A stretch of DNA of 64,000 bases, taken from the NCBI GenBank assembly GCA_029866215.1, contig JARWZU010000005.1, positions 1 to 64,000 of the forward strand, given 5' to 3'. Source of the DNA: Akkermansiaceae bacterium. GTDB taxonomy: Bacteria; Verrucomicrobiota; Verrucomicrobiia; Verrucomicrobiales; Akkermansiaceae. This document shows, piece by piece, positions 1 through 64,000 of the stretch; the first letter of the stretch is position 1; every line of letters begins with the position of its first letter. Below the pieces are notes generated by a model. The model was given only the letters and a program-made list of their open reading frames with translations, made no database searches and was not told the DNA's origin. A program made the translations under genes and the position numbers.

Positions 1-448
1 CCGCGATCGACGTCCTGTCTCTCGGCCGCCCTCTGTTGTGGCGGCCCGCGAAGCTAGTCGCCACAGTACCCTCACGTCAATCCATTTTGTGATGTTTTTA
101 GAAGTTTTTTCAAACATCAACGCAAACCACTGGTTTTTAAGGTTATTTTTCACAATTCTTGAGGAGCTCACGCCGATTTCATGGCTCTTTTTCTGTTTGT
201 TAGGTCGTGGAATTGGTGGGAATCCATCGCCTGAACGCCACTGATCGACGATCTTACTCCTTCGTCCGCGGAAGATCATGAATCCGAAACAAGCGATTGC
301 GGTTCAACCCGTGGTTCGGCGTGTCAGCATTTCGCGGACTGGGGCCGCTCTAACATACGCACACATCGTCTGGTCGTGTGGAGCGTATCCATGAATTGAC
401 CCTGTGATTGACCCAGTCGACGAGGGTTGCTAGCGTCCGCGCCCCGTC
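1..448. other. 5' intergenic region, no gene recognised
   Basis: I see no supported gene here. The stretch holds a GC-rich hairpin with perfect 7-bp arms (24-30 and 40-46, 9-nt loop) but no T-run on either side, so it is at best a weak terminator of a gene lying left of the window. A second 7-bp inverted repeat (91-97 and 112-118) has a T-rich loop. Two copies of ATTGACCC (395-402 and 407-414) sit just before ileS. Confidence 0.5.
408..436 (+). promoter_or_regulatory. candidate sigma-70-type promoter of ileS
   Basis: TTGACC at 408-413 is followed after 17 bp by TAGCGT at 431-436, a fair match to a -35/-10 pair. Initiation from it would leave a leader of only a few bases before the ileS ATG at 449, fitting the lack of a Shine-Dalgarno there. 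An identical TTGACC lies 12 bp upstream. This is pattern matching only. Confidence 0.3.
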
Positions 449-3169
449 ATGAGCTCCGCACCGAACTACAAAGACACCCTCACCCTGCCGCAAACGACTT
501 TCCCGATGCGAGGAGATCTGGTGCAAAACGAACCTGGCCGCCTTGCAAAATGGGAAACTGACGGGCTTTACGAAAAAATTCTTGCCCGCCGCCGTTCGCA
601 GAACGCCCCAGAATTCATCCTTCACGATGGTCCACCCTTTGCCAACGGCGACGTCCACATGGGCACGGCGCTGAACAAACTCCTCAAAGACTTGGTGGTG
701 AAATCAAAAACCATGGCGGGTTACGCGGCGCCGTTCGTTCCGGGTTGGGACTGCCACGGACTGCCGATCGAGTTCAAGGTAGTGAAAGAAGCCGCTGGCC
801 TCGAACCCGCCGAGATCCGCCGACGCTGCACGGACTTTGCTCTCAAATTCATCGACCTCCAGCGGGGGTCATTCCGGCGCCTCGGCGTCTTCGGCAATTG
901 GAACAGCCCTTACCTCACGATGGACCCAGGCTACGAAGCGAGTATCCTGAGGGTTTTTGCGAAGCTGGTGAAAAACGGTTCGATCTATCAGGCGAAGAAG
1001 CCTGTCCAGTGGTCTTATGGTGCCCAAACCGCACTGGCTGAGGCAGAAGTCGAGTATGCCGACAAGGAGAGCCCAGCGATTTTCGTCAAATTCCCACTCG
1101 TCACTGGCGAACTCGCGGGAAATGCCAGCATGGTCATCTGGACTACCACCCCGTGGACGCTTCCTGCCAACCTCGGCATCGCATTGCATCCGGAATTCAC
1201 CTACATCGTCGGTAAATTTTCAAACGGAGACCGCAAGGAAACCTTCGTGATCGTCCGTGAACTCATCGAAGCCTTCGCGAGCAAAACCGGGTTTGTCCTC
1301 ACCGAGACGCTTCATGAAACCAAGGGGCGCGCCTTTGATGGGCTTGAAGCCCAGCACCCATTCCTCGACCGGACATCCAAGCTGATCCTTGCCAACTTCG
1401 TCACCACCGAGACCGGCACGGGTGCCGTTCACATCGCGCCAGGACATGGTTCAGACGACTATGTTGCCGGCCAGCAGAACGGCCTCGCCGTGCTTTCACC
1501 AGTCGACGACGCCGGTAAATTCACGGCAGAAGCTGGCCTCGACGAGCTTGTCGGCCTGCATGTATTCAAGTCTAACGACCGCATCATTGAAATTCTAGCC
1601 GAAAGCGAATGCCTATTAGGTCGCGAGGTCTACAAACACTCCTACCCGCATTGTTGGCGATCAAAAACCCCAATCATTTTCCGAGCGGTCGAACAGTTTT
1701 TCATCTCATTAGAAACACTCCGCGGTCAGGCATTGGAGCAAATTGATCAAGTCGAGTGGCTTCCTGCTTGGGGCCGAAACCGGATCTATGGCACTGTTGA
1801 ATCCCGTCCTGACTGGTGCATCTCCCGCCAACGCACTTGGGGTGTGCCACTCCCTGTTTTCTTCGATGAAAACGGCGCCGCCATCCTCTCTGCCGAGCTC
1901 GCATCGAAGGTCGCTGACCTCGTCGAAAAGGAAGGCACGAACATCTGGTTCGAAAAATCCGACGCCGAGCTCGCCGAGCTGTTAGGACTGCCTGCGGGCG
2001 TGAAGAAATGCCGCGACACACTCGACGTTTGGATTGATTCCGGCTGTTCCCACGCAGCCGTGCTCGATGCCCATCCTCAGCTCCACTGCCCAGCGGATCT
2101 CTATCTCGAAGCGACCGACCAACATCGCGGCTGGTTCCAGAGTTCATTGATGCTTAGCGTCGGCTACCGCAGCGCTGCCCCTTACAAGACCGTGATGACC
2201 CACGGCTTCGTGGTGGACAAGGACAAGAAAAAGCTCTCGAAGTCCGAGGCCGAAAAGGCCGGGAAGCCAATCGATGCCGCGCACTTCTACAATCAATACG
2301 GTGCAGACATCGTTCGCCTCTGGGTTTCCTCTGTGGACTGGCAAAACGAAGTGCCCTTCGGCGAGGAGCTCTTCAAGCAAGTCGCCGAGCCTTACCGCCG
2401 CCTCCGAAACACACTGCGAATCCTGCTAGGAAATCTGGATGGGTTCGACACGCAGACCGCGCCCTCAGCCCCCGAATACACCCTCATCGACCGCTGGATT
2501 CTTGAACGTCTTCATGAGGTCGTCGCCGAGTGCCGCAAGGCATACGAGGCCTACGAATTCCGCAAGGTTTTCAACTCGCTGAATCAATTCTGCACGGCCG
2601 ATCTCTCTGCCATCTACATCGATGCAACCAAGGACCGGATGTACTGCGATGCGCTGGATTCCGGCCGCCGCCGCGCTTCCCAAGCGGCAATGCACGAGAT
2701 TTTCACAAGCATCGCCAAGCTCCTTGCACCGATCCTCGCATTCACCGCGGACGAGGCATGGGAGCATGCAGGCTTCACCTCCGGAACCATCCACGAGCAA
2801 GATTTCCCCGATGCAAATCCTGCGTTTGCGCCTGGGACAGCCACCCAGCAGGCGACCCGGCTATTTGAAATCAAGTACGCCATCCAAACCGCCATCGAAA
2901 ACCGCATTCAGGCCAAGGAATTCAGCCGCAACAACGAGGCCGATGTCACGATCACCCTGCCCGCGAGCGATGCCGCCTTGCTCGTAATGCTCAATGACCG
3001 CGAGTTTGCCACCGAGTTCTTCATCATTGCTGGGCTCACCGCATCCATGGGTCAGGAGCTCACGACCACTGCTCGCAAGACCGACCTCCACCTCTGCCCG
3101 CGCTGCCGCAAACATGAGCCTCTGCAGGACAGCGGACTATGCGAACGCTGCGGTCATGTGGTAAGCTGA
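449..3169 (+). CDS. ileS: isoleucyl-tRNA synthetase
   Basis: Class I aminoacyl-tRNA synthetase that charges tRNA-Ile in the cytoplasm. The 906 residues carry the HIGH-type signature HMGT at residues 70-73, the CP1 editing domain (about 200-400, with TGTGAVHIAPGHG), the KMSKS-type loop KLSKS near residue 597, and a C-terminal zinc site with two CxxC pairs (LCPRC and LCERC, about 882-900). The length is near that of bacterial IleS (about 940). The ATG at 449 lacks a Shine-Dalgarno but gives the expected N-terminus, with YKDTLTLPQT just after it. lspA follows 72 bp downstream on the same strand, an ileS-lspA order also known from Proteobacteria, so co-transcription is likely. Confidence 0.98.
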   Translation: MSSAPNYKDTLTLPQTTFPMRGDLVQNEPGRLAKWETDGLYEKILARRRSQNAPEFILHDGPPFANGDVHMGTALNKLLKDLVVKSKTMAGYAAPFVPGWDCHGLPIEFKVVKEAAGLEPAEIRRRCTDFALKFIDLQRGSFRRLGVFGNWNSPYLTMDPGYEASILRVFAKLVKNGSIYQAKKPVQWSYGAQTALAEAEVEYADKESPAIFVKFPLVTGELAGNASMVIWTTTPWTLPANLGIALHPEFTYIVGKFSNGDRKETFVIVRELIEAFASKTGFVLTETLHETKGRAFDGLEAQHPFLDRTSKLILANFVTTETGTGAVHIAPGHGSDDYVAGQQNGLAVLSPVDDAGKFTAEAGLDELVGLHVFKSNDRIIEILAESECLLGREVYKHSYPHCWRSKTPIIFRAVEQFFISLETLRGQALEQIDQVEWLPAWGRNRIYGTVESRPDWCISRQRTWGVPLPVFFDENGAAILSAELASKVADLVEKEGTNIWFEKSDAELAELLGLPAGVKKCRDTLDVWIDSGCSHAAVLDAHPQLHCPADLYLEATDQHRGWFQSSLMLSVGYRSAAPYKTVMTHGFVVDKDKKKLSKSEAEKAGKPIDAAHFYNQYGADIVRLWVSSVDWQNEVPFGEELFKQVAEPYRRLRNTLRILLGNLDGFDTQTAPSAPEYTLIDRWILERLHEVVAECRKAYEAYEFRKVFNSLNQFCTADLSAIYIDATKDRMYCDALDSGRRRASQAAMHEIFTSIAKLLAPILAFTADEAWEHAGFTSGTIHEQDFPDANPAFAPGTATQQATRLFEIKYAIQTAIENRIQAKEFSRNNEADVTITLPASDAALLVMLNDREFATEFFIIAGLTASMGQELTTTARKTDLHLCPRCRKHEPLQDSGLCERCGHVVS

Positions 3170-3241
3170 GCGGCCTCGATCGACCACCCACACGGTCCAG
3201 ATGGATTCGGCCTCACAAATTTCAACAGAAAATAGCCACTC

Positions 3242-3841
3242 ATGACCTTCAGACATCTTGCGCTCTTCCTGACCCTTCCGCTGTACGTCCTAGATCAAGT
3301 CACGAAGTTCTGGACGGTCGCCCATTTTGCAGATCCGCTGCCGGATCGTTTCTCGACGAGCGATCCAATGATCGAGGTCATCCGTGGGTTTTTCTATCTC
3401 ACCCGCGTGCACAATCAAGGGGTCGCATTTGGCTTTGGCAATGGCACACCATGGGCGCCGATTGTTTTCATGTTCGTGCCGTTGGCTGCCTTAACCGCCA
3501 TCCGGATTTTTTGGAAAAAAGGTGCCTTCAATCACCCCTTGTCCAAGACCGCCGTGGCCTTGCTGCTCACGGGAATCCTCGGCAATCTGACCGACCGGCT
3601 TGTTCAAGGATTTCTTCTCGCCGAGTTTAAATCCGCCAGCGCGTGGCAGCGCCTCACCGAGGGATACGTGGTCGACTTCATCGCGGTCAAGTTACCGCTC
3701 TACGACAAAATTGTGCCCGCAAGCCAAGGCTGGTGGCCTGCCTTCAACGTTGCAGACTCCTGTGTTTGTATCGCAGCCTTCCTGCTTTTCATCGGCGGGA
3801 TGATCGAGGACAGCATCGCCCGAAAAAGCCCAGCGGCTTGA
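3242..3841 (+). CDS. lspA: lipoprotein signal peptidase (signal peptidase II)
   Basis: Inner-membrane aspartyl protease that cleaves prolipoprotein signal peptides before the lipid-modified cysteine. The two catalytic-aspartate blocks are visible as GNLTDRLV and FNVADSCV, and four hydrophobic segments fit the family topology. At 199 residues it is longer than typical LspA (about 160); the extra length lies mainly between the last membrane segments, around AEFKSASAWQRL and LPLYDKIVPASQG. Substrates in this window include the lipobox-bearing efflux protein (27500-28897), RlpA (54397-54924) and the L,D-transpeptidase (62080-62721). It follows ileS and is probably co-transcribed with it. Confidence 0.96.
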   Translation: MTFRHLALFLTLPLYVLDQVTKFWTVAHFADPLPDRFSTSDPMIEVIRGFFYLTRVHNQGVAFGFGNGTPWAPIVFMFVPLAALTAIRIFWKKGAFNHPLSKTAVALLLTGILGNLTDRLVQGFLLAEFKSASAWQRLTEGYVVDFIAVKLPLYDKIVPASQGWWPAFNVADSCVCIAAFLLFIGGMIEDSIARKSPAA

Positions 3842-4070
3842 TCTAACCCCGATCTCCACCCCCCTTCAGGAACTGCGAAATCTCATTTCCGAATGGGCTC
3901 AGCGCGTCCAGATTCGAAGAGAGATTCAACGCCCGAGCTTTTAAAATCATCACTTTGGATTTCTTGATGATCGGGGCCGTGATACTAAATGTGCCGTAGT
4001 TTTCGGATTGACGCTACCAGATGTGCGACTATCTTGAATCTCGTTTCCGGTAACATCCTCATTTCCATTC

Positions 4071-4562
4071 ATGCGTTGCGTTCAATGTGGCTCCATTAAG
4101 GACAAGGTCCTCGACTCCCGCTCCTCCAAGGACGGGACGAGTATCCGCCGTCGGCGGGAGTGCATAAAGTGCACCTACCGCTACACCACCTACGAGCAAA
4201 TCGAGCGCACCGAGTTGCGCGTAGTCAAACGGGACGGAGCACGCGAGGCACTCAACCGCGAGAAGCTCATGAGCGGACTGATCAAAGCTTGCGAGAAACG
4301 CCCAGTGCCCATGGACCGTCTCGACCGCGCGGTCGAAGAAATCCTGACAGATCTTCATAAGGATCACGTCAGCGAAGTGCCATCCGCCATCATCGGAGGC
4401 AAGGTGATGGACAAGCTGCATCAAATCGATCCAGTCGCCTACGTCCGCTACGTGTCCGTCTACCGGCAGTTCGAAGACGTGAACGAATTCATTGCCGAGA
4501 TTCAAGCCCTGTCCCGCCGCGCCGCACGCGATCCATTTCAACGACGCCTTTTCAAAGACTAA
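4071..4562 (+). CDS. nrdR: transcriptional repressor NrdR
   Basis: Zinc-ribbon and ATP-cone repressor that senses ATP/dATP and controls ribonucleotide reductase genes. The N-terminus shows the two zinc-binding CxxC pairs (CVQC at residues 3-6 and CIKC at about 31-34) separated by the conserved SRSSKDG and IRRRREC region, followed by YRYTTYEQIE and an ATP-cone domain (about 49-139). The length of 163 residues is normal for the family. No ribonucleotide reductase gene lies in the window, so its targets are elsewhere. The next gene starts 8 bp downstream with GTG, which suggests one transcript. Confidence 0.97.
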   Translation: MRCVQCGSIKDKVLDSRSSKDGTSIRRRRECIKCTYRYTTYEQIERTELRVVKRDGAREALNREKLMSGLIKACEKRPVPMDRLDRAVEEILTDLHKDHVSEVPSAIIGGKVMDKLHQIDPVAYVRYVSVYRQFEDVNEFIAEIQALSRRAARDPFQRRLFKD

Positions 4563-4570
4563 AATTCATC

Positions 4571-5143
4571 GTGATCTCCCTCATCGGCAATCGACCCGCC
4601 CTTCAGATCGGACGCTACCAAGTGATCGATTACGACACCGCATGGCTGGATCTCGCGTTGCAACGCGCAGCCACCGCGGCGGATCATCAAGACTTCCCAT
4701 TCATCGAGGACATCCGGCGCGGTGTGGTGAAGTACTTGGAGACCAAGTGCCCACTCAAATTACTGGCTCTGACCGACCTCTTCGAAAGGGTTCGCAAGAT
4801 GTTAGTGAAAATCGGCTGCGAGCAGATCGCCGAGAAACTTGAGCCCCTTGCGCCGCCCATCACCGTGTCGCTCGTACGCGCAGCGATGGACGCCGGGAAC
4901 GGCTTCGAGCTCGCCTTTTTCGAGACACTACGCTTCGAACTTGGCGACCTGCGGACCTCAGGGGCTGAGGAAATTCGCTTTGTGGGACTTCGTGAGAGCT
5001 CGATGCTCCTGCGTGGCTCCGCCAAATGGACTCGCGATTGCGATGCGATTCTATCCGAAATCCAGGCATTCCTGAAAGGCTGGGATCGCGATCAATCCCT
5101 CGCTCACCGCAAGCTAAAGCTCTGCTTAGAAGGCGACGCGTGA
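4571..5143 (+). CDS. conserved-looking hypothetical protein downstream of nrdR
   Basis: I do not recognise this 190-residue protein. It has no signal peptide, membrane segment or cysteine-based metal motif; it looks like a soluble, mostly helical cytoplasmic protein (long amphipathic stretches at about 20-85 and 90-180). It starts with GTG only 8 bp after the nrdR stop, so it is probably translated from the nrdR transcript. Codon use resembles neighbouring core genes, which argues that the frame is real. Its 3' end runs straight into the phased T-tract array at 5224-5456. Confidence 0.8.
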   Translation: MISLIGNRPALQIGRYQVIDYDTAWLDLALQRAATAADHQDFPFIEDIRRGVVKYLETKCPLKLLALTDLFERVRKMLVKIGCEQIAEKLEPLAPPITVSLVRAAMDAGNGFELAFFETLRFELGDLRTSGAEEIRFVGLRESSMLLRGSAKWTRDCDAILSEIQAFLKGWDRDQSLAHRKLKLCLEGDA

Positions 5144-5534
5144 CCGTGCCGAACTGGCACGATGCCCCCTTATCAACGGAATCCTACTTACACAAAAAAT
5201 CTTACACTCTCTTCTCAAAGTTGTTTTTTGTCTCTCCCTGGTCGTTTTCGCCCTCTCAAAGTTGTTTTTAGGCACTCCCGGGTCGTTTTCGTCTTCTCAA
5301 CGTTGTTTTTAGGCACTCCCGAGTCGTTTTCACTCTCTCCACTTTCGTTTTTGCTCTCTCCACTTTCGTTTTTACTCTCTCTGCTTTCGTTTTCAGCGTC
5401 TCCCGACCTGTTTTCTCCTTCGCACCATCCATTTTCCCCCACCGCAGACGCATTTTCCCCTCCGCAATCGACGCTTAAGCCCTCGTACCCGCCATTTCAG
5501 CTTTCTGCTATCCAAATTTCCGCTTTACCCCAGC
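5144..5534. other. intergenic region between convergent genes, occupied by a repeat array
   Basis: This gap lies between the converging unknown gene (ends 5143) and ispF (stop at 5535). It is dominated by the T-tract array described in the next entry. No conventional hairpin terminator was seen, so the T-rich array may take that role for one or both genes. Open frames run through it on both strands because the repeat unit lacks stop codons; I do not accept them as genes. Confidence 0.6.
5224..5456. repeat. degenerate 21-bp tandem array of helically phased T-tracts
   Basis: Twelve T-tracts of 4-6 bases begin at 5224, 5245, 5265, 5286, 5306, 5327, 5348, 5369, 5390, 5411, 5432 and 5453. The steps are 21, 20, 21, 20, then seven times 21, a mean of about 20.8 bp or two turns of B-DNA. 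Between tracts the sequence is pyrimidine-rich (consensus about TCGTTTTNNCTCTCNNNNT), with some neighbouring pairs more alike as 42-bp units. On the minus strand the tracts read as A-tracts; A-tracts in helical phase are known to bend DNA. A heptapeptide-repeat reading of the minus strand is possible (21 bp is seven codons), but the two 20-bp steps break its frame. Confidence 0.85.
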
Positions 5535-5999
5535 TCAATCCACCTGAGCCACCGCAAGGGCAGCGATCCCCTCTTTCCGGCCGATGAAACCCATGGTCTC
5601 GTTCGTCGTTGCCTTGATGCCAACTCGTTCGGGCGCAATTCCGAGGGCCTTGCCGATGTTTTCGCGCATGGCGTCCCGGTGTGGCAGCACCTTCGGAGCC
5701 TCCGCGATGAGGGTGGAGTCCACATTGATGATCGTGAGGCCAGCCTCATCGGCAAGCTGCCGGCATTTCACTAGGATTTCTAACGAGCAGATATCCTTGC
5801 ATGCTTCATCACCGGGCGGGAAAAAATAGCCAATGTCTGGCTGGCCCATCGCCCCTAACACCGCATCCGCGATCGCGTGGCAAAGCACATCCGCGTCGGA
5901 ATGACCTGCAAGCCCGTGGCTGTGCGGAATGTTCACGCCGCCTAGGATGAGTGCACGGTTTTCAGCAAATGCATGAACGTCATAGCCGATGCCAGTCAT
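5535..5999 (-). CDS. ispF: 2-C-methyl-D-erythritol 2,4-cyclodiphosphate synthase
   Basis: Fifth-step enzyme of the MEP isoprenoid pathway, forming the cyclic diphosphate with release of CMP. The 154-residue protein has the zinc ligands D7 and H9 in GYDVHAF and H41 after DADVLC, the conserved GHSDADVL block, and the C-terminal KATTNETMGFIGRKEGIAA signature. The length is typical. The ATG at 5999 has no Shine-Dalgarno. It is the last of three minus-strand genes (coaB, inositol-monophosphatase family, ispF) and converges on the gene ending at 5143 across the T-tract array. Confidence 0.97.
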   Translation of the reverse strand: MTGIGYDVHAFAENRALILGGVNIPHSHGLAGHSDADVLCHAIADAVLGAMGQPDIGYFFPPGDEACKDICSLEILVKCRQLADEAGLTIINVDSTLIAEAPKVLPHRDAMRENIGKALGIAPERVGIKATTNETMGFIGRKEGIAALAVAQVD

Positions 6000-6059
6000 G
6001 ATGGTATGAGGGTTTGGAATTGAATGATGGGGTGGCGTCCTTGGTTTCGAGACACCCTT

Positions 6060-6809
6060 TTAAAGAATTTCGCCGAGCGGGATCTTGCCATTGCTGGCAA
6101 CGATTGACCAAGCATCCGCATAGCCTGGAACGGCTGTTAGTTCGACCTTGCCGCCCGCGGTCTCTACGAGGAGCTGACCAGCGGCGATGTCCCAAAGCGA
6201 GATCCGCGACTCAATGTAGGCGTCCAGTCGTCCCGACGCGATGTAGGCCATGCCGAGCGCAGCGGAACCCATCATGCGCATTTTCCGGGCTTTGAGCGAG
6301 GCGCGGTGAAATCGCTCGATGCCGGTTTTCAGGGCAGCTTCGTCTTTGCCGCAGCCCACAAACAGGATCGACTCTGCGAGCGTGTCGCGCTTGCTGGTCT
6401 GAATCGGCCGGCCATCAAGCATCGCAGGCCCACCTTTTTCCACGGTCCATGTTTCGCCCACCATCGGATCATGAATCACGCCCACCACGATCTCGCCCGC
6501 GATGCGGAGGGCGATGGATACGCAGAAATGAGGAATCCCGTAGAAAAAATTCACCGTGCCATCGATGGGATCTACGATCCATTGACGGTCAGAATCTTGG
6601 TTCCCCGCGATGCCCTCCTCGCCGTAAAGCGCATCTCCCGGACAAGCACCGAGAAGGATGCCGGTGATGAGGTCTTGCGATTCTTTGTCGAGCGCAAGCT
6701 TGATGTCGTGGTGGGTCGCCTCATCCACGGTGGCGTCGCTGCCGAAGTGCTGGCGCAAAAGTTTTCCCGCTTCAAGGGCGGCATGGGTAGCAAGTTCGAG
6801 ATCGGTCAT
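6060..6809 (-). CDS. inositol monophosphatase family protein (SuhB-like)
   Basis: Mg-dependent phosphatase of the IMPase/FBPase superfamily, acting on inositol-1-phosphate or a related sugar phosphate; the substrate cannot be told from sequence. The metal-site motifs are clear: the glutamate pair in YGEEG, the block WIVDPIDGTVNF, and the C-terminal LWDIAAGQLLVETAGG. I chose the ATG at 6809 (249 residues, starting MTDLELATHAALEAGKLL), because the frame upstream adds 20 residues unlike the family. It sits 75 bp downstream of coaB and 60 bp upstream of ispF and may be co-transcribed with them. Confidence 0.93.
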   Translation of the reverse strand: MTDLELATHAALEAGKLLRQHFGSDATVDEATHHDIKLALDKESQDLITGILLGACPGDALYGEEGIAGNQDSDRQWIVDPIDGTVNFFYGIPHFCVSIALRIAGEIVVGVIHDPMVGETWTVEKGGPAMLDGRPIQTSKRDTLAESILFVGCGKDEAALKTGIERFHRASLKARKMRMMGSAALGMAYIASGRLDAYIESRISLWDIAAGQLLVETAGGKVELTAVPGYADAWSIVASNGKIPLGEIL

Positions 6810-6884
6810 GGTGAGTTGCGTGATGATTTGATTTAGGGAAATTCGGGAGTCTTTATCTGATGGTGGCAAAATGATCGGATTGCC

Positions 6885-7526
6885 TCACTGGCGCACGGCA
6901 TGGACTTCAAGGATGGCTTGAACCAGGCGATGAGCGAGGTCGTGCTTGGTCGCGCGTGGCCATGCTTCGGCGTGATCTCGATAGACGAGGATGACCTCAT
7001 TTTGGTCGGAGTCAAAGCCGATCCCCGGCGTCGAGACGTCATTGGCGATGACAAGGTCGCATTGTTTGCTCATGAGCTTTTGGCGAGCATTCCGTTCGAG
7101 GTCTTGGGTCTCAGCCGCGAAGCCAATGAGAGTGCCTGAAAACCCGAGGGGCTCGCGAGCAGACCCGAGAATGTCCACCGTGCGGGTGAGCTCGAGCGTG
7201 AGGGTGGCCCCAGCCTTTTTGATTTTATCCGGGCTGGCATGGGTGGGCGAATAGTCGGCGACGGCTGCCGCAAAAACCGCGAGATCCATGCGGCCGAGCG
7301 AATTGGACACTGCATCGTACATTTCGGCAGCGGTCTCGACTGGAATGAAATCCACAAGCTCAGGTACCTCGAGGTGCGTCGGCCCCGAAATCAGCAACAC
7401 CGAGTGCCCCTCGTGGGCGAATGCCGCCGCAAGCGCGTACCCCATTTTTCCAGATGAACGATTGGTTAAAAATCGAACAGGATCGATGGGCTCACGGGTC
7501 GGACCGGCGGTGATGAGAATTTTCAC
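6885..7526 (-). CDS. coaB: phosphopantothenate-cysteine ligase, stand-alone CoaB
   Basis: Second step of coenzyme A synthesis from phosphopantothenate, joining cysteine. The sequence matches the CoaB half of the usual CoaBC fusion: ITAGPTREPIDPVRFLTN, SSGKMG, FAAAVADY, the KIKK lysine region and LIGFAAET. The flavin-dependent decarboxylase half (CoaC) is absent, so it must be encoded elsewhere. The start is taken as GTG at 7526, which begins directly at the conserved VKILITAGPT (213 residues); the only upstream candidate is a TTG at 7574 adding non-conserved residues. It lies first in a minus-strand run with the inositol-phosphatase-family gene and ispF. Confidence 0.9.
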   Translation of the reverse strand: MKILITAGPTREPIDPVRFLTNRSSGKMGYALAAAFAHEGHSVLLISGPTHLEVPELVDFIPVETAAEMYDAVSNSLGRMDLAVFAAAVADYSPTHASPDKIKKAGATLTLELTRTVDILGSAREPLGFSGTLIGFAAETQDLERNARQKLMSKQCDLVIANDVSTPGIGFDSDQNEVILVYRDHAEAWPRATKHDLAHRLVQAILEVHAVRQ

Positions 7527-7598
7527 AGGGGGAGTCTGGCGGGAAGGCCAAAAGACGCAAGCGGAACGGCACAAGGGATGTGCCTGATGGAGAGCAAA

Positions 7599-7631
7599 AG
7601 GCCCGCCAAGGAATCAACCAAGGCGGGCCTC
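7599..7631 (-). terminator. intrinsic terminator after the Sel1-repeat gene
   Basis: Perfect 9-bp arms AGGCCCGCC (7599-7607) and GGCGGGCCT (7623-7631) around a 15-nt loop. Read on the minus strand the hairpin is followed by a short T-run (complement of 7596-7599). It lies 16 bp past the stop of the gene at 7647-9203 and insulates it from coaB. Confidence 0.8.
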
Positions 7632-7646
7632 ATCAAAGTGAATCGG

Positions 7647-9203
7647 TTATCTTGTTTTCTTCGGAGCCGCTGCGGGTGCAGGTTTTGCAGCTGGAGTCGG
7701 TGCCTTGGCGGACTTGATGTTCTGGAGCTCGCTTTTTGCAGCCTCCTTCTGAGCCTCATCAAGTTTGCCCGAGATTTCAATGAGCAGCGTGTTCGCCTCT
7801 TTTTCGCCGCGCTCTTGCGCCAAAGCTGCAAGTGCCCATGCCTTCACTGGGTCTGCCTTTGTGCCAAGCCCCTCATTGACGAGCCGAGCAAGCGCGAGAG
7901 TCGAGGGGCCGTGGCCTTGGTTTGCGGCAAGCGTGTAGAGTTGGCCGGCAGTCTCAATGTTTTGCGTGAGGCCAGCAGCGCCGCGTTCGTAGAGGGCCGC
8001 TAGATTGCTTTGCGCTTGGGTATTTCCTCCCTGTGCTGCGCGCGTTAACCAGGCAACTCCAGCTGCAGGATCCGCCGCCCCGAGCTTGCCTGAGAGGTAC
8101 AAGAGCCCAAGCTCGTTTTGCGCCTCGGGAAGACTCCCACTGGCAGAGGCTAGAATGTACTTATAGCCCGCAAGTAGATCTGGCTTTTCAGCTGAGAATG
8201 CCTGCACTGCGAGTTTGAAATTCGCAAGCGGGTTGCCGCTTTCGGCGACCTTCTGCAGCAGGGCATAGCCGCGCGCCTCGTCTTTCTCCACCCCTTTGCC
8301 TTGAATGTAAAATTCCGCAGCGCGAAGGGTGCAATCGACCTGACCGGCATCCTTACCGCGCTCGTATTCCTTAAGTGCTGCCTTGAGATCTTTCTTCACG
8401 CTCTCCTCATAATCGCCCAGTGCGAGATATGCCGCGTAGTTCTTCCCCTCGACCGCCTTCTTGAGCCACTCGCGGCCCTTGGCTTCATCTCTTAGCTTCT
8501 CATCTCCACCGAGCAACCGAGAACCAAGAGCAGCCATCGCTCCAAAATCACCTAGCCCTGCGGCCTTCCCGTAAATCGCAAATGCCTTGGCATTGTCCTT
8601 GAGCTCCGGGAAACCAAATTGGCCTTCGTAAAACCGCGCGATCAGCAAGAGCGAGGTGATATCGCCGGCATCTGCGGCTTGATTCCACCAAAAAATCGCC
8701 TTGTCAGGATCAGCCGTTGGCGACAACCGGCCCCGCAAGAAAGCCTCACCCAGAATCCGCCCTGCCACGGTTGGGTCATCTTTGGCAGATTTTTCGAGGG
8801 CCGCACGAGCCTCGTTGCGCTCCTCTTCCTTATCGGATGCGAGCAAAATAAATGAGAGCCGATACGTCGCATCGCTCTGTTTTCCAGCCGAAGCCTTGCG
8901 GTAATACTCGAGAGCCTTTTCGCGGGATGCCTCAAAACCCTTACCCGTCTCGTATGCAAACCCCATCAGATAGAGCGCATCCGCATTTCCCTGCTCGACT
9001 AACGGTTGTGCTAGTCCGATGGCCTTCGCGTAACGCCCGGCCTGAAACGCCTCGATGGCTTCCTTGGCTGGCCCTGAGACATTGGCCGATGCTGTCGCCG
9101 AAGTGGCGGCATCTTGAGCAAGGGAAATCGCGGCCCGAGACTGCGTACTGAATGCTGAAAGCGCTAAAAATAACAACAGCGGAGTGATTCGGCGTGGTGA
9201 CAT
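7647..9203 (-). CDS. secreted Sel1-like repeat protein
   Basis: A 518-residue protein with an N-terminal signal peptide (RRITPLLLFLALSAF, cleavage probably after SRA) and a long array of about 36-residue Sel1/TPR-like helical repeats, recognisable by recurring A-x-x-LG/A-x-x-YExG patterns such as ALYLMGFAYETGKG and AQNELGLLYLSGKLG. It ends in an Ala/Pro/Lys-rich tail. Sel1 proteins act as scaffolds; the partner is unknown. The ATG at 9203 was chosen because it opens directly into the signal peptide; the frame continues upstream as far as 9440 but would overlap folB. A hairpin terminator follows at 7599-7631. Confidence 0.9.
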   Translation of the reverse strand: MSPRRITPLLLFLALSAFSTQSRAAISLAQDAATSATASANVSGPAKEAIEAFQAGRYAKAIGLAQPLVEQGNADALYLMGFAYETGKGFEASREKALEYYRKASAGKQSDATYRLSFILLASDKEEERNEARAALEKSAKDDPTVAGRILGEAFLRGRLSPTADPDKAIFWWNQAADAGDITSLLLIARFYEGQFGFPELKDNAKAFAIYGKAAGLGDFGAMAALGSRLLGGDEKLRDEAKGREWLKKAVEGKNYAAYLALGDYEESVKKDLKAALKEYERGKDAGQVDCTLRAAEFYIQGKGVEKDEARGYALLQKVAESGNPLANFKLAVQAFSAEKPDLLAGYKYILASASGSLPEAQNELGLLYLSGKLGAADPAAGVAWLTRAAQGGNTQAQSNLAALYERGAAGLTQNIETAGQLYTLAANQGHGPSTLALARLVNEGLGTKADPVKAWALAALAQERGEKEANTLLIEISGKLDEAQKEAAKSELQNIKSAKAPTPAAKPAPAAAPKKTR

Positions 9204-9434
9204 TGCGAAAAGGTAATGGCCCGACGCACTCGGATGCAAGAACGATTTCGGACGTAAGATCCCCACAATTCTGCAGGATTTACCTGCCGCGCCACATTCG
9301 AAACCATCCAGCACGACACTAGCGGAGTCCTCATTTACAAGTGGCAGTTCCACCACCTCTCGGGTTAAGCTCACTCCACTGGCCCACGAGCCCAGCAACA
9401 TTTCAACCCGCGAACCGCCAAATCTCCCACCATC

Positions 9435-9791
9435 ATGCAAGTGCCAGACACCATTGAAATCCGCCGCCTCGCCGTCACATCGTGGATCGGTGTCCCCTCC
9501 GACGAACGCTCATCGCCTCAAACGTTATTCATAACCCTCCGACTCCGACCGTCTCAAGGGTTTGCCGCACTGGCCGATCAAATCACAAACACCGTGGACT
9601 ACCATGCGGTTGCATTAGAAATCGAGTCGCTCGCCGCCGCCAAGCCGCGCCACCTCATTGAGACGCTTGCAGTTGAAATTGCCGATCACCTTTTAAAAAA
9701 CCACCCCCTTTCACACATCGCGGTCTCGATCGAAAAACACATTCTTCCTAACACCGAGTGCGTCGCCGTTCACCTCGAACGCGGACGCTAA
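9435..9791 (+). CDS. folB: dihydroneopterin aldolase
   Basis: Converts dihydroneopterin to 6-hydroxymethyl-dihydropterin in folate synthesis. The 118-residue protein has the FolB fold signature: IEIRRLAVTSWIGV at the start, TVDYHAVALEIE in the middle (substrate-binding tyrosine region), RHLIETLAVEIADHLL, and the catalytic lysine context VSIEKH near residue 101. The length is typical. No Shine-Dalgarno precedes the ATG. It diverges from the Sel1 gene across 231 bp and is followed by nth after 28 bp; no other folate genes are nearby. Confidence 0.93.
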   Translation: MQVPDTIEIRRLAVTSWIGVPSDERSSPQTLFITLRLRPSQGFAALADQITNTVDYHAVALEIESLAAAKPRHLIETLAVEIADHLLKNHPLSHIAVSIEKHILPNTECVAVHLERGR

Positions 9792-9819
9792 GCCCCCACG
9801 CGACCCGCAAACCACCGCC

Positions 9820-10446
9820 ATGCTCAAGCAAGAACGCGCCGACCACGTCCGACGACGCCTCGCAGAACTTTATCCTGAGACCCCGATTCCGCTCGATCAC
9901 CAAGACGCCTACACCTTGCTGCTCGCGGTTCTCCTCTCGGCACAATGCACCGATGTTCGCGTCAACCAAGTGACGCCAGCACTCTTCAAACTTGCAAACA
10001 ATCCTAACAAAATGATGCGGGTGCCCGTGGATCGCATCAAGGCCATCATCCGTCCATGTGGGCTATCCCCAAGGAAATCCGCCGCGATCTCAGAACTCTC
10101 TAAAATTCTAGTTGAACAACACGCAGGTCAAGTGCCCTCCGACTTTGCCGCACTGGAGGCCCTCCCTGGCGTCGGCCACAAAACCGCCTCGGTGGTGATG
10201 GCGCAAGCCTTCGGCGTCCCTGCGTTTCCGGTCGATACCCACATCCACCGCCTCGCAACCCGCTGGAAACTCACCTCCGGGAAAAACGTCACGCAGACCG
10301 AGCGAGACCTGAAAAAGCTCTTTCCTCGCGACACCTGGAACCGCCTCCACCTGCAAATCATCTTCTACGGCCGTGAGCATTGCCAAGCGCGCCGATGCGG
10401 TGGCAAAAGCTGCCTGCTTTGTCGCGAACTCTTCGGGAAAAACTAA
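9820..10446 (+). CDS. nth: endonuclease III with an altered cysteine cluster
   Basis: DNA glycosylase/AP lyase removing oxidised pyrimidines. The helix-hairpin-helix LPGVGHKTASVVM carries the catalytic lysine, and VDTHIHRLATRW the catalytic aspartate. The protein has 208 residues, close to E. coli Nth (211). The C-terminus is odd: the four cysteines are spaced C-x4-C-x4-C-x2-C (from EHC to LLC), where E. coli Nth has C-x6-C-x2-C-x5-C for its [4Fe-4S] cluster, and the chain ends seven residues later. Whether a cluster still forms is open. The next gene starts 4 bp after the stop. Confidence 0.93.
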   Translation: MLKQERADHVRRRLAELYPETPIPLDHQDAYTLLLAVLLSAQCTDVRVNQVTPALFKLANNPNKMMRVPVDRIKAIIRPCGLSPRKSAAISELSKILVEQHAGQVPSDFAALEALPGVGHKTASVVMAQAFGVPAFPVDTHIHRLATRWKLTSGKNVTQTERDLKKLFPRDTWNRLHLQIIFYGREHCQARRCGGKSCLLCRELFGKN

Positions 10447-10450
10447 CCGA

Positions 10451-13171
10451 ATGGACCCAGATGCATGGACACGAGGCCAGCGCTGGGTCAGCGATGGCGA
10501 GCCCGAACTCGGCTTAGGGAAAATCCTCACCCGCGGCAACGGCCGGATTCAAATCGAGTTCCCCGCCGCAGGCGAATCCCGCACTTATGCCACCGAGTCC
10601 GCCCCACTGCGGCGAGTGAAATTCATGCCAGGCGACCGGATTCAAGACCACACCGGCAAGGAAATGATCATCACGAGTGTGCGAGAAGATCGCAATCTAC
10701 GGATCTACCAGACCGATGATGGCGAAATCCCCGAGGAAAATCTCGCGGACACCATGAGTTTCAGCAAACCAGAGGAGCGTTTGTTTGGCGGTAGGCTGGA
10801 CGATCACGCCGACTTCGACTTGCGTGGCGAAGCGCTGCGACGAAGGGCAGAAATACGCGCTTCTCCCATCCAAGGCCTTGCGGGGGCACGGATGGACCTG
10901 ATTCCCCATCAACTTTTCATCGCGGACGAGGTCACCCGCCGCCCTCAGCCGCGGGTTCTGTTAGCCGACGAGGTCGGGTTGGGGAAGACCATCGAAGCCT
11001 GCCTCATTCTCCACCGCCTCATTCTAACGGGTAGAGCCGACCGAGTCCTCATTTTGGTGCCCGAACCACTAATTCACCAATGGTTTGTCGAATTACTTCG
11101 CCGCTTCCAACTTTCCTTTAGCCTGTTTGATGAGGAACGATGCGAGGCAATCGAACAGGGCGAACCGGGCTGCAATCCTTACCTCGACAGCCAATGGGTC
11201 TTGGCAAGCGTCGATCATCTTGCCGCGAATCCCCTACGCGCCGCACAAGCCCGCGAGGCGGGTTGGGATATTCTCGTAGTCGACGAAGCGCATCATCTTG
11301 AGTGGTCGCCCGAGGCATCGAGCCCCGCCTACCGGTTGGTCGAATCCTTAGCGGAAACCATCCACGGTCTTTTACTTCTCACCGCCACTCCAGAACAGCT
11401 CGGGCCAGAAGGGCATTTCGCTCGACTGAAACTGCTAGATCCCGACCGATACCGTGAGCTTGAAGTGTTCCGACTGGAGACTCTGCAATACGAACGAGTG
11501 GCCGATGCGGTCGATCTACTCTCCACAGGAGCCACGCCAGATCAGTCAGTTCGTACGATCGTTCGCGGACGGCCACGGCTCGAGCAACGCTTTGCGGATC
11601 TAATCGACGGACGACCTTTGGCACGCGAGAGACTGATCGCTGACCTTCTCGACAGCTTTGGACTTGGCCGAGTCATGTTTCGCAACACTCGTGCCATGCT
11701 CGGTGGCTTTCCAACGCGCGAACCTCGAATCGTACCCACCACCGACAAACTCAGCTGGCTCGTTGATTTGCTAGAAAAATACGAAGGGGAAAAGATCCTC
11801 GTGATCACCAAGACCCGCACGGCCGCCGAGGAGATCCTCGAGCATTTGCTGACCGCCACCGGAGTCGCTGGAGCCGTGTTCCATGAAGATCTCACCTTGC
11901 TCCAGCGCGACCGAAATGCAGCGTTCTTTGCAGAACCTGAAGGTGCACGGATTCTCGTCTGCTCAGAGATCGGCAGCGAGGGAAGAAACTTTCAATTTGC
12001 AAGGCACCTCGTGCTTTACGACCTCCCCAACGATATCGATCTGCTAGAACAACGCATCGGCAGACTCGACCGAATCGGCCAGCGAGGCACCATTCACATC
12101 CACGTACCTTATTTGCCCTCAAGCACCGAAGAAGTCAGGGTCCGCTGGCTCAATGAGGGACTCGATGCGTTCCGCACCAGCCTGCGTGGTGCAGCCGAGA
12201 TTCAACGAGAACTGGCAATTGAACTCGAGGAAGCGCTCAATGACCACTCGCTATTAGATTCACTCGTCGAACATTCCCGTACCATCAAAAAACAAGTTTC
12301 GGAACGCCTCGCCCGTGGTCAAGACCGCCTGCTCGCTCTAAGCTCGCACCGAGTTGATCAGTCAGGGTACTTGGTGAAAAACATCCACCAGTGGGATCAA
12401 GACCATGACTTCGAAGAGTTCATCCTTCGGCTTTTCGAGTTTTCTGGTCTGCACATCGAAGACCTCGGTGGCCGACGGTATTTCTTGCGGCCAAGCGGCT
12501 TGAAATCCGACACATTTTCCGCACTCCCTCAGGATGGAATGACCGTGACACTCAACCGCCAGCGCGCCTTGGAACATGAACTGGAAACATTTCTGACACT
12601 CGACCACCCCATGGTCCGAGGCGCACTTGACCTCATGCTAGCCTCACCCAATGGCAACGCAACCTTCGGCGTCTGGGACTCACCGGGCGAAAAAACAATC
12701 TTATTAGAATCTTGGCTCGTGATTGAGTGTATCGCACCCGCAGCCCTCCATGTGGATCGCTTCCTGCCGCAGACCCCACTACGGATCATCGTTGATCACA
12801 TGGGCAATGACCACACCGGCGAGGATTTCTACGCCCACCCGCCACTTCGCAAAGGTGACCCCGGGTCCCTGCTAAGGAATGAGAAATTGAAACGCACGAT
12901 CCTACCATCGATGTTAGAAAAGACACGCGCGATCGGTTATCAAAAAAGCCAAGAGGTCATCCAAGATGCGCTACAACGAATGCACCGTGAAACGTCACTC
13001 GAGATTACTAGATTACGCGACCTTGCCGAGGTGAACGATCACATCAAGCCAGCAGAGATATCGATGCTAGAGGCGAGGCAGTCCGAGCTCGCATCCGTCA
13101 TCTCGAATTCTAGGCTGCGCCTTGACGCCGTACGTATCATTTGGAAGGCGCCTATTTTGAACATTCACTGA
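10451..13171 (+). CDS. rapA: RapA/HepA-like Swi2/Snf2 ATPase
   Basis: A 906-residue DEAD-like translocase. In RapA of E. coli this type of enzyme binds RNA polymerase and helps it recycle. Here an N-terminal region resembling the RapA Tudor-like part (about 1-130; WTRGQRWVSDGEPELGLG, then GRIQIEFPAAGESRTYA) precedes the ATPase core: Walker A DEVGLGKT near residue 175, DEAH near 279, LLTATP, and the second RecA domain with ILVCSEIGSEGRNFQFA and LLEQRIGRLDRIGQ. The C-terminal third matches RapA in arrangement. The ATG at 10451, 4 bp after nth, gives the family start. Other Snf2-type ATPases are possible, but the N-terminus and length favour RapA. Confidence 0.88.
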   Translation: MDPDAWTRGQRWVSDGEPELGLGKILTRGNGRIQIEFPAAGESRTYATESAPLRRVKFMPGDRIQDHTGKEMIITSVREDRNLRIYQTDDGEIPEENLADTMSFSKPEERLFGGRLDDHADFDLRGEALRRRAEIRASPIQGLAGARMDLIPHQLFIADEVTRRPQPRVLLADEVGLGKTIEACLILHRLILTGRADRVLILVPEPLIHQWFVELLRRFQLSFSLFDEERCEAIEQGEPGCNPYLDSQWVLASVDHLAANPLRAAQAREAGWDILVVDEAHHLEWSPEASSPAYRLVESLAETIHGLLLLTATPEQLGPEGHFARLKLLDPDRYRELEVFRLETLQYERVADAVDLLSTGATPDQSVRTIVRGRPRLEQRFADLIDGRPLARERLIADLLDSFGLGRVMFRNTRAMLGGFPTREPRIVPTTDKLSWLVDLLEKYEGEKILVITKTRTAAEEILEHLLTATGVAGAVFHEDLTLLQRDRNAAFFAEPEGARILVCSEIGSEGRNFQFARHLVLYDLPNDIDLLEQRIGRLDRIGQRGTIHIHVPYLPSSTEEVRVRWLNEGLDAFRTSLRGAAEIQRELAIELEEALNDHSLLDSLVEHSRTIKKQVSERLARGQDRLLALSSHRVDQSGYLVKNIHQWDQDHDFEEFILRLFEFSGLHIEDLGGRRYFLRPSGLKSDTFSALPQDGMTVTLNRQRALEHELETFLTLDHPMVRGALDLMLASPNGNATFGVWDSPGEKTILLESWLVIECIAPAALHVDRFLPQTPLRIIVDHMGNDHTGEDFYAHPPLRKGDPGSLLRNEKLKRTILPSMLEKTRAIGYQKSQEVIQDALQRMHRETSLEITRLRDLAEVNDHIKPAEISMLEARQSELASVISNSRLRLDAVRIIWKAPILNIH

Positions 13172-13175
13172 ATAT

Positions 13176-15599
13176 TCACTCAGGGACCGCGAGGCATACT
13201 TCGGCACAAACCGGCAGGTGGTCAGATGCCATAACCGCCGTGAGGGTGTCAGGCCGATCGACCGCTTCAACTCTGAAGTGACGGCTTACAAAAATATGGT
13301 CAATTCTCATCATCGGCCTAACAGATGAAAACGTTGCGCGAGGCTTTTGCCCAACCGCCACCTGCTGTACATCGACCAGTCGCTGACTCAATCGCTTGAA
13401 TACTTTGGAGCGAGGCCCTGAGTTGAAGTCACCACAAAGAATGACTGGCTCGTCTTCAGGAATCCCCCCTAACCATTTGCTTCCTAACAGATGTTCAACT
13501 TGCAAGCGTTTCTCTCGCCGCCCAAGCCCGAAGTGAGTGTTGATAAAATTCAGTGGCAAGCAGCCATCCATTTCGACCCGCACCCAGATCGCCCCACGCG
13601 CCTCTCGGAGAATCATGGGCTTCGCCCCAGTCAGGTGATCAGCCTTCACCACCTTCAACGGGTACTTTGAGAAAATCGCAATCCCATAGCGCTCGTGCTC
13701 CTCTTCGAAAACCGCGTGAAAGACATGATCCATGCGAAGGTGATCGGCAATCACTTGAGACTGGTCAAGCATACCACTTCGCACACGGTGAACGTCGAGT
13801 TCCTGTACCGCGATAATGTCAGGATCAAATTGATTCATCACCCTTGCAATCCTCTCTGGACGGATTTTCCCATCAATTCCACGACAACTGTGAATGTTGT
13901 AGGTCATCACCCGAAATGTTAGATTCTCATTACGGACTGGGTGCTCAGGCACGCGCTCATCTGGCTTACCGTCCCGGCCGAGAAAGTGCCGCGCGACATC
14001 GCGCAAGTCAACACCTCTCACCCTCAGCCGCGTCACTGGAAGGTGCGCCATGTGCCAACGATAAATCCGGTCTGGAATCAGCAAAAACCCTTCTGTCTCG
14101 CGCCGTCCGGGACCACCATGTCCACCACTTTCCATCGCAAAACTGACAGGGGCCGATCGTGGGTTCCAACCGCTTATCACAAAGTCTCCTGCATCAGGGT
14201 GCCGACACAGCGCACCAAGATCCTCCGACGCTTCGTCCGGAAACGGATGATCATTTCCAATCACCTCTTTGGAATCAGAACGCAAGTCCCAAACGCCCTG
14301 AGCGTTGTAGGCTTGCACCTTGCCATCACGTTTGGTGGTTAGCACTAGGGGAATTTTAGCAATTTTTACGAGAGCTTTGGCATAGCTATCCATCTCTTTT
14401 CCCGTTAACTCATCAGGCAAATACAAGTGGCCCACGGGCCCCATGGCCGTGAGGACAATCTGACTCGTTGGGTCGGGTGCCGCCATATGGTCTCGGCATT
14501 TCGCCTTCATCCCAAGATATTGTCGGCAGGAATCAATCGACCTCGTGACAAGCTCAGAAATGCGACTCTCCCACAATTCCCGATGTTCAAGCGGACCACG
14601 CCCAAAAACTTCCTTTACCGCATCAGCGACCGTCCGCCCATGGAGAACTCCAAATGCCGTGGTGCTCTCCTGCCCATGATCTGAATAGACGATCCATTCG
14701 TAATCTCGACGATTCGACCGCTCGGCCACGCGGCAGATGTCGCGCACTGCCCGATCAATACCCTTCAACGTCCAATGGGCAAAGATCGAGCTTGGTCCCC
14801 GCCGGTGCGCTTGTTCATCGTAGCCCAAGAAATTGGCATGGATGACCTGTACACCCGTCTCCACATCAAACATTACGCGAAAACGAACGAGCTCTCGCAG
14901 CACGATACTAAAAAAGACCCGTGCGGGAATGAATGCCAATTCGTGATAGAGTTTGCCCTGCTCATAAATTCCTTTCATCGCATCAAAAATAGCGAGTAAG
15001 CATTCTAGTAGGAACAGAGCAACTACTCTACCGATCCGTGGCGCATAAATAAACACAAGCAGTACCCATTTCAATGGGTGCTGACGTCGAAGCACTTCAC
15101 GAAGCGCAGTATCCTGCGAACAATACCGTGACTCATCTGCACCCGCGCGATAGATGTCCAAATACGCATGTCCACCTCGTAGCAATGGTTCCACGCATTT
15201 CTTTTCAAGCTCTGACTGAATGCTAGCCGCCGCAGTCGATTCATACATCCTGAAAACTTTTCCTGACTTACGATTGAGAAATTCAAAAGCTGGTACCGCC
15301 GTCCGCACGCCAAAAAAAATCTCCCCCTGAACCGCTGGAGTGGTCGATGGCACTCCTGAATAAAAGCTCTCCAAGGTGAAATGCTTGCGTCGAATTAGAC
15401 GAGCGAGAAATGGCAACCTTCCCTCATCAATCGCCCGATTGAATTCCTCTCTCGAAAGGCCGTCTATCTGGATCATGATCAATCCCGGCTCATCGCCTAC
15501 CATTGCGGGTTGCCTGATCCCAAGAATCCGCGCAGTCCAACCGGTCCGGCTAGTTTCTCGCCGAATCCATCTTACTAGAGTTCCGATGCTGCTAATCAA
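13176..15599 (-). CDS. fusion of an alkaline-phosphatase-superfamily domain and an EEP phosphodiesterase
   Basis: An 807-residue two-enzyme protein. The first part (about 35-530) has metal-site motifs of the type I phosphodiesterase/alkaline phosphatase superfamily: IMIQIDGLS, a likely nucleophile in PSTTPAVQ, LGYDEQAHRRGP and YSDHGQE. Hydrophobic segments at about 175-205 and 225-240 lie inside it and suggest membrane insertion. The last part (about 560-805) is an endonuclease/exonuclease/phosphatase (EEP) domain with an intact catalytic set: MTYNIHS, AVQELD, FINTHFG, CGDFNS, RIDHIF and SDHLPV. Start is TTG at 15599, overlapping the upstream stop by 8 bp; ATG at 15503 is an alternative. Phospholipid, sphingolipid or phosphoglycan cleavage is plausible; substrates are unknown. 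Confidence 0.9.
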   Translation of the reverse strand: MISSIGTLVRWIRRETSRTGWTARILGIRQPAMVGDEPGLIMIQIDGLSREEFNRAIDEGRLPFLARLIRRKHFTLESFYSGVPSTTPAVQGEIFFGVRTAVPAFEFLNRKSGKVFRMYESTAAASIQSELEKKCVEPLLRGGHAYLDIYRAGADESRYCSQDTALREVLRRQHPLKWVLLVFIYAPRIGRVVALFLLECLLAIFDAMKGIYEQGKLYHELAFIPARVFFSIVLRELVRFRVMFDVETGVQVIHANFLGYDEQAHRRGPSSIFAHWTLKGIDRAVRDICRVAERSNRRDYEWIVYSDHGQESTTAFGVLHGRTVADAVKEVFGRGPLEHRELWESRISELVTRSIDSCRQYLGMKAKCRDHMAAPDPTSQIVLTAMGPVGHLYLPDELTGKEMDSYAKALVKIAKIPLVLTTKRDGKVQAYNAQGVWDLRSDSKEVIGNDHPFPDEASEDLGALCRHPDAGDFVISGWNPRSAPVSFAMESGGHGGPGRRETEGFLLIPDRIYRWHMAHLPVTRLRVRGVDLRDVARHFLGRDGKPDERVPEHPVRNENLTFRVMTYNIHSCRGIDGKIRPERIARVMNQFDPDIIAVQELDVHRVRSGMLDQSQVIADHLRMDHVFHAVFEEEHERYGIAIFSKYPLKVVKADHLTGAKPMILREARGAIWVRVEMDGCLPLNFINTHFGLGRREKRLQVEHLLGSKWLGGIPEDEPVILCGDFNSGPRSKVFKRLSQRLVDVQQVAVGQKPRATFSSVRPMMRIDHIFVSRHFRVEAVDRPDTLTAVMASDHLPVCAEVCLAVPE

Positions 15600-16878
15600 G
15601 GTGGGCTTTGGTTGCTTGGGTTTCGACCACCGCGGCCGCTCCCGCCGAGAGCTTTTCGACGAATAGATCCCACTCGATCTCGATTCCCGATAGCAGGCGA
15701 TCCCATGCTGTTAGATTTAACTTCCTCTTTCGCCCATCATGAGCGATGAGTTTTTCATAGCACTCAATGACGCACTGCACACAGGTCTCGGCGCCATATT
15801 CTACAGCTGTTTCCTTAGATTTTTGTTTGAAGTACTTTAACAATTCAGAATTTCGAATCAGAGCACCAATCACCAAGGCGAATTCATCGGCGGTAGCTTT
15901 GCCATTGAGAAGTAAGCCGTTTTCATCATGCCTGACAATCTCCCGCACCCCAGGGCCGTCGAGTGCCACTACGGGAATACCAGCCGCCATTGCCTCTGCC
16001 AACACGAGCCCTTGCGTCTCTGTTTGTGATGCAAACACAAAGCAATCCATTGCCGCATAGGCATCCGCCAAATCTTGGCCGGTGAGCTTTCCCACCGCAT
16101 GGATCTGACCGTCCGGTGCCTTCTGCCTGAGGATGTCCATCATGTCTCTGTGATGTTCACCATCACCCACTACTAGGAAAACCGTGGATGGATCATCGTG
16201 CAAGGCCGTGGCGACCGCGTCCGCGAGAAACAAGACGTTCTTCTCCTTCGCAAGGCGGCCGACATGGCCAATTACCATCGCCTGTTGGGGAATGTTGATC
16301 GCCTGCCGAAATCGCAGTGAATCGCCATTTGCGAAAAAATCAATATCCACCCCAGTCGGTATCACCTCAATGGGGGCCACAACCCCACGCTCCCTCAGCA
16401 ACCTCGCAATGCTGCCACTCGGCGCAATGACTTGGTCACAGAGGTTGCAGTATTCGGTGCCTAACTGGATCACGACACGCTTCAGCGCAGTTGAGTCAAG
16501 CGGCACATAGTGCGTGTAACGCTCGTAGAGCGTGTGATTGGTGAAAATGATAGGCACTTGCATTTTCCATGCCTCCCGCAACGCCGCATCTCCTAGTAGG
16601 AATGGATGGTGACTGTGAATCACGTCCGGCTTAAAATCTTCGATGAACTCACGGATCAGGTTGGGCACAGGGATCCGCATGGAAAAGTCGCTACCATTGA
16701 AATTTTGGACTGCTGGCACTCGCAACACATCGGGTGCCGATTTCTGTTCCAAGAAGTTCGGCGCGATGACCTTCACTTCGTGACCAGCCATGCGGCAAGC
16801 ATCCTCTAATGTCTTAACGGATCTCGCCACCCCCCCGACGTGCGGGAGGTAGGTATTCGTGAACATGGCGATTTTCAT
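15592..16878 (-). CDS. GT4-family glycosyltransferase
   Basis: Retaining GT-B glycosyltransferase of 428 residues. Visible features are the N-terminal glycine loop in LPHVGGVARSVKTL, the HSHHPFLLG acceptor-side block, the nucleotide-sugar region GRLAKEKN, and the E-x7-E motif in TETQGLVLAEAMAAG. The closest general resemblance is to lipid glucosyl- and mannosyltransferases (diacylglycerol glucosyltransferase, PimB types), but sugar and acceptor cannot be read from sequence. Its ATG overlaps the upstream stop by 4 bp (ATGA), and its stop overlaps the next start by 8 bp, so the three genes are translationally coupled. Confidence 0.93.
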   Translation of the reverse strand: MKIAMFTNTYLPHVGGVARSVKTLEDACRMAGHEVKVIAPNFLEQKSAPDVLRVPAVQNFNGSDFSMRIPVPNLIREFIEDFKPDVIHSHHPFLLGDAALREAWKMQVPIIFTNHTLYERYTHYVPLDSTALKRVVIQLGTEYCNLCDQVIAPSGSIARLLRERGVVAPIEVIPTGVDIDFFANGDSLRFRQAINIPQQAMVIGHVGRLAKEKNVLFLADAVATALHDDPSTVFLVVGDGEHHRDMMDILRQKAPDGQIHAVGKLTGQDLADAYAAMDCFVFASQTETQGLVLAEAMAAGIPVVALDGPGVREIVRHDENGLLLNGKATADEFALVIGALIRNSELLKYFKQKSKETAVEYGAETCVQCVIECYEKLIAHDGRKRKLNLTAWDRLLSGIEIEWDLFVEKLSAGAAAVVETQATKAHLD

Positions 16879-19160
16879 ATTTTTTTAAGTGGAAAAACAC
16901 GTTCTAATAAATTGCTGGATTGCTTTTCGAAGCCAGGCACCGAAATCGTAACGCGCGGAGGGTCACCTCGCCAATGAGCGTCCAGATGCAAGCAGGCTTG
17001 GTCGATGCGGATACTAACTGGCCCCCATGCGGTCTGGGTCGGGCCGAAGCGAATCTCCTCACCACCCGCCAACCACTCCGACAAAATCCCAGATCCGATG
17101 ATGAGCGATTCAGCCTCCTCTCTGACGAAACAATTTCGAATCATCATGATCCATTCACCCGCTGCCCATCCATGTTGCCCATCGCCCATGCACCCTCCGA
17201 AGGTCTGCGGATGGATCGCTTCTGGCCATTGACCGGTTGGCGATGCGAGCTCAGCCACTCGGCGGATCAGTTCTCCAAAACGAGGATCGCCTTTGCGCAA
17301 CAGAGATTGAGCGAGGTCGAGTGTCAGATAGGCGTTGATTCCCGAGTGGATCATCTCTTGGAAGAACCCACCCCGCTGAAAGCAATGTCCGATGAGGAAA
17401 TCTGCAGTTGTTAGCATTCTTTCGTCACCTGGGGGGTAAAGCTGCAGCGGGTAGTCTGCCACCATCGATCCGATTGCACCTGCATCCATCCGCCTTCCAG
17501 GTGCTGCAGGTACTGCGCCATTGCTCTGAGTCGATGGGATCGCAGTGACACAAGATTCAATACTGATAGAGAATTCTTCCGCCAGTATGTCGGCTTCCGA
17601 GGCTGCATCATCGTCGCCAATGCTACGCCAGTAGCTTGCGATGTTTCGTAGCCCGCCCAGTGCCCAAAAGTTGTCCCAAAAGTAGAAATCATTCGGCCCG
17701 AGATGTTCCGCGCTGAATCCAGCTGGCAATAGGCCACTCGCATGACTGCGTTTGTTGCGGAGCCAACGAACTCCCTTGCGGATCGCCTGTTCGACTTCTT
17801 TGCCAAGTCGTGTCCCAGTCATGCTGGCATAACGTGCCGCGATCCAAAGCACCTGTCCGTTAGAATCCCACTCACCTTCTTGTGATAGAAAGTATCCTGA
17901 CAGCGTCTGGCGATTTGGGAAACTTTCGATGACTCGCTTTGACCGATCGATGAGTCCGATGGCAATCATCGGATGAAGCATGAGGCACGCATCTCTGAAC
18001 CAAAACCGCCGGTAAGTGTACGGCCCCGGTACCAAATCCCCAGCCGATAGAAGAATCATCGTTCGTACAGCTGCGTCATAGAGAAACTGCATTCGAGCAT
18101 CCGATATCGAAAGCTCCGCAGTACCTCGCGTCGCGTCGGACCATGAGTGGTTGATAGGTTGCCGCAACGGCACATCCTTGAGGTCACGATCCAAGTTCAC
18201 CGAAACTTGAATTTGACGAGGCTCCCCTTCTCGGAGTCGAAACAACGCCGCCGCAGTGGCCATTCCAACTGGGCAATGCACTTCTTGCGGGTGATCATCC
18301 CGCTGAAGGTCGAGATAGACATCCCCGTCCGCATAGTGCGCCATCTGAAGCGAATCCGGCGGATCGCTAAATCTAACCGATGCTTCTTCGTTCACATGAA
18401 ATGCTTGCTCATTTGCGTCGAAGACGATTTGGTCTACAAACTGAACGCCCTCAGGATTGTAGGGTCTAACAGCAACCACCAACCATGCATCGGCATCCGC
18501 CAAAGCACCTACGGCCACGCAAAGGTTGGCAGTCCCGAAATTGGTCGCACCCATGGTCACGTCTGTGCGAAGTTCCAGACCACCGTGGACGCAATCGGTG
18601 ATGATTTTGAGTGTTGGATCGAGTTGGAGAGTCTGGCGCACCGCATCATCACCGAGTTTACTCGGCAAGAGACTCCGTCCATTTTCGGTTAGGATCCAGA
18701 AATCAAGCGACCAGCCATCGTTTAGCGGTGTGACCAAGCCCCGGGGATCCACGATCGGGTACACCGGCAAGTCCGGGAGCCCCACAGCGGTCCAATTTCG
18801 ATGGGTGAGGTTGATGTGGCTGAAGGAAAATGCCCGCGGGATAAATGATGAATCGGTGGGATTGAACTGCCGTTCGACCCAGTAGGGCCAAACCCAGTCG
18901 AGGTTGTGTTGGATCGCCTTGGCATTTACCAGGCCTCTCGCGTGAAAGATGATGCCCGCGCGAAGAAGCTCAAGGGGCTCTGCCACTTCGGACGGTTGGG
19001 CAAAGCGGCGGATCCGCGCGAGCCACGTCGCAGGATCGATCACCCCGTAGCGCCGTGCCGCGTATCTAACGAAAAATTTCCATGGCAGCAATCGGATCAT
19101 GAAATGCGAATTAGGGGGTGGAACGGTGGGGGCAATCTCCGCTAAGGAAATGCAATCCAT
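16875..19160 (-). CDS. six-hairpin glycosidase-like protein (amylo-alpha-1,6-glucosidase / GH15-like)
   Basis: A 761-residue protein with an N-terminal beta-sandwich-like half (about 50-370) and a C-terminal (alpha/alpha)6 barrel (about 375-700). The barrel shows blocks common to GH15 and debranching-type enzymes: YRRFWFRDACLMLHPMIAIG, NDFYFWDNFWALGGL and GQHGWAAGEW, which carry acidic and aromatic residues expected at an active site. No signal peptide was seen, so it probably acts in the cytoplasm. It is the first gene of a coupled operon with a GT4 glycosyltransferase and a double phosphoesterase, which suggests it trims or remodels the glycan they handle. The exact activity is unknown. Confidence 0.8.
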   Translation of the reverse strand: MDCISLAEIAPTVPPPNSHFMIRLLPWKFFVRYAARRYGVIDPATWLARIRRFAQPSEVAEPLELLRAGIIFHARGLVNAKAIQHNLDWVWPYWVERQFNPTDSSFIPRAFSFSHINLTHRNWTAVGLPDLPVYPIVDPRGLVTPLNDGWSLDFWILTENGRSLLPSKLGDDAVRQTLQLDPTLKIITDCVHGGLELRTDVTMGATNFGTANLCVAVGALADADAWLVVAVRPYNPEGVQFVDQIVFDANEQAFHVNEEASVRFSDPPDSLQMAHYADGDVYLDLQRDDHPQEVHCPVGMATAAALFRLREGEPRQIQVSVNLDRDLKDVPLRQPINHSWSDATRGTAELSISDARMQFLYDAAVRTMILLSAGDLVPGPYTYRRFWFRDACLMLHPMIAIGLIDRSKRVIESFPNRQTLSGYFLSQEGEWDSNGQVLWIAARYASMTGTRLGKEVEQAIRKGVRWLRNKRSHASGLLPAGFSAEHLGPNDFYFWDNFWALGGLRNIASYWRSIGDDDAASEADILAEEFSISIESCVTAIPSTQSNGAVPAAPGRRMDAGAIGSMVADYPLQLYPPGDERMLTTADFLIGHCFQRGGFFQEMIHSGINAYLTLDLAQSLLRKGDPRFGELIRRVAELASPTGQWPEAIHPQTFGGCMGDGQHGWAAGEWIMMIRNCFVREEAESLIIGSGILSEWLAGGEEIRFGPTQTAWGPVSIRIDQACLHLDAHWRGDPPRVTISVPGFEKQSSNLLERVFPLKKI

Positions 19161-19344
19161 ATCCTGCCACAGTTCAGGCCCTGACGCAACCCATCTCGCC
19201 GTGAGATCTTGAGGCGCAAATAGCTCAGCAAAGATTCGACCGCCTCATACAACTTCCATCTTAAGGCACCAGAGCCCAATCCACCAGCTTCCTTGATCTT
19301 AAAGGTAGCTCACGAGGCGAGCTTGACTGAGAGTGTCTTCCCGC

Positions 19345-22300
19345 TCAACGCCGCCGCCGCACCAATAATAACAGACCAAGACCACTCAGAATCAGAGCGC
19401 TAGGCTCAGGAACCACCGTCATGGTCACAAAGTAATTTGCCCCACTTTGGTCTGCCGAATAGTTGGTGCCACCTACAGTATCGTTGTAATTAAACATCCA
19501 CTGATTTGCGCCCACCGTGATGATGGAATCATCGTTGATACTAGTACTATTACTTGAAAATGTGAATCTCCCATTGTTCCAAGAGTCTCTGTAAGAAATC
19601 AAGGTGAGCTTATTATCATTTACTAAGGTGCCGGCCGCAAGCTCAGAGAGACTTAGCGCGACAAGACCATCCGCAATACTCAGTCCAGCGGATGAAAATG
19701 CAAGGTCGCCAGAAAGGTTCGTGGAATTGAGCTCATATTTGTAGGTAGAACCCGAGAGAAATGTCAGGCTTCCCATCCCCAGCGACTCGATCGAGTTGCC
19801 TGGTGCCAGTGATCCGGTGACATTGACACCGCCAGAAATCGACCCAGAACCGCCGAGGGTCGCATTAGAACTCACGGCGATCGCGCCGCCTAATATGCCA
19901 TTCACGGCGAATGAGTAATCACTGCTGATGGTTGTGTCACCTGATACACTGATGTTCGATGTTGCGGCGAGCTCATTGATACCAGCGATGGTTAGGTTCC
20001 TCGCAAGCGTGAGTGTGCTACTTGCGCTTCCAATCTTGGAGGTGCCCGACAACGTGACATTTCCGCCGACGATCCCGGAGCCGCCGAGGGTGGCGCTGGA
20101 GCTTACGCTGACCGCACCGTTTGAAGCGGTGTTGTTCCCATTCAAGAGGACGGTTCCTGAGCCGCCAAATGAGGTGTTGCCTTGGTAGTTGTTGTCACCG
20201 TTTAGGGTCAGGGTGCCTGCGCCAGACTTGTCTAGGGTCCGGGATTGGCCACTGCTGTTGAAGATGGCACCGTTGACGGTGGTGTTTCCTGAACCAGAAA
20301 ACGTCAAACCGTTGCTCGCGCTGCTTGAGCTGATGTCAATAGTGCCCCCGAACACGATGCTGAGATTGTTATCGCTGTTGGTGATGGAGCGACCCCCTGA
20401 CGAGGCTGACGATACAATACTATTATTGATGAAATTTAGGGTAGTAGCATTACCGCTGCTGGCGGTGAACTTAAGGTTCGCCCCAAGGTTTGAGCTATTA
20501 CCATAAGCGCCTAAAGTATAGTTCCCTGCGGTAGCCAAGTCGATGGTACCTGTATTCGCACTGGCTGAAGAGCCACTGACTACGGTGGCATTTCCCAGTG
20601 CATTGACATTGGTCAGTTTAAGTACTGGGCCATTCGCGCCTGCGAGCGAAAATAGTCCATTGAAGCTATTTCCAGACGTGATTGCCAAGGTTCCATCTGA
20701 GATAATGGTGCCGCCTGTGTGGTTAGACGAACCGCTGAGCACCAATGTTCCGTTGCCCATTTTCGTGAGCACCCTAGCAGAACCTGACTCAGTGATGTTG
20801 CCGCTGAGGGTGATATTTCCGGCTCCAATCGAGGAGCTGGCTGCCAATGACACACTACCGCTCAAGCTGGCATTTGATCCGCTGGTGTTGACCAAGCCAC
20901 CAAGAGAGCTGATTCCAGTACCACTGAGCGAAATTGCTTCGTTCCCGATGGTCTGACCAAACAAATCCAAGACCCCGCCGCTGGACACGGTGGTTCCGTT
21001 GTTGGTGCCTCCAAGCGCATTGGCATGATCCAGCTTGATTGTTGAACCTGAAGAAATCGTCGTAAGGCCGGTGTAGGTATTGTTGCCCGATAGCGTTACA
21101 ATCCCCGTGCCTTGAGTGGTTAGACCATGGTCGAAAGCCGTTCCGTTAGTTATCGCGCCCGCGACGTTGATGTTGGCAGAACCAGCAAGCTTGAGCACCT
21201 GAGCCGCAGTCGAGTTATTGGAGAGGTTCATGCCCCCGATTGTAAGGATATTGCCAGTTCCGTTGACGGTCAGGGTCCGGCCCGAGCCAGTATTGGTGTT
21301 ATCCAATCTTCCGATCGTGAGCGTTGTCCCGTTCCCCGCCAACGTAATCAAGCGGTTGGTTGACGCCGTCACAACACCTGTGCCGAGATTGAGGTTGTTG
21401 TTGCTGGTACTCGCTGCTGTGCCAAAGGTTAGTCCATCAGTCCAAGTCCATGCTCGATTCCCCGCATTGGTCACAGCTGCACCGCTTGTGTTGTTGAAAG
21501 TAGAATTTGCACTGATCGTGAATGCACCAGAGCCCAGTGCATTGGCGTGGTTGATATTGAGGGTACCTGCCGTAAGGGTGACGCCTCCTCCCGCTCCGGA
21601 ATTGTTGCCGCTGAGGGTCAAGATGCCGCCCGCCGCATTCATCGTGGTGAGGCCGCCATAAGTATTATTGCCTGAAAACAAGGTATTTCCGGTTGAGGTC
21701 ACGGTGACTGCACCCGCCGTTGAGCTCCCTCCGTTTGCGATCGTGCTCGCAACCGTGATATTCCCCGCCCCCCCAAAAACGACCGTCCGGTTAGTGCCAG
21801 ATGATGACAGATTAACTCCGCCATTGAACACCAGAGCTCCACCGGTTATCGAGCTCACCAAGCCGTTGCCGTTCGTGTTTTGAACCCCGAGACTGAAGGT
21901 CTGCGTGGCAGTGGAGTTATTGATGATCCCAATCGTGGAGGTAACGGTGCTGTTCCCGTTGCCCATCACTTCAAGGCGCACACCAGGGCCGCCGCTAAAG
22001 GTGTAGTCTATCGCGCTGGCGGCAAACTGGAGGGAGTTCACCGTCCGGTTAGACGTGATATTGGGGGTTCTGTAGGTGCTATTTCCGAGGTTCGAGAAAA
22101 TGGCGACGTCCGTATTGCCGCTGCTGGAGCTCAGCTGTGGACCCGATAGAGGAGTCCATGAGGCGTTCGTGGTCCAAGCGTTGGAAGTCCCAGCCCACGT
22201 GTAGTCCACTGCCCATGCGCTGGGCGAAATCACGATGGCGGCAAGTGCCATGAGTGCGCGGTACAGAACTCCGAGCTTCAAAAACAAAAAACCACGCGAA

Positions 22301-22377
22301 GACAAAATTCCCTGATTTTGGCTTTGAGAAAAATAATGCAATTTGGCGGCATGAGCCGGCGCCTCTTGGTTTTTCAT
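19345..22377 (-). CDS. PEP-CTERM protein with autotransporter-associated beta-strand repeats
   Basis: A 1010-residue exported protein, very rich in Gly, Asn, Ser and Thr. It starts with an extended signal region ending MALAAIVISPSAWA, runs through many autotransporter-associated beta-strand repeats (units such as GTGIVTLSGNNTYTGLTTIS and GAGTLTLNGDNNYQGNTS), then a SLAPGNS-type turn typical of the end of such passengers. The C-terminus is a PEP-CTERM sorting signal: VPEPSALI, a hydrophobic stretch, then RRRR. So it is probably handled by an exosortase rather than by a fused beta-barrel. It is an adhesin-like or surface-matrix candidate. No exosortase gene is in the window. Confidence 0.92.
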   Translation of the reverse strand: MKNQEAPAHAAKLHYFSQSQNQGILSSRGFLFLKLGVLYRALMALAAIVISPSAWAVDYTWAGTSNAWTTNASWTPLSGPQLSSSSGNTDVAIFSNLGNSTYRTPNITSNRTVNSLQFAASAIDYTFSGGPGVRLEVMGNGNSTVTSTIGIINNSTATQTFSLGVQNTNGNGLVSSITGGALVFNGGVNLSSSGTNRTVVFGGAGNITVASTIANGGSSTAGAVTVTSTGNTLFSGNNTYGGLTTMNAAGGILTLSGNNSGAGGGVTLTAGTLNINHANALGSGAFTISANSTFNNTSGAAVTNAGNRAWTWTDGLTFGTAASTSNNNLNLGTGVVTASTNRLITLAGNGTTLTIGRLDNTNTGSGRTLTVNGTGNILTIGGMNLSNNSTAAQVLKLAGSANINVAGAITNGTAFDHGLTTQGTGIVTLSGNNTYTGLTTISSGSTIKLDHANALGGTNNGTTVSSGGVLDLFGQTIGNEAISLSGTGISSLGGLVNTSGSNASLSGSVSLAASSSIGAGNITLSGNITESGSARVLTKMGNGTLVLSGSSNHTGGTIISDGTLAITSGNSFNGLFSLAGANGPVLKLTNVNALGNATVVSGSSASANTGTIDLATAGNYTLGAYGNSSNLGANLKFTASSGNATTLNFINNSIVSSASSGGRSITNSDNNLSIVFGGTIDISSSSASNGLTFSGSGNTTVNGAIFNSSGQSRTLDKSGAGTLTLNGDNNYQGNTSFGGSGTVLLNGNNTASNGAVSVSSSATLGGSGIVGGNVTLSGTSKIGSASSTLTLARNLTIAGINELAATSNISVSGDTTISSDYSFAVNGILGGAIAVSSNATLGGSGSISGGVNVTGSLAPGNSIESLGMGSLTFLSGSTYKYELNSTNLSGDLAFSSAGLSIADGLVALSLSELAAGTLVNDNKLTLISYRDSWNNGRFTFSSNSTSINDDSIITVGANQWMFNYNDTVGGTNYSADQSGANYFVTMTVVPEPSALILSGLGLLLLVRRRR

Positions 22378-22660
22378 GATCTTAGATGTCTAGAGCGATG
22401 CAGCGAAGCTGATCTCGATCCGGCGAAAGGAATGGGTTTTCAGACCTTTAACTACTTCAGTGTACGCAAACCCCTGCGCGGGTCATGTCGGATAAAGTGT
22501 TGACACGCTGCGACTCGGGGGCAGGCCGCAAGCAAATGGCTCATTTGCCGGATTCTCGGCTGAGAGCGCGGGAGATCCCGGGGAAAATGTAGCACGGGTT
22601 ATCCTCGAATGCCCTTTGACAGGCTGGACGGCATCTTGCATGGTCACCTGCATGCAAGCG

Positions 22661-23074
22661 ATGCAATTTGAAAAGTCAGTCGTTTCGATCCTGAAGCGTG
22701 ACAATCGGTTCGACCCGCACGCCTATTTTTTCCTCAAGGAGGCGCTGGATTTCACCTTGAAGCGGATTTCGGATTCCAACGGCGGCCAAGCACGCCACGT
22801 CAGCGGGCCAGAACTCTTGGAGGGCTGCCGCGATTACGCGCTGGAGCAATTTGGGCCGATGGCCTCCACGCTCATGACCGAGTGGAGCGTCCGAAAATGC
22901 CAAGATGTGGGTGACATGGTATTCCACCTGATCGAGGAACAGGTCTTCGGCAAACAGGATTCCGACAAAAAAGAGGATTTCTCCGAGGTTTTTGATTTTA
23001 CGGACTCGCTGATCGTGCCCTTCCTGCCCAAAGGTAGACGAGTTGGCGTGAAAAGCTTAGCATCCGAGGGCTGA
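22661..23074 (+). CDS. Minf_1886 family protein
   Basis: A 137-residue soluble protein of a family conserved in Verrucomicrobiota and relatives, function unknown. Recognisable blocks are DPHAYFFLKEALDFTLK, RHVSGPELLEGCRDYALEQF and a C-terminal acidic part with FDFTDSLIVPFLP. I chose the ATG at 22661 (MQFEKSVVSIL), which matches the usual family N-terminus; an ATG 9 bp upstream gives MQA before it and cannot be excluded. It converges on the exoribonuclease gene ending at 23102 and diverges from the PEP-CTERM gene. Confidence 0.85.
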   Translation: MQFEKSVVSILKRDNRFDPHAYFFLKEALDFTLKRISDSNGGQARHVSGPELLEGCRDYALEQFGPMASTLMTEWSVRKCQDVGDMVFHLIEEQVFGKQDSDKKEDFSEVFDFTDSLIVPFLPKGRRVGVKSLASEG

Positions 23075-23101
23075 AGCCGCCAGCCAGTTAGGTTCATCGC
23101 C

Positions 23102-24166
23102 TCAGGCGTCTGGATTCTCTACGGGTGGCTCAGGAGAAGGCCCGGCAGAGAAACCCGCAAGCGGCCGCACCAATGAGCTCGGCAGCGGGAAGACGCGCTC
23201 ATAGATGCCCGGAGCGATCTCCGAAGCTTGCGAATAGGCATCGCGGAGCATTTCCAGCTTGGCATCGAGGTTGTCGATGTAGTGGAGCGCGAAGGCCTCG
23301 GGCGTGCGTGGAAGCACCGGCGAACCAAATTCATACTGCCCGTGGTGACTACCGATCAGGTGCAGCAAATGCAGCCGCGCCATTTCGGTGGTGGGCTTGA
23401 GCGCCTTCCAATCTTCCGCCTGCGGGCTGGCGAGAAGATCGTTCCACAACTTATTGGTCAACTCGATCCCCAACGGGATGTGCCCGAGCATTTCTCCATG
23501 GATGCTGTGGATTTGGCTAAATCCATCCTCTGGGTAGGAGTTTTCCCAAAGCTTCCCGCAGTCGTGAAAAAGCACGCCGGCAAGCATCAGGTCGCGATTG
23601 AGCTCTGGATAAACCCCGCAAATGGCCACCGCCGAGCGCATCATCTGGGCAACGTGCTCAACCAAGCCGCCGCGCCGAGCGTGATGGTTTTTCCTCGCCG
23701 CTGCCGTGCGCCGGAAGCGATCGCCCATCTGAGAGAGAAACAACCCACAAAGCCCGTGCAGACGGGGGTCCACAATCGAGCCACAAAGCCCCTGAATCTC
23801 CGCAAAATCAAGTTCCTGCTTTTCGCGAATCTGGGGATCTCCAGCGAGAAAATCGGCGACGGTCTCGTCATCGAGCGTATGCCACTCGAGATGACTCGGA
23901 TTGACCCCGTAAGCGTTTTGCGTCCATTCGCCCTCCAGCCGCAGAATCGTATTTTCTGCCAACTGAGTGGCAGCGTCGTACATCGGGCTGTCTGACCAGA
24001 TTTTTAGCGAAAAATTCCCCGTCGAATCTGCAAACACCAGCTCAAGGTAGGGCTTCCCGCCTTTGGTCAACTTGGTGCTCCGAGCCTGAAGCTGGGCATG
24101 GATCGCGGCGGCGATGGGGATCTCGCCGGATTGTTCCTTGATGGCGGCAATGGTGAGCGGGCTCAT
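23102..24166 (-). CDS. YhaM-type 3'-5' exoribonuclease (OB fold and HD domain)
   Basis: A 354-residue protein with an OB-fold nucleic-acid-binding domain at about 15-95 (KLTKGGKPYLELVFADSTG) and an HD phosphohydrolase domain at about 160-320. The metal ligands are visible as GLVEHVAQM, LFHDCGKLWE, HSIHGEMLGH and GSHHG. In Firmicutes YhaM/Cbf1 is a 3'-5' exoribonuclease for RNA turnover; the domain order here is the same. The ATG at 24166 gives the expected N-terminus. It lies downstream of the exporter operon, 68 bp from the permease stop, and converges with the Minf_1886 gene. Confidence 0.88.
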   Translation of the reverse strand: MSPLTIAAIKEQSGEIPIAAAIHAQLQARSTKLTKGGKPYLELVFADSTGNFSLKIWSDSPMYDAATQLAENTILRLEGEWTQNAYGVNPSHLEWHTLDDETVADFLAGDPQIREKQELDFAEIQGLCGSIVDPRLHGLCGLFLSQMGDRFRRTAAARKNHHARRGGLVEHVAQMMRSAVAICGVYPELNRDLMLAGVLFHDCGKLWENSYPEDGFSQIHSIHGEMLGHIPLGIELTNKLWNDLLASPQAEDWKALKPTTEMARLHLLHLIGSHHGQYEFGSPVLPRTPEAFALHYIDNLDAKLEMLRDAYSQASEIAPGIYERVFPLPSSLVRPLAGFSAGPSPEPPVENPDA

Positions 24167-24233
24167 GATGGGGAATTGGGAGGTGTGGCGGTGCGGATGG
24201 CGAATTCATCCACTTTTTCCGCCAATTCACAAC

Positions 24234-25439
24234 CTATTCGTGCCGGAGTGCCTCAATTGGGTCGAGTCCAGCGGCTCGCCGGGCCGGCATGAACCCGAAA
24301 ATAATCCCGATCGCCGCAGAAAAAACAAAGGCAATGATGTTGATCTTTGGATCAAACAAAAAGGGTGCCCCCACCACCTTTGCCAGCGTCGAACAAAGGC
24401 CATAGGCCAGCGTGATCCCCACCGCCCCACCCACGCAGGACAGGGTGACCGCTTCGACGAGAAATTGCAGCAACACCTCGCGGGCGCGCGCACCGATCGC
24501 CAAACGAATGCCGATTTCCCTCGTCCGCTCGGTCACGGAAACCAGCATGATGTTCATGATCCCAATGCCACCCACGAGGAGGCTCACCCCCGCCACCGCA
24601 CCTAACAACGACGTCATCACCGCGGTGCTCGAGCTGACCGCCTCCGCAATCTGGCGGGTGTCCGAAACCGAAAAATTGTTCTGCGCGTTCCCCTTCAGCC
24701 CGCGCCGTTCACGCATTAAAGTCGAAACATCCGAAACAATCGCCTCGCTTGGATAGCCATCCTCGCCGGAAATCATCACTTGATCGATGTTCTGGTTCGA
24801 CGCCTTCGCCTCGATCCGCCGCCGGAGGGTGGTGATGGGCATGATGATGTTGTCATCCAGATCATCCCCCCAACCCGCTTGGCCCTTTGGCGCCGTGACG
24901 CCGATCACCAAAACCGAGGTCGTCTTGAGTCGGATTTTACTCCCGACCGCCTCCTGCTTGCCGAAAAGCTCCCTGCGGATGGTTTCACCAATCACGCAGA
25001 CCGGAGCTCCATCCGTTAGATCCGCCTGATCAAAGAACCGACCCTGCGAGAGCTTCCAGTTCGCGATCCCGAAATACTCTGGCGTGGTCCCTTGGATGTC
25101 CGTGACGCGCGCGTTCTCGAGCACCACAGCCGAGGCACCACCCCGCGCGAGCGGCGCGACGGATTTGATCCCCGCGATTTGGCCCTCGATGGCCCGGACA
25201 TCTGCCGTACTGAATAGCGGCGCGCCACCCCCACCCCACCCTTGACCCGCGCGCAACACCAGCAGATTGCTGCCCATGCTGGAAATTTGAGCCTTCACCG
25301 TTTCCGTCGCACCACGGCCGAGCGTCACCATCGTGATTACCGCGGCAACCCCAATGACCACTCCAAGAACCGTTAGAAATGCCCGAGTCAAATTTCGCCG
25401 GATCTCCCGGAGCGCGATGACGAAGGCATTAAAAAACAT
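24234..25439 (-). CDS. MacB-like ABC transporter permease
   Basis: A 401-residue FtsX-type permease. A first membrane helix near residues 20-45 (AFLTVLGVVIGVAAVITMVT) is followed by a large periplasmic MacB-type domain (about 50-270) and three helices near the C-terminus (about 275-385), ending in PARRAAGLDPIEALRHE, typical of this family. Its ATPase is encoded 17 bp upstream; adaptor and outer-membrane genes come before that, giving a complete MacAB-TolC-like exporter in one operon. Substrate could be a lipopeptide, macrolide-like compound or siderophore; nothing in the sequence decides this. Confidence 0.95.
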   Translation of the reverse strand: MFFNAFVIALREIRRNLTRAFLTVLGVVIGVAAVITMVTLGRGATETVKAQISSMGSNLLVLRAGQGWGGGGAPLFSTADVRAIEGQIAGIKSVAPLARGGASAVVLENARVTDIQGTTPEYFGIANWKLSQGRFFDQADLTDGAPVCVIGETIRRELFGKQEAVGSKIRLKTTSVLVIGVTAPKGQAGWGDDLDDNIIMPITTLRRRIEAKASNQNIDQVMISGEDGYPSEAIVSDVSTLMRERRGLKGNAQNNFSVSDTRQIAEAVSSSTAVMTSLLGAVAGVSLLVGGIGIMNIMLVSVTERTREIGIRLAIGARAREVLLQFLVEAVTLSCVGGAVGITLAYGLCSTLAKVVGAPFLFDPKINIIAFVFSAAIGIIFGFMPARRAAGLDPIEALRHE

Positions 25440-25456
25440 GGCGTGTTAGAAATAAG

Positions 25457-26179
25457 TTAGTGAATTGCACCGTGGCCAGACCGCCCATGAGCGCTGACAT
25501 CGGATTCGATCAAGCCGTCCCGGACGCGGACGATCCGTTTCGCATGAGACGCCACTTCGTCCTCATGGGTGACCATGATGATCGAAATCCCCCGGTCGTC
25601 ATTGAGCCGACACAGCAGCTCCATGATTTCGACAGTAGTCCTTGAGTCCAAATTGCCAGTCGGCTCGTCGGCGAAAAGGGTTCCAGGGTTCGTGACGATC
25701 GCACGGGCGATGGCTACGCGTTGCTGCTGGCCTCCCGAAAGCTCGGCGGGCGTGTTGCGCTCCTTGTCCCCGATGCCCACGCTCACGAGCGCCTCGCGAG
25801 CCATCCGCTTGCGCTCCTTCTGAGAATAGCCGCGGTAGAGCAGTGGCAGCTCGACATTTTCAATCGCGGATGTCCGCGCGAGCAGATTGAAACCTTGAAA
25901 AATGAAACCCAACGCGTGCCGACGCAGCAAAGAACGTTGATCCTTGCTCAAGCCGCCTACCGAAATCCCCTTGAAAAAATAGCTGCCAGACGTCGGGGTG
26001 TCGAGGCAGCCCAGCAGATTCATCAAGGTCGATTTACCAGATCCGCTGGGGCCCATGACTGCGACGAACTCGCCCGTGTTGATTTGGAGATCCACGCCAT
26101 TGAGTGCTTTAAACTCGGCATCGCCCTTGCCGTAGGTCTTCGTGAGGCCGTGAAGCTCAATGAGTCTTTTTTCGCTCAT
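25457..26179 (-). CDS. MacB/LolD-type ABC transporter ATP-binding protein
   Basis: A 240-residue ATPase with Walker A GPSGSGKST near residue 45, signature LSGGQQQR near 143, Walker B LFADEPTGNLD near 165, and the H-loop MVTHE. The DEPTGNLDS form is typical of LolD/MacB-type importers of membrane energy to FtsX permeases. The ATG at 26179 overlaps the adaptor stop by 4 bp (ATGA). The open frame extends further upstream to 26371, but that part is antisense-frame noise inside the adaptor gene. It pairs with the permease that starts 17 bp downstream. Confidence 0.96.
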   Translation of the reverse strand: MSEKRLIELHGLTKTYGKGDAEFKALNGVDLQINTGEFVAVMGPSGSGKSTLMNLLGCLDTPTSGSYFFKGISVGGLSKDQRSLLRRHALGFIFQGFNLLARTSAIENVELPLLYRGYSQKERKRMAREALVSVGIGDKERNTPAELSGGQQQRVAIARAIVTNPGTLFADEPTGNLDSRTTVEIMELLCRLNDDRGISIIMVTHEDEVASHAKRIVRVRDGLIESDVSAHGRSGHGAIH

Positions 26180-27477
26180 GAGGTGGGCGCGGGCTTGGCA
26201 CTGACAATGATGGGCACGCCTTCTAACAGGCCATCGCCCGTGGCTTCGGTGAAACGGCCATCGCTGAGCCCGGTCTGAACGGAAACGGCGGCGGGCTTGC
26301 CATCTTTGAGAATCCAGACTGTCGGGCCCGTCGATCGCGGAACAGGCAGCGGCGAAGAATCCCCACGCCACAAGCGCCGACCTCCGCCCGGCGAGAGGCT
26401 CTGGACGAGCGTCCGCTCGGGATCGGTGGATTTGCTGAGTTGCTCGACCGCTGCCGGATCAAAACGCAGCGCGGCATTTGGCACTAACAACACTTTTTCC
26501 CGCATCGCCACCGCGATGTCTGCCGTCGCCGTCATGCCAGGCCGCAAGCTCAGGTCGTCATTGTCGACGCCGAGCTGAGTGTTGTAAGTCACCACATTGT
26601 TCGTGATGACGGAGCCGAAGGCCACGCGCTTGACCATCGCCGTGTAGGTCCGTGATGGCCAAGCATCCACGGTGAACGACGCCGGCTGTCCATCCGCCAA
26701 TCGGCCAATGTCGGCCTCGGCGACCGTCACCACCAGGTCCATTTTTCGCAAGTCCTCAGCGATGAGAAAAAGGATCGGCGCGGTGAACGAAGCCGCCACC
26801 GTCTGGCCGACTTGAATCGAACGCGTCAAAACAATCCCATCGACTGGCGAGCGGATGACGGCCTTGGAAAGATCGCGCTCGATCGCCTTCACATCCGCTT
26901 CCGTTTGCGCGACCGAGGCGTTGGCGCTTTCAAGATCGGCCTTTGCTCGCTCAACCGCCGCAGACGCCGAGTCCATCGCGGCCTTGGATGGCGTTTTCCC
27001 ACCACTGATCCGGCGGAGCTCCTCAAACCGCGCAAGCGACGCACGATTTTCGGACAAAGTCGCGTTCGTCTGGCTCACGCGGGCCTTGGCGGCGAGCAGA
27101 ATCGCACGGGCACGCTCGGTCTGCTGGGTGAGCTTTGCGGTGTCCAACTGGGCGATCGGCTGGCCTTTTTTTACCACGTCATTGGTGTCGACGTAAACTT
27201 CCGCGACCGTTCCAGAAAGTTCGCTGCCCACGGTGACTTGATTTGTCGGAGCAAGGTTTCCGGTGGCGGTGATGATGAGTGAGAGGTCACCTCGCTCGAG
27301 TTCCTGGGTGCCGTAAATCGGCCCACGATCTTGATTGGCATTCCTCTCGTAGTACCAGAATCCCAAGCCGATTAAAATCACCGCTGCCGCAGCGCCTGAC
27401 CAGTGAAGCATCGGATGGCGCGGCTTCGCCTGAGCTAGAATTTCGGTGAGTTCCTTGCTGGATACGTCTTTTTTCAT
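26176..27477 (-). CDS. MacA/HlyD-type periplasmic adaptor
   Basis: A 433-residue membrane-fusion protein. One N-terminal membrane anchor (about 25-43) is followed by the two lipoyl-like halves (GTVAEVYVDTNDVVKKGQP and AVIRSPVDGIVLTRSI), an alpha-helical coiled-coil hairpin between them (about 105-200), and beta-barrel and membrane-proximal domains. A serine/proline-rich insertion near residue 360 (SLSPGGGRRLWRGD) is unusual for MacA. The ATG at 27477 was chosen for MKKDVSSKEL; the frame is open further upstream inside the efflux gene. It sits 22 bp after the outer-membrane gene and overlaps the ATPase gene by 4 bp. Confidence 0.95.
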   Translation of the reverse strand: MKKDVSSKELTEILAQAKPRHPMLHWSGAAAAVILIGLGFWYYERNANQDRGPIYGTQELERGDLSLIITATGNLAPTNQVTVGSELSGTVAEVYVDTNDVVKKGQPIAQLDTAKLTQQTERARAILLAAKARVSQTNATLSENRASLARFEELRRISGGKTPSKAAMDSASAAVERAKADLESANASVAQTEADVKAIERDLSKAVIRSPVDGIVLTRSIQVGQTVAASFTAPILFLIAEDLRKMDLVVTVAEADIGRLADGQPASFTVDAWPSRTYTAMVKRVAFGSVITNNVVTYNTQLGVDNDDLSLRPGMTATADIAVAMREKVLLVPNAALRFDPAAVEQLSKSTDPERTLVQSLSPGGGRRLWRGDSSPLPVPRSTGPTVWILKDGKPAAVSVQTGLSDGRFTEATGDGLLEGVPIIVSAKPAPTS

Positions 27478-27499
27478 GAAGTGGAAATCGGGGAAACGC

Positions 27500-28897
27500 T
27501 TATGACCAGCCGCCGCCAAGTGCTTTGTAGAGTCGGATGTAGGCGATGGCACGGCTGGCACGGGTGCTGAAGAGGCTGTCTTCGAGGCCGAGCAACGAGC
27601 GTTGGGCATCGAGCACCGTGAGAATGTCGGTGACTCCCGCCTCGTAGCGTTGCTGGGCAAGTCCAGCCGCTTCTCTCGCGGCGGCGGTGGCCCTCTCGAG
27701 GATCTCCAGCCGCTCGGTCGTGCGGCGGCAAGCGATGAGCGAGTCCTCCACTTCGGAAAGTGCGGTGAGAATGGTGGACCGATAATTTTGAAAGGCCTGC
27801 TCCTCGACGGAGGACTGAGCTTGGATGTTCGAACGGATGCGGCCGACATCAAAGATCGGCCCAGAGAGCCCAGCGATGACCCCGGCGGTGGTGGTTTCCG
27901 GATTGAAAATTTTCCCAGCACCCAGTGCGTTTACGCCGAGCGATCCCGTGAGGTTGAGCGTGGGGAAGCGTTCCGCTTGGACCGCACGGCTCGTCGCCGC
28001 CGCCGCGAGGAGTTGGTAGCCCGCGATGCGCACGTCGGGCCGCTGGCGAAGCGTGTCGGCAGGGATGCCAATGGCGAGCGTTCGCGATGGATTCGGAATC
28101 GCTTGTTTGCCAGCACCGAGCAAGGCGTCAAGCGCGCCGGGGTTCTCACCGGAGAGAAGGGCGATGAGGTTGCGGGCTTGTGAAATCGATTGTTCGAGTG
28201 CGGGCTGCCCGGCGCGGGCTTGCTCAAGACTGGTCACGGCTTGATCCGACTCCAATGAATCTGCCTCACCCGCATCCTTCCGCCAGTTGGCAAGTCGGCT
28301 GGTTTCCTCGCGGGTCTTGATCGTGCGAAGAAGTACCTCCAGCCCAGCCTCATTTACCCGCAGGGTGGTGTAAGCGATGGCGATCTCAGAGGCGAGCGCC
28401 GCTTGGACGGAACGAAAATTCTCTTGGGTCGCACCAAGCTGCGCCGCCGCCGCCTCAAGCGCGCTGCGACGCTTTCCGAAAAGATCCACCTCCCATGCGG
28501 CGTTGAGGCGCGCGGCAGACGAAGATTGCGAATCCTGCCCACCCGCATCGAACCATGAGGTGCTCGACGCGACGGACGTCGACCCACTCAGCGTCGGGAA
28601 AAGCGCGGCCGCCTCCGAGTTCCTCCGAGCTTGGGACTCCCGCACTCGCGCGGAGGCCGATGCCATGGTCGGGCTGTGTTTGAGCGCCTCTGCGATGACT
28701 TTGGTCAGGGTGGGATCTTCAAAGCGGTTCCACCACTGAGCGAGATCACGGTCCGCCGACCCCACGGGAAACCCACCGGCATGTTTCCACTCCGTCGGTA
28801 GCGAATGCCGGTGATGCCCAACCATCGACTCCAACCCACATCCACTCATCCCGAACAGGCAAAATCCGGCGAACAGGGTGGAGTTGAAAAATTTCAT
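27500..28897 (-). CDS. NodT-type outer-membrane efflux lipoprotein (TolC family)
   Basis: A 465-residue TolC-superfamily channel. A lipoprotein signal peptide with lipobox MSGC (cysteine near residue 20) is followed by the two OEP repeats, each with a long coiled-coil helix pair, and the NodT/OprM-style block IPADTLRQRPDVRIAGYQL. The ATG at 28897 opens directly into the signal peptide. It is the first gene of the four-gene exporter operon (outer-membrane channel, adaptor, ATPase, permease). The promoter should lie in the 281 bp shared with the divergent PEP-CTERM gene at 29179. Confidence 0.95.
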   Translation of the reverse strand: MKFFNSTLFAGFCLFGMSGCGLESMVGHHRHSLPTEWKHAGGFPVGSADRDLAQWWNRFEDPTLTKVIAEALKHSPTMASASARVRESQARRNSEAAALFPTLSGSTSVASSTSWFDAGGQDSQSSSAARLNAAWEVDLFGKRRSALEAAAAQLGATQENFRSVQAALASEIAIAYTTLRVNEAGLEVLLRTIKTREETSRLANWRKDAGEADSLESDQAVTSLEQARAGQPALEQSISQARNLIALLSGENPGALDALLGAGKQAIPNPSRTLAIGIPADTLRQRPDVRIAGYQLLAAAATSRAVQAERFPTLNLTGSLGVNALGAGKIFNPETTTAGVIAGLSGPIFDVGRIRSNIQAQSSVEEQAFQNYRSTILTALSEVEDSLIACRRTTERLEILERATAAAREAAGLAQQRYEAGVTDILTVLDAQRSLLGLEDSLFSTRASRAIAYIRLYKALGGGWS

Positions 28898-29178
28898 GAA
28901 ATGATCTGTCGAGAGCTTAGCCTTCGCCCGGCAGGAATGTAAATAACCCGAGGTGATGAACTCGCTGATACCCAAGCAAAGGCACCAAACTTACTCCCTG
29001 CTCAAAATTCCCACGCATTTCGATGCCGGATTCCCCATTCTTCCGCGCATTCGTCCCGCTGGGGCCCATGATTCGGGAGCATTGCAACTTTTTTCAGGTT
29101 TTTCTAACTTTCTTGTTGCTATGTTAGGTTAGAGCGAATAAGTAGCCCACGCATTTGTTGAAACAACCTTACCAAACC

Positions 29179-29991
29179 ATGAAAAAAGTCCTGATCTCAA
29201 CCCTCCTTGGCGTCACAGCTTCGTCTGCCTTTGCCGGTAGCTACATCCAAAACTTCAACTCGTTCTCAAGCGGGAACAACTTTAGCGACGGCTCGACCGT
29301 CAGAACCGGGAACAATGGAGCGACCACAGTCGGCAGTTGGACCGGAAACCCGGGGTTCCGTCTAGTTCAAGACAACATTCAGAGCCAGTTCGCGAGTTAT
29401 TTCCTGCCGAGCCTGGAGCCGACCCACACGACGTCGAGTTTCTCTGCGAGCTTCGACCTTCTATTCAAAAGCGACATTGTCCCAGCGGATGCCTTTTCGT
29501 TCAATTTCGGTACGATCAAGACGACCGCTTCGGCCTTTGGTAGCGACCAAGGAATGTATGACTCCTCGCGTGTGAAAACCGGTTCGATGCTCTCGGTGGT
29601 ATGGGACACCTACAGCAATGGTGGCAGTGATCCGAAGTCGATTGAGCTTTTGCTGGACGGAGTCCGTCTCGCCAACAACACCAGCACTGTCCCTTTTGTT
29701 CCGAATTCCTTTGGGGCCTCAAACTACCGCAATGTAACGGTCAATTGGGCGAACAATCTTGTGAGCGTGTACTACGGTGGCAATACCGTCTTCAGCAACG
29801 TCAGCACCGGATCGTTTGCTCCAGTGCTTGGCGACACCTTCGCGTTCAGCGCCAACACGGGCGGCTCGACTCAGGATGTGTTTTTGGATAACATCAGCAT
29901 CACCACCGTCCCAGAACCTTCTGCCCTCGGTCTCCTCGGTCTGGGTGCCGCTGGCATGCTGATGGCGCGCCGCAGAAAGCACAGCGCTTAA
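29179..29991 (+). CDS. PEP-CTERM sorting-domain protein
   Basis: A 270-residue exported protein. The signal peptide is KKVLISTLLGVTASSAFA; the body is beta-rich and lectin-like (SYIQNFNSFSSGN at the start and a VFLDNISI strand near the end resemble concanavalin-type jelly rolls, an inference from pattern only). The C-terminus is a PEP-CTERM signal: VPEPSALGLLGLGAAG followed by a basic end RRRKHSA. It is probably exosortase-sorted to the envelope or an extracellular matrix. The ATG at 29179 was preferred over an upstream TTG. A strong terminator follows at 30039. Confidence 0.92.
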   Translation: MKKVLISTLLGVTASSAFAGSYIQNFNSFSSGNNFSDGSTVRTGNNGATTVGSWTGNPGFRLVQDNIQSQFASYFLPSLEPTHTTSSFSASFDLLFKSDIVPADAFSFNFGTIKTTASAFGSDQGMYDSSRVKTGSMLSVVWDTYSNGGSDPKSIELLLDGVRLANNTSTVPFVPNSFGASNYRNVTVNWANNLVSVYYGGNTVFSNVSTGSFAPVLGDTFAFSANTGGSTQDVFLDNISITTVPEPSALGLLGLGAAGMLMARRRKHSA

Positions 29992-30293
29992 TTGGCTCTC
30001 CGGCAGCTCTAGTCACTTAGAACTGCGATCCATTCATCAGCCAGCGAGCCAATTCTTGGTTCGCTGGCTTTTTCATTTTCTGCCAAGGGAGCCGGCCTAT
30101 TTTCCCCGCTCCGCATCGAACACCGGAATGCCAGAGGCGACACGGAACCCATGGACTGGCAAATCGAGCCTCAGGTATCTCAGAGCCCTGCCGCCGAGCC
30201 TAAAGGAGGCCTCCCAGCGGCCTATCCCACTGCGGATTTCAGGCTTAAGCCGCATTGCCAAAGCCTCTTGCCCGTGCCTGCTGGCAATCGACC
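29992..30293. other. intergenic region between PEP-CTERM gene and lepA stop
   Basis: The stretch holds the terminator at 30039-30075. Beyond it, on the minus strand around 30129-30160, a short reading HGFRVASG resembles the C-terminal end of formylglycine-generating-enzyme-like (SUMF1) proteins, but only a few residues match and no gene can be built. Nothing else was recognised. Confidence 0.4.
30039..30075 (+). terminator. intrinsic terminator after the PEP-CTERM gene
   Basis: Perfect 9-bp arms AGCCAGCGA (30039-30047) and TCGCTGGCT (30061-30069), followed by a T-run and a further T-rich stretch. It lies 48 bp after the stop at 29991 and fits a rho-independent terminator for the plus-strand gene. 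Confidence 0.85.
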
Positions 30294-32093
30294 TCAATCC
30301 CCGCTCTTGAGCACCTTGATGAAGGCATCTTGGGGGATATTCACCTTGCCGAACATCTTCATCTTCTTTTTGCCTTCTTTCTGCTTTTCGAGCAGCTTGC
30401 GCTTCCGGGTGATGTCACCGCCGTAGCACTTGGCCGTCACATTCTTGCGCATGGCCGAAATCGATTCCCGCGCGACGATTTTCCCGCCAACCGCCGCCTG
30501 GATGGCCACGACAAAAAGATGCGACGGGATCACCTCCTTCAACTTGCCCGCAAGCATCCGCCCGTAAGACTCGGCCTTGTCGCGGTGGACGATCGTCGAA
30601 AACGCCTCGACCGGATCTCCGGCAATGAGCATGTCCATCTTGACCATTTTCGCAGCGCGGTACCCCGCATGTTCGTAGTCCATCGACCCGTAGCCGCGCG
30701 TCATCGACTTGAGCTTGTCGTTGAAGTCCACCAAGATTTCCGAAAGCGGAAGAACGCACGAAAGCATCACGCGGGTGTCGTCGATGGTCTCGGTGTTGGT
30801 GACCTCGCCGCGTTTTTCGAGCACCAACTGCATCATGTCGCCGATGTATTCGCCAGGCACCATGATGTACACATTCACGACCGGCTCGCGGATTTCTTGG
30901 ATTCCTTGCGGGTCGGGGAAGAGCGTCGGGTTGTCAATGATTCGCTCGGTGCCATCGGTCATGGTCACATTGTAAATCACCGACGGATAGGTCGAAATCA
31001 CATCCATGTCGAACTCACGCCGCAAGCGCTCTTGAATGATCTCCATGTGCAGCAGGCCAAGGAACCCGCAGCGGAATCCAAACCCAAGCGCCGTCGAACT
31101 CTCGGATGCATAGGTGAACGCGGGGTCGTTGATCTGTAGCTTGCCCATGGCCAGCTTGAGCGCCTCGTAGTCCGAGGAATCCACTGGGTAGATTCCGGAA
31201 AAAACCATCGGCTGGATTTCCTTGTACCCCGGCAATGCCTCGGGACACGGATGGGTGTTGTCGGTCATCGTGTCGCCCACTTTCACCTCGCTCGCCGACT
31301 TCATGTTGGCAATCACGTAGCCCACATCGCCCGCCGTGAGAATGTCTCGCGCACTCATCTTCGGAGTGAACACGCCGACCTCTTTGACCTCGTAGGTTTT
31401 GCCGGTGGCCATCAGCTTGACGCGCTGGCCTTTCTTAACAGATCCCGAGAAAACCCGCACATAGGAAACCACCCCACGGTAGGTGTCATAGAGCGAATCA
31501 AACACCGAGCAGCGCAGGAGCTTGTCCGGATTCTCGACTGGGGCGGGCACGCGGGTGACGATCGCCTCCAGAATATCCTCGATTCCGATGCCAGCCTTGG
31601 CCGAGGCCGGGATGCAATCTTCAGCAGGAATGCACAGGATCTCCTCAAGCTGCTTTTTGCACTTCGGGACATCCGCCGCCGGCAGGTCGATCTTATTGAG
31701 GACCGGGATGATCAAGAGGTTCTGCTCGGACGCGAGGTGCAGATTGGCCACCGTCTGGGCTTCCACGCCTTGAGCCGCGTCGACCATCAAAATGGCGCCC
31801 TCACACGCCGCAAGCGCGCGGGAAACTTCGTAGGAGAAATCCACGTGGCCGGGCGTGTCGAGCAGGTTGAGCTTGTAGGTTTTTCCATCCTTCGCCTTGT
31901 ACTCCATCGCCACCGGGTGGGACTTGATGGTGATGCCCTTTTCCCGCTCCAGATCCATCGAATCGAGCTGCTGCGCGGTGCTTTCCCGCATGGTCACGGT
32001 GCTGGTGGCCTCCATCAAGCGGTCGGACAGCGTGGTTTTCCCGTGATCGATGTGGGCAATGATGGAGAAATTACGGGTCAGCTCGGTGGACAT
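30294..32093 (-). CDS. lepA: elongation factor 4 (back-translocating GTPase)
   Basis: Ribosome-associated translational GTPase of 599 residues, the normal length. The G motifs are AHIDHGKTT (G1, residues 14-22), DTPGHVDF (G3), NKIDLPAA (G4) and SAKAG (G5), followed by EF-Tu-like, EF-G-like and the LepA-specific C-terminal domains (GYGSMDYEHAGY, MLAGKLKEVIPSHLF). The ATG at 32093 begins MSTELTRNFSIIAHIDHG, the standard start. No Shine-Dalgarno is evident. A minus-strand gene set for an ExbB/ExbD system lies upstream but is separated by 151 bp. Confidence 0.98.
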   Translation of the reverse strand: MSTELTRNFSIIAHIDHGKTTLSDRLMEATSTVTMRESTAQQLDSMDLEREKGITIKSHPVAMEYKAKDGKTYKLNLLDTPGHVDFSYEVSRALAACEGAILMVDAAQGVEAQTVANLHLASEQNLLIIPVLNKIDLPAADVPKCKKQLEEILCIPAEDCIPASAKAGIGIEDILEAIVTRVPAPVENPDKLLRCSVFDSLYDTYRGVVSYVRVFSGSVKKGQRVKLMATGKTYEVKEVGVFTPKMSARDILTAGDVGYVIANMKSASEVKVGDTMTDNTHPCPEALPGYKEIQPMVFSGIYPVDSSDYEALKLAMGKLQINDPAFTYASESSTALGFGFRCGFLGLLHMEIIQERLRREFDMDVISTYPSVIYNVTMTDGTERIIDNPTLFPDPQGIQEIREPVVNVYIMVPGEYIGDMMQLVLEKRGEVTNTETIDDTRVMLSCVLPLSEILVDFNDKLKSMTRGYGSMDYEHAGYRAAKMVKMDMLIAGDPVEAFSTIVHRDKAESYGRMLAGKLKEVIPSHLFVVAIQAAVGGKIVARESISAMRKNVTAKCYGGDITRKRKLLEKQKEGKKKMKMFGKVNIPQDAFIKVLKSGD

Positions 32094-32244
32094 GAGAAAA
32101 AGAAAGCGGCGTGGACACGGCGATGGAAAGCAGGAATCGGCTAACAATGCACTAAAATTCATCGGCCCACCTGATTCGCCGCCACTGCGGAATGCACTGG
32201 AAATCTGCAGCGCTGCAGCCCGCTCGTGAGTCCGTTGCTTCGGA

Positions 32245-32484
32245 TCAACCGACGCGGCGACAGCGGCCTTTTTCATTCGCTGCGCCACAGACTGGACATT
32301 TGACGATGCTCACGTGGCTCGTTTCCTCAAAGGCGTGCAGGCACAGTCGGCAGATCACCCGGTTTGCGAGCGAGCGCTTTTCGGCTCGGACATGCAGCGT
32401 CCGCGAAACCAGGGTAAAAAATAGCACCAAACCCATGCTCCCAAGCAGGGTGTAGAACACGAAGTCAGTGAGCGTCAGTTCCAT
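32245..32484 (-). CDS. small membrane protein with a C-terminal zinc ribbon
   Basis: A 79-residue protein with one membrane helix (about 8-28, TDFVFYTLLGSMGLVLFFTL) and a cytoplasmic tail with two cysteine pairs, CRLC and CPVC, spaced like a zinc ribbon. I do not know a named family. It is the last gene of the exbB-exbD-TonB-like run: its ATG at 32484 lies 20 bp inside the end of the preceding gene, so translation is coupled. The position suggests an accessory part of that energy-coupling system. The frame is open further upstream but would run antisense-like inside the preceding gene. Confidence 0.7.
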   Translation of the reverse strand: MELTLTDFVFYTLLGSMGLVLFFTLVSRTLHVRAEKRSLANRVICRLCLHAFEETSHVSIVKCPVCGAANEKGRCRRVG

Positions 32485-33256
32485 GGGTGAAGGTATTGGT
32501 GAATCCAATGCCGAGCGCGATCCAGCGAACCGGCTTCTCGGGTGCTGGCTTGAACTGAATCCGGTGCAGCCACGCTTCGAGGTCGGCGGCTCCGGATTCA
32601 CCACCTTTTTCGAGCGAAACACATTCCGCCACCACTCCAGCCGCCGTCAGCCGAATCAAAAACCGCCATGAGGCCGACGACATCGCCGCGGTCACCGGCG
32701 GATCGAAGTTCGGCAGCACCATGGGAAGCTCCTGCTGAGAAATGCCGGAAAGCGGGTAGAGAGTCGGAGTGATTTTTGACTGCGCGGGTTCGGGGATCGG
32801 TCTCGACGTGATCGGGTGCGAGGGAAAGACCCGCACGTCCTTGTTCGCGAGCGGCATGGGCTTGACCCGATTCTCAGCCGGCAAATCCACCATGGCTGGG
32901 ACGTAAGGCTCACGCGGAATTTGTGCCGCCGCTCGTGCCGCCGCTTCCAGTCCCTCAAAACCTTCCCACTGCGCCGGTTCAAACCTCGACGGGAACGGCC
33001 CGCCTTCCTGAGCCCTCAGCGACAAGGCCCGGCCTTGCGGATCATCCTGCAGGTAAATGACCGAAGCTTTCCGCAGCGAGACCGCCTCTGGGACCGCCAC
33101 TCGAATGCGCACCGAGCTGATGAGAAAAGCAAATCCCAAGCCCACCACCACCAACGCAATCACTCCGGGAAAAATCGGATTCGTGCCCGCACGCCAGCGA
33201 AAGACACTCGCGAGATCTTTCGTCAAACGGTGCGATCGAACCCCGGAATCCGCCAT
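32465..33256 (-). CDS. TonB-like membrane-anchored protein of an ExbBD system
   Basis: A 263-residue protein with a short cytoplasmic N-terminus, one membrane helix (about 30-50, FPGVIALVVVGLGFAFLISS), a proline-rich periplasmic linker (about 95-165, PSHPITSRPIPEP) and a small C-terminal domain whose SWRFLIRLTAAGVVAEC strand pair resembles TonB-type ends. No clear TonB family match is seen by eye, so the call rests on layout and position: its ATG overlaps the exbD stop by one base (TGATG). It probably transmits proton-motive force from ExbB/ExbD to an outer-membrane partner encoded elsewhere. Confidence 0.7.
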   Translation of the reverse strand: MADSGVRSHRLTKDLASVFRWRAGTNPIFPGVIALVVVGLGFAFLISSVRIRVAVPEAVSLRKASVIYLQDDPQGRALSLRAQEGGPFPSRFEPAQWEGFEGLEAAARAAAQIPREPYVPAMVDLPAENRVKPMPLANKDVRVFPSHPITSRPIPEPAQSKITPTLYPLSGISQQELPMVLPNFDPPVTAAMSSASWRFLIRLTAAGVVAECVSLEKGGESGAADLEAWLHRIQFKPAPEKPVRWIALGIGFTNTFTHGTDAH

Positions 33257-33708
33257 CACTTTGCCTTAGGTTTGGAAGCTGGAACCAAGCCGACCGGCGG
33301 CGTTTTGCCGACCATCGCCACGCGAAATCCCCGGTCCAACAAAAGTTCGGTCACCGCGCGCTCCGCACCCACCGGCGTGCCAGCGTCGGTCTGCACCAAC
33401 ACGATCGACTTCGCAGTCGCTCCGCCAGACCTCAATCCGTCCAAGCGGTTAGTCAGCTCGTCCATCGACATCGCATCCCGGCCCAAATGAATCCGCGGCC
33501 CCGGTTCGCCCGGCCCCAAGGTCACCACCAGGGTGTCTTGGTAGCGCTCCATTTGAAATCGAGAGGGCGCCAATTCTACCGCCACGCCCGATTGCAGAAC
33601 CAACGACGGCCCCAACAGGAAAAAGAGCTGAACCAGCGCAAAAATGTTGAGAATCGGCACCGCGTGCAGAAATCCAGGGCACTCAGGCAAGGTCATTTCT
33701 AACTTCAT
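33256..33708 (-). CDS. exbD: ExbD/TolR-family biopolymer transport protein
   Basis: A 150-residue protein with one N-terminal membrane helix (about 15-35, AVPILNIFALVQLFFLLGP) and a periplasmic ExbD/TolR-type domain (SIVLVQTDAGTPVGAERAVTELLLDRGF). The usual membrane aspartate of ExbD (as in D25 of E. coli) is not evident: the helix reads PILNIFALVQLFFLL with Asn in the region, which is unusual for a proton-conducting partner. It overlaps exbB by 4 bp (ATGA) and the TonB-like gene by 1 bp. Confidence 0.85.
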   Translation of the reverse strand: MKLEMTLPECPGFLHAVPILNIFALVQLFFLLGPSLVLQSGVAVELAPSRFQMERYQDTLVVTLGPGEPGPRIHLGRDAMSMDELTNRLDGLRSGGATAKSIVLVQTDAGTPVGAERAVTELLLDRGFRVAMVGKTPPVGLVPASKPKAK

Positions 33709-34415
33709 GGCGCAGCGTGACGTTTCGCCCCCAATGATTTCCTTCCCGCCGTCACTTCACCGCGAAACGGCGCAAATTCCTCTTCCTCGCGCGCATCGGC
33801 GATCAGGTTGACCATCTCGATCCCCACGCGTTCGAGGCGGTGGACAAGGCGTTTTGCCCGACCGAGAAAATACAGGTAAAACAAGTAAAGCGGCGTCGCC
33901 ACCGCCAGCCCCATCACCGAAGTGATCAACGCGGCGAACACCCCTGCGGAAAGCTCTGCTGGACTGGTAAATCCACCTTGCTGGCTGACTTTTTGAAAGG
34001 TCTCAAGCATCCCCAAAAGCGTGCCCAACATGCCGACAAGCGGCGCAAGCAACGCCACCCCAAGAATCGCCCTAATGTTGTTCTCGATCCGCGGCACCTC
34101 AAGCTGGCCCGCCTCCTGCGTCACGTCGCGCAACTCGGTGCGCGGCAAGTAATACCGCAACAACGCCGCATGAGCGACCCGAGCCACCGGCCCCGGCGCC
34201 CGCGCAGCTTCGTGCAGGGCCTCCGCAAACGCCCGCCGCCGGATGTGCTGCGAAAGCCCCACCAGCAGATCTCCCACGTTGATCCTCGCCCGATGAAAGA
34301 AGAACAGGCGATCGACAACACAAACCGTGCCAATGAACGCCAAGCCCAGCAAAAGCCAGGTCAAGGGGCCGCCCTGCTCGATCAGCCCAGATGGTTCCAG
34401 TAGTCCCAATATCAT
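33705..34415 (-). CDS. exbB: ExbB/TolQ/MotA-family proton channel protein
   Basis: A 236-residue inner-membrane protein with three helices: about 17-36 (LTWLLLGLAFIGTVCVVDRL), a second near 115-140 (ILGVALLAPLVGMLGTLLGM) and a third near 155-185 (GVFAALITSVMGLAVATPLYLFY is the core region). LLAPLVGMLGTLLGM and the Ser/Thr of the last helix match the MotA/TolQ/ExbB signature. The ATG at 34415 is preferred over an upstream GTG at 34457. It heads a coupled run exbB-exbD-TonB-like-zinc ribbon and faces pyrE divergently across 86 bp. Confidence 0.93.
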   Translation of the reverse strand: MILGLLEPSGLIEQGGPLTWLLLGLAFIGTVCVVDRLFFFHRARINVGDLLVGLSQHIRRRAFAEALHEAARAPGPVARVAHAALLRYYLPRTELRDVTQEAGQLEVPRIENNIRAILGVALLAPLVGMLGTLLGMLETFQKVSQQGGFTSPAELSAGVFAALITSVMGLAVATPLYLFYLYFLGRAKRLVHRLERVGIEMVNLIADAREEEEFAPFRGEVTAGRKSLGAKRHAAP

Positions 34416-34501
34416 CAGCCCGAGGCTAAATCGTTCCCCCGCCCCTGACCAGCACACAAATCGCTCTTCCCGTTTTTCAGAATTTGCCCCACGTTACCGC
34501 C

Positions 34502-35071
34502 ATGCGCCACATCGCCTCGCAACTGAAAGAACTCCTCCTCAAGAAATCCGTCCGCACCGGCACCTTCACCCTCGCCTCCGGCAAGGAAAGCGACCTCTAC
34601 ATCGACTGCCGGGTCACCGCGCTCGACCCGTTCGGCGCCACTTTCATCGGCGACCTCGGCTGGCACGCAGTCCGCTCGAAAATCCACTCGGAAAACCTAA
34701 AAATCGACGCGATCGGCGGCATGACGCTGGGCGCAGACCCGATTTCCCTCGCAGTCGGCATGGCCTCCGCCAACCAACACCCGGCCGAAGCCCTTCAAGT
34801 CTTCACCGTCCGCAAAGAACCGAAAGGACACGGCGCCGGCAAACAAATCGAGGGAAATTTCAAAGCCGGCGACACGGTCGTCGTGGTCGATGACGTGATC
34901 ACCACCGGCGGCTCGACCCTCAAGGCGATCGATGTGATCGAAAGCGCGGGCGGCAAGGTCGCATTCGCCCTCGTCCTCGTGGACCGCGAAGAAGGTGGCC
35001 GCGAGGCGATCGAGGCCCGAGGCATCCACGTCATCTCGCTCTTCACCCGCAGCACCCTGCTCGATGCCTGA
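34502..35071 (+). CDS. pyrE: orotate phosphoribosyltransferase
   Basis: Pyrimidine synthesis enzyme making OMP from orotate and PRPP. The 189-residue protein shows TFTLASGKESDLYIDCR near the start (substrate binding), IGGMTLGADPIS, the flexible loop with RKEPKGHGAGKQIEG, and the PRPP motif VVVVDDVITTGGS. Length is typical. The ATG at 34502 gives MRHIASQLKELLL; an in-frame TTG at 34484 is less likely. The DUF1080 gene follows 58 bp downstream; the two have no obvious functional link. Confidence 0.96.
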   Translation: MRHIASQLKELLLKKSVRTGTFTLASGKESDLYIDCRVTALDPFGATFIGDLGWHAVRSKIHSENLKIDAIGGMTLGADPISLAVGMASANQHPAEALQVFTVRKEPKGHGAGKQIEGNFKAGDTVVVVDDVITTGGSTLKAIDVIESAGGKVAFALVLVDREEGGREAIEARGIHVISLFTRSTLLDA

Positions 35072-35129
35072 CCAGCCGCCACCACTTTTCCCTGATAAGA
35101 ACCCAACCAAAATCCATATCAAAACCCTC

Positions 35130-35741
35130 ATGAAAAAACTGCTCTCGCTCTTCGCCATGCTGGTGGCTCTCGCAGCTCCCGTATTCGCCGCCGACTCGGA
35201 AGACGGCTTCGTCTCGCTTTTTGACGGAAAAACCTTGGACGGCTGGAAAACCAACGAGGCACCCGAAGCCTTCTCGATCGAGGACGGCGCGATCCGCGCG
35301 AACGGCAACCGATGCCACTTGTTCTACGAAGGCAAGGTGAACGAGGCAAAGTTCAAGAACTTCGAGCTCCGCCTCGACGTGATGACACGCGCCAACTCAA
35401 ACGGCGGCCTTTTCATTCACACAGTTTTCCTCAAACAGGGCTGGCCAAGCGGCTACGAGGTGCAGGTCAACAACACCCAGCGCGATCCCCAAAAATCCGG
35501 CGGCCTCTACAACACGGTGAAAAACCTCGTGCCGTTTGAAGACGACCAGTGGATGAAATTCGTGATCACCGTGAAGGACGGGATCGTCACCGTGAAGGTG
35601 AATGACAAGGAGCTAGTGAATTACCAAACCGAGGCAGCGACCACCAAGCTGCTGCCAGACGGCGGAACCCTGGCCATCCAAGCACACGACAAGGGCAGCA
35701 CCACGCTCTACAAAAACATCCGCATCAAGGTGACGCCGTAA
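35130..35741 (+). CDS. secreted DUF1080 protein (3-keto-disaccharide hydrolase type)
   Basis: A 203-residue exported protein. The signal peptide KKLLSLFAMLVALAAPVFA is followed by the DUF1080 signature GFVSLFDGKTLDGWKT, then GGLFIHTVF and YEVQVNNTQRDPQKSGGLY, a laminin-G/concanavalin-like beta-sandwich. This family is expanded in Verrucomicrobiota and Planctomycetota; characterised members hydrolyse 3-keto-glycosides, so a role in sugar breakdown outside the inner membrane is plausible. The ATG at 35130 opens into the signal peptide. It converges on the helicase gene (stop at 35765) with only 23 bp between. Confidence 0.92.
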   Translation: MKKLLSLFAMLVALAAPVFAADSEDGFVSLFDGKTLDGWKTNEAPEAFSIEDGAIRANGNRCHLFYEGKVNEAKFKNFELRLDVMTRANSNGGLFIHTVFLKQGWPSGYEVQVNNTQRDPQKSGGLYNTVKNLVPFEDDQWMKFVITVKDGIVTVKVNDKELVNYQTEAATTKLLPDGGTLAIQAHDKGSTTLYKNIRIKVTP

Positions 35742-35764
35742 ACGGTGGCTCCCCACACCGGACC

Positions 35765-38320
<2,556 letters not shown>

Positions 38321-38413
38321 GCGCGGAGGATGGAGGAGGAAGAGTTTACCGCAAAGGCGCAAAGAGCGAGGAGGGGCGGAAAGTCTATAAATGCGGCGAT
38401 TGAACTTCGAAGT

Positions 38414-38520
38414 CTATTTGAGCGCCTCGCGTAATTGCTTTTCCTCTCGAACCGACCAAGTGCCGCTGACGACTTTGACCAGGCCGGGGACATTGGCGAA
38501 GTACACGGTGTTGCGGGTAT
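38414..38520 (-). pseudogene. possible second PIN-toxin-like tail
   Basis: The minus strand reads NTRNTVYFANVPGLVKVV, then SGTWSVREEKQLREALK and a stop at 38414. The T-R-N-x-x-x-F-x-x-VPGL pattern recalls the last strand of PIN-domain toxins, but the end after it is unlike them, so this may be the tail of another protein. There is no start or upstream domain. Confidence 0.35.
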
Positions 38521-38522
38521 TT

Positions 38523-38600
38523 TTAGGGAACCTCAGACTTGGTCCAGTCTTCGACGGCCAGTCCGGGGACACGGGAGAACTCCCTCACGTTGTTACCAAT
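38523..38600 (-). pseudogene. relic of a VapC-like PIN toxin C-terminus
   Basis: The minus strand encodes NNVREFSRVPGLAVEDWTK and stops at 38523. TNN-x-REF-x-RVPGL-x-VE-x-W is the typical end of VapC-family PIN toxins. Just upstream the frame breaks (a TTGGTAACA that should read LVTN runs into a stop in the old frame), and nothing of the rest of the domain remains. Confidence 0.6.
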
Positions 38601-38715
38601 TCAATTTCACGGACAAACTGAAGATCGCTTTGTAGCTAAGGGTAATTTCATGTATGGAAGGGAGAATCCTCGCCAATGATACAAGTAGCCTTCTCTTAAG
38701 TCGCTCTCACCTCAC

Positions 38716-38790
38716 CGCTGCACCGACGGCACCGGGCTCAGCGACACCTATGCCTACGACAAGGCCGGCAATCGCAGCAGCTCCAGCATG
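38716..38790 (+). pseudogene. fragment of an RHS/YD-repeat protein
   Basis: About 25 codons read TDGTGLSDTYAYDKAGNR followed by serines. TYAYDKAGNR is the core of a YD repeat as found in RHS-family proteins. A stop lies a few codons upstream and no further repeats follow, so only a scrap is left. Confidence 0.6.
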
Positions 38791-38991
38791 ATTCAAAATC
38801 CCAGACAAAATGTAAAGTTCGCCTCAAACCCGTTTTTGATCGCTCCGCGCATCCGGCCCTCAACCGGGTCAGGTCACACCATTCAACATTTCCAGAATTT
38901 CACGCCGCTGAGGGTTGCACTTCCTTGCGGATGGCTCCGCCGTTTTTCGGGGGTGCAGCGGCGCTTGCCTTGTTTCATCCGGGTGTTTGGC

Positions 38992-39258
38992 TCACTCGTA
39001 AACATCCCTGCGATGTCCGGCAGCCACCACCAGCATCAGAAGTTCCTTATCTCTGATCTGGCAAAGGATGCGGTAATCGCCGACTCGGTAACGCCACAAT
39101 CCAGCAAGGTCTGCCTTGATGCCGTTTCCGAAACGGCGAAGATCAGCGTCACCTGAGACTCTTTCGTCCAGGTAGGCAATGATGTCGCGTTGAGCCTGAT
39201 TGCCGAGCTTGCGCAATTCCTTGAATGCCCGTTCATCGAAACTATAGGCCCAGCTCAT
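38992..39258 (-). CDS. RelE/ParE-family toxin
   Basis: An 88-residue protein with the RelE/ParE fold pattern: SFDERAFKELRKLGNQAQRDI at the start is near-canonical, followed by DLAGLWRYRVGDYRILCQI and a final strand KELLMLVVAAGHRRDVYE. Toxins of this type cleave ribosome-bound mRNA (RelE) or block gyrase (ParE); the terminal R-R-x-x-x-Y leans to the RelE branch. Its ATG at 39258 lies 17 bp inside the antitoxin gene and, unlike most genes in the window, has a good Shine-Dalgarno-like GAGGAAG about 6 bases before it. Confidence 0.92.
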   Translation of the reverse strand: MSWAYSFDERAFKELRKLGNQAQRDIIAYLDERVSGDADLRRFGNGIKADLAGLWRYRVGDYRILCQIRDKELLMLVVAAGHRRDVYE

Positions 39259-39448
39259 GCTTCACTTCCTCGGCTGAATAAATTTTCGCCGGCCGTTCCA
39301 AGCGCCGAGAAGCCAAATAGGTGTCCTCCAAGTCTTCCAGGTGCTCGAGAATTGCTTCGCGGGCATAAAATGTTTTGGTTCGTCCAGTCTTCTTGGCCAG
39401 CCGTTCAAGTCGACTCTCGACATCGGGCGGCAGTCTGATGGCAAGCAT
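39242..39448 (-). CDS. ribbon-helix-helix antitoxin (RelB/CopG-like)
   Basis: A 68-residue protein: MLAIRLPPDVESRLERLAKK is a ribbon-helix-helix DNA-binding start, KTFYAREAILEHLEDLEDTY the second helix and dimer region, and the charged tail (RPAKIYSAEEVKHELGL) the probable toxin-binding part. It precedes and overlaps the toxin gene by 17 bp, the classic antitoxin-toxin order. The ATG at 39448 was chosen for the family N-terminus. An operator-like inverted repeat lies 17 bp upstream at 39465-39484, which fits autorepression. Confidence 0.9.
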   Translation of the reverse strand: MLAIRLPPDVESRLERLAKKTGRTKTFYAREAILEHLEDLEDTYLASRRLERPAKIYSAEEVKHELGL

Positions 39449-39464
39449 GAAATCATGCTTGGTG

Positions 39465-39484
39465 TTGTTATACCTGTATAGCAA
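39465..39484 (-). promoter_or_regulatory. operator-like inverted repeat of the toxin-antitoxin operon
   Basis: TTGTTATAC (39465-39473) and GTATAGCAA (39476-39484) form 9-bp arms with one mismatch around 2 bp. It lies just before the antitoxin start and contains TATAAC-like -10 sequence on the minus strand, as expected for an autoregulated antitoxin promoter. Confidence 0.6.
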
Positions 39485-39507
39485 TCAGAAAATGGAGAAA
39501 TCCGGTG

Positions 39508-39552
39508 TGATGGATTTTCCGATAAATTAGTTCGGCTCAGCGGCGCAGACAT
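39508..39552 (-). pseudogene. diverged copy of the first 15 codons of the DUF3516-type helicase
   Basis: The minus strand reads MSAPLSRTNLSENPS, matching the helicase start MSAPLCRTLLPENPS (38276-38320) at 12 of 15 residues and 33 of 45 bases; most changes are in third codon positions. After codon 15 similarity stops and the sequence runs into the toxin-antitoxin promoter. It looks like what remains of a second, older or foreign helicase gene. Confidence 0.75.
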
Positions 39553-39648
39553 GCGGAGAAAATGTCGAAAAATTCCGTGGCCCGCCGCTCCCCATGGGCT
39601 TGCCCGATCGATCCTTGCTGTTTACGATTTTTCAAGTTGTAGCGAACC

Positions 39649-40011
39649 ATGAAGCCCGCGAAATTCCAATCCATCGAAGACTACCTAACTGCTCAGGATG
39701 CAACGAAACAAGAGACGCTCCGGTCCGTGATAGGCTCGATCCTTGCAGAGTTTCCCGAGTTGGAGTCGAAAATTTCGTGGAATGTTCCCACGATTCACCG
39801 CGGCGGAAAATACGTGGCAGGGGTTTGTGCCTAGAAAAAACACCTGACATTTTCAGCATGGAGCCCACAGATCATCGAGGACTTTAAGGCAAGGCTCGGC
39901 ACGTTGGTGGTGTTTAAGAACTGCTTTCAGATCCCAGTGGATTGGACGGTGGATCACGAGTTGTTACATGATTTGGTCCGGGCCAGACTTGCGGAACTTG
40001 ATAGAAACTAA
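39649..40011 (+). pseudogene. DUF1801-type protein gene interrupted by an in-frame TAG
   Basis: The frame from ATG 39649 to TAA 40011 (120 codons) encodes a DUF1801/YdhG-like protein: SIEDYLTAQDATKQETLRSV, ISWNVPTIHRGGKYVAGV, then, after TAG at 39832-39834, KKHLTFSAWSPQIIEDF and FQIPVDWTVDHELLHDLV. Both halves are in the same frame and in family order, so a single nonsense change separates them. Either the gene is dead, or the 61-residue N-terminal part is made alone. Suppression or a sequencing error is possible. Confidence 0.8.
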
Positions 40012-40056
40012 CCGAAAATTCTAGCAGCGTCAACGGGCCTCATGCCTTCAGCGAGA

Positions 40057-42357
40057 TCACTCCACCGGGATTGCCTTCAAAGGCTCGTCATCCACGGGGA
40101 GGGCGCGCGGCGGCGGAAGGTCCAGTTCTTGAGAACCCGAGCCGTCGGATTCATCGACGAGTTGAGCGCGAGCTGGGTGGATCGGGCAAAAGTCGTTGTC
40201 GGAGAGCGCGATGTCGGCCGGGGTTTCATCCGAGTAGGCAGTGCCCGCTGCGATGCAGCCAGCGGTGGTCCGTTTGCCCGAAAGCCTGCAGCGATCGGTG
40301 CGGATGCGGTTACCTTTACTATTTAACTGACCGGCTTTGTAGCCGAGACGGTCGGCCGATTTCATGATGTCCACCCAGATCGGTAGCGCGAGTGCGGCAC
40401 CATAGCCGCCCGAGAAGATTTTTTTCGGAGAATCAAATCCGACCCATACGGCGCAGGTGAGGCTTGAGGTGAAACCTGAGAACCATGCGTCTTTGAAGTC
40501 GTTGGTCGTGCCGGTTTTCCCGCCGCATGGTTTGTCAAATCCCAGGCGACCCACCGAGGCTGCGGTGCCCGCTGTGGTCACCTCTTTGAGAATGCGGGAA
40601 ACCGTCAGCGCGGAGGATTCCTTGGCGGCGGGGTACGATAGCATCGGGGTGGTGTAGAGGACATTGCCGTCGCGGTCTTTGATTTCAGAAATCAAATACG
40701 GACGGTAGCGGATGCCGTCATTGGGAAACATGGTGTACGCAGTGGCGACTTCCCAGGGTGAGGCCTCCCAGGTGCCGAGGAATGACGCTGGCATCTTGGG
40801 CATGGGCGTGGTGAAGCCCGCCATGCGTGCCACTTCCTTGACCCGCGGGATACCCGCGAAATTTCCAACGCGGACCGACATCGTGTTGCGCGACCGGATG
40901 AGTCCGTAAGATGCGGGTTGCATGCCACCGAAGCGGCTGTCCGAATTTTCTGGGCGCCAGTTTCCAGCGCCCTTGATCTCGCCGCTTTCAATCGGTCCAT
41001 CGCTGATCGGGGAATCGGGACGCAATCCTTGGTCGAATGCCGAAAGGTACACGAAGGGCTTGAAAATCGAGCCAATCTGGCGGCGGGACTGGGTAGCGCG
41101 ATTGAACCGCGACTCGCTCGCGTCGCGCCCACCTACGATCGCTAGCACCGCGCCTGTGCGGTTTTCCAAAACGACGGCGGCACCTTGGAGGTAGTCTGGC
41201 TCTTTGCGATTGGCGGTCGGAATCTGCTCCCACTTGGCCCGAGTGATGTGCGGATAACCTGGACCGCGCTCGACCTCACGGAGCTTTTTATCGAGGGCTT
41301 CCTCGCACTTGTGCTGGATCCGGAGATCGATGGTGGTGGTGATTTCGAGCCCGCCGAGTTTGATGTTTTCCTGTTCGAGGATCATCTCGAGGTCACGGCG
41401 GATTTGGTCGAGCGCGTAGGACTCTTCGTTTGCACGACGCCCCTTCGGCCTGACCTCGACGGGCTCCGCCTTGGCGGCGTCGGCCTCGGCCCGAGTGATC
41501 ACCCCCGCATTCACCATCCGTTCGAGCGTGGTCCCGCGCTCCCGGGTAGCCGCCGCAATCGAGCTAAATGGATTGAACGCATCCGGCCCGCGCACAATCC
41601 CAGCAAGCAGCGCGGCCTGCGAAAGCGTGAGCTCGGACGGGTGTTTCTCGAAATAAATCCGGGATGCCTCGCCGATTCCGCGGATTTGACGGCCCCAGTT
41701 GATCTGGTTGATGTATGCCTCCAGAATGTCGTCTTTTTTCATCGACGCCTCTATCCGAAATGCAATGGCAATTTCCAAACACTTGCGGTCCAGTTGGCGA
41801 ACGGTGTCACCGCGTTGCTCACCGCTTTTGAGCTGAAAAATGTCGGAAGTGAGCTGCTGGGTGATGGTCGACGCACCCTCTTTTTTGTGTTGGAGGTTCT
41901 TGTAGATCGCGCGGACGATCCCGATCGGGTCCACCGCGCCGTGGTAATAAAACCGCTCATCCTCACGAGCGAGAATCGCCTTACGGAAATTTTCGCTCAC
42001 CTCCTGGAGCGGGACGATGGAGCGTTTTTCCCCATGGATGCGGCCGATTTCCTCCCCCAGCCGGTCGTGGATGATCGAGCGCTCTGGCATCGCGTGAATC
42101 TTCGAGAGATCGTATTTCTGCGCGCGACTGCCGTAGATGATGGCAAGAATGATAAACCCATACACCCCTGCAACCATCGGGTACCCGATCAACCGAACCG
42201 CGATCCGCATCATCAATCCGAAGCGGCGAGTGAAAAAACCAAACAAATAAAACGGCCACAACAGCAGGATACTCACAACCCCACGACGCCGCGCTGGCGC
42301 AGCTTCCCGCTTACCCTTGCGGTTGCGGTTGGTATCTGGTGGGTTGCGTTTCGGCAT
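40057..42357 (-). CDS. mrcA: class A penicillin-binding protein (PBP1A type)
   Basis: Bifunctional peptidoglycan glycosyltransferase/transpeptidase of 766 residues. After one membrane anchor (about 45-75) comes the GT51 domain with REDERFYYHGAVDP and STITQQLTSDIF, then the transpeptidase domain with the SxxK serine in GSIFKPFVYL, SRN, and KTG in GGKTGTTND. The basic N-terminus (PKRNPPDTNRNRKGKRE) is cytoplasmic. The ATG at 42357 was chosen; another lies 12 bp upstream (42369) and the frame is open to 42582, overlapping htrA. It diverges from htrA across about 96 bp. Confidence 0.95.
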   Translation of the reverse strand: MPKRNPPDTNRNRKGKREAAPARRRGVVSILLLWPFYLFGFFTRRFGLMMRIAVRLIGYPMVAGVYGFIILAIIYGSRAQKYDLSKIHAMPERSIIHDRLGEEIGRIHGEKRSIVPLQEVSENFRKAILAREDERFYYHGAVDPIGIVRAIYKNLQHKKEGASTITQQLTSDIFQLKSGEQRGDTVRQLDRKCLEIAIAFRIEASMKKDDILEAYINQINWGRQIRGIGEASRIYFEKHPSELTLSQAALLAGIVRGPDAFNPFSSIAAATRERGTTLERMVNAGVITRAEADAAKAEPVEVRPKGRRANEESYALDQIRRDLEMILEQENIKLGGLEITTTIDLRIQHKCEEALDKKLREVERGPGYPHITRAKWEQIPTANRKEPDYLQGAAVVLENRTGAVLAIVGGRDASESRFNRATQSRRQIGSIFKPFVYLSAFDQGLRPDSPISDGPIESGEIKGAGNWRPENSDSRFGGMQPASYGLIRSRNTMSVRVGNFAGIPRVKEVARMAGFTTPMPKMPASFLGTWEASPWEVATAYTMFPNDGIRYRPYLISEIKDRDGNVLYTTPMLSYPAAKESSALTVSRILKEVTTAGTAASVGRLGFDKPCGGKTGTTNDFKDAWFSGFTSSLTCAVWVGFDSPKKIFSGGYGAALALPIWVDIMKSADRLGYKAGQLNSKGNRIRTDRCRLSGKRTTAGCIAAGTAYSDETPADIALSDNDFCPIHPARAQLVDESDGSGSQELDLPPPRALPVDDEPLKAIPVE

Positions 42358-42453
42358 CTGCGTGACCATTGTATGCGATCCTTCTGCAACGATCCATCCT
42401 TGATATCGAATCAGACGAAGTGCGGAAAGGGTGACGCTTTGATCCATACAACC

Positions 42454-43452
42454 ATGAAATTGCAGCCTATCTTTCGCCTCGCCCTTGCTGGCCTGAGTCT
42501 CGCGTTTGGAAACGGCCACCTGCCTGCGCGCGAGAATGCCCGCGACCTCGCCGACCTCACGAAGCTTGAGGCCAAGGTTCAAACGGTTTCCGCCAAGGTC
42601 ATGCCAGCAACCATCGCTTTGATTTCGGAAAAAACCGGCTCATCGGGCTCTGGGGTGATCACGACGCAAGACGGCTTGATTCTAACAGCCGCTCACGTCA
42701 TCCAGGGCGCGGATGAAATCACGGTCGTGTTTCCCAATGGTCAGATGGTCCCAGGGCAGGTCCTCGGTGCGAACTACTCCAAAGACATCGCGATGGTTCA
42801 AATTACCACCAAGGGCCCTTGGCCATTCGTGGAAATGGGAGAATCCAAAGACCTCGTGGCAGGCGATTGGGTCGTGGCGCTCGGGCACTCAGGTGGCTTC
42901 GATGCCGCTCGGACTCCGCCAGTGCGCTTCGGCCGAGTGGTTTCCAAAGGCCCTGGAAATTTTCTAACCACTGACTGCACACTCATCGGCGGCGATTCCG
43001 GCGGGCCCTTGTTTGATCTCGATGGCAAAATCGTCGGCATCAATTCGTCGATCGGCGTTTCACTGACGAACAACAACCATGCGGGCATCGATGGATTGAA
43101 GGAGGACTGGGAGCGCATCCGGTCGGGGGAAGCCTGGGGACGACTCTCGATGAATCCTCTAGCCAATCCGGAAATGCCGATGCTTGGAATCGGCATGGGG
43201 CTCGGGAGAAGGGCGGAGGGTGTGCCTGTTGAGAGCGTCGTGCCAGAATCCCCCTCGGCGGCGGCAGGCGTTCGTGTGGGCGACGTCATCCACGCCCTCG
43301 ATGGCAATGACACACCGGACGCAAAGAAACTGTTGCAAGTTCTAGCAAAAAAACGACCTGGCGACAAAGTACAACTGGGGCTTAACCGCGACGGCAAGGA
43401 GCTTGAAATCGCAGTCGTCCTATCCAGCCGTGAAGCGCTTTTCGCAGAGTAA
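42454..43452 (+). CDS. HtrA/DegP-type serine protease with one PDZ domain
   Basis: A 332-residue exported S1C protease. The signal peptide (QPIFRLALAGLSLAFG) leads to the chymotrypsin fold with the full triad: His in ILTAAHVIQG, Asp in SKDIAMVQI, Ser in IGGDSGGPLFD. A single C-terminal PDZ domain follows (about 245-325, VESVVPESPSAAAGVRVGDV). This is the DegS-like size class. It acts in envelope protein quality control. The ATG at 42454 opens the signal peptide; the open frame extends far upstream only as antisense of the PBP gene. A related but inactive protein is encoded 21 bp downstream. Confidence 0.93.
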   Translation: MKLQPIFRLALAGLSLAFGNGHLPARENARDLADLTKLEAKVQTVSAKVMPATIALISEKTGSSGSGVITTQDGLILTAAHVIQGADEITVVFPNGQMVPGQVLGANYSKDIAMVQITTKGPWPFVEMGESKDLVAGDWVVALGHSGGFDAARTPPVRFGRVVSKGPGNFLTTDCTLIGGDSGGPLFDLDGKIVGINSSIGVSLTNNNHAGIDGLKEDWERIRSGEAWGRLSMNPLANPEMPMLGIGMGLGRRAEGVPVESVVPESPSAAAGVRVGDVIHALDGNDTPDAKKLLQVLAKKRPGDKVQLGLNRDGKELEIAVVLSSREALFAE

Positions 43453-43473
43453 CTCTAACTTTTTGACCGAATC

Positions 43474-44706
43474 ATGAAACCGATCATTTGTTTACTCGCG
43501 GGCTTGGCACTTTTCGACAGCTCCTATGGGCAATTCGCCTTCCCACATGCTCAGTTAGACCGCTCCCAAGCAGAGGGCGAGCCTCCGCTGCTGATGCCAG
43601 AGGAACGAAAGGCAGTCGATGACCAAACCGACGAATTCACCAAGGCGATCGCACCGGCGCTTGCGGTGGCCGCGAAATCCACCGTACGCATTTGGGCTGG
43701 ATCCCAGCGCTTGGCCTACGGAACGGTGGTTGGCACGGGCAAGCAGGTGTTAAGCAAATGGAGCGAAGTCGCCGATGCACAAGAAGATCTCCGAGTTGAT
43801 ACAGGCAATGGCAGCCGCGCAGCGAAAATCGCTGGAGTTTATCCTGATGAAGATCTCGCATTGTTAGATGTCGAGGGTGATCCTCTCACGCCTGTCACTT
43901 GGTCGTATGAAAGCCCTAAGCTAGGTGCATTTCTCGCCACGCCACAGCCGGACGGTAGGCTGGCCGCGTTTGGAGTGGTCAGCGTGCTCACTCGGAACCT
44001 GCGCGACACGGATTTGGCCTATCTCGGGGTGATTGGCGAATTGGGATTCACCGGGCACGGGGTGAAAATCGGCGAAGTCGCAAAAGGTTCGGGCGCAGAT
44101 GCCGCAGGAATTCAAGCCGGGAATATAATTTTGAAGGTCGGCGACCGCTCGATTTCTGGTCTGTTAGAGTTGAAGAACGCTCTCACAGGATCAAGCCCGG
44201 GATCAACGATACCGCTGCTCGTCGAGGTCGATGGTCAGACTCGCAAATTCGATGTCCTGTTAGGCAATCGCCCCAAGCTCGTTCAACCGAAAAACGGAAG
44301 ACTCGAACAAATGGAACAAATGGGTGGCTCGGTGAGTCAGGTTCGCGACTCATTCACCAGCGTGTTCCAGACCGACATGCGCCCCAAGACCAACCAAGTC
44401 GGTGGACCTGTTGTCGATTTGCAAGGGCACGTGATCGGCATCACCGTGGCCCGAGCCGACCGCACCCGTTCGTTTATTATGCCTGCGGCAGCAGTCGCCG
44501 GGCTCTTGAAAAAAGTTCCTACTGGTCCGCAAGTCGCACAGGTGATGAAGGAAGCCGATGAAGAACCCGCGCCACTTCCACAGGGAAAGCGCGCCCGTGG
44601 CAAATTCGCTCCAAACGGAGTGGAGCGAGCACGTCACCACCTCAGAGACATGCAAAAACTCATGGACTTCATGCGTGAGGAAATGGATGCGCTTGATCGA
44701 CCCTAA
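43474..44706 (+). CDS. HtrA-like pseudoprotease with internal PDZ domain
   Basis: A 410-residue exported protein (signal peptide KPIICLLAGLALFDSSYG). It follows HtrA layout but lacks catalytic residues: the His block reads QVLSKWSEVAD, and the Ser block NQVGGPVVDLQGHVIGI, with Val in place of the nucleophile; the Asp block DEDLALLDV remains. The PDZ domain (about 205-265, IGEVAKGSGADAAGIQAGN) lies between the Asp and dead-Ser blocks, not at the end. The tail (about 365-410) is charged and helical. Only 21 bp separate it from the active HtrA gene, so it may regulate or scaffold that protease. Confidence 0.85.
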   Translation: MKPIICLLAGLALFDSSYGQFAFPHAQLDRSQAEGEPPLLMPEERKAVDDQTDEFTKAIAPALAVAAKSTVRIWAGSQRLAYGTVVGTGKQVLSKWSEVADAQEDLRVDTGNGSRAAKIAGVYPDEDLALLDVEGDPLTPVTWSYESPKLGAFLATPQPDGRLAAFGVVSVLTRNLRDTDLAYLGVIGELGFTGHGVKIGEVAKGSGADAAGIQAGNIILKVGDRSISGLLELKNALTGSSPGSTIPLLVEVDGQTRKFDVLLGNRPKLVQPKNGRLEQMEQMGGSVSQVRDSFTSVFQTDMRPKTNQVGGPVVDLQGHVIGITVARADRTRSFIMPAAAVAGLLKKVPTGPQVAQVMKEADEEPAPLPQGKRARGKFAPNGVERARHHLRDMQKLMDFMREEMDALDRP

Positions 44707-44953
44707 TCCACTGGTTCACCGAGCGGACTCTCATACCACATTGCGCCAAGTAAAATGACATCGGCGGACCAGCAAAACCTTCGTAACCGAAGCGTTTGTC
44801 GAGAAGCGAAGGAATGGCGCGCGGCGACTAAAAGGGGATGGCAAGGCCGCAACAGGGGCGCTGTGCAGCGTTAGGGATTTCAGAGCCAGAGTGTAATTTC
44901 ATCATCCCGAATCCTTTCCTTGGCTTGCAAGTGAAGCCGTTACGAGGCAATGG

Positions 44954-45517
44954 ATGTCCATGCCCATCATCCTTGCGTCATCATCGCCCCGTCGTCGTGA
45001 GTTATTAGAACGTGCAGGGCTTGTCTTCGAGGTGATCACATCTCCTGCCGAGGAAATCCATGACCCGGCGATGCAGCCCAAATTTCTCTGCGAGACCAAT
45101 GCGGTTTTAAAGGCAGTCGCCATCGCGGACACTAGGCCGGATGCCACTGTGATCGGCTCCGACACGTTGGTTTTCATCGATGACATCCCGTTAGGCAAAC
45201 CCAAGTGCCTCGATGAGGCACGGTCGATGCTACGGCGTCTATCAGGAAGAACTCACCAAGTCTGCACGGGCGTCTGCATCATCCGTCCTGGCGGCGAAAA
45301 ATGGGTGTTTCACGACATCACCGAGGTAACTTTTCTAACGCTCGATGAAACAACGATCGACGACTACTTTGCACTCGTCAATCCGCTCGACAAGGCTGGC
45401 GCCTACGGCATCCAGGAACATGGCGAGCGCATCGTCTCCGGGATTTCTGGCAGTTTCGAAAATGTCATGGGCTTGCCAGTCTCCAAGGTGATGGAGGCAT
45501 TGTTACCGATCACATGA
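44954..45517 (+). CDS. maf: Maf-family nucleoside triphosphate pyrophosphatase
   Basis: House-cleaning nucleotide pyrophosphatase (dTTP/UTP type or related) of 187 residues. Typical blocks are ILASSSPRRRELLERAG at the start, VIGSDTLVFIDD (metal site), GKPKCLDEARSMLRRLSGRTH and DKAGAYGIQEHG, with the end GSFENVMGLPVSKV. An ATG at 44950 is out of frame; ATG 44954 is the first good start and has a weak GAGG upstream. The last 8 bp overlap the convergent PhoH-like gene. Confidence 0.95.
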   Translation: MSMPIILASSSPRRRELLERAGLVFEVITSPAEEIHDPAMQPKFLCETNAVLKAVAIADTRPDATVIGSDTLVFIDDIPLGKPKCLDEARSMLRRLSGRTHQVCTGVCIIRPGGEKWVFHDITEVTFLTLDETTIDDYFALVNPLDKAGAYGIQEHGERIVSGISGSFENVMGLPVSKVMEALLPIT

Positions 45518-47042
45518 GTTGCGCACCCGCCTCTGCAAGTTCCGAGCGCTCGCCGCGGTTCAGCGCGACGTGAGCAACGAAGGGTTGGCCCTTGAGCCGA
45601 TTGCGTGTGTAAACGAGGCCGTTGCTCCGGCTGTCGACGTATGGATTATCGATCTGAGCCGGATCTCCGACGAGGACCAGCTTCGAGTCACGCGACATCC
45701 GAGTGACAATCGTTTTCGCCTCTTGGGGGGTGAGTTGCTGCGCCTCGTCGAGGATGAAAAATCGGTTAGGAATCGAGCGGCCACGAATGTAGCAGAGGGC
45801 CTCAATTTCAAGAATCCCCTGCTCCATGAGCAACTCATAAGGTTTCTTCGCGGTCGCGGGAGCGGCGCCCGTCGGTTTTTGTTGTTTGCGGCGCGGCCCG
45901 AGAGGCGTGCTGGGGCGCATGAGGAGGTCGAGTGCGTCGTGAATCGGCTGTAGCCATGGCCGCATTTTTTCATCAAGCGAACCGGGGAGAAATCCAAGTT
46001 GATCACCCATTGCCACGACCGGGCGGCTCACCGTGATGCCATTGTACTTGCGGTTGAACATTTCATGAAGTCCAGCAGCCACCGCCACGAGCGTCTTGCC
46101 GGTGCCAGCGTGTCCATAACACGTCACTAGAGAGATCTCAGGGTTCAAGAGTGCATCGATCAAGCAGCGCTGCCCGAGATTGAGCGGCTTGAGCGACTGG
46201 CCATCTGGAATCTTAAGCACCTCGGGAATGTTCAGACGGACGAAGCGGCCATCGGCCGAAAGCCGAGCGGGAATGGTCTGTTTTTCGCCAGCACCTAGCA
46301 GCACATATTCGTTCACAGCAATCCCATGGTAACGCTCCTCCGACAGCGCGAGTTCACCGGTGCTTGCAAAACGGTGGAGTTCGGCTGGATCCAGCTCGAT
46401 CCGGCAAACGTCGTAATTTGAAACCTCGCGGGCATCGACCTTATCATTCAGGTAATCTTGGCACTCGATGCCGACTGCGCGGGCTTTGAGTTGCATGTTG
46501 ATGTCCTTGGTGACCAAGACCACTGGGGCTTTGTTGTACTGCATGAGCAGTAGACAGGCTGCCAGGATGCGGTGATCCACCCGCTCGCGGTCAGGAAAAA
46601 CACGGTGAAACCGATTGAGCTCGTCAGAATTTTTTGGGCAACTTTCGGGATCATAGATCACCAGCCGAACCGTACCGCCACCTTCGGTGGTGACGCCACG
46701 AGTGACATGTTCTGACGAGGAAAACATTTCTGTTAGGCGCCGATGAACGCGGCGAGCATTGGCACCACGCTCGGTTTGTTCCGACTTGAACTTATCGAGT
46801 TCTGCTAGAACATCGACAAGGATGCAGAGATGATTTTCCTTAAATCGCTCGAGAGCAGCGGGATCGTGTAAGAGGACGTTCGTGTCCAACACATAGTTTT
46901 TTACCACCTGAGATGGCGCCGTAAGACCAAGGTCGGCTGGCTTCACTTGCTCGCGCGAGCTCGCCTTTTTTTGTGATCGTCCCCCAGCGACGGGGATTTC
47001 ATTGAACAATGCGGTCTGATCTTCCTTGGGACGTTGGGTCAT
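45510..47042 (-). CDS. PIN-PhoH protein (YlaK-type RNase/ATPase)
   Basis: A 510-residue protein joining an N-terminal PIN nuclease domain (about 48-210: NYVLDTNVLLHDP, with acidic residues DVLAELDKFK) to a C-terminal PhoH ATPase domain (about 290-510: Walker A GHAGTGKTL, SRPVVAMGDQLGFLPG, Walker B FFILDEAQQLTP). This PhoH2/YlaK architecture is known to be an RNA helicase/RNase. The ATG at 47042 begins MTQRPKEDQTALF. The stop overlaps maf by 8 bp on the opposite strand. Not linked to phosphate genes here. Confidence 0.94.
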   Translation of the reverse strand: MTQRPKEDQTALFNEIPVAGGRSQKKASSREQVKPADLGLTAPSQVVKNYVLDTNVLLHDPAALERFKENHLCILVDVLAELDKFKSEQTERGANARRVHRRLTEMFSSSEHVTRGVTTEGGGTVRLVIYDPESCPKNSDELNRFHRVFPDRERVDHRILAACLLLMQYNKAPVVLVTKDINMQLKARAVGIECQDYLNDKVDAREVSNYDVCRIELDPAELHRFASTGELALSEERYHGIAVNEYVLLGAGEKQTIPARLSADGRFVRLNIPEVLKIPDGQSLKPLNLGQRCLIDALLNPEISLVTCYGHAGTGKTLVAVAAGLHEMFNRKYNGITVSRPVVAMGDQLGFLPGSLDEKMRPWLQPIHDALDLLMRPSTPLGPRRKQQKPTGAAPATAKKPYELLMEQGILEIEALCYIRGRSIPNRFFILDEAQQLTPQEAKTIVTRMSRDSKLVLVGDPAQIDNPYVDSRSNGLVYTRNRLKGQPFVAHVALNRGERSELAEAGAQLM

Positions 47043-47368
47043 CGTGATAGGTCGTGGTGCGAGGTGGTGTTTTGAATCAAAGGGGCTCCGACAGATGCCA
47101 CTCGGCAGTGGCCGGTAGCGGCAGGAATTTGCCTCAAATGGTTGATCCAGTAAATCAAGACTCTTTAACTATCGGCACTACCGAAGGAATGACAACCCCG
47201 AATTTGGAATGCGCCGATTTCATTGCAAAATCCATGTTCTGAATTGCAACGCATCGCGGGTTTTGCTGTGGGAAAAGCGCATTCTGCCTCAAAAAAGGGA
47301 GCCAAGTCAGCTCAAATCAAACATCCAATGATGAGCCTGTCCCCCAAGCCGACTGCGGGACTCCGCGA
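47043..47368. other. intergenic region upstream of the PIN-PhoH gene
   Basis: 326 bp between the PIN-PhoH start and the menE stop, both minus-strand genes. It should hold the PIN-PhoH promoter, and is AT-richer than surrounding genes in 47140-47260. I could not place a convincing -35/-10 pair or terminator, and no small gene is supported. Confidence 0.4.
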
Positions 47369-48475
47369 TCACTCAAGGAGGATATTTCTAACCATACCCA
47401 GAAGAATCACTCTGCGGATTTTTCCCATCTCGCTTACGGGTAATTTCTCAACAATCAATGGCCGACTCAGCCTCAAGAATCCTACTGCCTTCTCCTCATA
47501 GCGCTGAAGGGTCGCATCGACGAGAGCTGCATCGACATCCGCAGCAAAGACGGGGATCAGGCGGTTCTCGGCACGCTCGTCTGGGATGGCCACGATGGCA
47601 AAGCTGCCCGGCGCGAGCTGGTTTCCAGAATAACTCATCAGCTCAACTTCGATCGCTTGTGGATCCACCAGTTCGCCGAGCACCTTCACGAGTGAGTCCA
47701 CCCGGCCCAGCGGGGTTAGGGAGCGATTATCAAGAACCACACGGTCGGAAGTTTGATGCCACTCAGAAGTGCGCGGAGTGAAAATCCCATCCATGACAAC
47801 CCCTGAGAAAAGTGCGCCCCCCCGAATGGCGAGGACTCCCTCATCGCTGACACTTGCCTCCCAGATCGGCAAAAGCGGCAGCGGCGACGGCTGATAGATT
47901 TCCGAGAGTGCTTCAAGGCGCTGCGTTGCGAGTTGCGACCCCGCTTCGGTCATGCCGTAGCTTGCCAGCACAGGCCAACCGAGGTCCCGTGCCGCTTGGC
48001 CCGTTTTGGCGTCCAGTTGTCCACCACCAACGACCACCGCGATCAGTCCGCTTGGCGCAGCAATCTTGGCGCTCACGAGGTCATGGACCTGCGTCGGCAC
48101 CAACGAGGTGTGGGTCACCGCCGTCTCGATCAGCCACTCGCCAAATCGCGCTGCATTCCATCGGTTAGAAAAAACTTGTAGCCGACACTCCGCACGATAG
48201 GCACGCGCCGCCACACCGAAACCACCCACGTGGTGCATCGGCAGGGCAAGTCCCCACGTCGAGTAAGTGGTGACGCACAAGTGAGAATTCACTGCGTCAG
48301 CCGACAACAGCAGCGCGCGCTTGGATATTGCCACTTGTTTCGGAGTGCCCGAACTTCCCGAGGTTTCGAAGAGCACGTGCCCCTCAAGCTCCGCGAGCGA
48401 TGGCGCACTCCCGCGCATGGCCAGTGGTGCAAGCTCGTCCCAGAATCCTGGCTGGGTCAATAGAGTCGGGTCCAT
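47369..48475 (-). CDS. menE: o-succinylbenzoate-CoA ligase
   Basis: Acyl-adenylate-forming enzyme of menaquinone synthesis. The 368-residue protein is short for the family (about 450) but has the P-loop FETSGSSGTPKQVAIS, the A5 region SYGMTEAGS, the LGRVDSLVKVLG block, and a final PVSEMGKIRR with the A10-type lysine. Its start overlaps menC by 19 bp, and menA precedes menC, so menaquinone function is well supported by context. The N-terminal subdomain is reduced to about 30 residues before the P-loop. Confidence 0.9.
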   Translation of the reverse strand: MDPTLLTQPGFWDELAPLAMRGSAPSLAELEGHVLFETSGSSGTPKQVAISKRALLLSADAVNSHLCVTTYSTWGLALPMHHVGGFGVAARAYRAECRLQVFSNRWNAARFGEWLIETAVTHTSLVPTQVHDLVSAKIAAPSGLIAVVVGGGQLDAKTGQAARDLGWPVLASYGMTEAGSQLATQRLEALSEIYQPSPLPLLPIWEASVSDEGVLAIRGGALFSGVVMDGIFTPRTSEWHQTSDRVVLDNRSLTPLGRVDSLVKVLGELVDPQAIEVELMSYSGNQLAPGSFAIVAIPDERAENRLIPVFAADVDAALVDATLQRYEEKAVGFLRLSRPLIVEKLPVSEMGKIRRVILLGMVRNILLE

Positions 48476-49425
48476 GGCTGTGCATCGAGAAAATCGTCAA
48501 AGCCCAATCCCGTGCCAGCGGGCGGCGTGAAATCAGGCGACCACGGGCCAAGCGCCTCAGAAAATTCGTTCGGCTCAAACAGATGATGCGTCTGTAGCCC
48601 GCAAAGACCGACGAGCCCCGGGAATTGAAGCTCAAGCCGAGCGGCCTCCCATGCCGCAAATGTCTGGCCTATGGGGTGATCCATGTAACTGGTGAGAATC
48701 ACCCGTTGCTGATGACTGAGCGCTGCCTCGCCTAACAGAAATGGCTCATCCACCGCCGGTTTGATGACCATGAATTGCGCGGCCTTCGACAAGGGTGCGG
48801 CCTCGTGATCGACCGCGAGATTCACCCGAGTTTTTTGGTGAAGCTCATTCCAGCCAGATTCTGAATACGGGCAGGGATCTTCTGCGAAATCGATTGCGAT
48901 GCGAGTGCCATCTTTGAGCCCTAACAGAAATTCAGCGGCAGCATCCGGCGTAAGTGACTCATTGAAATCTAGGCGCCAGCGGACCGCTGGAAACTCTAAC
49001 GTCATGGCGTCGAGAAATTTCATTTCTGCGCTGAGATCGCGCCCCGCCTTGAGCTTTACCGTGGTGAACCCCGCCTCGACTGCGCGGACCAACTCGGCGA
49101 TGTCGCCCGTCGCGAGCGTCGCGTGGCTCTTTGGCACCTCCATTTCCTCAAACAACGAGTGATCGAACACCCGCGCGGCGCGGTCGTATTCCGTGCAACG
49201 AATCGCCCGCCGCACAATCGGCCAGCGGCGCGGCCCCGCCAAATCGATTAGACATTTTTCTAATGGAGGGTCACCCAGTTCCGGCCACGGATGAATGCAC
49301 CCGAATCCCCCATCGATCTGAATCAACGCGCCCTCGAACTCGCGGCGGTTGGTGATGGAGTTCAGAAATCCGCGCGCCTTGAGGCGGTAGCGCGAGATCA
49401 TCGGTTTTTGGTCGATCAATGTCAT
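48457..49425 (-). CDS. menC: o-succinylbenzoate synthase
   Basis: Enolase-superfamily enzyme that dehydrates SHCHC to o-succinylbenzoate in menaquinone synthesis. In 322 residues it shows the N-terminal capping domain and the barrel residues: Lys pair in TVKLKAGRD, metal ligands Asp in RWRLDFNES, Glu in DFAEDPCPY, Asp in LAVDHEA, and the second Lys in FMVIKPA. The ATG at 49425 begins MTLIDQKPMISRYRL. It lies 15 bp after menA and overlaps menE by 19 bp. menD, menB, menF and menH are not in the window. Confidence 0.92.
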   Translation of the reverse strand: MTLIDQKPMISRYRLKARGFLNSITNRREFEGALIQIDGGFGCIHPWPELGDPPLEKCLIDLAGPRRWPIVRRAIRCTEYDRAARVFDHSLFEEMEVPKSHATLATGDIAELVRAVEAGFTTVKLKAGRDLSAEMKFLDAMTLEFPAVRWRLDFNESLTPDAAAEFLLGLKDGTRIAIDFAEDPCPYSESGWNELHQKTRVNLAVDHEAAPLSKAAQFMVIKPAVDEPFLLGEAALSHQQRVILTSYMDHPIGQTFAAWEAARLELQFPGLVGLCGLQTHHLFEPNEFSEALGPWSPDFTPPAGTGLGFDDFLDAQPWTRLY

Positions 49426-49440
49426 GAGAATGTTCGAAAA

Positions 49441-50331
49441 TCAATCACCCATCAGCGCCGCAAAATGGAACGCGGCCGCGAATAAAATCAACTGTACGCC
49501 CCCCAATGCAAGCAAGCGGTTGAATGCAGGTCCCGGTGGAAACGTAAGCACGCCCCAGATGATTCGCAGCCCGATGAGAAAAACCGGTGCGCCGGCGATG
49601 GCAAGCGCCGGTTGGCCCAGCGCGATCCAGCCGAGGCCGACGAACACCGCGAATTTCACCTCGAGCCAGATCGTCGCCACCGCGAACTTCGGCCCGAAAC
49701 GGACGGCCAAGGTGCGCTTGCCCGTCTGTGTGTCCTCCTCGCGATCTCGCAGGTTGTTGATGGAAATCAAAATCGCAGATAGCAGGCCGATTTGCAGGCC
49801 TAACAGAAGTGCCTCGCGCGACCATTCACCCGTCTGGATGAAGACCGTACCGGTGACCGCCACGAGACCGAAAAACCCGATGACGAACAACTCGCCCATC
49901 CCGCGATACGCCAATGGGAATGGCCCGCCGGTGTACCCGTATGCTAGAAACAACGAGGGCAACCCGATTGCGATGATCGGCCAGCCGCGCGCCTGATAGA
50001 GAACCACCCCGCAAGCGATCGCGATGCCGAGAAACCCATTGGCAAGCAGCATCACCGTGGCGGGTTTCATCATGCCGGCGGCCGTGACGCGGGTGGGCCC
50101 GAGCCTGCGGTCCGTGTCCGCACCTTTGCGAGCGTCGATGGCATCATTGAAAAAGTTGGTCGCGATCTGAATGGCGATGGCACCGCCCAACGTACAAACC
50201 GCAAGTGCGATGTTGAAATGCCCACTGAGTTTCCAGGCCAGCACACAACCTGCCCACACGGGCACGATAGCAGCCGGCAGCGTTTTAGGCCGCGCCGCGA
50301 GGAAACTCGCTTTCAGGATCGAGGTACTCAC
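49441..50331 (-). CDS. menA: 1,4-dihydroxy-2-naphthoate prenyltransferase
   Basis: UbiA-superfamily membrane enzyme attaching the polyprenyl chain in menaquinone synthesis. The 296-residue protein has about nine membrane helices and the two aspartate-rich motifs, NFFNDAIDARKGADTD (about 62-77) and NNLRDREEDTQTGKRT (about 190). RPKTLPAAIVPVW at the start is the MenA signature. I chose GTG at 50331, a few residues before it; another GTG at 50430 would add 33 unlike residues. It heads the menA-menC-menE run. Confidence 0.93.
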   Translation of the reverse strand: MSTSILKASFLAARPKTLPAAIVPVWAGCVLAWKLSGHFNIALAVCTLGGAIAIQIATNFFNDAIDARKGADTDRRLGPTRVTAAGMMKPATVMLLANGFLGIAIACGVVLYQARGWPIIAIGLPSLFLAYGYTGGPFPLAYRGMGELFVIGFFGLVAVTGTVFIQTGEWSREALLLGLQIGLLSAILISINNLRDREEDTQTGKRTLAVRFGPKFAVATIWLEVKFAVFVGLGWIALGQPALAIAGAPVFLIGLRIIWGVLTFPPGPAFNRLLALGGVQLILFAAAFHFAALMGD

Positions 50332-50368
50332 GGACTCAGTGAAACCCGATCTGGCCGACGAATCGACA

Positions 50369-50551
50369 TCATTTCGCAAACGGCACCCAAGTTCTTTCGG
50401 CGCGGACGACCCCAACCTTATCTTCTTCACAGATGACGTGGCTGAAGCCTCCGCCTACTTGCAACGTCACGCGGTCAGGCAGTTTGGCTTGCGCCGCAAA
50501 AAAGCACCAAGGGCAATCCGCATCTTGGCCGAAAAAGCTCTTTAAAATCAG
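50369..50551 (-). CDS. possible microprotein between udg and menA
   Basis: In the 217-bp gap, one minus-strand frame reads about 55 residues to a stop at 50369, with GQDADCPWCFFAAQAKLPDR and a CxxC pair, then VTLQVGGGFSHVICEED. The composition looks protein-like, but there is no ATG, GTG or TTG; the only upstream candidates are a CTG overlapping the udg TGA (50551) or an ATT. It could be a gene with an odd start, a decayed end, or chance. Confidence 0.25.
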   Translation of the reverse strand: MILKSFFGQDADCPWCFFAAQAKLPDRVTLQVGGGFSHVICEEDKVGVVRAERTWVPFAK

Positions 50552-51444
50552 ACCTTGGGGAGGAAATACCCTTGCTGTTTGGGTGAAATCGGCAGGTCGA
50601 TTTTTTCCATCACCGCAAGCATGTCCTCCCAGATCTGGCGTTTGGTTTGTTGATCGCCGCTTTGCATGAGATGGCTCGGATGGTAGGTGACGCGCACGGC
50701 GGTGCCTTCGAGCTCGTGCCACTTCCCGCGCAGATGGGCGACCGACTCGGTGAGTCCTAACAGACCTTCTGCGGCTTTCTCGCCCAGTGCGATCACACAG
50801 GTCGGGCGGATAATCTGGATCTCCGCGCGAAGGAACGGAAGAAATGCGGCGATTTCCTCTGCGTTGGGCATGCGGTCGTTGGTCGATTGCCGAGGGGCCG
50901 AGGGCCGAAACTTGACGAGATTGGAAATGTAAACCTCCTCGCGTGTGAGCCCCATCGCCTTGAGAATGTCGGTAAGCTTTTGTCCCGCCGGACCCGCAAA
51001 GGGCTTGCCCTCACGCTCGTCTTGGTGACGGGGCGCGTCCCCGACCAACATGATCCTCGCATCAGGATTTCCCTCGGAAAAAACCATGACGTCGAGCAGC
51101 GATCCCAACGCCTTGGCGGGTGCCCAGTTTTTCGCCTGCCGCTTCAAGGACTCCAATTTTTCCGCTCGCGTATCGCCGCCGACCACGAGCACCGTCGCTG
51201 CAGGGGCTAATGGAGCATCCTCTCCATGATCTAACGGATCTTCCGCGAGCTTGGCAGGTGGTGCCACGGATGCAGCCGCCGGTTCTGGCGGTGCTTGCGG
51301 TGGCGGTAATGCTTGGCCGCCTTTGCTTCTCACAAAAATTTCTCGCAGAGAAACGCGGGCCGCCTCATCGAGGTGGACATGAGTCACCCCGCGAGCCTGC
51401 TCAGCTTGCAAGAATTCGAGAAGGGCATCGACCGGACGAATCAC
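50548..51444 (-). CDS. family-4-like uracil-DNA glycosylase lacking the Fe-S cysteines
   Basis: A 298-residue UDG-superfamily protein. An N-terminal region of about 90 residues is helical then Ala/Pro-rich; the catalytic domain has GDAPRHQDEREGKPFAGPAG (motif A form of family 4), VYISNLVKFRPSAPRQS and the C-terminal VTYHPSHLMQ. Family 4 enzymes hold a [4Fe-4S] cluster with four cysteines; here the N-terminal pair is missing, the NVVKC cysteine is Phe, and the next is Ala. Only one cysteine (RPTCV) exists in the whole protein. It probably excises uracil from DNA, but without a cluster. Confidence 0.9.
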   Translation of the reverse strand: MIRPVDALLEFLQAEQARGVTHVHLDEAARVSLREIFVRSKGGQALPPPQAPPEPAAASVAPPAKLAEDPLDHGEDAPLAPAATVLVVGGDTRAEKLESLKRQAKNWAPAKALGSLLDVMVFSEGNPDARIMLVGDAPRHQDEREGKPFAGPAGQKLTDILKAMGLTREEVYISNLVKFRPSAPRQSTNDRMPNAEEIAAFLPFLRAEIQIIRPTCVIALGEKAAEGLLGLTESVAHLRGKWHELEGTAVRVTYHPSHLMQSGDQQTKRQIWEDMLAVMEKIDLPISPKQQGYFLPKV

Positions 51445-51518
51445 AGCACGATGCTAGCGGCTTGCCTGCGAAGGTGCAACTGTGGGATTGGCTGATCCCC
51501 CGCGGCTCTGCAAAATTT

Positions 51519-51962
51519 TCACTGAGCGAAACTCAGTTTATCGTCGACCTCGAGGTAGTCGAACAAGGTGCTGGCGGCTGGGTCGATCCCCGCTTCCGCA
51601 CAAACGCCGACGAACCAGTCTTTCATATCGGGATTGTCAAAGGGGCTCGAAGCTTCGACGCCGTCAGACCAAGCGACCTTTTCGTCCTCGGTCTTGGGAA
51701 TGCCGTGAGCATCGATCCAAGAGGCGACTTCTTCATTGCTGTGGCCAGCCTCGAGCAGGGTGGAGATTTCTGCACCCGTAACGCCTTTGAAGCCGAAGAG
51801 GTACTGGTCGAGCGGGCAGTCGAAGTGGTATTCACCGCTGGTTTCAGCGATGGCAGCGCGGCCTTTGTCGAGCGCGCGGGCAAGGATGACGTAGCCGCCG
51901 ACGCGAATGCGCGGGCTGGATGGAGCTTCTTTCGTTAGGTCTTTGGCAGGAATTGAGTTCAT
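51519..51962 (-). CDS. DUF5069 domain protein
   Basis: A 147-residue soluble protein of the DUF5069 family, function unknown and common in Verrucomicrobiota. Typical features are the opening SIPAKDLTKEAPSSPRIRVG, GYVILARALDKGRA, and the core LDQYLFGFKGVTGAE, followed by a helical acidic end. It starts 33 bp after the thrC stop on the same strand and may share its transcript. No membrane segment or metal motif was seen. Confidence 0.88.
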   Translation of the reverse strand: MNSIPAKDLTKEAPSSPRIRVGGYVILARALDKGRAAIAETSGEYHFDCPLDQYLFGFKGVTGAEISTLLEAGHSNEEVASWIDAHGIPKTEDEKVAWSDGVEASSPFDNPDMKDWFVGVCAEAGIDPAASTLFDYLEVDDKLSFAQ

Positions 51963-51995
51963 GGGATAGATGTTGGTTCGGTGAGATGAGGAAAT

Positions 51996-53303
51996 TCAAA
52001 TGGCGGTGAGGCCTTGGAGCCACTCGCGGAAAACGTTTGAATCTGCTGGGAGAAGGGTAGCTACCTTATCCCGATTCGCCAAAATGGCGAGACGTTCGGG
52101 GATTTCCACGCAGTTCGCCCCAAGCTCGGCCTCCATGACATCGAGGAACTTCGCCGGGTGGGCGGTCTCGAGCGTGATGGTTGCACTGGTCGGGTGAGTC
52201 GCGCGCCATTTCTGAGCTGCCAACCAACCGACCGCGCCATGAGGGTCGATCTCGTAATCGCGTAGGGCCTTGACCGTGCGGATGGCGGCCCGAGTCTGAT
52301 CGTCCGAAAATGCCATGCCTGAAATGTGGGTTTTCATTTTCTCCCACGATCCACCGAAAAGTGCCTGCATACGGACGAAATTCGACGGTGCCCCGACGTC
52401 CATCGCGTTGGAAATCGTCTGGACGCTCGGGCGTGGCGAATATTGGCCACTGCGCAGGAATTCTGGGACCACGTCGTTGCGGTTGGTGGCGGCGACGAAT
52501 TGCTCGACGCGCAGGCCGAGCTGCATCGCGAGCAGGCCGGCGGTGAGATTGCCGAAGTTGCCCGATGGGATGACGAAGGTCGGATCGACCCCCAACGGCA
52601 ACTGGCGGGCGGCGTGGAAGTAGTAAAAACTTTGCGGCACGAGGCGCGCGAGGTTGATCGAGTTGGCAGAGGTTAGGTTGAGGCGCTCCGAGAGCTCACG
52701 GTCGAGAAATGCGGCTTTGACCAGCGCTTGGCAGTCATCGAATGACCCTTGGATCTCAAGCGCCGTGATGTTTCCACCGAGCGCAGTGAGTTGTTTTTCT
52801 TGGAGTCCGGAAACCTTGCCTTGTGGGTAGAGGATGACCACTCGGGTGTTGGGGACATGGTGGAATGCCGAAGCAACCGCCCCGCCCGTGTCGCCAGAAG
52901 TCGCCACCAACACCGTTAGCTCGCGGTCATCGTCGCGGGTGAGCCAGGCCATCAGCCGGGCCATGAAGCGCGCACCAAAGTCCTTGAACGCGAGCGTGGG
53001 CCCGTGGAACAACTCCAGCACATGATCGCCCGGGCCAATCGTCACCAACGGCGCGTCAAACGCAACCGTGCCATCGACGATGTCGCGCAAGGCGTCGGTC
53101 TGCACATCTTCATGGAAAAAGGCATTTGCCACCGCAAAGCCAAGCTCCTGAAAGCTCAGGTCTCGCCAATTTTGCCAAAACTCCTCGCCAAGTACCGGCA
53201 GCACATCGGGCATGTAAAGCCCGTTGTCCGGCGGCAACGAGCGGAGGATCGCCTCCTTGAGGTCAACGCGGTGGGCGGGGTTGTTCGTGGAATGGTAGTG
53301 CAC
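51996..53303 (-). CDS. thrC: threonine synthase
   Basis: PLP enzyme converting O-phosphohomoserine to threonine. In 435 residues it shows the N-terminal HYHSTNNPAHRVDLKEAI and DNGLYMPD blocks, the PLP lysine in LAFKDFGARFM (near residue 110), the phosphate-binding loop ATSGDTGGAVASAF and FVIPSGNFGNLTAG. Length fits the bacterial long form. Start is GTG at 53303. It lies 69 bp after thrB, so the two form a thrB-thrC pair; thrA and lysC are elsewhere. Confidence 0.96.
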   Translation of the reverse strand: MHYHSTNNPAHRVDLKEAILRSLPPDNGLYMPDVLPVLGEEFWQNWRDLSFQELGFAVANAFFHEDVQTDALRDIVDGTVAFDAPLVTIGPGDHVLELFHGPTLAFKDFGARFMARLMAWLTRDDDRELTVLVATSGDTGGAVASAFHHVPNTRVVILYPQGKVSGLQEKQLTALGGNITALEIQGSFDDCQALVKAAFLDRELSERLNLTSANSINLARLVPQSFYYFHAARQLPLGVDPTFVIPSGNFGNLTAGLLAMQLGLRVEQFVAATNRNDVVPEFLRSGQYSPRPSVQTISNAMDVGAPSNFVRMQALFGGSWEKMKTHISGMAFSDDQTRAAIRTVKALRDYEIDPHGAVGWLAAQKWRATHPTSATITLETAHPAKFLDVMEAELGANCVEIPERLAILANRDKVATLLPADSNVFREWLQGLTAI

Positions 53304-53372
53304 GGCAAAGAAAGCGCGGATGTTTCAGGATGGAATCGCTGGTCTAGAATGCGAGGGTTGGTGTTGGCCTGC

Positions 53373-54314
53373 TCACTCGATCACATGGACGCCACGAGGA
53401 TTGATCCGTGAGACGTAGGACTGGTTTTCGATCGGGATGGAATTGAAGACCTTGCTGATCGCCTCGGCGACTTTTCGCGCGACCTCTTCACCCTCGCAGA
53501 GTGCGAAGACCGAGGGTCCGGCACCGGATATCGAGAAGCCGAGTGCGCCCGCAGCGAGGGCGGCGCGCTTGGCCCGGTAGAATTCTGGGATGAGTTTCTG
53601 GCGGCGCGGTTCGGCGATCACGTCGTGGATCGAGCGGGAAATCAAACCGTAGTCTTCTTGGATCAAGCCGCAAAGGAGGCCTCCGAGGTTGCCAATCTGT
53701 TGGGTCGCATTTTCGAGCGGGATCTCCTTCGGCAGGATCTCGCGAGCGACTTTCGTTAGAATCTCGATGTCCGGATGAACCACGGCTGCCCAGAGGTTCT
53801 TGGGTGCGGGGATTTGCGCGAAGTCGAGTTCATCATTCGAGCGGATGAATACGATGCCACCGAAGAGACAAGGTGCCACGTTGTCGGCGTGCCAAGCTCC
53901 ATCCGCCGAGGCTTCACCTGCCATCGCAAATGGCAGGAGTTGTTTTTTACTTAGTGGGTTGCCGATGAGCTGGTTCACAGCGAAGGCACCCGCGACCGAT
54001 GATGCAGACGAAGAACCCAGCCCGGAGCCGAACGGCATTTTCTTGTGGATCTCCATTTCAATTCCACGGTCGGTCATGCCGAGATGCTTGAGGAGGTCGA
54101 GCGCCGCGACGCCCGCGCAGTTTTGCGTGGGGTTTTTCGGGAGCTTGCCATCGTCGCCCGTGATTTTGGTGATGTGGAGTCCGGGCTTGTCGCAGTGACG
54201 AACGACGATTTCATCACCAGGCGAGTCGATGGCGAAACCGAGGACATCGTAGCCACAGGCCACGTTGGCCACCGTGGCGGGGGCAAAAACACGAATTTCA
54301 GAATCGTTGGACAT
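53373..54314 (-). CDS. thrB: homoserine kinase
   Basis: GHMP-family kinase phosphorylating homoserine for threonine synthesis. The 313-residue protein has VFAPATVANVACGYDVLGFA at the start, the ATP loop MPFGSGLGSSSASSVAG (near residue 95), and the third motif GFSISGAGPSVFALCEG. Length is normal. The ATG at 54314 begins MSNDSEIRVFAPAT. thrC follows on the same strand 69 bp downstream. Confidence 0.96.
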   Translation of the reverse strand: MSNDSEIRVFAPATVANVACGYDVLGFAIDSPGDEIVVRHCDKPGLHITKITGDDGKLPKNPTQNCAGVAALDLLKHLGMTDRGIEMEIHKKMPFGSGLGSSSASSVAGAFAVNQLIGNPLSKKQLLPFAMAGEASADGAWHADNVAPCLFGGIVFIRSNDELDFAQIPAPKNLWAAVVHPDIEILTKVAREILPKEIPLENATQQIGNLGGLLCGLIQEDYGLISRSIHDVIAEPRRQKLIPEFYRAKRAALAAGALGFSISGAGPSVFALCEGEEVARKVAEAISKVFNSIPIENQSYVSRINPRGVHVIE

Positions 54315-54396
54315 AATGCTGCATCAAGGGATTGGGCGCGGATTGTGCGCGGAGGACTCCCGCTTGTTCAAGCCTAGAAAACTGATGCTGCTGACC

Positions 54397-54924
54397 TTAG
54401 AAAGGCCACCAGCCTGTGCGCTTCCGCTTGTATGGCCCATCGCCGACCGAAAGCACCTTCAGGTGCGTGCGGGTGAGCCCGTCTCCCTGGAAACCAAGCT
54501 TCTTCGCCGCACGGGGTGTGAGGTCGAGGATCCGGCCTGGAATGAACGGCCCGCGATCATTGATCCGGACGTTGAGCGACTTGCCATTCCCGAGGTTGGT
54601 GACTTGCACGACGCAGGGCAGTGGGAGAGTCTTGTGCGCTCCGGAAAGGTGCCACGGCATGACCTTTTCCCCGAGCGATGTCGTCCCGCGCTTGAGACCG
54701 AAAAACGCGGACTCGTCATACCAGGAGCAGGTCCCCGTTTCCTCAAACTTCAGGGCTCGGTCGACACTCATCGGTTGGTAATTCTGGCCTCGCACCTTGT
54801 AAGAGCGCGTCATGTATCCGGAATAACTGCCCGTGAGCGACGAGCATGACGTAGAAACAAAAACCGCCATGCCACTCACAGCGGCAAGGCGGAAAAATGA
54901 ACGACTGAAACATGAACGGATCAC
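54397..54924 (-). CDS. rlpA: RlpA-like lipoprotein (septal lytic transglycosylase family)
   Basis: A 175-residue lipoprotein with signal peptide and lipobox VSTSC (cysteine near residue 27), followed by a double-psi beta-barrel of RlpA type: GTCSWYDESAFFGLKRGTTS, VVQVTNLGNGKSLNVRINDR and GPFIPGRILDLTPRAAKKLG. The acid residues SWYDE and INDRGPF match catalytic positions of RlpA, which cleaves denuded glycan at the septum. No SPOR domain is attached. It overlaps the HU/IHF gene by 4 bp (ATGA). Confidence 0.92.
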   Translation of the reverse strand: MIRSCFSRSFFRLAAVSGMAVFVSTSCSSLTGSYSGYMTRSYKVRGQNYQPMSVDRALKFEETGTCSWYDESAFFGLKRGTTSLGEKVMPWHLSGAHKTLPLPCVVQVTNLGNGKSLNVRINDRGPFIPGRILDLTPRAAKKLGFQGDGLTRTHLKVLSVGDGPYKRKRTGWWPF

Positions 54925-55253
54925 GACTTGCGCTTCCGAATCACTTGGAGGGTCGTGGCGACCTTGTCCTTCATCTCCTTGCCGGGCTTGAACTTCACCG
55001 CTGCCCGCGCAGGGATCACCACATCCTTGCTCGGATCTTTCGGATTGCGGCCGACCTTTGCCTTCATCTCGCGCACTTGAAAGGCACCGAAATTCCTCAT
55101 GACCACCGTGTCACCTTGAGCAAGCGAATCCGTAACCTCATCGATGAGCGTCTGGACGATCTCCAGCACATCCTGTTGAGTAATCTCAAGCCCCTTTGAA
55201 CCGAGTTTATCGGTGATCTTGATAACGAGTTCGCGTTTGGTGATGGTAGCCAT
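54921..55253 (-). CDS. HU/IHF-family DNA-binding protein
   Basis: A 110-residue histone-like protein. TITKRELVIKITDKLGSKG at the start, GDTVVMRNFGAFQVREMKAK and GRNPKDPSKDVVIPARAAVKF are the HU/IHF core; GRNP and the arm with IPARAAVKF are the DNA-bending beta arm. A basic C-terminal tail (QVIRKRKS) extends about 15 residues beyond HU. Whether it acts as HU or IHF cannot be told. The coupled rlpA overlap of 4 bp is an unusual partner for it. Confidence 0.95.
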   Translation of the reverse strand: MATITKRELVIKITDKLGSKGLEITQQDVLEIVQTLIDEVTDSLAQGDTVVMRNFGAFQVREMKAKVGRNPKDPSKDVVIPARAAVKFKPGKEMKDKVATTLQVIRKRKS

Positions 55254-55443
55254 TTAGAGGAAAGCGTTGAACGATTGGTTAACTGATGTGAGTGAAGCAC
55301 TGAACGAGCCGATTTGTCCCGCCTAAAGTTGCTGAAGCCAATGCGATTTTCGTACCAGCGGCGAAAGAAATTGAAAGATGACTGAATCGTCAGAAAAAAC
55401 GGAATATTCAGTTAAATTCGGCAGATGCGAACATCTCCCGAAA

Positions 55444-56361
55444 TTACATGTTAGATTTCGCCATGACACTTTCGGTGGTTTTGAAGTGGAGCTTGGCCAC
55501 TTTAGCGAGGGCGTCTGGCCCCTCACGCGCGACCCATTCACGGGCAGCATGGATCACTGCAGCCGAGGCCCCAAGGGGTAGCACGGTGCCGGACGTCAAC
55601 GAGGTCTTATCGATCCAGTCGATGAATGCCTCGCGGGCGAGGATCGACGCGGCGGCAACCGCGGTATCGGATTCGCCCTTGGTGCGTTGGTCGAGTTTGA
55701 GTGTGAGACCCTTGGACTGAAGCGCCTGTTGGAGAATTTCAGGTCTGGCGAATTGATCGCTCAGCGCGCGTGGGCAAGCGGGTCGAGCTGCCACCAAGTT
55801 CTGAATCGCTTGGGCGTGACCCCAGGCGAGCATGCGATTGAGGTTTTTGAAGGAGGCATGCAGGGTATTGTACTTCTCTGGACTGATGACTACGACCGTG
55901 GTGATGCACCCGGGAGTGTCACGAATCTTCGCGGCAAGCTGACGGATGCGGTTGGCGCTGGTGATACGCTTCGAATCCATGATCCCCGCTTGGATCAGCC
56001 CCCGAGTGATCTCGGCATCGGTGTAAACCCCCGCAATGACCAAGGGGCCGAAATAGTCCCCCTTGCCGCTCTCATCGACTCCGAAGTGGGGCGCAAAGTG
56101 CTCGGCATCATGCACCTCTTCGTAGCCCAACTTCGCCACCCCAGTCACCTCCGGCTCCAGCGTGAAGCGGATGAAATCTTCCGTCTCTTTCCCTTGGATC
56201 AAAACCTTGGGCCCCTTCTCATAAACGGTGACCGTCAACTTGCCCTTACGAGCCGCGAAGAGCGAGTAAGGCTTCGCTTCAAAATCATAGCCCTGCCGAT
56301 CTAAGACCTCTCGCAAGGTTTCCGCCTGTTGGTGACTGAGCGCTGCGGTGTAGGAATTCAC
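55444..56361 (-). CDS. rnhC: ribonuclease HIII
   Basis: RNase H type 2 enzyme cleaving RNA in RNA-DNA hybrids. The N-terminal TBP-like substrate-binding domain (about 1-85) and catalytic domain starting HFGVDESGKGDYFGPLVIAG (DESGKGD form, with the DEDD acids) mark RNase HIII rather than HII. Further acids lie in IMDSKRI and LKLDQRTKGESD. The length of 305 residues is normal. The ATG at 56361 begins MNSYTAALSHQQAETL. No RNase HII is in the window. Confidence 0.93.
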   Translation of the reverse strand: MNSYTAALSHQQAETLREVLDRQGYDFEAKPYSLFAARKGKLTVTVYEKGPKVLIQGKETEDFIRFTLEPEVTGVAKLGYEEVHDAEHFAPHFGVDESGKGDYFGPLVIAGVYTDAEITRGLIQAGIMDSKRITSANRIRQLAAKIRDTPGCITTVVVISPEKYNTLHASFKNLNRMLAWGHAQAIQNLVAARPACPRALSDQFARPEILQQALQSKGLTLKLDQRTKGESDTAVAAASILAREAFIDWIDKTSLTSGTVLPLGASAAVIHAAREWVAREGPDALAKVAKLHFKTTESVMAKSNM

Positions 56362-56496
56362 GGATGGGAATCCTAAAAAATCGCAGCCTCGAAATCAAGG
56401 ATGGATCTGGGCCCCACGCCCGGTCCGTAATCCAACCCAACCGATTTTCCGCCTTGAACCTTGCTGGCCGCGCTCAAATTGAAGAGGCTCGACGCC

Positions 56497-57513
56497 ATGC
56501 GATTCTTGATCTCCTTACTCATCACTCCACTTGCCATCGCTCATCCGGATCACACAACCTCGCCAGGAGACGCCCCCCAATCCGCGGTGATCACTGGAAA
56601 CGGATCTTGGACTTATCAAGCCGTCCCACACTGGGGCAAGCTCCCCGATGGAAAAATCATCGGCCCAACTCACGGCGGGGTAGTCGTGGATGACGAAAGC
56701 GGGCTCGTCTATTTTTCTACGGACTCCGCCATGGCGGTGTTGGTCTATCAGCCTGACGGAAAATTCCTCCGCAGCATCGCCCCCGAATGCAAGGGCTTCC
56801 ATGCCATGGCGATCCGCAAGGAAAACCAAAAGACCATCATCTACGGCGCCCAACTCAACGGCAACAAACCACCCCTGCGCATCTGCAAAATCGACACCGA
56901 CGGCAAGATCCTCCTCGAAATCCCAAACGCCTCCACCGGCGATATCCCCGGCGGATGGACTGGACTCACCGGCGTGACCGTTGCACCGGATGGATCGATT
57001 TTTGCATCGATGGGCTACGGATCAAACATGATCCACAAATTCAATGCAGACGGCAAACTCCTCAAGTCTTTCGGCGGCCCAGGCGACGATGAAAAGCAAT
57101 TCAACACGCCGCATGGTCTGGCCATCGACCCTCGATTTGGCGAGCCCCGCTTGCTCGTAGCAGATCGAGAAAAACGCCGCCTTGTTCACTTGGACCTAGA
57201 GGGAAATTGGATCGGCGTTCACGCACGCCACCTCCGCCGCCCGTGCTCGGTGAGTGTGTTCGGCGATCACCTCGCAGTCGCCGAGCTAGAGTCCCGCGTG
57301 ACCATCCTCGACGCATCGGGCACGCCCGTCGCCTTTCTCGGGGACAATCCCAACCGAGATCAATGGGCGAAATTTGGCGTGCAGCCGCAAGACTTGAGAC
57401 TCGGAATCTTCACCGCACCCCACGGATTGAGTTTCGACCAAGCCGGCAACCTCTATGTCGAAGACTGGAATAAAACCGGCCGAGTCACCAAACTCATCCG
57501 GCTTTCTCCCTAA
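56497..57513 (+). CDS. secreted NHL-repeat beta-propeller protein
   Basis: A 338-residue exported protein with signal peptide (RFLISLLITPLAIA) and a six-bladed NHL propeller: repeated units such as VYFSTDSAMAVLVYQPDG, GVTVAPDGSIFASMGYG, PHGLAIDPRFGEPRLLVADR and PHGLSFDQAGNLYVEDW. The HPDH just after the signal peptide is a possible metal-binding sequence. Ligand or activity is unknown; related propellers in Planctomycetota and Verrucomicrobiota are often annotated as 6-bladed sugar-related proteins. The ATG at 56497 is preferred over TTG 56461. The 3' end overlaps the acyltransferase gene by 20 bp. Confidence 0.87.
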   Translation: MRFLISLLITPLAIAHPDHTTSPGDAPQSAVITGNGSWTYQAVPHWGKLPDGKIIGPTHGGVVVDDESGLVYFSTDSAMAVLVYQPDGKFLRSIAPECKGFHAMAIRKENQKTIIYGAQLNGNKPPLRICKIDTDGKILLEIPNASTGDIPGGWTGLTGVTVAPDGSIFASMGYGSNMIHKFNADGKLLKSFGGPGDDEKQFNTPHGLAIDPRFGEPRLLVADREKRRLVHLDLEGNWIGVHARHLRRPCSVSVFGDHLAVAELESRVTILDASGTPVAFLGDNPNRDQWAKFGVQPQDLRLGIFTAPHGLSFDQAGNLYVEDWNKTGRVTKLIRLSP

Positions 57514-58549
57514 AGGATCGGTGCTCCAGATACCGATGACACCCAAAAGCGGCTCCCCATGAGGCAAGTCCGTACACTAAAATGCGCAGCATCAGCCATG
57601 GCCCGCTAAAAAACGGCTGCCAAAGCCAAGGCAGGATCCACCCCAACAGCAGTGGCATCGGTGCGTGAAACAAATACAACCCGAAGCTGATCCGGCCCAC
57701 ATGCTGGATGACGGGATGATCCAAAATTTTCCCGCGCACTCCACGAAAACCGGCCATGGTCGCGGAAATCAAACCCGCAAAAACCACGGACACCAAGGTC
57801 TGTTGGATGTAGCGCAGCCCTGCAATGGGGCGGCCCACTTCATTGCAGCCATAAAGCAACAAGTACCCGCCAAACGCGAGCCACGCGCACCCTCTCAGCC
57901 GGCCGTCACCAAGTACCATTCCCCGCTCGACCGCCAAGGCAAGCAAGGCCCCGACACCGAAATAATCCAACGCGGTCAGGGTGATCGCCTCGCTGTGATG
58001 TATTTGCGGAAACTCACTTGCAATCCACATCCTCGAGAGGGGCGCTAACACCACCCATCCCACAAAGACCAGCCCAAGCATCCGGCGCGGCACACCGAAA
58101 ACCACCAGCGGCCACAGCAAGTAAAACTGCATCTGGATCGCCAACGTCCAATAGTGCGCGGTGCCCGATGGCCACTGCTCCATGAACGCCATGTGGAAGT
58201 TCGCCACATGCCCAAAATAGGCCATTAAATGCTGTCGGATGTCGGGCGCTCCAACCAAAACCGCAAACACCATGGCCGCATAGCAGGGTATTAAAATGCG
58301 AATCATCCGCCGTTTCTGAAAATAGAAATAAGCCCGCACTCGCCACGCCCCGCCAAGATGCTCCCCCGCCGCACGCTCTCGAAGTAAGATCCGCGTGATG
58401 AGAAATCCGGTCAGCGTGAGGAAAAAGAACAACCCAATCTCGAAAGGAAATGGCCCACGCCACTCACGAGGCGCCCAGTGATGCCACATGACCCCAAGCA
58501 CCGCAAAGGCCCGCCAACCATCCAACTGGGTATTTCGAGTCGTCGCCAA
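57494..58549 (-). CDS. acyltransferase family 3 membrane protein
   Basis: A 351-residue protein with about ten membrane helices and the acyltransferase-3 start QLDGWRAFAVLGVMWHHW (with the conserved R and H), then FFFLTLTGFLITRILLRE. The family O-acetylates or acylates cell-wall, LPS or exopolysaccharide sugars. The only start that fits is TTG at 58549, giving MATTRNTQLDGWR. It converges with the NHL gene (20-bp overlap) and diverges from the histone-deacetylase-family gene across 125 bp. Confidence 0.92.
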   Translation of the reverse strand: MATTRNTQLDGWRAFAVLGVMWHHWAPREWRGPFPFEIGLFFFLTLTGFLITRILLRERAAGEHLGGAWRVRAYFYFQKRRMIRILIPCYAAMVFAVLVGAPDIRQHLMAYFGHVANFHMAFMEQWPSGTAHYWTLAIQMQFYLLWPLVVFGVPRRMLGLVFVGWVVLAPLSRMWIASEFPQIHHSEAITLTALDYFGVGALLALAVERGMVLGDGRLRGCAWLAFGGYLLLYGCNEVGRPIAGLRYIQQTLVSVVFAGLISATMAGFRGVRGKILDHPVIQHVGRISFGLYLFHAPMPLLLGWILPWLWQPFFSGPWLMLRILVYGLASWGAAFGCHRYLEHRSFREKAG

Positions 58550-58674
58550 TTCGCAGAAGAGTTTTCACCTTCAACCCACCGCCCGCAAGTGCAATGCCAC
58601 GAAGCATCCGATCCCAAACGCTTTCTCACTTCCCGCTTGGAATTCCCACCATTCCCCTGTTCCTTTGCCGCGAG

Positions 58675-59589
58675 ATGCGCTGCTTTTATTCACAGGAACT
58701 GGAACTCGACCTACCGATCGGTCATCCATTTCCGATGGAAAAATTCCGTGTCTCGAAGGACATGCTGCTCGATGGGGGCATCCTCCGCCCGGAGGAAATC
58801 ATCGAGGTACGCGCTGCCAGTGTCCATCTGCTGCAGCGCGTCCACGAAAAGGATTACATCCAGAAAATCGCCTCCGGCCTGCTCGACCGCAAAGAACAAC
58901 TCCGCCTCGGACTGCCCGTCACCCCCCAGCTCTATCACCGCAGCCTGACGGAAGTGGAAGCCACCCGACTCGCGTGCCATGCGGCGCTGGAAGAGGGTGT
59001 TGCCGTTTGCCTCGCAGGTGGCACGCACCACGCTTTTCGCGGCCATGGCGAGGGCTATTGCGTGTTCAACGACGTCGCCATCGCCATCCGCGACCTCCAA
59101 AATAAGCAGCCAAATATCCGGATCATGGTGGTAGACACCGATGCCCACCAAGGCAACGGCACGGCGGCGCTGCTCGGCGAAGACCCTCGCGTGTTCACCT
59201 ACTCGATTCATGTCGGCAGAAATTATCCGACTCACAAAGTGGCCGGCAGCCTCGACATTGAGACCGTCCGCTACGTCGAGGGCGACATGTACCTCAAGCA
59301 GCTTTTCGTGAGCCTCGCCGGCGCCTTGGACGCCTTCGTCCCCGATCTCGTGATCTGGATTTCCGGCGCGGACAATCATCGCAACGACCGCTTCGGACAA
59401 ATGCACCTCTCGCTGAAAGACATCCAGCGTCGTGATGAAACACTCTTGGCCGCATTCATCAAAAACCGAATCCCCGTGGCAGTGCTCTACGGCGGCGGCT
59501 ACAACCGCCAACCCGAATTCACCGCGAAACTCCACCGCAATACCATCGCCACCGCCAAGCGACTCGCCACCGAGTTCCGCGGGATCTAG
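58675..59589 (+). CDS. histone deacetylase family protein
   Basis: A 304-residue zinc-dependent deacetylase of the arginase/HDAC superfamily. Catalytic blocks are GGTHHAFRGHGEGYCVFND (charge-relay His pair), VVDTDAHQGNGTA (zinc Asp and His) and ISGADNHRNDRFG (zinc Asp). The final YGGGYN carries the transition-state tyrosine. Bacterial members act on acetylpolyamines, acetoin-related or other acetylated substrates; the target is unknown here. The ATG at 58675 begins MRCFYSQELELD, the family start. pfkA follows 75 bp downstream. Confidence 0.93.
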   Translation: MRCFYSQELELDLPIGHPFPMEKFRVSKDMLLDGGILRPEEIIEVRAASVHLLQRVHEKDYIQKIASGLLDRKEQLRLGLPVTPQLYHRSLTEVEATRLACHAALEEGVAVCLAGGTHHAFRGHGEGYCVFNDVAIAIRDLQNKQPNIRIMVVDTDAHQGNGTAALLGEDPRVFTYSIHVGRNYPTHKVAGSLDIETVRYVEGDMYLKQLFVSLAGALDAFVPDLVIWISGADNHRNDRFGQMHLSLKDIQRRDETLLAAFIKNRIPVAVLYGGGYNRQPEFTAKLHRNTIATAKRLATEFRGI

Positions 59590-59627
59590 CCCCACTTCAT
59601 TTTCATCTCACCAATCTCTAATATTCC

Positions 59628-59644
59628 AATCGTTTTGAACGATT
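59628..59644 (+). promoter_or_regulatory. 7-bp inverted repeat upstream of pfkA
   Basis: AATCGTT (59628-59634) and AACGATT (59638-59644) form perfect arms around TTG, 20 bp before the pfkA ATG. It could be a small operator or chance; no regulator is known. Confidence 0.25.
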
Positions 59645-59664
59645 CATCCGCTCACTCCTGATCC

Positions 59665-60630
59665 ATGCCAAAAGGTCTAGCAATTTTAACATCCGGCGGC
59701 GACTCCGCAGGGATGAACCCTGCCGTCAAATGCGCCGTCGAGTACGCCAATCAAAAAGGCTACCAAACCCACTTGGTCTATGACGGCCTGCGTGGCCTGA
59801 TCGCCGACAACATCGTGCCCGCCACCCGCGACTTGGTCTCAGGCTTGCTTCACCGTGGTGGCACCTTGCTGCGTTCTTCACGCTCGCCCGAGTTCTTCGA
59901 CATCGAAGTGCGCCGCAAGGCCTATGAAAACCTCGTGCGCCGCGGCATCGGGAATCTCATCGTCATCGGCGGCGACGGTTCATTCCGCGCACTCAACCAG
60001 TTCCACAGCGACTTCGGCATCCCATTCGCCGGGATCCCCGCCACCATCGACAACGACATCGCGGGAACCGACTACTGCCTCGGAGTCGATACGGCACTCA
60101 ACGTGATTCGCGAATCCGTGGACTCCATCCGTGACACCGCCAGCTCGTTTTCCCGTGCCTTCGTGATTGAGGTGATGGGGCGCCACTGCGGCTACCTCGC
60201 CCTAACCAGCGCCCTCGCCTGCGGCGCGGAAATCTGCCTCGTTCCGGAAATCCCCTACGACCTTGAGTCAATCGGCGCACGCCTCAAACACGACATCGCC
60301 AATGGCCGCCGCTACGTGATCGCCGTAGTCGCCGAAGGCACCAAAATGGGCGACTATCTCACCCGCTGGATCAACGACTCCATCGGCATGGAAGCGCGCC
60401 TCACCGTGCTCGGCCACGTGCAACGCGGTGGCTCCCCCACCGTCCAAGACCGCATCATGGCCTATAAGTTTGCCGTAGCTGCCGTCGATGCCCTCGATGC
60501 GGGACAAAAAAACTCAATCATGGTCTTCCGCGACGGGAGCTACAGTCACTTGCCGATCCATCAGGTCACGGACTCAAAGTACAAACTCGACCCCGCCATC
60601 ATCCGGCTCGCCAGCCCTCTTGCCTGCTAG
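59665..60630 (+). CDS. pfkA: 6-phosphofructokinase, ATP-type
   Basis: Glycolytic enzyme making fructose 1,6-bisphosphate. The 321-residue protein has LAILTSGGDSAGMNPAVK (first glycine loop), the ATP-site GGDGSFRALN (the Gly that marks ATP rather than PPi use), catalytic GIPATIDNDIAGTDYC, MGRHCGYLAL and LGHVQRGGSPT. Length matches bacterial PfkA. The ATG at 59665 begins MPKGLAILTSGGDS. It is the last of two plus-strand genes after the HDAC-family gene and converges with the metallopeptidase at 60669. Confidence 0.97.
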   Translation: MPKGLAILTSGGDSAGMNPAVKCAVEYANQKGYQTHLVYDGLRGLIADNIVPATRDLVSGLLHRGGTLLRSSRSPEFFDIEVRRKAYENLVRRGIGNLIVIGGDGSFRALNQFHSDFGIPFAGIPATIDNDIAGTDYCLGVDTALNVIRESVDSIRDTASSFSRAFVIEVMGRHCGYLALTSALACGAEICLVPEIPYDLESIGARLKHDIANGRRYVIAVVAEGTKMGDYLTRWINDSIGMEARLTVLGHVQRGGSPTVQDRIMAYKFAVAAVDALDAGQKNSIMVFRDGSYSHLPIHQVTDSKYKLDPAIIRLASPLAC

Positions 60631-60668
60631 AAAATCTGCCAACGCTTTCGATCCGACAAAATCTTTGT

Positions 60669-61412
60669 TCAATTCTCATTTCGCCGACCATTGAGCGCCA
60701 TCATCAAGAAATAGGCCAACTGCGCAATCGATCCAACGGCGGCGGCGAAGTACGTCATGGCAGCCCAGAACAAGGCGTTCTTTGCTTTCTCGTGCTCCAT
60801 GCGCGCCGCCACCCCACTGCCTTCCATCCATGCAAGCGCCCGACGGCTCGCATCAAATTCGACAGGCAGGGTGATCACGGAAAAAATCGTCGTTACGCCG
60901 AAAAGGATGACCCACGCCCACAACATCATTGGACTTTGCGCAAGGCCGATGCCAAGGAGTCCGAGCATCATCAACCAGTTGAGCATCTTGCTTGAAAACT
61001 GGACCGCAGGAACCAGCTTCGTGCGCAGCCCGAGCCAGTGATAAGCCTGCTGGTGCTGGACGGCGTGACCACACTCGTGAGCCGCCACCGCAGCGGCAGC
61101 CACCGAATTCACCGTGTAAACCGACTCACTGAGATTCACCGTTTTATTTGTAGGGTCGTAGTGGTCGGTGAGATGACCTGGCGTGCAGATCACTTGGACG
61201 TCGGTGATTCCATGCTGACGAAGCATGGCTTCCGCGATTTGCGCTCCCGTCATGCCGATCGGGATCTGCGAGTATTCGGTGAAACGACGCTTGAGCGTGC
61301 CACTGATCAACCAGCTTGCGAGCATCGAAACCCCGATGATCACAAGGTAAGTCGGCGAAAAACCCATCGGTAAGAAGCCAAGCGATGCGTTTGAAAAAAT
61401 TTCCAGAGTCAT
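60669..61412 (-). CDS. YugP-type zinc metallopeptidase (membrane)
   Basis: A 247-residue membrane protein of the DUF/YugP neutral zinc metallopeptidase family. The zinc motif is HECGH (near residue 110, AAHECGHAVQHQ), with a further glutamate likely in VEFDASRRAL. Membrane helices lie near 17-37 (YLVIIGVSMLASWL), 140-165, 165-185 and 220-240. Substrates are unknown. The ATG at 61412 begins MTLEIFSNASLGF. It diverges from the cytochrome b562-like gene across 229 bp with unusual repeats. Confidence 0.88.
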   Translation of the reverse strand: MTLEIFSNASLGFLPMGFSPTYLVIIGVSMLASWLISGTLKRRFTEYSQIPIGMTGAQIAEAMLRQHGITDVQVICTPGHLTDHYDPTNKTVNLSESVYTVNSVAAAAVAAHECGHAVQHQQAYHWLGLRTKLVPAVQFSSKMLNWLMMLGLLGIGLAQSPMMLWAWVILFGVTTIFSVITLPVEFDASRRALAWMEGSGVAARMEHEKAKNALFWAAMTYFAAAVGSIAQLAYFLMMALNGRRNEN

Positions 61413-61455
61413 GCATGAATTGTGGCGAGCGATTTGCCCTGTCGCAACTGATTTC

Positions 61456-61486
61456 CGAGTGGAAAACGTGGCATGTTTTCCACTCG
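61456..61486. promoter_or_regulatory. perfect 12-bp inverted repeat in a divergent promoter region
   Basis: CGAGTGGAAAAC (61456-61467) and GTTTTCCACTCG (61475-61486) are exact complements around a 7-bp spacer. It is not followed by a T-run, and lies 44 bp upstream of the YugP start and 155 bp upstream of the b562-like start, so a repressor or activator site is more likely than a terminator. Confidence 0.6.
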
Positions 61487-61542
61487 TTCACATGGATTTG
61501 AAAATAGAATTTGTCTGAGAAACAGAATGCATCGTCGCGATA

Positions 61543-61579
61543 AACACAGCCAGTGTGGCGTCCAACATGGCCAGTGTGG
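61543..61579. repeat. pair of direct repeats 21 bp apart upstream of the b562-like gene
   Basis: AACA-NN-GCCAGTGTGG occurs at 61543-61558 and 61564-61579; the 10-base GCCAGTGTGG is identical. The 21-bp spacing equals two helical turns, as for tandem binding sites of a response-regulator dimer. It ends 62 bp before the ATG at 61642. Confidence 0.5.
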
Positions 61580-61641
61580 AAATAAACATTTGCAAACTTA
61601 GGGATGGAAATCCCCGGGAATTTGCGCCGTAATATTGACAC

Positions 61642-62055
61642 ATGAAATACCAGTTTATCCTTCCTTACCTCGCCGCATGCCTCATGACGTCGCCATCTTT
61701 CGCCGCTGAGACCGATCAGTCGCCGCTTGGCAAGCAAATGGAAGCGATGAACAACGCGTTCAAAGCATTCCGCAGCGAGACGGATTCCGCCAAGGGTGCC
61801 GCAAAAGCGCGCGAGGCACAGGCTGCAACTCTGAAAAGTGTTCTCGAGGCACCTTCTATGCTAAAGTCGATGCCCGATGGACCCGCGAAGGCCAAGGCTC
61901 TCGCCGAGTATCACCGAATGGTCGGAAAACTCTATGTCACGTTTTGCGAGGTCGAGGTTGCATTTCTCGACAGTAAATTCGACGAGGTCGCCAAAATCGT
62001 GGGCTCAATCAAGGAGATGAAGAAGGCCGGACACGACCGATTCATCGAAGAGTAG
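61642..62055 (+). CDS. secreted cytochrome b562-like four-helix protein
   Basis: A 137-residue exported protein: signal peptide KYQFILPYLAACLMTSPSFA, then an all-helical body. The first helix LGKQMEAMNNAFKAFRSETD has a Met in the place where cytochrome b562 has its heme Met, and the end MKKAGHDRFIEE offers a His in the place of the second ligand. No CxxCH is present, so a c-type attachment is excluded except for a lone C. The b562 call is by pattern; a heme-free relative is possible. It is flanked upstream by two notable repeats. Confidence 0.65.
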   Translation: MKYQFILPYLAACLMTSPSFAAETDQSPLGKQMEAMNNAFKAFRSETDSAKGAAKAREAQAATLKSVLEAPSMLKSMPDGPAKAKALAEYHRMVGKLYVTFCEVEVAFLDSKFDEVAKIVGSIKEMKKAGHDRFIEE

Positions 62056-62079
62056 GAAAACTAAATCACTCTAACGTCT

Positions 62080-62721
62080 TCACCGGATGATGAAGCGCGT
62101 GCCGTCCTTTACCTTGGAGAAGACCAAAGGCATGGTTTGACTTGGCCCACGGATGCAGGCGTGTGAGGCTGGGCGGCGTTTGACTGGACCGATGTGGTGG
62201 CCCACTCCATCATGCGTGAGGCGCATCCAGTAGCGCATCGACGCACCCTCAAAACGCCCACCCTCAGGCACGGTGTCCATGCTGGTGTCCGCATCTCCAT
62301 TCACGAGTTCACCCGCGGCATCATAAATCCTGCCGTACTTGTTCGACTTTTTTTCCACCACTTTCTCAAGGACGTAAAATGTCCCCGCGGGAGTGGGGCG
62401 GCTTGGGACTCCCGAACAAATTGGGTAATCTAGCACCACATCATTTCCATTCATCAGCAACCCCCGTTGCTTCGCGAGGCTTATGAAAACCCATGAATTC
62501 TCGGGATTTGTTTGTGCAAGTAAGGCGTCATTTTTCCAAACCGAGTAGGTTTTCGGGTAAGAAGATTCGGTCTTAAAATGATCGTAGCTGCCCGCCGGAT
62601 AAGGATTCACGACCTTACCATCCTTGGTGTAGGTCACCACCGGTTTGCGATTGGCGCAACTCGCCAACAACGCGACGGCAGCAAAAGAAAAAATGACAGC
62701 AAAGAAGCGAGGCGGAATCAT
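62080..62721 (-). CDS. L,D-transpeptidase lipoprotein (YkuD family)
   Basis: A 213-residue lipoprotein with signal peptide and lipobox LASC (cysteine near residue 22), followed by a YkuD catalytic domain. The active-site block reads HDGVGHHIGPVKRRPASHACIRG: the usual SHGC is SHAC, with Gly changed to Ala, but Ser, His and Cys are kept. VFISLAKQRGLLMNGNDVV and SRPTPAGTFYVLEK are typical. It likely makes 3-3 cross-links or attaches proteins to peptidoglycan. The ATG at 62721 opens the signal peptide. Confidence 0.9.
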   Translation of the reverse strand: MIPPRFFAVIFSFAAVALLASCANRKPVVTYTKDGKVVNPYPAGSYDHFKTESSYPKTYSVWKNDALLAQTNPENSWVFISLAKQRGLLMNGNDVVLDYPICSGVPSRPTPAGTFYVLEKVVEKKSNKYGRIYDAAGELVNGDADTSMDTVPEGGRFEGASMRYWMRLTHDGVGHHIGPVKRRPASHACIRGPSQTMPLVFSKVKDGTRFIIR

Positions 62722-62806
62722 GAGGTAACTGCGTTCACGCAGACGGTTATGCCAGATTCCTCGGCAATGCAATCCTCATGCGCACCAACTCTCAACCCCC
62801 ACCCAC

Positions 62807-62841
62807 GAAAAACGCCCGCCTCCTCGAAAGGAAACGGGCGT
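62807..62841 (-). terminator. intrinsic terminator of ilvC
   Basis: Arms ACGCCCG (62812-62818) and CGGGCGT (62835-62841), with an inner CCT/AGG pairing, read on the minus strand as a hairpin followed by a run of five T (complement of 62808-62812). It lies 22 bp past the ilvC stop. Confidence 0.85.
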
Positions 62842-62863
62842 CTTGAATCGGTGGAGCCTCAGA

Positions 62864-63910
62864 TCACTTCGAGGACGAAGTGAAGCTCGCCTGGCTGGCG
62901 CCCTTCTTGATCTTGGTCGACTTGATCCAGCTCATGGTGGACCGAAGCTTTTCACCGACCTTCTCGATCGGATGAGCCGCTTCTGCCTTGCGGATCGCGT
63001 TGAAATTCTTGTTGCCAGATGCGTACTCAGCAGTCCACTCCTTGGCGAATTTGCCGTTTTCAATGGCCTTGAGTTGCGCGACCATCCGCTTCTTGACGGA
63101 AGCGTCGATGATCTTCGGCCCAACGGTGACGTCGCCATACTCGGCAGTCTCGGAGATCGAGAACCGCATGCCGGCGATGCCTTGCTCATTCATGAGGTCC
63201 ACGATGAGCTTGAGTTCGTGAAGGCACTCGAAATAGGCCATTTCCGGTTGGAAGCCAGCCTCAACGAGCACTTCAAAGCCCGCTTTAACAAGGGCGGTAG
63301 TGCCACCGCAAAGAACGACTTGCTCACCAAAGAGGTCGGTCACGGTCTCTTCGCGGAAGTTTGTCTCGAACACCCCGGCACGAGCGCAACCAATGCCACC
63401 GGCCCAAGCGAGCGCGGTTTGTTTGGCCTTGCCACTCACGTCTTGATGAATCGCGATCAAGCCAGGAACCCCTTTGCCCGCAACAAATTGCGAACGAACG
63501 GTGTGACCAGGGCCCTTGGGAGCCACCAAAATCACGTCCACAATCGAAGGAACCGTGATGGTCTTGAAGTGAACGGCAAAACCATGGGAGAAAAGCAGCG
63601 TCTTGCCCTTGGTGAGGTTAGGAGCGATGTCCTTATTATAAACCGAAGGGATCACGGTGTCGGGCGTCGCCACAAAGATCACGTCTGCAGCTTTCACTGC
63701 TTCTGCCGTGTCCATGACCTCGAAGCCGAGCTTCTTGGCAACCTCGCGGGACTTCGACTTCGGATAGAGTCCGATGATGACATTGAGGCCACTGTCCTTG
63801 AGGTTAAGCGCGTGGGCATGGCCTTGTGAGCCAAAGCCGATCACGGCGAGGGTTTTCTTTTTCAGTGAGACGATCGGGGCGTCCTTGGTGGTATAGATCT
63901 TCGCGGCCAT
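62864..63910 (-). CDS. ilvC: ketol-acid reductoisomerase (class I)
   Basis: Branched-chain amino-acid enzyme using NAD(P)H and Mg. The 348-residue protein has the Rossmann loop [15 protein letters not shown] (near residue 25), a phosphate-binding loop [11 protein letters not shown] that favours NADPH, the domain-linking block [17 protein letters not shown], and metal ligands in the C-terminal knotted domain ([19 protein letters not shown], with D and E). The class I short form fits. The ATG at 63910 begins [16 protein letters not shown]; 14 upstream residues in frame are not family-like. A terminator follows at 62807-62841. ilvB/ilvN are not in the window. Confidence 0.97.
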
Positions 63911-64000
63911 AACGGGCGTTTGGTTAGTTCGATTTGGGCACGTCGCTGCCATTAGGGCAACGGCGGGTCGGGAGACTGGCGGGACGAAATGGCTGGGTCA

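Follow-up and report, generated by a model that had tools for sequence, protein, structure and literature searches.

A conserved three-gene operon of a glycosidase-fold protein, a GT4 glycosyltransferase and a double phosphoesterase, probably for making and editing sugar-bearing membrane lipids

Background

PlcP is a metallophosphoesterase. Together with the glycosyltransferase Agt it serves in a remodelling of membranes under phosphate starvation in which phospholipid is replaced by glycolipid (PMC4796936). A second comparable system is gpgSDF of Pseudomonas aeruginosa, to which hexSDF of C. difficile is called analogous (PMC12713373). There one operon encodes a GT4 synthase, an editing enzyme (a deacetylase) and a predicted flippase of the YbhN type, and the enzymes are cytoplasmic, without transmembrane helices. 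In Escherichia coli, ybhP overlaps clsB, which in turn abuts ybhN, so that an enzyme of the endonuclease/exonuclease/phosphatase (EEP) superfamily has genes of membrane-lipid function and a predicted membrane flippase as its neighbors.

The operon described here lies in a 64,000-nucleotide stretch of contig JARWZU010000005.1 from an Akkermansiaceae bacterium, which we call the window. The likeness to PlcP-Agt lies in a glycosyltransferase beside a phosphoesterase, found in the window and at 40 of 70 judgeable loci among the best 80 of 224. In contrast to PlcP-Agt, two other phosphoesterase folds are fused, with no PlcP-family (metallophosphoesterase) domain in a Pfam scan; a glycosidase is added, as is a VTT protein in many relatives; and Pho boxes of the E. 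coli type show no enrichment. With gpgSDF it shares a GT4 synthase, an editing enzyme and, in relatives, a predicted flippase in one operon, and enzymes that are likewise predicted to be cytoplasmic. The editor is a glycosidase-fold protein rather than a deacetylase, however, the flippase candidate is of the VTT rather than the YbhN type, and the double phosphoesterase is extra. A YbhP-like EEP enzyme is common to this operon and the E. coli cluster, although the latter lacks a GT4 enzyme and a glycosidase and its YbhP is a stand-alone protein. We found no description of the gene set in the open-access literature.

Organization and conservation of the operon

The open frames on the minus strand (Table 1) confirm the original prediction of three genes with overlaps of 4 and 8 bp. 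The 8-bp overlap is kept in the relatives, being TTGATTAG in 10 of the 11 examined and GTGATTAG in one. Equal and linked production had also been predicted; translational coupling is a safe inference from this arrangement, but equality is not, because the phosphoesterase gene starts with TTG.

Table 1. Features of the operon, by position in the window
Feature	Position	Strand	Remarks
Glycosidase-fold (GH) gene	16875-19160	minus	open frame, 761 aa, operon gene 1
GH N-terminal helical region	18867..19091	minus	residues 24-98, DPxxxLARLRRFAQPSEV...NLDWVWPYW, highly conserved
GH beta-sandwich domain	18126..18812	minus	residues 117-345, predicted fold
GH (alpha/alpha)6 barrel	17106..18110	minus	residues 351-685, predicted fold
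GH Glu485	17706..17708	minus	candidate general acid, invariant 44/44
GH Glu647	17220..17222	minus	candidate general base, GQWPEAIHP motif, invariant 44/44
GH stop/GT4 start overlap	16875..16878	minus	4 bp, ATGA
GT4 gene	15592-16878	minus	open frame, 428 aa
GT4 stop/phosphoesterase TTG start overlap	15592..15599	minus	8 bp, TTGATTAG
Double phosphoesterase gene	13176-15599	minus	open frame, 807 aa
Alkaline-phosphatase-superfamily (type I phosphodiesterase/NPP) half	13965..15491	minus	residues 37-545
Hydrophobic helical hairpin	14856..15044	minus	residues 186-248, inserted in phosphodiesterase half
EEP half	13182..13925	minus	residues 559-806, YbhP-like

Relatives were compared at 80 loci, the best of 224 by GH similarity. 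GH is 63-92% identical in 13 loci of close relatives (L007-L019), while the remaining 67 show 47-56%. The expected or proposed catalytic residues are invariant in the alignments of GH (A1, 44 rows, leaving out L086, which has a stop codon inside its stretch), phosphoesterase (A2, 25 rows) and GT4 (A3, 54 rows). Given this identity and these invariant residues, we regard the three frames as real genes. No hydrophobic N-terminal segment was found in the 44 GH, 25 phosphoesterase or 54 GT4 rows. Because the A1 rows start at the match and not at the start codon, this test was repeated after extending the locus rows to upstream start codons, again with no such segment found.

The carriers among these 80 loci belong to the Verrucomicrobiota, Desulfobacterota, Gammaproteobacteria, Planctomycetes and other groups, by names taken from record titles, many of them of metagenome-assembled genomes. 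Contig ends truncate some of the loci. The GT4 gene adjoins GH in 70 of 78 judgeable loci and is absent in 5; the phosphoesterase gene adjoins GT4 in 40 of 70 and is absent in 29. These counts were made by tblastn, since neighbor clustering had merged GT4 and phosphoesterase, probably via a frame spanning both at L059, and had left GH unclustered in four loci; the matches to GT4 and phosphoesterase at L047 and L081 are broken yet were counted as adjacent. The genes thus stay together in relatives, as the original prediction required. Ten genomes were searched whole, of which five (G418-G422) contain a full-length phosphoesterase and one (G417) has the halves apart. The remaining four (G413-G416) yielded none anywhere, which means that the phosphodiesterase need not accompany the other genes. 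In one of these, Marinobacter pelagius (G415), the best GT4 match is a metallophosphoesterase-GT4 fusion (330 bits, versus 595-645 in the others).

Domains were scanned in selected genes out of 100 same-strand neighboring open reading frames, and PRC-barrel genes occur near some loci. A role in anti-phage defense was rejected, there being no PADLOC match at E 1e-5.

The glycosidase-fold protein

GH was predicted to be an (alpha/alpha)6 enzyme, which is right by fold, although no Pfam or NCBIfam family matched at E 0.1 and neither a single-sequence nor a profile search gave a credible match to the sequences of solved structures. Structure comparison revealed a GH15-like layout, with an N-terminal beta-sandwich followed by the (alpha/alpha)6 barrel. 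Over residues 351..679 GH aligned with 5z3a, named "Glycosidase" (Z 30.5, rmsd 2.6 A, 311 residues). Further matches were with dextran dextrinase 9ju0 (Z 31.7, 4.3 A, 532 residues), bacterial glucoamylase 1lf6 (Z 29.1, 3.1 A, 525 residues), GH65 enzyme 7fe3 (Z 29.0) and GH125 (Z about 27); we take 5z3a and 9ju0 to be GH15 members. The top matches were GH94 enzymes by Foldseek and GH15-type enzymes by the second structure aligner, and we did not adopt a reading as a GH94 phosphorylase on this divided result, which sequence did not decide. Nor do we claim GH15 membership, since there is no Pfam (PF00723) match and an hhalign comparison of the GH family with two PF00723 proteins was not significant (P 0.026 and 0.038). 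GH therefore has its fold in common with GH15, GH65, GH125 and GH94 enzymes but differs in matching no Pfam or NCBIfam model and in its extra conserved N-terminal helical region.

Glu485 and Glu647 are candidates for the acid/base pair, Glu485 on account of its loop position. The N-terminal helical region, in which residues 49-91 have low pLDDT, may be a membrane-surface or partner-binding module.

The glycosyltransferase

The second protein has the fold domains PF13439 and PF00534, and E287 and E295 of the EX7E motif, the motif of retaining GT4 enzymes, are invariant in all 54 members; it thus has both the domains and the motif of a retaining GT4. Its top NCBIfam model is alMGS (alpha-monoglucosyldiacylglycerol synthase, NF049988), with 167 bits, far below the cut-off of 400. 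All 54 members match that model, and its E-value is the best among the 25 families listed. The second model for the window protein is GlcNAc-PG synthase, and there are also scores against EPS/LPS-type models. At the level of sequence, then, the enzyme resembles those with lipid acceptors, within a superfamily that is promiscuous. A role in sucrose or glycogen synthesis was rejected on far lower scores (43 bits for sucr_P_syn); grouping with sucrose synthesis had been named beforehand as evidence against the lipid idea.

The double phosphoesterase

The description of the third protein as a double phosphoesterase proved correct, with PF01663 and PF03372 on one chain; the only other Pfam match is PF23226. 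In the phosphodiesterase half D46, T87, D261, H265, D307, H308 and H494 are invariant (25/25), and we take these to be the threonine nucleophile and six metal ligands that mark a type I phosphodiesterase/NPP (PF01663). In 22 of the 25 sequences the 19-residue Kyte-Doolittle mean reaches 1.6 or more within residues 170-252, and the helical hairpin is likely to make contact with the membrane.

In the EEP half, N568, E600, H689, D724, N726, D793 and H794 are invariant (25/25). Of the two E. coli EEP proteins compared, YbhP is nearer (94 bits) than XthA/exonuclease III (24 bits). The top NCBIfam model is exonuclease III, at 47.8 bits well under its cut-off of 99, and the PGAP2IP nuclease-like model is passed at 31.5 bits (cut-off 27); PGAP2IP is a GPI-lipid family. 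Human neutral sphingomyelinase (Z 24.9, 2.8 A over 235 residues), ENPP6 (Z 23.4, 2.9 A over 329 residues) and ENPP7 (Z 23.1, 3.2 A over 339 residues) are among the fold relatives. For the EEP fold, the best matches of solved structure are a mannosyl-6-phosphatase (Z 26.4) and uncharacterized proteins; nucleases account for many of the matches. Given these matches and the promiscuity of the EEP superfamily, a sugar-phosphate or nucleotide substrate for this half is possible.

Stand-alone EEP cousins adjoin a ClsB-like PLD gene in three of three loci (L109-L111), a line of evidence that is weakened by the convergent orientation of the genes and by their origin in a single genus (g9). At L120 a stand-alone cousin lies directly 3' of a PLD-VTT fusion. 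Two more distant EEP genes (L112 and L113) have no ClsB-like neighbor.

The VTT/DedA partner

In 36 of the 80 loci a gene for a YdjX-like VTT/DedA membrane protein lies no more than 1.2 kb from the block. With HMMs built from neighbors in these same loci there were 37 matches in the 80 loci (1.10 Mb), the one farther off being about 2.1 kb away (L068). Subfamily c3 (14 loci) is always just 5' of GH, and subfamily c2 (22 loci) is downstream in 19 and just 5' of GH in three (L031, L038, L043). No VTT gene is adjacent to the operon in the window, and none was found in 23 of the 52 loci with full flanks. The PF09335 cut-off was passed by three of eight VTT proteins scanned (2/2 of c3, 1/6 of c2). 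Among the five E. coli DedA proteins tested, both subfamilies are closest to YdjX/YdjZ and not to YqjA/DedA; YdjX/YdjZ are COG0398 proteins. According to a published analysis, members of COG0398 lack residues that go with the transport of undecaprenyl phosphate, are unlikely to be flippases for it and may scramble phospholipids; they are also linked there to aerobic metabolism (PMC10127716). The many sulfate reducers among our carriers are at odds with that last link.

A glycosyltransferase, a phosphatase and a glycosidase form the classic gene set of compatible-solute pathways, and the operon could accordingly be soluble in its chemistry, GT4 making a glycoside phosphate (such as glycosyl-glycerol phosphate), the phosphoesterase dephosphorylating it and GH recycling the solute. 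To judge by record titles, many carriers come from marine, haloalkaline or sediment habitats, PRC-barrel genes lie close to some loci, and the EEP fold is near that of mannosyl-6-phosphatase. We nevertheless judge this unlikely: it leaves aside the recurrent VTT partner of lipid-scramblase type, the hydrophobic hairpin, the lipid-type models that come top for GT4 and the YbhP-likeness of the EEP half, and two phosphoesterase folds on one chain would be surplus.

A slightly slimmer chance is given to a lipid-linked envelope glycan pathway, in which the sugar handled by GT4 and GH would be linked to undecaprenyl, with the phosphoesterases serving to recycle this carrier. Undecaprenyl phosphate flippases do exist among VTT/DedA proteins (PMC10127716), and the EPS/LPS-type scores of GT4 would fit. 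The YdjX/YdjZ affinity of the VTT partners and the missing transport residues of COG0398 argue against it; moreover, in our reading of the neighbor clusters that recur, with a selection of neighbors scanned, neither a polymerase nor an initiating transferase was seen.

Phosphate and regulation

The proposed phosphate-starvation trigger is unsupported. Sites resembling PhoB boxes reached an empirical p<0.05 upstream of GH in 0 of 72 regions (3.6 expected) and upstream of the operon in 2 of 68 (3.4 expected). The scan used the E. coli PhoB consensus, with random stretches from these loci as the background, and may miss divergent boxes in other phyla. Control through E. coli-type Pho boxes was accordingly set aside. 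A sensor kinase pair lies between operon genes in three of 16 fetched Verrucomicrobiota loci, and control by environmental sensing rather than by phosphate is more likely. A lipid swap of the PlcP-Agt type under phosphate starvation, as originally predicted, has like chemistry in its phosphoesterase and GT4 enzyme, but the background level of E. coli-type Pho boxes makes it improbable, as do phosphoesterases unrelated in fold to PlcP, the extra glycosidase and scramblase-type partner, and a phosphoesterase gene that is often missing.

Co-occurrence of the genes

Among 387 genomes of the phylum, including that of the window, GH occurs with a full phosphoesterase in 14, GH alone in four and the phosphoesterase alone in two (Fisher p 2e-20). 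For GH the 18 matches above 1000 bits were counted, the next being at 157 bits, with 71 genomes giving any match at E 0.001; a phosphoesterase was counted as full if its match exceeded 860 bits or, as in G045, came in two pieces within one frame. Distance matrices correlate for GH and GT4 (r 0.81, 38 loci), GH and phosphoesterase (r 0.93, 18 loci) and phosphoesterase and GT4 (r 0.82, 24 loci), values matched by 0 of 2000 permutations and to which shared species history contributes. Although the phosphoesterase and GT4 are missing at some loci, adjacency conserved over several phyla, these correlations and this co-occurrence make it very improbable that the enzymes are merely co-located without joint function.

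A proposed pathway

The conserved gene set is probably a pathway for making and editing sugar-bearing membrane lipids. Its core is GH and GT4, with the phosphoesterase and the VTT protein as frequent, optional members. The part of the original prediction that finds support is the link to membrane lipids, which is drawn from the VTT partner, the YbhP-like domain, the hydrophobic hairpin and the lack of signal peptides; the phosphate trigger finds none.

On balance, with odds a little better than even, we infer that the operon makes and edits a glycolipid with alpha-linked sugar on the cytoplasmic side of the inner membrane. The double phosphoesterase would dock on the membrane through its hairpin and take a phospholipid or a phosphorylated lipid as its substrate. 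One half would work as a diesterase of the ENPP/PLC kind and the other as an esterase resembling YbhP or sphingomyelinase, and diacylglycerol or some equivalent acceptor would be set free. GT4 would add an alpha-linked sugar to the freed lipid, as alMGS or GpgS do, and the GH15/GH125-like glycosidase would trim or remove such sugars, thereby setting the length of the head group or reversing the step. Where present, the VTT protein would equilibrate the lipid across the bilayer. The acceptor could instead be PG, PE or a polyprenyl lipid. We advance only tentatively the wider proposal of a widespread system in which a new intracellular glycosidase family, acting on membrane glycolipids, is balanced against a GT4 synthase. 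In it the acceptor would be drawn from phospholipid by the phosphoesterase, and the product moved to the outer leaflet by a COG0398 scramblase.

Conclusions

If the proposed glycolipid pathway is correct, Verrucomicrobiota, sulfate reducers and marine gammaproteobacteria would have in common a route of lipid remodelling that is apparently not tied to phosphate. A glycosidase-fold family that has no Pfam or NCBIfam model would gain a function, there would be a testable substrate for YbhP-like enzymes and for the DedA proteins of COG0398, and the genes would serve as markers for sediment and water glycolipids whose origin is uncertain. On the wider proposal, the COG0398 scramblase family would also acquire a defined bacterial substrate pathway.

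Gene arrangement and translational coupling

The genes for the glycosidase-fold protein (GH), the GT4 glycosyltransferase and the double phosphoesterase were confirmed as open frames. GH and GT4 overlap by ATGA, and GT4 and the phosphoesterase by TTGATTAG, with the TTG start codon of the phosphoesterase within the 3' end of the GT4 gene. Ten of 11 relatives share the second overlap, the eleventh having GTGATTAG, so translational coupling is conserved. The original prediction expected linked and equal production; the linkage stands, whereas the rare start codon argues for a phosphoesterase output that is probably lower than that of its partners. The 1010-aa protein encoded directly upstream of the operon reads as autotransporter-like with a PEP-CTERM-like tail, and a related gene occupies the corresponding position in two other loci (L007 and L008).

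Open frames of the operon and its neighbors in the window
Feature	Position	Strand	Status
GH	16875-19160	minus	open frame confirmed
GT4	15592-16878	minus	open frame confirmed
Double phosphoesterase	13176-15599	minus	open frame confirmed
Large repeat-rich protein, upstream	19345-22377	minus (same strand)	label read from sequence
Helicase-like gene, downstream		opposite strand	label read from sequence

Conservation of the gene set

Our locus sample was the best 80 of 224 relatives from a GH search, which by record title include Verrucomicrobiota, Desulfobacterota, Gammaproteobacteria, Planctomycetes, Omnitrophota, Nitrospirota and others. The adjacency on which the original prediction hinged recurs in these best 80: GT4 lies directly 3' of GH in 70 of 78 judgeable loci (elsewhere in 3, absent from 5; not determinable in 2), and the phosphoesterase directly follows GT4 in 40 of 70 (elsewhere in 1, absent from 29; not determinable in 10). 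Whole-genome searches of 10 named genomes found the full phosphoesterase in five, its halves apart in one and none in four. The window's phylum was surveyed in 387 genomes, that of the window among them: a full-length GH is present in 18, the full double phosphoesterase in 16 and both in 14 (Fisher p 2e-20). In the class of Desulfofustis (L061), 21 of 144 genomes have a match, which in 19 is full-length and unbroken. The three proteins also show correlated evolutionary distances (r 0.81 to 0.93), in part because they share a species history.

A search of the whole Marinobacter pelagius genome (G415) found neither a close GT4 nor a full phosphoesterase. GH and an adjacent VTT (YdjX-like) membrane protein are present there, and a protein combining a weak calcineurin-like metallophosphoesterase match with a GT4 (L119:5106-7364) could therefore act as a substitute. 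On one Verrucomicrobiota contig, an acyltransferase/AMP-binding/carrier-protein multidomain protein adjoins GH-GT4 (L095:4014-6644).

GH and GT4

GH has no family match in Pfam or NCBIfam. Its predicted model (pLDDT 84.8) comprises a beta-sandwich and an (alpha/alpha)6 barrel. Its nearest neighbors by structural alignment are GH15-type enzymes, followed closely by GH65, GH78, GH125 and others; GH94 leads the Foldseek ranking. Glu 485 and Glu 647, invariant in 44 of 44 sequences, are candidates for the acid and base, the underlying sequence alignment being not significant. A 1024-aa distant relative of GH with an F5/8 C domain, on contig C22 of the window's genome (L103:2297-5371), adjoins GH94 and MGH1/GH63-like genes, possibly as a polysaccharide-degradation cluster.

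The GT4 protein matches PF13439 and PF00534. Its best NCBIfam model is alpha-monoglucosyldiacylglycerol synthase (167 bits, below the cut-off of 400), followed by N-acetylglucosaminyl phosphatidylglycerol synthase (121 bits). All 54 aligned GT4 members match the former, which has the best E-value among the 25 families listed. Sucrose synthesis, an assignment that had been named as counting against a lipid role, does not emerge, the sucrose-phosphate synthase model scoring 43 bits against 167. A strongly hydrophobic stretch in the first 70 residues was found in none of 44 GH, 25 phosphoesterase and 54 GT4 rows, nor in locus rows lengthened to upstream start codons (43, 24 and 53), so all three proteins are probably cytoplasmic.

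The double phosphoesterase

Pfam places two domains, type I phosphodiesterase and EEP, in the single 807-aa chain; among NCBIfam models exonuclease III ranks first, at 47.8 bits (cut-off 99). Sixteen candidate catalytic residues across the two halves are invariant in 25 sequences. In the predicted model (pLDDT 85.0) the first half aligns structurally to NPP/ENPP enzymes and the second to EEP enzymes, among them human neutral sphingomyelinase, a mannosyl-6-phosphatase and nucleases. A likely membrane contact is a pair of helices inserted at residues 186-248, which is strongly hydrophobic in 22 of 25 sequences.

By similarity and gene context, the EEP half points toward phospholipids. The corresponding profile scores 94 bits against YbhP and 24 against exonuclease III, and E. 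coli ybhP belongs to the run ybhP-clsB-ybhN. The nearest stand-alone EEP genes in the phylum survey (L109, L110 and L111, all from one genus) each adjoin a convergent ClsB-like PLD gene, with a Pfam check made for L110; no ClsB-like PLD gene was among the neighbors of two more distant EEP genes (L112 and L113). In a Desulfatitalea genome (G417), a PLD-like domain is fused to a VTT domain (L120:4579-6711), and a stand-alone EEP frame with one stop lies just downstream on the same strand.

The two halves can be separate proteins: in another Desulfatitalea locus (L027, 5439-6986, minus strand) a 550-aa phosphodiesterase half lies near GH-GT4 without the EEP half. Elsewhere a single 1242-aa open frame spans GT4 and the double phosphoesterase (L059:3905-7618), a possible natural fusion.

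A membrane protein partner

A VTT protein lies beside the block in 36 of the best 80 of 224 loci, and in 29 of the 52 with full flanks; one further HMM hit, of 37, is about 2.1 kb away (L068). Subfamily c3 (14 loci) is always just upstream of GH. Subfamily c2 (22 loci) is downstream in 19 and just upstream of GH in 3, with the adjacent gene on the opposite strand in L057, L068 and L081. Of eight proteins scanned, 2 of 2 c3 and 1 of 6 c2 passed the Pfam cut-off. The window's genome has four VTT matches, all on contigs other than that of the operon.

When five E. coli DedA proteins were compared, YdjX/YdjZ, which are COG0398 proteins, gave the best scores for both subfamilies. For COG0398 proteins, an undecaprenyl-phosphate flippase role is considered unlikely and phospholipid scrambling possible (PMC10127716). 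The same source associates them with aerobic metabolism, a poor fit to the sulfate reducers among the carriers.

Control and proposed function

The lipid swap under phosphate starvation that was originally proposed gained no support from the suggested search for a Pho box, as Pho-box-like sites of the E. coli type are not enriched. In 3 of 16 fetched Verrucomicrobiota loci (L087, L088 and L089), GH is separated from the GT4-phosphoesterase pair by two kinase genes, one for a CHASE3 hybrid histidine kinase and the other for a receiver-kinase, an arrangement that suggests environmental sensing.

The most likely reading of the set, which we hold with slightly better than even confidence, is a glycolipid synthesis-and-editing module; its rivals are a solute pathway, a glycan-carrier pathway and a response to phosphate starvation. 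Its logic resembles that of the gpgSDF and hexSDF operons, which combine a GT4 enzyme, an editing enzyme and a flippase (PMC12713373), and of the PlcP-Agt pair (PMC4796936), but the present set draws its editing enzyme, its phosphoesterases and its membrane partner from other families.
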